DNA of 23,478 nucleotides from a virus. Location of the stretch: IMG/VR virus record IMGVR_UViG_3300025127_000288, positions 1-23,478 of that record. One strand, given 5' to 3'. Shown here one piece after another: positions 1 through 23,478 of this stretch; positions within the stretch are counted from its first letter, which is position 1, and every line of letters begins with the position of its first letter. Below the pieces are notes generated by a model. The model was given only the letters and a program-made list of their open reading frames with translations. It searched no databases and had not been told where the DNA came from. The position numbers were made by a program, and so were the translations under genes.

Positions 1-1
1 A

Positions 2-649
2 AGCTTTTTAGATGGCCTAACTGCATCAGATAAAACTATTGAAGATTTACAAAAACAGTTACAAACTGCAAGAGGAACTAGAGTAGAAAAATTAAAAGAC
101 CAATATAGACAAGATTTAATAAATACTACTACTGGAGCTGCTGCAAAGGCTTTACTTGGTGGTAAAGGTTTTTCTGGTGCATTAATTGAAATATCTGATA
201 GATTAGATACAGTTGAAAATCCTCAAGAAAAAATAGCAATGATTGAGGAGTCTGGTATTATTCAAGATATTAAAGATGTTAAAGATAACAGTCAAAGAAA
301 ACTATCTAGACTTTTAGCTAAGAAACAAATTAGTGATTCTAATTTTAACAGAGGTATTAAGATAGTTGAAGTTGATGCTAAAATTAAACAAAACTTATTA
401 ACAACTCAATTAGCTGGATTAAGTGCTAGTGATGCTGCAATAACTGAAATGAGAAAGTTATTAGAAAATTCTGGAACTTTAGGTATTGATGTTGTAAGCA
501 CTATTTATAATAATACTTTAAAAAATAGAATATTAAGTCCTGAAGTTCAAAAAGAATTTGAAGATTTAATATACAATCTGGTAGCAGGCACAAGCACAGA
601 GGGTGATAAATTAAATACATTTCCAAGAAAGAAAAATAGAAAAGACTAA
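2..649 (+). CDS. C-terminal part of a helical virion-region protein (5' truncated)
   Basis: The reading frame is open from the first bases of the window to the TAA at 647-649, so the first Met in frame (at 239) is not the real start; 215 residues are visible and the N-terminus lies upstream. The visible part is rich in Lys, Glu, Asp and Leu, and looks mostly alpha-helical with coiled-coil-like stretches, apart from a short Gly/Ala segment about 40-55 residues in. The C-terminus is strongly basic (PRKKNRKD). The stop overlaps the next ATG as TAATG, so it is translationally coupled to the large 1266-residue gene. I do not recognise the family. From its position directly before a giant internal-virion-type protein I infer a structural or DNA-ejection component, but no motif proves this. 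Confidence 0.8.
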   Translation, partial: SFLDGLTASDKTIEDLQKQLQTARGTRVEKLKDQYRQDLINTTTGAAAKALLGGKGFSGALIEISDRLDTVENPQEKIAMIEESGIIQDIKDVKDNSQRKLSRLLAKKQISDSNFNRGIKIVEVDAKIKQNLLTTQLAGLSASDAAITEMRKLLENSGTLGIDVVSTIYNNTLKNRILSPEVQKEFEDLIYNLVAGTSTEGDKLNTFPRKKNRKD

Positions 650-3600
650 TGGTGCAAAAAGTAACTTATGAATCTCTACTAAGAGATGATAATTTTTTAA
701 ATGATGCTGCTGATGCCTTAGAGGGTATGGGCGAAACAATTACAAATGATAGACAAGAAGTATTAGATAAGTTTTTACAAAAGAGAAGATACTTTGATAC
801 AAATATATCATCTACATTTACACAAGGTACAAAAATAAAAAGATTATCTGATGAAGATAAAACATCTTATTCAAAAGCATTAGATAAAGTAGACCAACTT
901 CCATCAGCTTTTAGTGAGGGTGGTGCTCCAATGTGGCGAGCTATAGGTGACTATGCTGCTGCTGGTATTACAGACCCAACAAATTTACTATCTGTTATCG
1001 CTGGTGCTTTTACATTAGGCACAGGTGGTGCTGCTGTTCTTGGTGCAAAAGAAGCTGCAAAACAAGGAGTAAAAGCAACAGTAAAAGCAAAGATGAAAGC
1101 TATGACAACGAAACCTGTTCTTGCTTCACTTGCAGTGGAAGGTGGTATTGCAGGTGGTGGAGGTGCTGCTCAACAAGCTCGTTCTCAAAATGTTGATATG
1201 GCATTAGGTAGAAGAGATAAAGGTGATTATGATTATAGCAGCATGGCATTACAAGGTTTAGCAGAAGGTGTAGCAAGTCCTTTAGCTGGTGCAGGTATAA
1301 ATATTATAGGTTCTACCATAGGTGCTGGTGTTAAAAGTGCTGCAAAGGCTACTGGTGTTTCTGATAGTGGTGCAGTACAAGGTGCAAAAAACTGGTTAGA
1401 AAAATGGTTTATGCCTCAAGCTGGTTTAGATAATGCTACCATGAGAAATATAGAAATAGGTGACTCTGCATTTAAAGAAATTAAACAAGATGCTGAAAAA
1501 TTATCAGGAGATATAGAAAGTTTTTTTAGAAGAGATTTTAAAAATGCAACACAAGCAGATATAACATTAATCAATAGAGCTATGGAAGGTGACTTACTAG
1601 CTAAAAATGAAGTAAGAACCAGAAGTGAAGGCCTAGCAAATTCTTTAGATAACTTTACTAACTTAGTAAAAAAAGTTAGAAAAGAAATTGATGACCCAAG
1701 ATTACAAATATCAGATGAACTAAAAACTATATATGGTTTAAAAGAAAATTATGTTAGAGATATATTTGAAAAGTTTACAAAAAGAGGTAGACAAGATTTT
1801 GATATATGGAAAAAAGATGCAACCAATCAAGAAACTATTACAAAGTTTCGTAACTTAGCTTTAACAGATGTAGCACTTGGAAAAAAAATAGGTATTAGAA
1901 ATGAAGCAGGTGCATTAAAAGATTTTGCTGATAAGACAAGTAAAAGTTATAATGAGAATAAATTAAATAGTAATGTTAATTTAGAGCTAAGAAGATTATA
2001 TACACCAAGCATGAGAAAAAATTCAAAGTATGGTGCATTAAAAGCAAAACAAGATTTACCAGATGTTATAAAAGAAATATATGGTCTTAATCAAAATCCA
2101 GCATTACGAGCAACAGAAACTATAGCTGGTATTGTGGAGCCGGTAGCTGATTTAAGAATAGCTGCACAGTTATCTGAGGGATTATTAAACAGAGGAATAG
2201 CTGTAAGAGCAGGAGATGCAGCCACTGCTTCAGAGGCATTAGGTAAAGAGGCAGTTCCTCTTGTAACATCTAAAGCTTCTGCATTAGAAAAAGATTTATA
2301 TTCAAGTACACCTTTTAGAGTTCGTGGTGATATTTATGATACACCATCACAAGAAATATTTATACCAAAAGACTTCGCAGAAAAAATAAAAGTAATGACA
2401 GATAGAACTGGTTTCTTATCTAAAAATGAAGCTCTTGGCCCTTTTGCTCAGGCAATGGCAGCTACACAAGGTTACATTAAAAAAGGTAAAACAGTTTATA
2501 ATCCATTTGCACATATGAGAAATGCATTAGGTGCTCTTATGACTGTTGCTAATTCTGGTAATTATACTGGTATTGGTAAATTAGCTAAGACAATGGTTTT
2601 AAAATCTAAAGAAGATAAAGAAGAATTGTTTAATAAATTAAGAAAACTAGGTGTTCAAGGAACTAACGTAGAATTAAATCAAATCGCAAATAGATTATCA
2701 GACTTTGCAGATATAAGTGAAACAAATACAAAAGGTATTCAAGGTGTTTTAGCTAGAAATGTAGTTCGTTTAGGTTCTTTATTTGTTAGTGACTTAGAAA
2801 AGAAACCTGGTTTTAAAAAGTTTGCTAGAGGAGCAGAAAAAGTATATACAAAAACTGATGACTTTGGTAAAGTTGCTAGTTATCTTAGTGAAAAAGATAA
2901 GTTTCAAAAAGTATTTAATGGTATGTCGCCAGCTCAAAAACGTCTACTAAGAGAAAACTTTGAAAAAGAATATGGATTGCCTATTGATAGTAAAGGTAGA
3001 ACTGTTGTTCCTTTTGATGATAACTTTGATGACTTTATGATAGATGAGATTGCTATTAGTAAAGCATTAAATGTTATGCCTGTATATTCTAGAATACCAA
3101 AAGTATTAGAAAAAATGAGAGGCATACCTATTATTGGTTCTTTTACTGCTTTTCCAGCAGAGAACTTACGTAATAAATATAATGTATTAAAGATGGGTTC
3201 TCAAGAAATTAAAGATGGTTTTGAATTAGGTATAACAAGTAAAGCAGGACAAGAATTAGTAAAGACAGGAGCTAATCGTTTATTATCACAAGGAGCTGTA
3301 GCTGCAGCACCAGCACTAGCTGCTTATGTTTATAATACTACACAAGGCACAGACAAAGTTATGGATTTTATTCGTCAGTCTTTACCAGAGTGGGCAAAAA
3401 ATCATGCATTACAAGTAAGAGAATATACTGATAAAGATGGAGAAAAAAAATATGCTGTTACTGATTTAAGTTATAATAATCCAGACCAGTATGTGTTAGA
3501 TATTATTGGAGAGTTATTAGTAGGTGCAGCAAATGGTGAAGATATTACTAAAAATTTAGATGACAAGATGTTAAGAGTAATTAAAAATACAGCATCTCCT

Positions 3601-4449
3601 TTTGTTGGTGAGTCATTAGTTTTAGATTATGCTAAAAATATGTTAGGATATATAAAAGAAGAAAATGATTTACGTGCAGCAGATAGGTTATTTAAAGCAT
3701 ATAAAATATCAGAACCTGGTGTGATAAAAAATATGAGAGAATTGCTTGGAGATGTAGGTGCATATAAAGCATTAGACGAACTAAGCCAACCTTTAGGAGG
3801 TCAAGCAGGTTCATATTTACAAGATAAATTAGAACCATTATATTATGGTGAAAAAAGAAGTTTGATGAGAGATGCTAGTAGTGTTTCTGCTTACTTATCA
3901 GAGGTGGGTTTAAATTTTACAGGACCATTAGGTATCTTTGGTTTAGCTACAAAAGAAACTAAAGTTGACCCAGTTAAAAATGTATCTTTCGCAGCTAAAA
4001 CATTATTAGGTAATGCTAATAGAAATAATAATATTAATACATCTACTATTAAACAAAGATTAAATAATAGACAAGCAAATTTTTCTTTACAAAATATGAG
4101 AGAATTATATAAAGAAGGTATAGAGGAACAGTTTGTAGCACAAGAAGGTATTTATAAATTATATAATAGTTTATTAGAATTTAAAACACCAGCAGAAGCT
4201 AAAAAAATATTAATGTCTAGACAAGTAAGACAAGCAGGTGGTTTATCTAAACAAGAAATAAATACAATTATTAATGGTAGATTTAAAGCACCAAGATTTG
4301 ACCCAACATTTTGGAATACATTTGGAAAAGAGAATAGAGATTTATCAAAAGAAATACCTAGAATACGTGAAGCATTTGATGGTATTTATCGTAAATATAA
4401 TTTAAAAAAATTATCAACAGAAGTACCGGATATAAGTATAGATGACTAA
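649..4449 (+). CDS. Large internal virion / DNA-ejection-type protein (1266 aa)
   Basis: This is the largest gene in the window. Residues about 95-240 hold several Gly/Ala-rich hydrophobic stretches that could insert into membranes, including the segment starting DPTNLLSVIAGAF. The middle (about 240-480) is charged and helical, residues about 605-650 contain a second conserved-looking block (NPFAHMRNALGALMTVANSG), and another Ala-rich hydrophobic stretch lies near 870-895. Giant proteins of this make-up, placed after tail genes and before lysis genes, are typical of podophage internal core or ejection proteins (functionally like T7 gp15/gp16). I see no clear lytic transglycosylase motif, so a peptidoglycan-cutting role is not supported. 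Start by TAATG coupling to the preceding gene; the stop overlaps a small gene starting at 4442. Function is inferred from size, composition and position. Confidence 0.85.
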   Translation: MVQKVTYESLLRDDNFLNDAADALEGMGETITNDRQEVLDKFLQKRRYFDTNISSTFTQGTKIKRLSDEDKTSYSKALDKVDQLPSAFSEGGAPMWRAIGDYAAAGITDPTNLLSVIAGAFTLGTGGAAVLGAKEAAKQGVKATVKAKMKAMTTKPVLASLAVEGGIAGGGGAAQQARSQNVDMALGRRDKGDYDYSSMALQGLAEGVASPLAGAGINIIGSTIGAGVKSAAKATGVSDSGAVQGAKNWLEKWFMPQAGLDNATMRNIEIGDSAFKEIKQDAEKLSGDIESFFRRDFKNATQADITLINRAMEGDLLAKNEVRTRSEGLANSLDNFTNLVKKVRKEIDDPRLQISDELKTIYGLKENYVRDIFEKFTKRGRQDFDIWKKDATNQETITKFRNLALTDVALGKKIGIRNEAGALKDFADKTSKSYNENKLNSNVNLELRRLYTPSMRKNSKYGALKAKQDLPDVIKEIYGLNQNPALRATETIAGIVEPVADLRIAAQLSEGLLNRGIAVRAGDAATASEALGKEAVPLVTSKASALEKDLYSSTPFRVRGDIYDTPSQEIFIPKDFAEKIKVMTDRTGFLSKNEALGPFAQAMAATQGYIKKGKTVYNPFAHMRNALGALMTVANSGNYTGIGKLAKTMVLKSKEDKEELFNKLRKLGVQGTNVELNQIANRLSDFADISETNTKGIQGVLARNVVRLGSLFVSDLEKKPGFKKFARGAEKVYTKTDDFGKVASYLSEKDKFQKVFNGMSPAQKRLLRENFEKEYGLPIDSKGRTVVPFDDNFDDFMIDEIAISKALNVMPVYSRIPKVLEKMRGIPIIGSFTAFPAENLRNKYNVLKMGSQEIKDGFELGITSKAGQELVKTGANRLLSQGAVAAAPALAAYVYNTTQGTDKVMDFIRQSLPEWAKNHALQVREYTDKDGEKKYAVTDLSYNNPDQYVLDIIGELLVGAANGEDITKNLDDKMLRVIKNTASPFVGESLVLDYAKNMLGYIKEENDLRAADRLFKAYKISEPGVIKNMRELLGDVGAYKALDELSQPLGGQAGSYLQDKLEPLYYGEKRSLMRDASSVSAYLSEVGLNFTGPLGIFGLATKETKVDPVKNVSFAAKTLLGNANRNNNINTSTIKQRLNNRQANFSLQNMRELYKEGIEEQFVAQEGIYKLYNSLLEFKTPAEAKKILMSRQVRQAGGLSKQEINTIINGRFKAPRFDPTFWNTFGKENRDLSKEIPRIREAFDGIYRKYNLKKLSTEVPDISIDD

Positions 4450-4594
4450 TAATATAATTATATTTCCTAAAAATAAAATAACACAAGAAGAAAAAGATAT
4501 TGTAAATAAAGAAGCAATAGATAAACAATATAAACAAATTTTACAACAACAAAAAGAAATATTAAAACAGAGGGAAGAAATATGGCAGATATGA
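4442..4594 (+). CDS. Small charged helical protein, 50 aa
   Basis: A short gene beginning at an ATG that overlaps the preceding stop (ATGACTAA) and ending 13 bases inside the next gene. The protein starts with a short hydrophobic stretch (MTNNIIIFPKN) and then becomes a Gln/Lys/Glu-rich helix, probably a coiled coil (QILQQQKEILKQREE). Its 3' end contains the ribosome binding site AGAGGGAAG of the following membrane protein, so the two are coupled. Such an 8-base overlap followed by a 13-base overlap is the same packing used throughout this genome, which is the main reason to call it real. Family not recognised; no function assigned. Confidence 0.6.
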   Translation: MTNNIIIFPKNKITQEEKDIVNKEAIDKQYKQILQQQKEILKQREEIWQI

Positions 4595-4830
4595 CAATGA
4601 TATGGAATGCAATACTAACAATGGCAATAGGTGGCTTTCTATGGTGGATACGTTCCACGTCTGCTGCTATTAGTAAAGTGAAAGATGAACTGGCAAAAGC
4701 TAAAGAAAATATGGCAATAAACTATGCCACAAAAGAAGATGTAAAAGATGATATGTCACAACTCATGCAAAGATTTGATAGATTAGAAAGCAAGATAGAT
4801 GATATGATTAGAAGAGCAGCAGAGAAATGA
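4582..4830 (+). CDS. Small membrane protein with coiled coil (holin- or spanin-like)
   Basis: 82 residues. One transmembrane segment near the N-terminus (about residues 5-25, ending GGFLWWIRS) is followed by a long charged helix with heptad character (about 28-80), which would lie on one side of the inner membrane. Upstream is a good ribosome binding site, AGAGGGAAG. The stop overlaps the next start as ATGA. Its place next to a lysozyme gene fits a lysis protein: a small holin, or an inner-membrane spanin-like subunit. However, a clear three-segment holin is encoded on the other strand at 7161-7559, so this one may have another role, such as a spanin. The membrane topology is seen; the lysis role is inferred. 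Confidence 0.75.
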   Translation: MADMTMIWNAILTMAIGGFLWWIRSTSAAISKVKDELAKAKENMAINYATKEDVKDDMSQLMQRFDRLESKIDDMIRRAAEK

Positions 4831-5033
4831 CAACTGTTTTTTTATTAATGATATATCTAGGTAAAGCACAACAAGAAAGCAATATGATGTTTGCTGATAT
4901 AAATAGGTGTAAATATTTTGCAGCTAGAGTTATGAAGCAGCCGGCAAATCCACAAACCAAACAAAGATATACAGCAATATGTAAGCCAGTGGAAGTAGAT
5001 TTAAGTAATAAAAATGTTAGAGTTTATAGATGA
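4827..5033 (+). CDS. Small protein with hydrophobic N-terminus and two cysteines, 68 aa
   Basis: Begins with ATGA overlap on the previous stop. The first 11 residues are hydrophobic (MTTVFLLMIYL), too short for a secure transmembrane helix but possibly a weak signal or anchor. The rest holds the pattern NRCKYFAARV...AICKPVEV, with Cys at about 28 and 51. Similar short proteins with this spaced cysteine pair and a C-terminal CKPV element are familiar, from memory, as uncharacterised genes of marine T7-like phages. No function is known to me. Sitting between the coiled-coil membrane protein and lysozyme, it could be part of the lysis cassette, but there is no lipobox, so I do not call it an outer-membrane spanin. 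Confidence 0.7.
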   Translation: MTTVFLLMIYLGKAQQESNMMFADINRCKYFAARVMKQPANPQTKQRYTAICKPVEVDLSNKNVRVYR

Positions 5034-5045
5034 AAGGGTAAGAGC

Positions 5046-5924
5046 ATGAATTATATAGAAAAATATTTAGATAATTTTTGGACAATAAATGAAAATGCAC
5101 CATTAGCAGAAGGTAAGATATCTACTAAAGGAGGTGTTATTAAAGAAGGAGATAGTATTGTTGCTGTTCCATTTAAAGCTACTGGTAAGGTTTCTAAAGG
5201 ACAAATGGAAATTGGTTATGGTCATTTAATAACAAGCAATGATAAAGAAAATGGATTTTTAGCAATTACATCTACAGGTGAAAAATATAGAATACCTTAT
5301 TCTGATGATATAAAATTAAGTCAAAAACAAACTAAGGATATAGCAAGAGCAGATATTATTACAAGAGTACCTACAGCAAAGAATAAAATTGCTGCTGCTG
5401 GTGGTAATTATGATGAATTTAATGATGAGAAAAAAATGTTAGCTCTTGACTATGAATTAAATGTAGGAGAAGATAAAAAAGGTAATAGTGGTATTGCAGC
5501 CTTTCCTAATTTTTTTAAAGGTATTATAGAAAATAAACCAGAAATAGCTTTATCAGAGTTTCAAAGAAGTAGTAAAGGTAAATTAATGACAAAGAGAAAT
5601 AATACTACTAAAGAATTAATTTTAGATGCTTTAAATATTCGACAACCAGCAACTATTGCTGAAAAAGAAGAAGAACCAAAAGAAGTAGAGGTAGAGGTAT
5701 CTGAGGTTAAACCAGCAGAAACTTTTAAACAAGCCTTTGCAGCAGCTAGAGGAAATAGAGAAGGTGAGTTTACTTTTGGTGGTAAAAAATATAATACAAG
5801 ATTAAGAGAAGAAACACCACAACAATATGCAGCTTTTTTAGCTGAAAAAAAACCAACTAGATTTGCAAAGAAAGGTGGCATGGTTTACAAAAACTATTAC
5901 GACTACAAACCAAGAAATATATAA
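5046..5924 (+). CDS. Phage lysozyme-like endolysin with C-terminal virion-type motif
   Basis: 292 residues. The N-terminal half (about 1-195) resembles phage lysozyme-type muramidases that cut the glycan strands of peptidoglycan: note KGQMEIGYGHLI at about residues 53-64, matching the GxGH-type core of these enzymes, and a later helical region (about 128-160) typical of the second lobe. I cannot place the catalytic Glu with confidence. A Glu/Val/Pro-rich linker (about 200-225) leads to a C-terminal module (about 226-275) with the pattern FKQAFAAARGN...F.FGGKKYNTR, a short motif often found at the ends of phage virion and tail-associated proteins. This suggests a virion-associated lysozyme that opens the wall at entry, or an endolysin with an extra binding tail. 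No signal peptide. Preceded by GAAAGGG as a ribosome binding site. Confidence 0.75.
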   Translation: MNYIEKYLDNFWTINENAPLAEGKISTKGGVIKEGDSIVAVPFKATGKVSKGQMEIGYGHLITSNDKENGFLAITSTGEKYRIPYSDDIKLSQKQTKDIARADIITRVPTAKNKIAAAGGNYDEFNDEKKMLALDYELNVGEDKKGNSGIAAFPNFFKGIIENKPEIALSEFQRSSKGKLMTKRNNTTKELILDALNIRQPATIAEKEEEPKEVEVEVSEVKPAETFKQAFAAARGNREGEFTFGGKKYNTRLREETPQQYAAFLAEKKPTRFAKKGGMVYKNYYDYKPRNI

Positions 5925-5948
5925 TCCATTAAGAATTAAGAGGCAAAC

Positions 5949-6395
5949 ATGGACCCAGTTACAGCATTTGGTGTAGCTACGACTGCATACAAAACGATTG
6001 TAGCAGGATTCAAAGTAGGTAAACAAGTAGAAAGTATGTCTAAAGATTTAGGCAGATGGATGGGTGCGATTCAAACAGTTAAAGAAGGCCATAACAAAAA
6101 GAAAGGTAAAATGTTTGGCTCTGTAGAAGAAGAAGCACTAGAAACATTTGCTATGAAGAAGAAAGCTATAGCAATGGAAAATGAATTACGTAACTTTGTA
6201 AATCTAAACTATGGCCCTAATGCCTGGAATGAAGTTATACGTATACAAGCAGACATACGAAAGCAAAAGAAAGAAGCAGAACTAGAAGCTAAACGAAAAC
6301 AAAAACAAATGATAGAGAACACCATTATAGGTGGTCTTATATTAATGTTTATTTTCTTCGTTGTTTACGTTGTCTATCTTGTTATGACTGTCTAA
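5949..6395 (+). CDS. C-tail-anchored coiled-coil membrane protein, 148 aa
   Basis: The N-terminal third (about 1-60) is a hydrophobic to amphipathic region containing MSKDLGRWMGAI at about residues 35-46, a pattern I associate with uncharacterised proteins of T7-like marine phages. Residues about 95-122 form a highly charged Lys/Glu/Gln helix (KKEAELEAKRKQKQ). A single strong transmembrane helix follows at about 125-146 and ends the protein. Ribosome binding site AAGAGGC lies 4 bases before the ATG. Its last 54 bases overlap, in antisense, the end of the terminase small subunit gene on the other strand, so this is the last gene of the rightward arm. It could be a virion-associated or lysis (inner spanin-like) protein; the topology is seen, the role is not known. 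Confidence 0.75.
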   Translation: MDPVTAFGVATTAYKTIVAGFKVGKQVESMSKDLGRWMGAIQTVKEGHNKKKGKMFGSVEEEALETFAMKKKAIAMENELRNFVNLNYGPNAWNEVIRIQADIRKQKKEAELEAKRKQKQMIENTIIGGLILMFIFFVVYVVYLVMTV

Positions 6396-6800
6396 AAATC
6401 CAGCCTCTTTCCCTATCTCAAAGTAAAAATCTTTACCCATTATCTTAGCACAATCTATTAAATCTTCTTTTAATTTAACAGGGTCTGTGTTATCTTCTTT
6501 CTCTTCCTGAGTTCCTCGTATTCTAGATAATAACTCTAATGCTTTGATAGCACTATTTGTATGACCATTTGCTTTGGCATAATCATATTGTTTTTCTATC
6601 TCAGTAATTACATCTACATCAGTAGTTAAGTTTTGTTCGAGTTCAGTAATCCTTTCGAGAATCTCTTCACTTTGTAATAACCTATGCCCTTGTCGTGCTG
6701 CATGTTCTTTTGAATACCCAGCAGCTCTCGCAGCTTCAGAAGCATTTCTGTGTAAGATATATGACTGACAAAATCTTTCTTGTTGCTCATTGAGTGCCAT
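6342..6800 (-). CDS. Terminase small subunit (TerS), DNA packaging
   Basis: 152 residues. The N-terminal 55 residues match the DNA-binding helix-turn-helix region of phage terminase small subunits: MALNEQQERFCQSYI followed by NASEAARAAGYS and RLLQSEEI, with the usual Leu/Ile/Thr/Glu helix after it. The protein recognises the concatemer's packaging site and recruits the large terminase, which cuts and pumps DNA into the head. The central part (about 55-110) is helical and would form the oligomer ring; the C-terminus is polar. Start by TAATG overlap with the small membrane gene upstream. No large terminase gene is in the window. It lies on the strand opposite to the virion genes, as the last gene of the leftward arm, and its 3' end overlaps the convergent gene by 54 bases. 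Confidence 0.88.
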   Translation of the reverse strand: MALNEQQERFCQSYILHRNASEAARAAGYSKEHAARQGHRLLQSEEILERITELEQNLTTDVDVITEIEKQYDYAKANGHTNSAIKALELLSRIRGTQEEKEDNTDPVKLKEDLIDCAKIMGKDFYFEIGKEAGFLDSHNKIDNVNNEENKH

Positions 6801-6976
6801 TACCTATAGTTACCCATTTCATATTTTTCATATTCTTTTTCTTCTACTTCTATAACAGGTTCTGGTATAGGAGCAGTTGTTACTTCATTAGTATTAGGAT
6901 TTAATCCACCTAAAAAAATTGTAAATGTTATACCAATTAAAATTATACCTAGTATTATTGTGTATTCTTTTGCCAT
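6800..6976 (-). CDS. Single-span membrane micro-protein, 58 aa
   Basis: A short gene between terminase small subunit and a 68-residue gene. The ATG at 6976 follows a strong ribosome binding site AAGGAGGG about 9 bases upstream, and the TAA overlaps the next ATG (TAATG), which supports it well. Residues about 5-24 form one transmembrane helix rich in Ile, Leu and Gly; the rest (25-58) is acidic with Pro and Glu (PEPVIEVEEKEYE) and would project from the membrane. It sits two genes after the holin, so a lysis or membrane-modifying role is possible, for example an accessory to the holin. No family recognised. Confidence 0.7.
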   Translation of the reverse strand: MAKEYTIILGIILIGITFTIFLGGLNPNTNEVTTAPIPEPVIEVEEKEYEKYEMGNYR

Positions 6977-7161
6977 TTTGTTTGTCCCTCCTTTGGAAAT
7001 ATTATTTTACTAAACCATTCTTCATAACTATCTGGTATCCATATATCATGATTAATACCAGACCCATCATTACCTTTTCTCATTTCTGAATTTACATATT
7101 TTAATTCCATTTGTTTTCCTTTATATTGAAAATACAAATTCCATGAAAAATCATTTCTCAT
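6955..7161 (-). CDS. Conserved-looking hypothetical protein, 51-68 aa
   Basis: Soluble, Trp- and Tyr-rich small protein with the segment NSEMRKGNDGSGINHDIW and a C-terminal WFSKIIFPKEGQTKW. The longest start (7161) overlaps the holin stop as TAATG. A second in-frame ATG at 7110 has a better ribosome binding site (AAAGGAAAACAA before the ATG), giving a 51-residue protein beginning MELKYVNSEM; either could be used. The end overlaps the next gene by 22 bases. I do not know the family or function; position in the holin-terminase block suggests late expression. Confidence 0.7.
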   Translation of the reverse strand: MRNDFSWNLYFQYKGKQMELKYVNSEMRKGNDGSGINHDIWIPDSYEEWFSKIIFPKEGQTKWQKNTQ

Positions 7162-7559
7162 TACTTAGTAACTTTTTTATACTTCTCAAAAGTCCTAAGT
7201 CCACCAAGTCCTAACATACCCATTAACACAGTCATTAAACTACCCATGTCAAACTCTGGTAAGGTTGGTAATGTTGCACCAAATAAAGCTGCAAAAAATA
7301 TAATAAACGGAGCTGCAATAAAGTGCCATACCAAGGCAACCCCACACGACCAGCCAATGAAGGGCCTCCAGCCGGCAATAAATATATTACCAGACTTTGC
7401 CTCTTCTTTGTTTATTGCTAGTTGTCCTTTTGCTAATTCTTGTGCATGTTTTTCTGCCATTGTAGCTATCTCATGAGCAAGTTTATTCTTTGCATCTTTA
7501 TCTTCTATAAACTTACCTATCAACTTTGTGGCAGGTCCTATTAAACCTAATAATGCCAT
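7161..7559 (-). CDS. Holin of the three-transmembrane type
   Basis: 132 residues. The N-terminal 60 residues form a charged amphipathic helix (IEDKDAKNKLAHEIA...). Then comes the signature AGWRPFIGWSCGVALVWHF, a hallmark of the 3TM holin family known from gene transfer agents and many alphaproteobacterial phages, followed by two further hydrophobic spans (about 82-95 and 106-120). It would form holes in the inner membrane at the end of infection so that lysozyme reaches the wall. Ribosome binding site AAAGGA lies 7 bases before the ATG. It is on the opposite strand from the lysozyme gene, so holin and endolysin are not in one operon here. Confidence 0.88.
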   Translation of the reverse strand: MALLGLIGPATKLIGKFIEDKDAKNKLAHEIATMAEKHAQELAKGQLAINKEEAKSGNIFIAGWRPFIGWSCGVALVWHFIAAPFIIFFAALFGATLPTLPEFDMGSLMTVLMGMLGLGGLRTFEKYKKVTK

Positions 7560-7560
7560 A

Positions 7561-8208
7561 CTATTTCCTTTCTATTAATTTCCATTCTGTTAGTGATATT
7601 GGCTTCTCTGCATTCTCATCTTCTAACACATCTAAACTATAATGTATATTTAAATGTGGGTGTTTTTCATGTAGTTTTTTTAGTTTCTCTGTCCAGTGTT
7701 CTGGTGTCTTTATATTCACATGCACATTTCTACCATCTTTAAATGTCTTTAATGCTTTGTAACAAGCAATAGTTAGTAAAACAAACTTTCTAGCATAAGA
7801 AAATATCTCCTCTAAAATCCAGTCAACATCTTTCTCATCTATATGTTCTATAACATCTGTGCATAACACTGCATCATATTTACCTTTTGGTAATTTATTA
7901 TGTTTAGGATATGCTGGGTCATATAAAGCATGATAATCTAGTTGCCATATTTTATGTAAAGGTTTAGGCAGTGTTTGTCCTTTTTTATTTAGTCGCATTG
8001 ATTTATATTTTTCATCATCATACAACAAGGCTTTACCACAACCATAATCTAATACACTTTTAGCACCTTCTTTTAGTATAATATTTGACACTGTATTTAA
8101 GTGTGTTATTAAACAAATACCATTAAAATATTTAGGGTCTTTATGTAACTCTTTATATTCCTCTAATAAATCTACATAATCCTGTGAGGGTTCGGCTCTA
8201 CTGTGCAT
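7561..8208 (-). CDS. Class I SAM-dependent methyltransferase
   Basis: 215 residues with a Rossmann methyltransferase core. Motif I is VLDYGCGKALL at about residues 52-62 (SAM-binding glycine loop), and a motif IV-like segment DAVLCTDVIEHI is at about 112-123, typical of Methyltransf_11/23-like enzymes that act on small molecules or sugars. Two features are unusual: a basic insert between strands 1 and 2 (LNKKGQTLPKPLHK) and a His-rich C-terminal part. The start overlaps the stop of the preceding glycosyltransferase fusion gene by 11 bases, so the two are coupled and probably act on the same product. The substrate cannot be told; modification of a sugar in a surface glycan is the best guess from context. 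A DNA methyltransferase is unlikely because there is no (D/N)PPY motif. Confidence 0.85.
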   Translation of the reverse strand: MHSRAEPSQDYVDLLEEYKELHKDPKYFNGICLITHLNTVSNIILKEGAKSVLDYGCGKALLYDDEKYKSMRLNKKGQTLPKPLHKIWQLDYHALYDPAYPKHNKLPKGKYDAVLCTDVIEHIDEKDVDWILEEIFSYARKFVLLTIACYKALKTFKDGRNVHVNIKTPEHWTEKLKKLHEKHPHLNIHYSLDVLEDENAEKPISLTEWKLIERK

Positions 8209-10501
8209 TTAACATGTCCTTGTAATTAGGTAATGTTTCTTTATTTTGAGCACCTTGCCATATCTCAGATACTAATGTATTCTTACCATAAAAATAATAA
8301 TTAATACCCATAGTTTTATCAGCAAAAGTTTTCTCACAATCTTGTGCCATTGCTAACAACTCACCGGTAGTCCAAAATGCTTTGTCACCAACAGATACTT
8401 GAAAATACTTTGGTCTTTTAGGTTCATCATCAGCACCAGTAGTTTCTTTTTTCATATCATCTGTAGGTTCTTTATCTAATGAACATTCAAAACCAAATAG
8501 ATGCATGTTTCTAAAACCCATAGTATGTAACATACCTATAGCTCTCATAGCTGCACACGTGCCACCAGTAATTAATGTAGCACCTACAGGTAATCCTACA
8601 TCTTCTCTAATCTTTACCTGATTGTTTTTTATTGCATGTTTTCTATCTTCATCATCTCGTAATGATTCTGTAAATGCATGCCATCCCCATATATTAGCTT
8701 TCTTTTCCATTAGATAATTAGTAACAGATGGGTCTGTCATAGATGCAACAAGAAACTTTGTATCTTCATCAAGGTCTTTTAATAAGTCTTTTCTCTTTAC
8801 TCCATGTGTACTTTCACCTTCAATAGAACGTGGGTCTAATAAGATACAAGTATCTGGTTTAATATCATTAGCAATAAGACCAGGATATGCATGCTTAACA
8901 CACATAGTAATAGCTTTTGGATATTTATTTAAAGTATCTTTTAACTCTGCATAATCTATATTAGGTCCACCTGAAATAATTATAGCATGGTCATTATGTG
9001 TTCTACATTTTTGTATAAATTTATTCTTTGGTATTAACTTCATGTTATCTTTTATATTACCACGTATATAATCTTTAGGTACACAGTCTCTAGGATTAAC
9101 TACAATAGGTACTCTTTGTAAATCTGCTGGTATATTAGGTAAATTTTTATCACTTAATACTATCATAAAATGTGTAAATCCACCATCTTTTACTCTATCA
9201 CCAGAGGGTAATACATGTTTACGAATATCTTTATTACCTTTTAATTTTTCCCATATTTTATTAACACCACAATATGCATCATTAGGTGCCATCTTATCAT
9301 CATCTTCTCTGAAGTAATGGTCAAGCATTACAATAGGTGTTTGCTTTACACAATCATAATCATGAGCTACAGTTTTAATACTATTACCACCACCAATAAG
9401 TGCCATATCAAACCAAGCACTTTGGTCTTTTAATATGTCTCTAGTATTACCTTTATTAAGTTCAAATATAAAAGTTTTATTTTTATTTTCTTTCATATGT
9501 TCTGCAAACTCTTCTAGTCTTTGCTTAACTGCAGATAATTTATTATGTGCCTTTGCATTAAACTCTTCATGGTCTGTTTCAATAGTAGCATCTTCAAATA
9601 AATCATAACCATGATAAGTAAATGTATCAGTATAATCAAAAGCAGTTAGTGCCATCTCTATAGCTCTACCACCATTCCATGTACCAGTTTCAATTACAGT
9701 CTTTGGTTTATACTCTTTCATTATCTGAGATATTTGTTGATATCTATTAGGTTTAATATCAGGAGCTACCTCATCTGATAATGGAAAAGCTCTTTCACCA
9801 TTACCTTTTCTTATAGCAACTTTAGAGAAGTCTGGTCTTCCAGCAAAGTGATAAAAATAATCATTCATAGTATTCATAATTTCTACTTTCATACCATGTG
9901 CTTGATAAATATTTAATAGTCTAGAAAATACATAGTAATCATGCCACTCTCTATACTTAATCATCTCACCTAAAATATATGCACCACGTAAATCTGCAAG
10001 TATATCTATAGTAGGTTGCTTATCTAAATTAAATGCCATAAAGAAAGGTTCGTCAGGATTATAAACAATATCAGCTTTATCATTTAACATAGATAACATA
10101 TCTTGTTTAGTTAATCTTTTCTTTAAATAAGAATCTGCATCTATCCATATTAACCACCCTGCCTCTTTACTTTTCTCAGCTAAATTAAATGCCATCTCAG
10201 TTAAGGCAAATACTTTATGTGACCACTTCAAAGCATCTAGCTTTTCATTATATGGTATCTTTCCTTCTTCTGTACCATCATGTTCTGCATATCTTTTTAA
10301 AAACTCTTCATGGTCTTTTATATCGTGTAAACTTTTATATGTATAATCTGGTAAAGAGTAGGCATCTATTTTACAATCATGATAATATCCAGTAAAATTA
10401 ATACTTGTATCTAAATTTTCTTTAACAGAATTTAATAAATGAACTGCTGTATCTTTTAAAATAGTTTCATTAAAAGATGTAACAATATTAATCTCTTTCA
10501 T
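8198..10501 (-). CDS. Three-domain fusion: glycosyltransferase-like, methyltransferase-like, DUF115/MptE-like
   Basis: 767 residues from the ATG at 10501, chosen over the TTG at 10513 because GGAG lies 6 bases before that ATG. Three parts can be seen. Residues about 1-230 look like a nucleotide-sugar glycosyltransferase, with LIWIDADSYL (DxD metal-binding motif at about 121-123). Residues about 262-450 look like a class I methyltransferase: TVIETGTWNGG is the SAM loop and FDMALIGGGNS...VMLDHY resembles the Methyltransf_24 type, with GGGNS in place of the usual DGxHS. Residues about 505-715 look like a DUF115 / MAF_flag10 / MptE-like domain: IIISGGPNID, the pattern KPDTCILLDPR, and GATLITGGTCAAMRA. 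That family includes Maf proteins that attach nonulosonic acids to flagellin. It starts inside the preceding 75-residue gene and overlaps the methyltransferase gene after it. Role inferred: building or capping a glycan. Confidence 0.82.
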   Translation of the reverse strand: MKEINIVTSFNETILKDTAVHLLNSVKENLDTSINFTGYYHDCKIDAYSLPDYTYKSLHDIKDHEEFLKRYAEHDGTEEGKIPYNEKLDALKWSHKVFALTEMAFNLAEKSKEAGWLIWIDADSYLKKRLTKQDMLSMLNDKADIVYNPDEPFFMAFNLDKQPTIDILADLRGAYILGEMIKYREWHDYYVFSRLLNIYQAHGMKVEIMNTMNDYFYHFAGRPDFSKVAIRKGNGERAFPLSDEVAPDIKPNRYQQISQIMKEYKPKTVIETGTWNGGRAIEMALTAFDYTDTFTYHGYDLFEDATIETDHEEFNAKAHNKLSAVKQRLEEFAEHMKENKNKTFIFELNKGNTRDILKDQSAWFDMALIGGGNSIKTVAHDYDCVKQTPIVMLDHYFREDDDKMAPNDAYCGVNKIWEKLKGNKDIRKHVLPSGDRVKDGGFTHFMIVLSDKNLPNIPADLQRVPIVVNPRDCVPKDYIRGNIKDNMKLIPKNKFIQKCRTHNDHAIIISGGPNIDYAELKDTLNKYPKAITMCVKHAYPGLIANDIKPDTCILLDPRSIEGESTHGVKRKDLLKDLDEDTKFLVASMTDPSVTNYLMEKKANIWGWHAFTESLRDDEDRKHAIKNNQVKIREDVGLPVGATLITGGTCAAMRAIGMLHTMGFRNMHLFGFECSLDKEPTDDMKKETTGADDEPKRPKYFQVSVGDKAFWTTGELLAMAQDCEKTFADKTMGINYYFYGKNTLVSEIWQGAQNKETLPNYKDMLNAQ

Positions 10502-10715
10502 TATATGCTCCAAAATTTTTCTCTAATGTTTCTAATGCTTCTTCAGCTTCAGCTAATTGTTTAACTAATACAATAGAATCCTCTACTATCTTTGGATGTT
10601 CTCCTATTGCTACTGGTTTTTGAAATGCTAAATCAAGTTGATATAATGCTTTATTTACTTCAGCTTTATAGTGACATCTCAATGATTTATATAATGTATC
10701 TGTTAATTCTCTCAT
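10488..10715 (-). CDS. Small helical protein of a marine-phage family, 75 aa
   Basis: The start is set at the ATG at 10715, which overlaps the glycosyltransferase stop as ATGA; an in-frame ATG at 10766 would overlap that gene by 55 bases and is less likely. The protein is helical and contains LRCHYKAEVNKALYQLDL, then a central GIGEHP-like element (VAIGEHPKIVED) and a Glu-rich C-terminal helix (AEAEEALETLEKNF). From memory, short proteins with the same order (CHYKAxIxxAKAN..., GIGEHxDI, AxAEExLxxLEKxF) are common in marine T4-like cyanophages, where their function is unknown. It is sandwiched between two glycosyltransferase genes, overlapping both, so it is co-translated with them. Confidence 0.75.
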   Translation of the reverse strand: MRELTDTLYKSLRCHYKAEVNKALYQLDLAFQKPVAIGEHPKIVEDSIVLVKQLAEAEEALETLEKNFGAYNERD

Positions 10716-11506
10716 TGTATTAAGTAATCCTTTTCTCTTGGTATTATTCCTTTCATCTGTAACCATCTAGCATCTTCACACCACTTCACAGCATACTTGC
10801 CTTCAGTTACTCCTCTAGGTTTCCATTTAGCAAACCAAGGCCCACCAGTTGTAAAGTGTACAATCTTTGGTTTCATATCTTCTGGTGAGTGCCCATCAAG
10901 CCAGTTCCATTCTTCAGGTATTTGTCCTATGTCTGATTCCTGGTCAGGCAACCACTTAAATGTATGTAACCATCTACCTTTCTCTGTATTAATAGCATCA
11001 ATACTTAACTTGTCTAGATAGTGATGTTCATTATTAAACATCATAAGGCTAGACCAGTTCTTCATACTATAAGGTTCTTGTGCTTGGCCATCCATTTTAA
11101 TACCTTTTTCTACATCATACTTATGATGCACTGCCCATACAGGATAATAATTATCTCTACACATATCAAATAGTTCTGTTATATCTCCATAACAATACAT
11201 ATCACAATCCATATATAAAGATAAACCGGTATATAAACTTAAATGTGGCACAAGAAATCTAGTAAAACTAAAATCAGTAGAGAAAGGTCTACCATCTATC
11301 TCATCATACTGTTGATTACCTATACTGTTTGACTTTCTTCTGAACATTCCATTTTTAATTAATGCATCTTTTTTTAGAGGCACAATTCTTACAGGATTCT
11401 TAGCTCTTATTTCTATAGAGAACTTTAAAACTTCATAAGCTGCATGTTCTCTAGGGTCATAGCCTATGTATACTGTATCCATATCATTTCTAATTTTTGT
11501 ATTCAT
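10712..11506 (-). CDS. Glycosyltransferase, GT8-like, 264 aa
   Basis: The N-terminal DTVYIGYDPREHAAYEV is the usual first strand and helix of GT-A enzymes. SLYMDCDMYCYGD (about residues 96-108) carries the DxD metal- and sugar-nucleotide-binding motif (D100, D102). Near the C-terminus KIVHFTTGGPWF gives the His-containing metal ligand motif of GT8-like retaining transferases. It would move a sugar from a nucleotide-sugar donor onto a phage-directed or host acceptor. Ribosome binding site GGAAG lies 7 bases before the ATG. It is the first of four overlapping genes with two glycosyltransferase domains and two methyltransferase domains, which suggests a glycan-modifying operon. Donor and acceptor are unknown. 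Confidence 0.85.
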   Translation of the reverse strand: MNTKIRNDMDTVYIGYDPREHAAYEVLKFSIEIRAKNPVRIVPLKKDALIKNGMFRRKSNSIGNQQYDEIDGRPFSTDFSFTRFLVPHLSLYTGLSLYMDCDMYCYGDITELFDMCRDNYYPVWAVHHKYDVEKGIKMDGQAQEPYSMKNWSSLMMFNNEHHYLDKLSIDAINTEKGRWLHTFKWLPDQESDIGQIPEEWNWLDGHSPEDMKPKIVHFTTGGPWFAKWKPRGVTEGKYAVKWCEDARWLQMKGIIPREKDYLIQ

Positions 11507-11507
11507 A

Positions 11508-11756
11508 TTAAAACTTCCATTCGTAATCTATAAACCACGTGCCAGATTCATAACCTCTGCCACCTCTTCTTCTTTCATATGCTACTTTTAATCTATCACT
11601 GTTAGATAATTTTTTTGTAGCATAACTTCTAAACTTAGAACCATATCGTTCATTATCCATATCATGATAATATCTGTACCCAACAGAATCAAACCATGCA
11701 TCTGCTTTTATTTGAATAGTTAGTAAACTAACCAGTAATATTAATAATATTTTCAT
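11508..11756 (-). CDS. Small secreted protein with signal peptide, 82 aa
   Basis: The N-terminus is a clear Sec signal peptide: MK, a hydrophobic core ILLILLVSLLTIQI, then a KADA cleavage region near residue 19. The mature part (about 63 residues) is Tyr-, Arg- and Gly-rich with alternating polar and aromatic residues suggesting beta strands, and ends WFIDYEWKF with a terminal Phe, as in outer-membrane beta-barrel proteins. It is much too short for a whole barrel, so it may be a periplasmic or outer-membrane-associated peptide or assemble as an oligomer. The start overlaps the previous 47-residue gene as ATGA, and the next gene (glycosyltransferase) follows immediately. A cell-surface target, such as superinfection exclusion, is a possibility but unproven. 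Confidence 0.75.
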   Translation of the reverse strand: MKILLILLVSLLTIQIKADAWFDSVGYRYYHDMDNERYGSKFRSYATKKLSNSDRLKVAYERRRGGRGYESGTWFIDYEWKF

Positions 11757-11896
11757 TTACCTTGCCCTCTATATTTTTTAAAATTTCTACGTTTATGTTT
11801 ATTCTTTGGTCTACTTCTAATAGATTTACCTATAGAAGTAACCTTCTTAAAAAAGTTTTGTAGTTTCTTTCCTGCACCTATTGTTGCTCTTCTCAT
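11753..11896 (-). CDS. Very basic small protein, 47 aa, first gene after a promoter
   Basis: 47 residues of which about 20 are Lys, Arg or His, with no acidic residue at all (for example KNKHKRRNFKKYRG near the end). The TGA overlaps the next ATG (ATGA), which supports the frame. No ribosome binding site precedes the ATG. Instead, a strong promoter ends 9 bases upstream, so the transcript would start about 3 bases before the ATG and be leaderless or nearly so. The composition suggests nucleic-acid or ribosome binding. Family not recognised. Confidence 0.6.
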   Translation of the reverse strand: MRRATIGAGKKLQNFFKKVTSIGKSIRSRPKNKHKRRNFKKYRGQGK

Positions 11897-11905
11897 AATA
11901 ATACT

Positions 11906-11934
11906 ATTATATCATATTTTTAAATGTAATGCAA
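11906..11934 (-). promoter_or_regulatory. Sigma70-type promoter with extended -10 (P11.9)
   Basis: On the - strand: -35 TTGCAT at 11934-11929, a 17-bp spacer, -10 TATAAT at 11911-11906, with TGA directly before it (extended -10). It lies in the 51-bp gap between the 121-residue gene and the 47-residue basic gene. Expected start of transcription is near 11899, almost on the ATG at 11896. The same TTGCAT-N17-TATAAT arrangement with the same TATGA before the -10 occurs at 22600-22628. It would drive the secreted protein, glycan and lysis/packaging block. Confidence 0.65.
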
Positions 11935-11947
11935 CAAAAAAATTATA

Positions 11948-12313
11948 TCATATGTTCATTTTTTTATAAAATTCAAGTCTTTCTTGTGAAGTTTGTAAAT
12001 CATTTACACCTTTTATAATTTCACATATTGTTTTATGTGATTTATATTTTACATTTTTAGTAGGGAGATTATCTTTTACTTTAATTCCTTTTGTTTTAAA
12101 TATTTCTTTTTCATATCTAGCACGATAATGTCTATGTAATTCAGGACATTCTTCTACCGGTTCATTATTTTCTTCCATAATTTTATACACTTCATTGTCT
12201 AAAAAAGCATACTTTTCTATTTCTTTTAATGATAGCTTGTCATTTGATTGAACAATTATATCTCTTTCTGTTATGTGTGTATCTAAAATTGTTACTTTAT
12301 ATTGTTTATACAT
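11948..12313 (-). CDS. Hypothetical protein, 121 aa
   Basis: Soluble charged protein. The first 60 residues look like alternating strands and helices (YKQYKVTILDTHITERDIIV), with a Glu/Asn-rich stretch EENNEPVEECPELHRHY in the middle; the C-terminal half is Lys-rich and helical. Cysteines at about 58 and 97 show no zinc-binding pattern. The ATG follows AAAGGA and lies 14 bases after the RNR stop, so it is probably co-transcribed with RNR. The family is not recognised and no function can be assigned. Confidence 0.75.
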   Translation of the reverse strand: MYKQYKVTILDTHITERDIIVQSNDKLSLKEIEKYAFLDNEVYKIMEENNEPVEECPELHRHYRARYEKEIFKTKGIKVKDNLPTKNVKYKSHKTICEIIKGVNDLQTSQERLEFYKKMNI

Positions 12314-12327
12314 TTTTTCCTTTCCAA

Positions 12328-14250
12328 TTATATATCTACTAATTCACAGGAGCCTGCAGTACATGCTAATTCTTGCGAGCCTCTAGTGTTATCTTCTTTT
12401 TCAAAGTCTTGTAACTTTGCCCAATCTATTTTTTCAGGCATCTTTGATTGTAAAGAAGTATACTGCTCTTTATCTATATCTTGATAAGGTGCTTGCTGAT
12501 ATGTGTGGTCAGAGAAAGGTAAGAAAGATACACCAGAAAGATAATCAAAATTATCCCAACACCAATTACCTACATTCACCCACTCATTTTCTTTTACAGA
12601 TATAGTTACAGATGGTTTATGTTCACACCAATGCTGTGCATAACACTTCCATATCTCTAACTGCTCGATTGCTGCCATATCATTTCTATACACAGCAGTA
12701 TCAGAACAACGCATAGGAAAAGAAAACACTGTAGTATGGTCAGGCTTCATTACATCTGGTTCATTTGGTATACCTTGTTCTTTCATAAACTCTGTTAGTG
12801 GGTCTTTATTATCACCTCTAACTGTACGAATATAATAAGGATTATGTCTAGCATGAATACCACTAGCAGAGTCAACTAATTGACTAACTGTACCAGAAGG
12901 TTTGACACATGTAATAGCTGTTGATTGTGGTATACCTAATTTATCTGCCCACTCTTTATTTGTTACAACAGCTTTGTTTCTCATACTTTGTAATATCTCT
13001 GGTAGTTTTGCTCTTTGTCTATTGATAATAGAATTATCCATAATACCTGTAAGAGATACACCTAATAATCTTTCCTCTTCTGTGTTCTGTTGCCATCTCT
13101 TTCTTAGATATCCAAAGTCTGTAAGTGTAGCTTGTATTGTACCTAGTATTGTAGCCACTTCTATTTTATCATGTAGTGTAGCTTCAGTATCCATAGGTCT
13201 TACAACTACCTCTGTAAGATTACAAAACTGATTAGGTCTTAGTATTATTTCACTACAAGGATTAGTACCAAAAGGATGGTCACCATTACGTCTACCATTC
13301 TCTCTAGCTTTTTCTTGTGCTGATACTCTGTTGAATATACCTCTTTCGCCAGACTTACTTTCATATAAGGCCAACCACTCCTTCATAAAAATACCTGCAT
13401 CAGGCTTTTCAGTATATACAACAGAGTTATTTGCTAATGCTCTTTCAGGATTTGTATCCCACCAGGCACCAGACTTTGCAACTCTTAATCTTTGGTCTGA
13501 TAAATTACTCAAAGATATAAGAGCAGACCTACGCACACCACCTACAACAACAACTTCACCAGTCTTACACGCAATATCATGACACTCCATAGTGTTTAAT
13601 TTTCTACCTCTAGCACCTTTAAACTTTTCAATAACAAAATCAAATAAATTAATTAAAGGTTGAGGCCCACTAGCTCTACCACCAAATGTTTTTAATCTTT
13701 GTCCAGCAGGTCTTATTTTAGTTACATCTATTTTTGGTATTCTATTTGTATATAGATAAGATATTAAATCTTTAAATCCTCTTGCCCATCCTTCTTTAGA
13801 ATCAGCAACAGCTACAACATCATCTGTCTTTTCAAATTCTCTGTCTGGTATAGTAGGAAGTTTGTTTACATTTTCTCTCTCAACAGAAAAACCTACACCT
13901 GTACCATTCATTAAGATATAAAGTATTTCATCAAATGCTTTTGGATTATCAATAGGAATATAGGAACAGTTATATCCAGCAATGTTTTCTCTTTCTAATG
14001 CTGTGCCTGCAGTCATCAATGCTCTCATAGAAGGCATTACAGAAAGTCCAGTAATATAATCTTCTATCTTTCTCCATGTCTCACTTTCTATTTCTACATT
14101 TAAATTTTTCTTTAAATGATACTGCATAAAGTTTGTTAATCTTGTTACTGTTTCTATCCATGTCTCTCTTCTACCTTCATCAGGCAACCATCTAGAATAT
14201 CTAGATAGGTGTATAAAACTTTGGTATTCGGTTGGTAAATAGTTATTCAT
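12328..14250 (-). CDS. nrdJ: Class II (adenosylcobalamin-dependent) ribonucleotide reductase, monomeric type
   Basis: 640 residues. Reduces ribonucleotides to deoxyribonucleotides to feed phage DNA synthesis. The key residues known from the Lactobacillus leichmannii triphosphate reductase can be placed: the first active-site Cys in GYNCSYIP (C95); the thiyl-radical block NPCSEIILRPNQFC with N330, C332, E334 and the second active-site Cys C343 (same 11-residue spacing as C408-C419); and the C-terminal redox pair CTAGSC (C630, C635), spaced as C731-C736. The N-terminus (WLPDEGRRETW) is also typical of the monomeric family. At 640 it is about 100 residues shorter than the 739-residue bacterial enzyme. 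It has no intein. ATG overlaps the preceding stop by 8 bases, with GGAG 7 bases upstream. The host must supply or import cobalamin. The glutaredoxin at 22789-23151 is a likely electron donor. Confidence 0.95.
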   Translation of the reverse strand: MNNYLPTEYQSFIHLSRYSRWLPDEGRRETWIETVTRLTNFMQYHLKKNLNVEIESETWRKIEDYITGLSVMPSMRALMTAGTALERENIAGYNCSYIPIDNPKAFDEILYILMNGTGVGFSVERENVNKLPTIPDREFEKTDDVVAVADSKEGWARGFKDLISYLYTNRIPKIDVTKIRPAGQRLKTFGGRASGPQPLINLFDFVIEKFKGARGRKLNTMECHDIACKTGEVVVVGGVRRSALISLSNLSDQRLRVAKSGAWWDTNPERALANNSVVYTEKPDAGIFMKEWLALYESKSGERGIFNRVSAQEKARENGRRNGDHPFGTNPCSEIILRPNQFCNLTEVVVRPMDTEATLHDKIEVATILGTIQATLTDFGYLRKRWQQNTEEERLLGVSLTGIMDNSIINRQRAKLPEILQSMRNKAVVTNKEWADKLGIPQSTAITCVKPSGTVSQLVDSASGIHARHNPYYIRTVRGDNKDPLTEFMKEQGIPNEPDVMKPDHTTVFSFPMRCSDTAVYRNDMAAIEQLEIWKCYAQHWCEHKPSVTISVKENEWVNVGNWCWDNFDYLSGVSFLPFSDHTYQQAPYQDIDKEQYTSLQSKMPEKIDWAKLQDFEKEDNTRGSQELACTAGSCELVDI

Positions 14251-14623
14251 CCTTGTACTCCATTTCTAAAATCATTTCTGCGTAGTGTATTACTTTCTCA
14301 ATATCTTTTTTGCCTTCACCTTTTCTTCTATGTCTTGTAACATATTTAATTATATTACCTTCAAGAAAAGTTAAGTCATTACCTACAATATATTCCACAG
14401 GTTGTATCTTACAATCTTTGTAATGACTACCACCTACTTGTTTTAATGTAGCTTGTATTGCTTTCTTTTTTATGTCTGTCTTTTTGAAACCTGTATCTTT
14501 AACAGTTTCTTTTATTGCTTCATCCATTAATCCCATTTTTGCTTGCTCCTCATAATATATCATATCAGCATATAGTTTATCAAAGTTCTGTTCATATGTC
14601 AAGTCTTTTTTATCTTTACTCAT
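14243..14623 (-). CDS. DUF3310 family protein
   Basis: 126 residues from the ATG at 14623, which has GAGG 5 bases upstream and overlaps the preceding stop by 8 bases; a GTG at 14629 would add two residues. The C-terminal half is the DUF3310 signature: QVGGSHYKDCKIQPVEYI, then FLEGNIIKYVTRHRRKG, and a final HYAEMILE helix. This family is found in many phages, often annotated as nucleotide-kinase-like or simply unknown; I know of no established reaction. The N-terminal 60 residues are a charged helix absent from the minimal family. It sits just before RNR with overlapping genes, which fits a link with nucleotide metabolism. Confidence 0.85.
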   Translation of the reverse strand: MSKDKKDLTYEQNFDKLYADMIYYEEQAKMGLMDEAIKETVKDTGFKKTDIKKKAIQATLKQVGGSHYKDCKIQPVEYIVGNDLTFLEGNIIKYVTRHRRKGEGKKDIEKVIHYAEMILEMEYKDE

Positions 14624-14951
14624 CTTCACCTCTTAACACACTTCTAATTCTATTTCTTAAATACTTATTGTTTTTTGTATTAATAACTTTGTATGCGAAT
14701 GACCTGGTTTTATTTGAATCTACTCCGGCCATGTCGCATACTGTATTAAAATTTTCACATGTTACTCCTACGTCTGCAAAGAACCATGCCTCTGCTTTTT
14801 GTCTATTTACTTTATCATATGTTGTGATAGGTTTTTTAGATACATCTAACAATGCTTGTAATATCACAGCAATAAATAATCTCTTCTCTGAATTGTAAGG
14901 TTCAGAATAAAAAGCATTTTCAATTTGTATTATGTCATGTTCTTTTTTCAT
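14616..14951 (-). CDS. Hypothetical protein, 111 aa, phage/alphaproteobacterial family
   Basis: Contains [19 protein letters not shown] (about 22-40), [10 protein letters not shown] and [11 protein letters not shown] (about 68-78), then a basic C-terminus. From memory, the order 'RLF.AV..QAL.D', 'A..WF', 'F..VC..AG.D' is seen in a small uncharacterised family of phages and Rhizobiales-type bacteria, in which the middle part looks like a helix-turn-helix. Its start lies 17 bases inside the end of the GIY-YIG gene and lacks a well-spaced ribosome binding site, so it probably relies on coupling. Function unknown; DNA binding is possible. Confidence 0.75.
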
Positions 14952-15639
14952 TATCTAAATATTTTTTTCCTTTACGAGCTTCACTAATTTTTCTTTTAGT
15001 TTCTTCTGTAAGTTTTTTTCCTGATTGAGCTTTACTCATTTTTCTTTTAGTTTCTTCTGTTACAATTTTTCCTTTATGAAATTCACCAATTTTTCTTTTA
15101 GCTTCTTCTGTATGTTTTTTATTATACATACTATTGTTTTCTCCTAATTGAGCTTCACTTATTTTTCTTTTAGTTTCCTCTGTAAGTTTTTTTCCTGAGT
15201 GAGCTTCACTAATGTTTCTTTTAGTTTCTTCTGTATGTTTTTTTCCTATACGAGCTTCACTAATTTTTCTTTTATGAGATTCTGTAAATTTTTTTCCTAA
15301 TAAAGTTTCACTTATTTTTCTTTTAGTTTCTTCTGTATGAGGTTTGTAATCTTCAGGAGGTCTATAAAACTTACCATTAATACTAGCATTGTAATACCTA
15401 TCCCAACATTTTTCTTTTCTATTAAACAGAAGTTTAGTTTCTAATTCATACATATCTTTATCTGAACCATATATAAGAACTCTTCTTTTTACTCCCTCTG
15501 GTACAGAATCACTACTAAACTTTTGCCACCTATTAGAAGAATGAGTATACCCATCATCAGGTGTCCCTTTATGTTTACCTAAATAAAACATTTTATTTCT
15601 TGAGTCATACCAAAGATAAACAAAAGATTCTTTGTTCAT
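14935..15639 (-). CDS. GIY-YIG homing-type endonuclease with seven NUMOD3 repeats
   Basis: 234 residues. Residues about 6-85 are a GIY-YIG nuclease of the subfamily with 'YLW...FYLGKHKG': VYLWYDSR at 7-14, [14 protein letters not shown] at 18-31, and YELETKLL (64-71) with the candidate catalytic Glu. Residues 101-226 are seven tandem copies of the NUMOD3 DNA-binding motif (consensus [16 protein letters not shown], 17 residues each; the fourth has a 7-residue insert). Free-standing proteins of this type cut a specific DNA site and spread themselves into related genomes, often next to replication genes as here. It overlaps the exonuclease stop by 4 bases (ATGA) and the next gene by 17 bases, unusually tight for a mobile gene. 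No intron or intein border was seen. Confidence 0.9.
14962..15339 (-). repeat. Tandem 51-bp coding repeat (7 units, NUMOD3)
   Basis: Seven in-frame units of 51 bp (one of 72 bp) inside the GIY-YIG gene; the shared stretch encodes TEETKRKIS. Units differ by several bases, so the array is old or under amino-acid-level selection. It is not a CRISPR: there are no unrelated spacers and the frame is kept throughout. Confidence 0.9.
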
Positions 15640-16487
15640 TTAACTTCGTCTACGTTTGGTTCTTTCTCAACTTTAGTAAGATATCTCTTACCGGTTGAAT
15701 ACTGAAAAGCACGAAGTCCTTTACCATCATTAGCATCACTCCAACAATCATGCTTATAATGACAGTACATACAACCAACGTCAAGCTTATAATTACCAGA
15801 CTTGCCATCAGGAATATCAGAATAACATTTATCAGGTATATTGGTAGATGACACAACTTTTTTAAGATGTTGTATTCTCTTCTTAGCATTTATCATCTCC
15901 AACGAATGTACTTTGGTATAACATATTTCTCCTGTTGATTTATTAATAACTAAAAATCCAGCCTCATCAACACCATTGGCCTCTGCATATGCTGATATCT
16001 GTGATATGTAACCGAATGGGTCATCACTGGATAAGTTATTATATTTAAATTTATTAAAGCCTCTACCGGATGCACTCTTACAATCAACTAATGTGCCATC
16101 AATCATACAGTCCTGGTGTCCTACAACTCCTTCTAGTTTAACTTGTTTCTGTTGCTGTGAAACTTTATGTCCTGCAATAGAAGCAAGCATAATTAATAAT
16201 TCTTCTAATATATATCCATACAAGAATTTAATTCTAGTGCTAGGAGGTATAGGAACTATCTCTGTATTTTTAAAATCATACCATAGCTGTCTATCTGGTT
16301 TACCTATTGTTGATAGTCTTAATCTTGACTTTTCATGAGGCATCTGCTTTAAAAAATCTTTTACATGTATCTTAACCGAATTAGCAAAGTCATCTATACA
16401 TTTATCTACTTCTTTTTCAGTTAGTTCTTCATTCTTTTTTTCGAATAAACTGTATATATCTTCTACTATAGTATCTATTTTTTTCAT
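15636..16487 (-). CDS. PD-(D/E)XK exonuclease, Cas4/RecB-like
   Basis: 283 residues from the ATG at 16487. Core motifs of the Cas4/RecB-type nuclease fold are in order: [11 protein letters not shown] (motif I Glu, about residue 95), [16 protein letters not shown] (Asp at about 130, then Asp135-x-Lys137), and QISAYAEA (QxxxY, about 163-167). Near the C-terminus come a Cys (KCYSD) and the triad [10 protein letters not shown], as in iron-sulfur Cas4/AddB-type proteins. The N-terminal Cys partner usual in the family appears to be Asp here ([11 protein letters not shown]), so a normal 4Fe-4S cluster is uncertain. Likely task: 5'-3' resection of DNA ends or degradation of host DNA, like T7 gp6. A TTG at 16511 is an alternative start but lies in the terminator hairpin. 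Ends with ATGA overlap on the homing endonuclease. Confidence 0.85.
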
Positions 16488-16491
16488 AAAT

Positions 16492-16528
16492 AAAACGTGA
16501 GAGACTGCCAAGCTAAACAGTCTCCCAC
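16492..16528 (-). terminator. Intrinsic terminator after the SSB gene
   Basis: On the - strand, GTGGGAGACTG (16528-16518) pairs with CAGTCTCTCAC (16507-16497): 11 pairs with one G-U, a 10-base loop, then GTTTT and further T's. The same element on the + strand would have an A-C mismatch, so it is tuned for leftward transcription. It lies between the SSB stop (16540) and the exonuclease ATG (16487); the T-tract runs almost into that ATG. Confidence 0.8.
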
Positions 16529-16539
16529 TATCCTTTTAA

Positions 16540-17010
16540 TTAAGAGGCAAAAGGAATTTTTTCGTCTGACTCAGCAGAGTATCCATCAGGTACTACATCA
16601 AATGCATCATCTGCATCACCCTGATAAGGAACTAAGTCTACAACCTGTACTTTTTTAAGGTCAGCAGAAACACCTGCTCTACCTTTAAACTTCCACTCAT
16701 ATGTGGTGTACAGTACATTTACTTTAGAACCATTACCAACTAATGTATTCATCATGGTTCTCTTCTGAGCATCAAGAACTTCTGGTGCACTATTTAAGTT
16801 ACCATCTTTTCTTTTGACGTTTCGTTTGATGCTAACAAAGTCTCCTCTGTCATCACCTTTATTCTTTATAGTAAGACCATCTTTTTCTGCAATAGCCTTG
16901 TTGTCTGCATCCAGATTACCTACATCAATACTCCATGTACCATCTGCATCAAATGTTGTGTTTGGACTTGTTATGCTTGCCCAATAAGCAGTTCCATTAA
17001 TTACACTCAT
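16540..17010 (-). CDS. Single-stranded DNA-binding protein, T7 gp2.5-like
   Basis: 156 residues. The sequence NGTAYWASITSPNTTF at the N-terminus, the following strand-rich region (WSIDVGNLDADN, KGDDRGDFVSIKRNVKRKDG, KVNVLYTTYEWKFKG), and an acidic tail ending DEKIPFAS fit the OB-fold SSB of T7-like phages. The acidic tail with aromatic residue normally contacts polymerase and helicase. It coats single strands during replication and promotes annealing. It has its own strong promoter (17045-17074), ribosome binding site AGGAG 9 bases before the ATG, and an intrinsic terminator directly after the stop, so it is probably made in large amounts as a separate transcript. Confidence 0.85.
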   Translation of the reverse strand: MSVINGTAYWASITSPNTTFDADGTWSIDVGNLDADNKAIAEKDGLTIKNKGDDRGDFVSIKRNVKRKDGNLNSAPEVLDAQKRTMMNTLVGNGSKVNVLYTTYEWKFKGRAGVSADLKKVQVVDLVPYQGDADDAFDVVPDGYSAESDEKIPFAS

Positions 17011-17044
17011 AGGTGTATTCTCCTTTTTTGGTTATTAAAATTAT

Positions 17045-17074
17045 ATTATAGCATGATTTAACTATCATTGTCAA
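17045..17074 (-). promoter_or_regulatory. Strong sigma70-type promoter for SSB
   Basis: On the - strand: perfect -35 TTGACA (17074-17069), 18-bp spacer, perfect -10 TATAAT (17050-17045), preceded by TGC (extended -10). The -35 lies within the last codons of the endonuclease gene. Expected start is near 17038, leaving a leader of about 27 bases with AGGAG before the SSB ATG at 17010. This is the closest match to consensus in the window. Confidence 0.8.
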
Positions 17075-17483
17075 CACTTTTTTTTATTATATCTACATTA
17101 AATAATTTCTGGATATTCATTAGATACATTTTCGAAGCCTTATTATCACCACCAGATACTTCTCTTTTGTTAGGTGTGTTCTTTATAATCTTCTTTAACA
17201 TATCAGTTTTAAATACCAGTGTCCCATATATCTCCTCTCCTATGCAAAGATTATGAAACCAGTAATCTGATTCAGTAGATGTAATACCACTAGGTTTACC
17301 ATAGCTTTCAAATTCAATCGCTATGTTACCAGTATCTAACCACATACCTCTTTCAGACTTTACTTCTATCTTCTTATCTTGTAGCATGTCAGCAATAATT
17401 TTTTCTTTTACTTTACCATACTTCAAATCTAAATCAAACTTTTTTCTATCTTCTATCTTTGGTTCTAATGTGTCTCTGTCCAT
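17058..17483 (-). CDS. PD-(D/E)XK-type endonuclease, 141 aa
   Basis: The core is DLDLKYGKVKEKIIADML followed by KKIEVKSERGMW: an early helix with Glu27, then the E40-x-K42 active-site strand typical of small phage nucleases and Holliday-junction-type resolvases. The rest, including GNIAIEFESYGKPSG and TESDYWFHN, matches a podophage family I know as a putative endonuclease placed beside DNA polymerase. It may resolve branched replication intermediates, as T7 gp3 does, or cut host DNA; these cannot be told apart. ATG has AGGAG only 4 bases upstream and overlaps the polymerase stop by 19 bases. The SSB promoter starts within its last codons. Confidence 0.8.
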   Translation of the reverse strand: MDRDTLEPKIEDRKKFDLDLKYGKVKEKIIADMLQDKKIEVKSERGMWLDTGNIAIEFESYGKPSGITSTESDYWFHNLCIGEEIYGTLVFKTDMLKKIIKNTPNKREVSGGDNKASKMYLMNIQKLFNVDIIKKSVDNDS

Positions 17484-19111
17484 GTTACTCCTACTTTGTA
17501 ATCGTTATCAAGAGGACATCTTAACTTCAATGTCTTTTCAGTTTCTTTAATAGCAATCTTTGTGATGCTACAAAACTCTCCCACATCTTTGTTTGCTACT
17601 TCGAATTGGTATTCGTCATGAACAGATGCCACTAACTTAACATCAAGCTTTTTATTGTAAACTCTTTTTATGATATGTAGTAACCAATGTTTACAAATAA
17701 TAGCACCTGCTCCTTGTAGAAGAGTATTTAATGCTGAATGTGCACTTCTAACTTTTAAGTACCTTCCATCTATAGCTAATATTCTTCCTCTTCTACCAGC
17801 AGTTTCTACTTGCTCACGCAATCTTTTTAGAGAGGGTAGGTTAGATAAGAATCTTTTAATTAACATATTGCCTTGCTCCTTTCCAGCTCCTACTATCTTA
17901 CCTATCTTTTCTGCACCAGCACCATAGAGAAAGGCATAGATAAATGTCTTGGCCTGGTCTCTATTCTTTATTCCTGCTAACTCCATATTCTTAGTGTGTA
18001 TATCTCCATTCAATATCTCATCTGTATAATTTGTATCATTAAGATAATGTGCAAGACAACGTAACTCTAAACCACTAGCATCAGTGCCTACTAATTTATA
18101 TTTTGTTGGGTCTGATACAGTCCATAAGTTTCTACACTCCTTTCCATATGGTGAATATGTGGCCGGAACTTGTGCCATGTTTGGTGAGTTATGTGCCATG
18201 CGACCAGTAATAGTTCGTAGTGTCATCACTCTTCCATGAACTTTATTATTCTCATCACATGCCTCAATCCAAGACTCCACCATTACTGCTCTCTTCTGCA
18301 GTAAAAAATATTTTGCAAATCTTTCTGCAATTAATTTTAACTCTGGCTCTTTAATGGTTTTTAAAACAGCTTCGTTAATTATAATATTATCTTTATCAGT
18401 AAACTGTTTTGGTTTCCATCCTCTCTTCATTAATCTATCAGCTATCTGCTGACGAGAACCAATGTTAAATGGTATTTCTTTTGTCTTCGTCTTCATCTCC
18501 ACAATGGTAGGTTCGAACTCTTCTAACGACCATTGCTCTAAGTCATAGATATCGTCTTTTAGTTTTGCTAGTAACTCCTGTGCTTTCTGTATATCAAAAG
18601 CAAAACCATTCTTCTCTTGTTGGTCAATGATTAATCTAATGTCATGCTCTAAATCTATAGACTCCTTAGAAAAACCTTTGCTTTCTTTTACTAATTCATT
18701 ATAAACAGCATGTGTTATTTCTACATCTTGTTTACAATACTTTAGCATATTGTAATCGTACTTAGAAAAGTTTACATCTTCACCACCTTTTAACATGTTT
18801 AGTTTTTCACCCCATGCTTTTAGGCTATGTCCTTTCTCTCGTATAGGATTAAATAACTGAGATAAAACTAATGTATCAATAACATCACCTGGTAGTATGT
18901 TTGAATTAAGCAGTCTATTAAGAACCGGAACATCAAAAGATAATCCATTATGCATAATAAATTTATCTACTTGCTTTGCCCAGTTATTAAAACTGTACAT
19001 AGTAGATGGGTCAAACACTGTAACAACATTTGTATTTATATCTTTTGCTACAATACAATGTACTTTACTAGGATTAAATCCATCTGTTTCAATATCAAGA
19101 ACTACTTTCAT
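17465..19111 (-). CDS. DNA polymerase, family A, with 3'-5' exonuclease domain
   Basis: 548 residues from the ATG at 19111 (a GTG at 19120 adds three). Exonuclease motifs: LDIETDG (Asp6, Glu8), a middle segment HNGLSFDVPVL, and YCKQDVEITH. Polymerase motifs: GRMAHNSPNMAQVP, motif A TDASGLELR (Asp344), motif B RDQAKTFIYAFLYGAG, and motif C ASVHDEYQF (His498-Asp499-Glu500). The residue equal to E. coli Phe762 and T7 Tyr526 is Tyr392, as in T7. T7 polymerase has 704 residues; here the thumb runs straight from EMKTKTKEIPFNIGSRQQ to the fingers, and the thioredoxin-binding insert is missing, so processivity must come from another source. Overlaps the zinc-ribbon gene before it by 17 bases. Confidence 0.95.
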   Translation of the reverse strand: MKVVLDIETDGFNPSKVHCIVAKDINTNVVTVFDPSTMYSFNNWAKQVDKFIMHNGLSFDVPVLNRLLNSNILPGDVIDTLVLSQLFNPIREKGHSLKAWGEKLNMLKGGEDVNFSKYDYNMLKYCKQDVEITHAVYNELVKESKGFSKESIDLEHDIRLIIDQQEKNGFAFDIQKAQELLAKLKDDIYDLEQWSLEEFEPTIVEMKTKTKEIPFNIGSRQQIADRLMKRGWKPKQFTDKDNIIINEAVLKTIKEPELKLIAERFAKYFLLQKRAVMVESWIEACDENNKVHGRVMTLRTITGRMAHNSPNMAQVPATYSPYGKECRNLWTVSDPTKYKLVGTDASGLELRCLAHYLNDTNYTDEILNGDIHTKNMELAGIKNRDQAKTFIYAFLYGAGAEKIGKIVGAGKEQGNMLIKRFLSNLPSLKRLREQVETAGRRGRILAIDGRYLKVRSAHSALNTLLQGAGAIICKHWLLHIIKRVYNKKLDVKLVASVHDEYQFEVANKDVGEFCSITKIAIKETEKTLKLRCPLDNDYKVGVTWTETH

Positions 19112-19412
19112 TTGCACCACACCAACTACACTCTTCTCCTTTACCTATTTCCATTTCACTTTTTTCAACATCACAGTAATGATACCACATCTCATCATCT
19201 GTGTCAAGTTCTTTTTTATGTAACCAATCTTTATAACCTTCTATCCAAAGCTGTTTACTTTCTTCTTCTTCTCCTTTGTGACCCCAGTACACTAAATGAA
19301 AGGCATCACATTCAGGACAAGAAAGATTAGTAACGATAGCATGGTCTTCGTGTTCTTCACAGTCATGGTCACCACCCCAAATTAATTCTGTTCCACAGTT
19401 ATAACACTTCAT
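19095..19412 (-). CDS. Zinc-ribbon protein, 105 aa
   Basis: Start placed at the ATG at 19412, 9 bases after GGAG; an in-frame ATG at 19454 would run 42 bases into the helicase gene. Three CxxC-type knuckles are visible: CYNCG at residues 3-7, CPECDA at about 32-37, and CSWCGA near the C-terminus. The first two probably form one zinc ribbon. The centre is acidic (GEEEESKQLW). Such small proteins next to replication genes may bind DNA or act as transcription adaptors, but the family is not known to me. It lies between the primase-helicase and the polymerase, with overlaps or almost no gap. Confidence 0.8.
   Translation of the reverse strand: MKCYNCGTELIWGGDHDCEEHEDHAIVTNLSCPECDAFHLVYWGHKGEEEESKQLWIEGYKDWLHKKELDTDDEMWYHYCDVEKSEMEIGKGEECSWCGANESSS
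19179..19207 (-). promoter_or_regulatory. Candidate internal promoter before DNA polymerase
   Basis: On the - strand: perfect -35 TTGACA (19207-19202), 17-bp spacer, -10 TATCAT (19184-19179; 5 of 6). It lies inside the zinc-ribbon gene, about 70 bases before the polymerase ATG. Coding constraints (LDTDDEMWYH) could produce the match by chance, so this is tentative. Confidence 0.35.
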
Positions 19413-19413
19413 A

Positions 19414-21063
19414 TTATAAAACTCCTTGTGCTTGATTATTAAATTCATCTTCAAAAGGATTATCTATTTGAGACATTCTACCAGACTTTTTATCATAATG
19501 CAAGTACGTACATACTCCTGTCTCTCCAGTGTATCTATTTTTAAGAATACGAACAGTCGTTGTGTTTGCAGTTACTTCATCATTAGCTTGTTGATTTCTC
19601 TCTAAAGCAATAATACAATCAGATAAATGTGCAATGCTGGCACTACCTCGTAAATGAGATAGAGTAACTTCTTTTCCATTCTCGTGACCTAAGTCTCCTG
19701 ATGGTCTCCTAAGATGCGATACTAATAAAAGACCAACTCCTGTCTCTTCTACCAGTGAACGTAGTTTAGTCATCAATATATCAATAGACTTTCTTTCATC
19801 TCCTTCTTCTTGACCACTAACTAAGATAGATAAATGGTCAATAAAAACCCATTTACAATCCATACTAGATATCATGAACCTAACTGTGGCAAGTATCTCA
19901 TCATTACCTAAAGAACCAAAGTGGTCAAACACAATAAATCTACCTTTGCCTTTTTCTAATCCTATGGTATCTTCTTGCCACTTTAATAATTGTTCTTGAG
20001 AAAACTTTTCTCTTATTTCTTTTATGTATAATCTTTGGTTAGCCTCTACAGACATAATATTAAAAGCAGTATTTCTAGTGCTTTCTTCTAATGCTAAAAC
20101 TCCTACTCTATCTTTTGAGTTTTTAAAAATGTGATGCATTAACTCTCTCATTACAGAAGACTTACCCATGCCAGCACCAGAAGTAAATGTAGTTAACTCT
20201 CCTGTTCTCATACCATATGTTTTATCATTCATCTTACTCCAAGGATAAGGTATAGTTTCACAATACTCTTCATCCCATAAAGATAAACCTAAATCTGATA
20301 AATTTAAAATGCCAGCAGGTGTGTATGGTTTAGCATTCCACCATTCATTAACGAAGTCTTTTGACTTACCCATCTTGTGATATTCATTTGGGTCTTTATG
20401 TTCTAAGTTTACAATCTTGCATTTGTTTGGTTCAAATAACCTAGCAACCTTTTGTGAGGCATCAATACCAGGTTTATCATTATCAAAACATATAACTACA
20501 TTTTCAAAACTATTTAAGTATCGTAAATGTTGTTTACAATTCTGTACTGCACTTTGTACTCCATTTTTAATTGATACTACTGCCCACTTACTACCTAACA
20601 TTTCGTAGGCAGACATGGCATCTATCTCTCCTTCAACAATAGTAATATATTTACCACCTGACTTAAATAAATTTTGGCCAAACAGTAAGGCATCTCCTAT
20701 GTCACCTTGTGACCATATTTTTTTACCTTCAACCTGACGAATCTTCGTGGCCACATGGCTACTATCAGCATTAAAATATTCATAGTAATGATGACTAACT
20801 ATCGAGCCATTAGTTTTTATTTTTGTCTTATATTTTTTAGCTGTTCTTTCTGATATTCTTCTATCAGGTATAGCTTTATACTCACCACTTACACTGGTGT
20901 TTTCTTGTATGTTAATTACTTTACTCTCCATTTTTGCCTCTCCTATATTATTAAATCTTTTATTACAAGAGAAGCAGAAGGCATGTCCATCAGCATGAAT
21001 ATTATAACCTCTACTTGATTCACCACAAGGGCATTCTCCTCTGCTTATCCACTTACTTTCCAT
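19414..21063 (-). CDS. Primase-helicase, T7 gp4-like
   Basis: 549 residues. Zinc finger at 11-33 (CPC ... CFSC), which selects primer sites; primase toprim domain with IVEGEIDAMSA (about 142-151) and CFDNDKPG (about 192-199); then a RecA-like hexameric helicase with Walker A TSGAGMGKSS (294-303, Lys301), Walker B-like VFIDHLSIL, and later LLLVSHLRRPSG and HLRGSASIAHLSD, as in T7 gp4 and DnaB-type helicases. It unwinds the fork and makes RNA primers. A second start at Met45 (20931) with a strong ribosome binding site would give a form without the zinc finger. Its ATG overlaps the stop of a 24-residue gene (TAATG), downstream of an AT-rich tract and promoter. Confidence 0.95.
   Translation of the reverse strand: MESKWISRGECPCGESSRGYNIHADGHAFCFSCNKRFNNIGEAKMESKVINIQENTSVSGEYKAIPDRRISERTAKKYKTKIKTNGSIVSHHYYEYFNADSSHVATKIRQVEGKKIWSQGDIGDALLFGQNLFKSGGKYITIVEGEIDAMSAYEMLGSKWAVVSIKNGVQSAVQNCKQHLRYLNSFENVVICFDNDKPGIDASQKVARLFEPNKCKIVNLEHKDPNEYHKMGKSKDFVNEWWNAKPYTPAGILNLSDLGLSLWDEEYCETIPYPWSKMNDKTYGMRTGELTTFTSGAGMGKSSVMRELMHHIFKNSKDRVGVLALEESTRNTAFNIMSVEANQRLYIKEIREKFSQEQLLKWQEDTIGLEKGKGRFIVFDHFGSLGNDEILATVRFMISSMDCKWVFIDHLSILVSGQEEGDERKSIDILMTKLRSLVEETGVGLLLVSHLRRPSGDLGHENGKEVTLSHLRGSASIAHLSDCIIALERNQQANDEVTANTTTVRILKNRYTGETGVCTYLHYDKKSGRMSQIDNPFEDEFNNQAQGVL
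20929..20944 (-). promoter_or_regulatory. Internal ribosome binding site and start for short helicase form
   Basis: Within the primase-helicase gene, AGGAGAGG (20944-20937) is followed by CAAAA and ATG (20931-20929), in frame. The resulting 505-residue protein would lack exactly the zinc finger (residues 1-44) but keep toprim and helicase domains. T7 gene 4 makes gp4A and gp4B in the same way. Confidence 0.7.
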
Positions 21064-21137
21064 TACATCATACCCATTGCGTTAGATAAACCTATTGCAA
21101 CACCTATGAGTGTATACCATAATAAAAATTCTACCAC
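21063..21137 (-). CDS. 24-residue membrane micro-protein upstream of primase
   Basis: GTG start at 21137 with AAGGA 7 bases upstream, and a TAA that overlaps the primase ATG (TAATG). The protein is one hydrophobic helix (VEFLLWYTLIGVAIGLS) with a short polar end. The coupling to the primase gene and good ribosome binding site argue that it is translated, either for its product or as a leader controlling primase translation. No family known. Confidence 0.5.
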   Translation of the reverse strand: MVEFLLWYTLIGVAIGLSNAMGMM

Positions 21138-21207
21138 TTTATATTCCTTTCTAGTTATTTAAACGTATAATAAATCATCATAATAAATACATATAATACC
21201 CATAATG

Positions 21208-21296
21208 ATAATAATAATATAAATATATTTATTATATATTTTAATAAATAATTATTAATTATATTATATATTATATATATATATTTATATATTATA
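21208..21296. other. 89-bp pure A/T tract, candidate replication origin
   Basis: No G or C occurs between 21208 and 21296, and only 6 in 21181-21300. It is made of TAA/TTA and alternating TATATA runs, easily melted. It lies in the largest intergenic space of the left arm, directly after a consensus promoter reading leftward and before the primase-helicase gene. In T7 the primary origin has the same order (promoter, then an AT-rich stretch). Function is inferred. Confidence 0.5.
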
Positions 21297-21318
21297 GAAA
21301 ACTTTTTCATAATGTCAA
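21291..21318 (-). promoter_or_regulatory. Consensus sigma70 promoter before the primase block
   Basis: On the - strand: perfect -35 TTGACA (21318-21313) overlapping the end of the upstream small gene, a 16-bp spacer, and perfect -10 TATAAT (21296-21291). Expected start is near 21284. The leader would be about 147 bases, nearly all A/U, before the 24-residue gene and primase-helicase. Other TATAAT-like hexamers occur further inside the tract, so the exact start may vary. Confidence 0.7.
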
Positions 21319-21503
21319 GAGAAATCTTTCAAAGCATTTATGTAAAGCTCTTCAGCAGAATCTATATCAAGGCCTATACTATTTCTACAGTCTTGTTTTG
21401 CATATATTCTTGCCTCTTCATTAGAGCAACCTTCTCTTTTGTATTCTTTAAATAGTTTTCTATACATTTTCTTCTCGTCTTTATCCCATAAATTATTCAT
21501 CAT
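21315..21503 (-). CDS. Small charged protein, about 62 aa
   Basis: Two adjacent ATGs (21503 and 21500) follow GAGGAAG at suitable distance; a further ATG at 21515 is possible. The start overlaps the stop of the 89-residue gene. The protein is a Lys/Glu-rich helix (DKDEKKMYRKLFKEYKREG) followed by CSNEEARIYAKQDC, which looks like a second helix with two Cys, and an acidic end. Its TGA overlaps the -35 element of the next promoter. No function known. Confidence 0.65.
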   Translation of the reverse strand: MMNNLWDKDEKKMYRKLFKEYKREGCSNEEARIYAKQDCRNSIGLDIDSAEELYINALKDFS

Positions 21504-21762
21504 CTTCTTCCTCATTGTAAAGAAACATACCTATATCATATGATATCTCATCTGCCTCTTTATCATCTAGTAATTCAGGCTTTTCATCTGATACTTCTAT
21601 AGGTTCAAAGCCTGTGTCTTCTTCTGTCCAAGTATCAATCATATTATTATCAATATATTCTTGAACCTGTTCCATACTCCAATCCTTAGGTACTTCTACT
21701 AAGGTTGAGTATTGTACTTCTTTTTTACCTAAAATTCTATAACATTTTGTATCTATTGTCAT
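21493..21762 (-). CDS. Acidic small protein, 89 aa
   Basis: Good ribosome binding site AGGAG 7 bases before the ATG. The first 60 residues contain two short strands and a helix (KEVQYSTLVEVPKDWSMEQVQEYI), resembling small phage proteins of unknown role; the C-terminal third is very acidic (ending EEEDDE) and could act as a DNA mimic or as a contact for a basic partner. No family recognised. Confidence 0.7.
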   Translation of the reverse strand: MTIDTKCYRILGKKEVQYSTLVEVPKDWSMEQVQEYIDNNMIDTWTEEDTGFEPIEVSDEKPELLDDKEADEISYDIGMFLYNEEEDDE

Positions 21763-21772
21763 TGTAATTCTC

Positions 21773-21913
21773 CTAATAATTATACAATAAAAAAAATAAA
21801 CTTACAAGTAGTAAGGCCGGGAAAATATTATTTAACCATAAGTATTTATTTTGTTTAGTATCTCTAAAATACTTTCCGGTAGCTTTAAATCTTCTTTCTC
21901 TTACCTTATCCAC
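21773..21913 (-). CDS. Single-span membrane micro-protein, 46 aa
   Basis: GTG start at 21913, overlapping the preceding stop by 8 bases (GTGGATAA), the same spacing as other gene pairs here. The N-terminal half is basic and polar (DKVRERRFKATGKYF) and the C-terminal half is one transmembrane helix (about 27-44, FPALLLVSLFFLLY). The basic half would stay in the cytoplasm. The stop lies 10 bases before the next ATG. No family known; the GTG start and lack of a strong ribosome binding site lower confidence. Confidence 0.5.
   Translation of the reverse strand: MDKVRERRFKATGKYFRDTKQNKYLWLNNIFPALLLVSLFFLLYNY
21779..21807 (-). promoter_or_regulatory. Candidate promoter before the 89-residue gene
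   Basis: On the - strand: -35 TTGTAA (4 of 6, 21807-21802), 17-bp spacer rich in T, perfect -10 TATAAT (21784-21779). Transcription would begin about at the AGGAG of the 89-residue gene, leaving a very short leader. Lies within the end of the 46-residue gene, so it is tentative. Confidence 0.35.
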
Positions 21914-22148
21914 CTGTCTTAAAATCCTTTTTTAAATGCTCTGCATCTGGCATCTCTGCATCTCCTAACCATACACCATCAGAGCTGTTGGTGAGTTTTC
22001 TTCCATCATCTCTCTCAATTCCTATTTGCCTACGCAATTTATAATTCTCATCATTTAATTGTTTGATTCTAATATTAGCATTGCGTAACTGTTCTTGTAA
22101 ATCTTTTACATTCTTTTCTAATAAGTTTATAAACACTGGGTCGTACAT
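21906..22148 (-). CDS. Coiled-coil small protein, 80 aa
   Basis: Ribosome binding site AGGAG 6 bases before the ATG. Residues about 5-45 form a coiled coil with regular Leu/Ile spacing (NLLEKNVKDLQEQLRNAN, then RIKQLNDENYKLRRQ), so it probably makes dimers or trimers. The C-terminal part is polar and acidic (DGVWLGDAEMPDAEHLKKD). No enzymatic motif and no known family; placed among early small genes. Confidence 0.7.
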   Translation of the reverse strand: MYDPVFINLLEKNVKDLQEQLRNANIRIKQLNDENYKLRRQIGIERDDGRKLTNSSDGVWLGDAEMPDAEHLKKDFKTGG

Positions 22149-22157
22149 TATACACTC

Positions 22158-22250
22158 CTATTTTCTTGTTAATAAATATGCAAGTAGTATGATAAATATT
22201 CCTACTACTACTCCACCTAAAAAATAATATATCATTAGTATTTGTTCCAT
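22158..22250 (-). CDS. 30-residue membrane micro-protein
   Basis: ATG at 22250 overlaps the preceding stop (TAATG), and GGAG lies 7 bases upstream. Nearly the whole protein is one transmembrane helix (ILMIYYFLGGVVVGIFIILL) ending in TRK. Together with the 24-, 46- and 58-residue proteins it is one of four single-span micro-proteins on this strand. Confidence 0.6.
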   Translation of the reverse strand: MEQILMIYYFLGGVVVGIFIILLAYLLTRK

Positions 22251-22462
22251 TAATTCACTCCTTCAATCGTTACTCCTTCTTGTTGAGCAAAAATCATATC
22301 TACTCCCCAAGATTTCAAAGTTTGTAATGCTTCTTCTTTTGTTTCAAACTTCAGTATATTATTCTCTTCATCTACGAGTTGGTCAACCGGATATGTTTCA
22401 GTCCACTTAGCTTTTCTTAGCCGGTTAATATCGTTATATCTATGATGTGCTATCACATACAT
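22250..22462 (-). CDS. Hypothetical small soluble protein, 70 aa
   Basis: Ribosome binding site AAGGAGAG 8 bases before the ATG. Contains basic RYNDINRLRKAKWTETYPV followed by an acidic stretch and a helix with KEEALQTLKSWGVD, ending with a likely strand (GVTIEGVN). Starts 23 bases inside the ArfA-like gene. Family and function unknown. Confidence 0.7.
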   Translation of the reverse strand: MYVIAHHRYNDINRLRKAKWTETYPVDQLVDEENNILKFETKEEALQTLKSWGVDMIFAQQEGVTIEGVN

Positions 22463-22583
22463 CTTTATCTCTCCTTCTATTATACTTCTTTTTGTTCTTC
22501 ACAATCCTCTGCCTATATCTTGTGTCAAGTAAATTTTTTGCTACAAGATTTGGTACTCTTACTATAGGTTTTATTTTTGTCAT
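22440..22583 (-). CDS. ArfA-like small basic protein (possible ribosome rescue factor), 47 aa
   Basis: Start at the ATG at 22583; ATGs further up (to 22628) lie upstream of the expected transcription start. The core is LVAKNLLDTRYRQRIVKNKK followed by KYNRRRDK. This closely follows the pattern of bacterial ArfA ([20 protein letters not shown] then SYMRK): a short helix, 'F/YRQR', 'KNKK', then a basic tail that lies in the empty mRNA channel of stalled ribosomes, recruiting RF2. Bacterial ArfA has about 55-72 residues. The similarity is short and basic-rich, so homology is not certain; a DNA- or RNA-binding peptide is the alternative. It has no ribosome binding site and a promoter only about 17 bases upstream, so its mRNA leader would be about 10 bases. 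Confidence 0.55.
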   Translation of the reverse strand: MTKIKPIVRVPNLVAKNLLDTRYRQRIVKNKKKYNRRRDKDVCDSTS

Positions 22584-22599
22584 ACAAGTATCTAGATTT

Positions 22600-22628
22600 A
22601 TTATATCATACATAATCATTTTATGCAA
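22600..22628 (-). promoter_or_regulatory. Sigma70-type promoter with extended -10 (P22.6)
   Basis: On the - strand: -35 TTGCAT (22628-22623), 17-bp spacer, -10 TATAAT (22605-22600), preceded by TGA (extended -10). The -35 begins 4 bases after the stop of the zinc-knuckle gene. Expected start near 22593. Almost the same as the promoter at 11906-11934, including the eleven bases TATGATATAAT. Confidence 0.65.
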
Positions 22629-22631
22629 CTC

Positions 22632-22796
22632 TCATATCTTAATCTCTTGTATATGTATATCTAAATAATCTGCAAGTAAATATCTTATCTCTGTATAGCA
22701 ATCATCACATAATAAAAGATTACATGCACCATTCTCCATATCTTCTGGATAGGCTTTATTAGTTTTACATCTTTGACATTTAATTTTTCTACTCAT
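22632..22796 (-). CDS. Zinc-knuckle protein, 54 aa
   Basis: ATG overlaps the glutaredoxin stop by 8 bases (ATGAGTAG) and has GGAGG 6 bases upstream. Four or five cysteines in the order CQRC (7, 10), C25, CDDC (30, 33) form a treble-clef or zinc-ribbon-like knuckle of about 27 residues; the C-terminal 20 residues are a helix (EIRYLLADYLDIHI). Small zinc fingers of this kind in phages often bind DNA or host proteins, but the target is unknown. Confidence 0.7.
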   Translation of the reverse strand: MSRKIKCQRCKTNKAYPEDMENGACNLLLCDDCYTEIRYLLADYLDIHIQEIKI

Positions 22797-23151
22797 CTTT
22801 ATCCTCCAATAATTTTCTTGCTTGTACTAAAGCTCTTTTCTCTGCAAAGGATATTACTTTCTTCTCTCCGGATATTGCACCTATCTTTGGAAGTTTAGTG
22901 TCCTCCACGAGCTTTATATCCGGTTTAAACGATACTTCATCTCCAAAGAAGTAATCCTCTAGCTCGTGGAATCCTCCTATATGTAGAAAGATTTGTGGCA
23001 CAGTCTTATGACCGGCTTGTTTAAACCTTCTTACCTTCTCTGCAGTATCTAGTTCTCTCTCTTCATATATCTCTCCGGCCTCATCTAATAAAGACTTGGC
23101 CTCTGCACAATAGATGCAGTTCTTTTGTGTGTATATAATATATTTAATCAT
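22789..23151 (-). CDS. Glutaredoxin with C-terminal extension, 120 aa
   Basis: Residues about 1-75 are a glutaredoxin/thioredoxin fold: active-site CIYC (C12, C15), the cis-proline loop TVPQIF (50-55), and GGFHELEDYF (about 59-68), the glutathione-site region. It reduces disulfides and most likely regenerates the Cys pair of the class II RNR encoded in the same arm. The last 45 residues are an extra charged tail (SGEKKVISFAEKRALVQARK) not needed for the fold; its role is unknown. The ATG overlaps the preceding stop (ATGA). Confidence 0.92.
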   Translation of the reverse strand: MIKYIIYTQKNCIYCAEAKSLLDEAGEIYEERELDTAEKVRRFKQAGHKTVPQIFLHIGGFHELEDYFFGDEVSFKPDIKLVEDTKLPKIGAISGEKKVISFAEKRALVQARKLLEDKDE

Positions 23152-23435
23152 ACTCTATTCTCCTTAATAAATACTGTATCAATAACCCAAGTATTCTCAG
23201 TATCTTTCTCACCTCTTCTCCAATACAAATGGTTTGGTTCACCATATATGCTTGGGTCTATATCTGGATTATCAAACTCATCTAAGTCCCACATTTGATT
23301 CTTAACTATACTTAATGTAAGCATAGCATCTTTCTTCTTTGTTACTGTGTAATGCTTTCTACCATCACCTTCTTCATACAAGTATGTAACCTTACCTGTT
23401 TTATTGTTAATAGATTTTATCTTATATGCTATCAT
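23148..23435 (-). CDS. Hypothetical protein, 95 aa
   Basis: Soluble, beta-strand-rich protein (IAYKIKSINNKTGKVTYLY) followed by a charged centre and Trp/Tyr-rich segment NHLYWRRGEKDT and a final strand NTWVIDTVFIKEN. The ATG at 23435 lies 12 bases inside the preceding gene, with GGAGG about 9 bases upstream. It overlaps the glutaredoxin start by 4 bases. Family not recognised; possibly linked to nucleotide metabolism through its neighbour. Confidence 0.7.
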   Translation of the reverse strand: MIAYKIKSINNKTGKVTYLYEEGDGRKHYTVTKKKDAMLTLSIVKNQMWDLDEFDNPDIDPSIYGEPNHLYWRRGEKDTENTWVIDTVFIKENRV

Positions 23436-23478
23436 CTGCTAAGTCCTCCTCTCCTTCTTCCATTTGATACTGTGCATC
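23422..23478 (-). CDS. C-terminal end of a gene running off the window
   Basis: Only the last 18 codons are present, then TAA at 23424-23422. The visible end is acidic (QMEEGEEDLADDSI). It carries the ribosome binding site of the 95-residue gene and overlaps its start by 14 bases. Too little remains for a family call. Confidence 0.65.
   Translation of the reverse strand, partial: DAQYQMEEGEEDLADDSI

Follow-up and report, generated by a model that had tools for sequence, protein, structure and literature searches.

A candidate glycan-building and O-methylating module around a glycosyltransferase–methyltransferase–DUF115 fusion protein in marine podoviruses

Protein glycosylation encoded by phages has been little studied, and enzymes of the DUF115/Maf type are known from cellular flagellin systems. 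Some DUF115 proteins are pterin pyrophosphokinases. In Maf, a degenerate N-terminal methyltransferase-like Rossmann domain precedes the DUF115 domain, PF01973 (PMC11339370). Among viruses, the chlorovirus PBCV-1 decorates its capsid protein with an O-methylated glycan, which is built by A064R, a three-domain protein (GT-GT-MT), together with A061L, a methyltransferase encoded separately (PMC9614988). We found no report of DUF115/Maf-type enzymes in phages in the open-access literature searched. Here, we describe a block of four overlapping genes in a stretch of 23,478 nucleotides (the window) of the IMG/VR virus record IMGVR_UViG_3300025127_000288, in which such a domain is fused to a glycosyltransferase and a methyltransferase domain. 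The features of the block are:

10712..11506, minus strand: GT264, a GT8-like GT-A glycosyltransferase gene (264 aa; phrog_28018)
10488..10715, minus strand: small gene of phrog_1811, function unknown (75 aa; match 1.3e-10)
8198..10501, minus strand: triple-fusion protein D1-D2-D3 (767 aa; 771 if translation starts at a TTG upstream)
9767..10501, minus strand: D1, GT-A-fold glycosyltransferase domain, residues 1-245 (AlphaFold model and glycogenin fold match)
bases 10133-10141, minus strand: DxD motif of D1, residues 121-123
9116..9766, minus strand: D2, class I SAM methyltransferase domain of COMT/Methyltransf_24 type, residues 246-462
9383..9394, minus strand: degenerate catalytic/metal motif of D2, G370-G-G-N373 in place of D-G-G-H
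8201..9115, minus strand: D3, DUF115/MptE-like domain (PF01973) with a Maf/MptE fold, residues 463-767
7561..8208, minus strand: MT215, a separate class I SAM methyltransferase (215 aa; phrog_24759 at 1.7e-21)

The genes lie where an earlier note, made from the sequence alone, had placed them, as do the ribonucleotide reductase (RNR) gene upstream of the block and the genes for a GTA-type holin and the terminase small subunit downstream. Consecutive genes overlap by 4 (GT264 and the small gene), 14 (the small gene and the fusion) and 11 bases (the fusion and MT215). The 75-aa start of the small gene is an ATG that overlaps the GT264 stop as ATGA, and the product would have 92 aa from an upstream ATG. 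Its position is not fixed, as in the relatives L033 and L043 the homologue sits elsewhere and not between GT264 and the fusion. The block is part of the replication operon, lies outside the structural operon and precedes the lysis genes. Promoter and terminator scans gave results at chance level.

In agreement with the earlier note, which had proposed a glycosyltransferase-methyltransferase-DUF115 triple fusion, all three domains were recovered by sequence profiles, by a confident AlphaFold model (pLDDT 83.8) and by fold comparison, with both the N-terminal GT-A fold and the C-terminal DUF115 fold present. The model matched, in order, glycogenin, O-methyltransferases, and MptE together with Maf. 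An AlphaFold model built from 15 close relatives reached a pLDDT of 57.4 and was not used, and searches of PDB sequences (phmmer and profile) with the whole fusion and with D1 alone returned nothing useful. In structure, D1 matched glycogenin (6eql; Z 14.5, residues 3-240, 195 aligned, rmsd 3.5), with alpha-1,3-GalT and LARGE1 as further matches, and the D-x-D motif is kept in the D1 of 177/177 fusions. Since none of 25 diverse fusions gave a Glyco_transf_8 match in this domain, we file D1 as GT-A and not as GT8. No homology between D1 and GT264 was detectable by sequence.

At the other end of the protein, PF01973 matched the window's D3 at 1.9e-17 (64 bits, cut-off 34.6) and was found in 25/25 diverse fusion homologues. 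The best single structural match of the fusion was the flagellin glycosyltransferase Maf (5mu5), which covers both D2 and D3 (354 aligned positions over model residues 224-749, Z 18.8, with an rmsd of 14.4 across domains); with the profile, this bears out the relationship to Maf suggested earlier for the DUF115 part. The alignment stops at residue 502 of the 5mu5 chain, and D3 is the last part of the fusion (to residue 767), but an alignment gap alone is no proof of a missing C-terminal helical domain. Because Maf carries a degenerate methyltransferase-like domain before PF01973, the model indicates that the fusion is a GT-A domain added to a Maf-like core. PF01973 is, however, named for MptE, and MjHPPK (8sd5) matches D3 with a Z of 15.0 (residues 469-739), so that D3 could instead be a small-molecule pyrophosphokinase, and the block a route to a modified pterin or other cofactor instead of a protein glycan. 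We regard this as very improbable: Maf, over D2 and D3, gives the best match overall, two GT-A-type enzymes are present in every assessable locus, and neither the window nor the 25 Pfam families listed for a near-complete relative included a recognisable pterin gene.

For the middle domain, the earlier assignment held for the fold but not for the catalytic residues. The D2 model has a class I SAM fold resembling many O-methyltransferases at a Z of about 15 (residues 224-453), and the Methyltransf_24 profile matched 16/25 diverse fusion homologues (best 1.6e-9). The window copy, by contrast, reads IGGGNS in place of IDGGHS and so lacks the motif residues expected for catalysis, the Asp (metal ligand) and the His/Lys (catalytic position) of D-x-x-H being equated with COMT D141/K144 by motif position. 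This change separates two clades. In the clade of the window (G-type), all members carry G-G-G-N, G-S-G-N or G-G-G-D, whereas D-G-G-H is kept in a second clade (D-type) and in a two-domain paralogue, G003. MT215 follows the fusion in 61/61 assessable G-type loci and in 0/96 assessable D-type loci, in which the Asp is kept. As the G-type fusions form one fully supported branch of the tree, motif loss and association with MT215 are one deep evolutionary event, and a replacement of the methyltransferase step by MT215 is therefore plausible, not independently repeated. Comparison of D2 with MT215 revealed no likeness beyond the SAM motif, so nothing suggests that MT215 arose by copying D2. When D-type D2 alone was searched against PDB sequences, the only match was to tubulin, which we judged to be due to chance.

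These motif changes also raise the possibility that in the clade of the window D2, and perhaps D3, acts as a scaffold with no catalytic role, and that only GT264, D1 and MT215 are active; the N-terminal methyltransferase-like domain of Maf is likewise degenerate (PMC11339370). Against this, G-type D2 conserves both the SAM-site motif ExGxWN(G/A)GR and an acidic residue, D300, which argues that it may have kept SAM or ligand binding, and D3 is more conserved than D1 (68% vs 57% mean column identity). We consider a scaffold role unlikely overall; it is compatible with our preferred explanation for D2 and not for D3.

The fusion was not peculiar to the window. IMG/VR held 225 fusions including duplicate contigs, corresponding to 177 distinct full-length genes, all with the order D1-D2-D3, which is therefore neither a chance arrangement nor an assembly artefact. 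Metagenomes contain many unnamed copies, and UniProt has at least one entry, itself uncharacterised. A search for a cellular fusion in 84,980 genomes returned a single match, on a phage contig that had been binned with a Sneathiella MAG, and a tblastn search of INPHARED with the window's fusion protein gave no match. The claim that no described phage system has this domain order thus held for the open-access literature searched and for 50,697 phage records: the parts are known, and the combination is new.

GT264 proved to be an equally constant companion: in 173/173 assessable loci, a gene of this type immediately precedes the fusion. The earlier reading of this neighbour as GT8-like was confirmed by profile matches of its family: Glyco_transf_8 matched 16/17 diverse members (best 3.7e-6), and the motifs MDxDM and HFTTGGP are invariant; we retain the term "GT8-like" because the window copy alone (0.0027) falls below the curated cut-off. 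That the fusion and its partner glycosyltransferase are conserved in so many and such varied marine viruses points to sustained selection. Since the fusion domains always adjoin a second sugar-attaching gene, a methylated sugar chain is probably built, perhaps on phage particles.

Taken as a whole, the block would be a compact, soluble glycan-assembly module. D3, coupled to a methyltransferase-like domain as in Maf, would transfer onto a protein or glycan acceptor, and D1 and GT264 would extend the glycan with further sugars from host sugar nucleotides. One sister lineage (L056-L069) may make part of these itself, as GDP-6-deoxyhexose: a GDP-mannose 4,6-dehydratase gene was found in its replication operon in 9/11 contigs searched, and the other two begin downstream of its position. 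Genes for a CMP-sugar synthetase (CTP_transf_3) or an NTP_transferase were found in none of 10 long viral relatives. The glycan would then be capped through O-methylation by a SAM methyltransferase, putatively the fused D2 in the D-type clade and, where D2 has lost its catalytic residues, MT215. The likeliest acceptor would be a protein of the phage virion, which would receive its glycan in the cytoplasm before particles are assembled; the position of the block outside the structural operon speaks against this. We give about an even chance to a cytoplasmic glycan-building and O-methylating module that most likely serves such a protein, and the choice of acceptor is the weakest step.

Of the three substrates suggested earlier (a host surface polymer, a virion protein, a base or nucleotide), the last is the least supported. 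Hypermodification of phage DNA or nucleotides with glycosylated, methylated bases would fit a block that adjoins the RNR and replication genes. Phage DNA glycosyltransferases do exist, for example in T4 and, reportedly, in the Shewanella phage Thanatos. D1, however, resembles glycogenin and alpha-3GalT and not these enzymes, no enzyme for base hydroxylation was seen alongside the window copy, and no gene of the thymidylate synthase/dCMP hydroxymethylase type (PF00303) was present in 10 long relatives. Partners of the Maf/COMT type are, to our knowledge, not known from DNA pathways, and we consider this explanation highly unlikely.

A host target deserves more weight. The same enzymes could act on a host surface glycan or protein (LPS, capsule, flagellin or pilin) and alter the receptor against superinfection or re-adsorption of progeny, and transcription with the replication genes, ahead of the lysis genes, would suit such a role. 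Serotype-conversion glycosyltransferases usually occur together with GtrA, a membrane flippase, and with a membrane glycosyltransferase, and no gene for either was recognised in the block. Serotype-converting phage glycosyltransferases are nevertheless well known (PMC8024684), and native Maf acts on flagellin (PMC11339370). Some GT264 and D1 relatives in other phages, on the other hand, lie among structural genes; the GT264 homologues of the Caulobacter phage CcrColossus and of the podovirus ctDrO704, for example, adjoin tail or capsid genes. We therefore view a host target as somewhat unlikely and retain the virion protein as the preferred acceptor. Glycosylated virions would bear on host binding or on resistance to degradation in abundant marine phages, and the division into a clade whose methyltransferase site is intact and one in which it is not, which the distribution of MT215 parallels, offers a ready test of the role of each domain.

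Compared with described phages, the window shares its replication genes and RNR (64% identity) with the Puniceispirillum phage HMO-2011, one of the HMO-2011-type podoviruses, whose equivalent slot holds MazG and hypothetical genes with no glycosyltransferase or DUF115 annotated; the terms "glycosyl" and "methyltransferase" are absent from the text of a 2022 survey of the group (PMC9038755). The isolated Pelagibacter phage Mosig EXVC030M (Mosig_00186-00191) has adjacent homologues of D1 (the stand-alone Mosig_00189; hhalign 1.5e-17) and GT264 (38.9% identity) in a cluster that also holds methyltransferases and a sulfotransferase. Its genes are unfused, however, with no DUF115 homologue in the region examined and no convincing match between its methyltransferases and D2. 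Across the isolated-phage loci, D1 in Mosig was the only separate homologue, and none was found for D2 or D3; a CcrColossus protein annotated as "sialyltransferase" was considered as a D3 homologue and rejected, its DUF115-like match being weak at best. The predicted structure of UniProt A0A6J7X5Q0 (uncultured Caudovirales phage, 714 aa, annotated "Methyltransferase domain containing protein" and uncharacterised) matches nearly the whole fusion at 26% identity; this is a more distant relative.

Maf from Magnetospirillum (PDB 5mu5) resembles D2 and D3 in fold and order, a methyltransferase-like Rossmann domain followed by PF01973. The fusion differs from it in the additional N-terminal GT-A domain, in its phage location and, in D-type members, in the full methyltransferase motif, and no gene of the nonulosonic-acid (CMP-sugar) pathway was found with it (CTP_transf_3, 10 long relatives). 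We tentatively propose, as a possibility short of an even chance, that this large marine podovirus lineage has its own Maf-like protein O-glycosylation, with a GT-A domain and Maf-like core, GT8-like and methyltransferase partners and a methylated virion glycan, in which the methylation step passed once from D2 to a gene of its own. A064R differs in its domain order (GT-GT-MT, against GT-A, MT and DUF115 in the phage fusion), in having no DUF115 and in belonging to a eukaryotic algal virus. With A061L, it nevertheless offers the same pairing of a virus-encoded three-domain glycosyltransferase/methyltransferase protein with a separate methyltransferase, and by analogy appears to be the closest functional counterpart of the fusion.

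The three-domain fusion that the earlier note had read from the window proved to be real. Homologues were gathered by scans with successively wider alignments, and the order D1-D2-D3 was found in all of at least 177 distinct full-length fusion genes; the frame is interrupted in a few contigs, e.g. L036 and L049. Among 25 fusion members tested, Pfam found PF01973 in all 25 and Methyltransf_24 in 16. In the window, an IMG/VR virus record of 23,478 bases, the fusion belongs to a block of four overlapping minus-strand genes located between the RNR gene and those for holin and the terminase small subunit (TerS):

10712-11506, minus strand, GT264, a GT8-like glycosyltransferase
between GT264 and the fusion, minus strand, a 75-aa gene
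8198-10501, minus strand, 767-aa fusion of a GT-A domain (D1), a methyltransferase domain (D2) and PF01973, DUF115/MptE-like (D3)
7561-8208, minus strand, MT215, a separate SAM methyltransferase

Neighbouring genes of the block overlap by 4, 14 and 11 bases, which suggests that their translation is coupled. By its replication genes (helicase/primase, PolA, SSB, Cas4-type exonuclease, class II RNR and thioredoxin) and an RNR 64% identical to the HMO-2011-type enzyme, the phage is placed near HMO-2011-type podoviruses. Elsewhere in the window, a homing-endonuclease-like gene (phrog_314; 14935-15639), carried by only some relatives, lies between the exonuclease and a 111-aa gene. In several relatives, a 1266-aa virion protein (649-4449) shows only about 40% identity, against 80-100% for its neighbouring genes; it is likely an exchanged host-range part. 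Instead of the 292-aa lysozyme-like protein (5046-5924), close relatives have proteins that differ in length (283-454 aa) and give no BLAST match.

In 173 of 173 assessable loci, GT264 is the gene immediately upstream of the fusion. The wider recurring order is RNR, (2OG-Fe(II) oxygenase), (Hsp20), GT264, (75-aa gene), fusion, (MT215), (holin), TerS, and it persists even where the RNR has been exchanged for a very different one; the RNRs of L056 (2283-4046) and the window (12328-14250) occupy the same gene position with 22-27% identity, and both phages have kept GT264 and the fusion. Accessory genes of relatives include:

L057 5903-6499 and relatives, 2OG-Fe(II) oxygenase (PF13640, 3e-13)
L033 6760-7161, L061 6104-6562, L075 6734-7159, small heat-shock (Hsp20) gene, which in many relatives comes immediately before GT264
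L057 1106-2137, L061 628-1680, G009 34083-35075, GDP-mannose 4,6-dehydratase, between SSB and the Cas4-type exonuclease in a sister lineage

The oxygenase gene precedes GT264 in many loci whose D2 keeps the D-G-G-H motif (D-type; 65 loci, duplicates included), and could hydroxylate a residue or sugar ahead of glycosylation. At the Hsp20 region the window has a 121-aa ORF (11948-12313) without a Pfam match. In one subclade a ThyX gene (PF02511) lies close to the block (L102 5809-6498, L110 5860-6576).

The D2 motif has switched (METHYLTRANSFERASE) from I-D-G-G-H-S in most relatives to I-G-G-G-N-S in the window's clade (G-type). From the motif position, we infer that the switch affects the two sites that serve COMT-type enzymes as metal-binding Asp and as catalytic position. 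Counted over distinct genes whose downstream sequence is long enough, MT215 follows the fusion in 61/61 G-type and 0/96 D-type cases. A single branch (support 100/100) splits the two types, so the match of motif and MT215 counts as one event and not as evidence seen repeatedly. On the simplest reading, MT215 took over methyl transfer in the G-type clade. Since its SAM-site residues are still conserved, G-type D2 may retain a function in binding or structure, as may the degenerate domain of Maf.

Regarding the sugar donor, the dehydratase (PF16363, 458 bits) was found in nine of 11 contigs searched of the L056-L069 lineage, one match being cut by the contig end; the other two contigs start downstream of the gene's position. 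It was not found in the other nine long relatives, and none of ten long relatives had CMP-sugar synthetase, NTP_transferase or thymidylate-synthase/hydroxymethylase genes. This gene distribution favours modification of glycans rather than of DNA, with donors that come from the host in the window's clade.

A virion protein is the preferred candidate acceptor, because some GT264 relatives in other phages are located among capsid and tail genes, and because chlorovirus A064R with A061L, the closest functional analogue of the block, builds an O-methylated glycan on the capsid protein (PMC9614988). The main rival acceptor is the host surface. One phage contig of the fusion group (L117, PAKP01000072.1) was binned in a Sneathiella MAG, a weak hint of an alphaproteobacterial host.

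The earlier note knew of no described phage system with this domain order, and we likewise found none: no open-access paper searched joined DUF115 or MptE-like proteins with phage glycosylation, the HMO-2011-type survey text (PMC9038755) contains neither 'glycosyl' nor 'methyltransferase', and no INPHARED record had the fusion. UniProt A0A6J7X5Q0, annotated as methyltransferase only, looks like a distant copy. The parts are of known kinds, and their combination, spread and switch are new as far as we found.

The domains also occur in other arrangements. Besides a full fusion, the 59.6-kb relative G003 has a 455-aa gene with D1 and D2 only (31398-32765, equal to L119 11398-12765), without DUF115 and with D-G-G-H kept. 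In the isolated pelagiphage Mosig (EXVC030M), the D1 homologue is a separate gene rather than fused (hhalign 1.5e-17), directly upstream of the GT264 homologue; two methyltransferases and one sulfotransferase belong to the same gene cluster. An AlphaFold model of the fusion, built from 34 diverse homologues, reached mean pLDDT 83.8 and pTM 0.52, values at which the single domains are reliable and their relative placement is not. All three folds claimed for the protein were matched by this model: residues 3-240 resemble glycogenin (GT-A; Z 14.5), 224-453 COMT-type O-methyltransferases (Z about 15) and 469-739 Methanocaldococcus HPPK/MptE (Z 15.0). The best overall match was the Maf glycosyltransferase 5mu5 (residues 224-749, Z 18.8). 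Maf proteins consist of a methyltransferase-like Rossmann domain, a PF01973 domain resembling the sialyltransferase Cst-II, and a helical C-terminus (PMC11339370). From this match and build, D2 and D3 are the counterparts of the first two Maf domains and, unlike Maf, the fusion carries an added GT-A domain, D1, before them.
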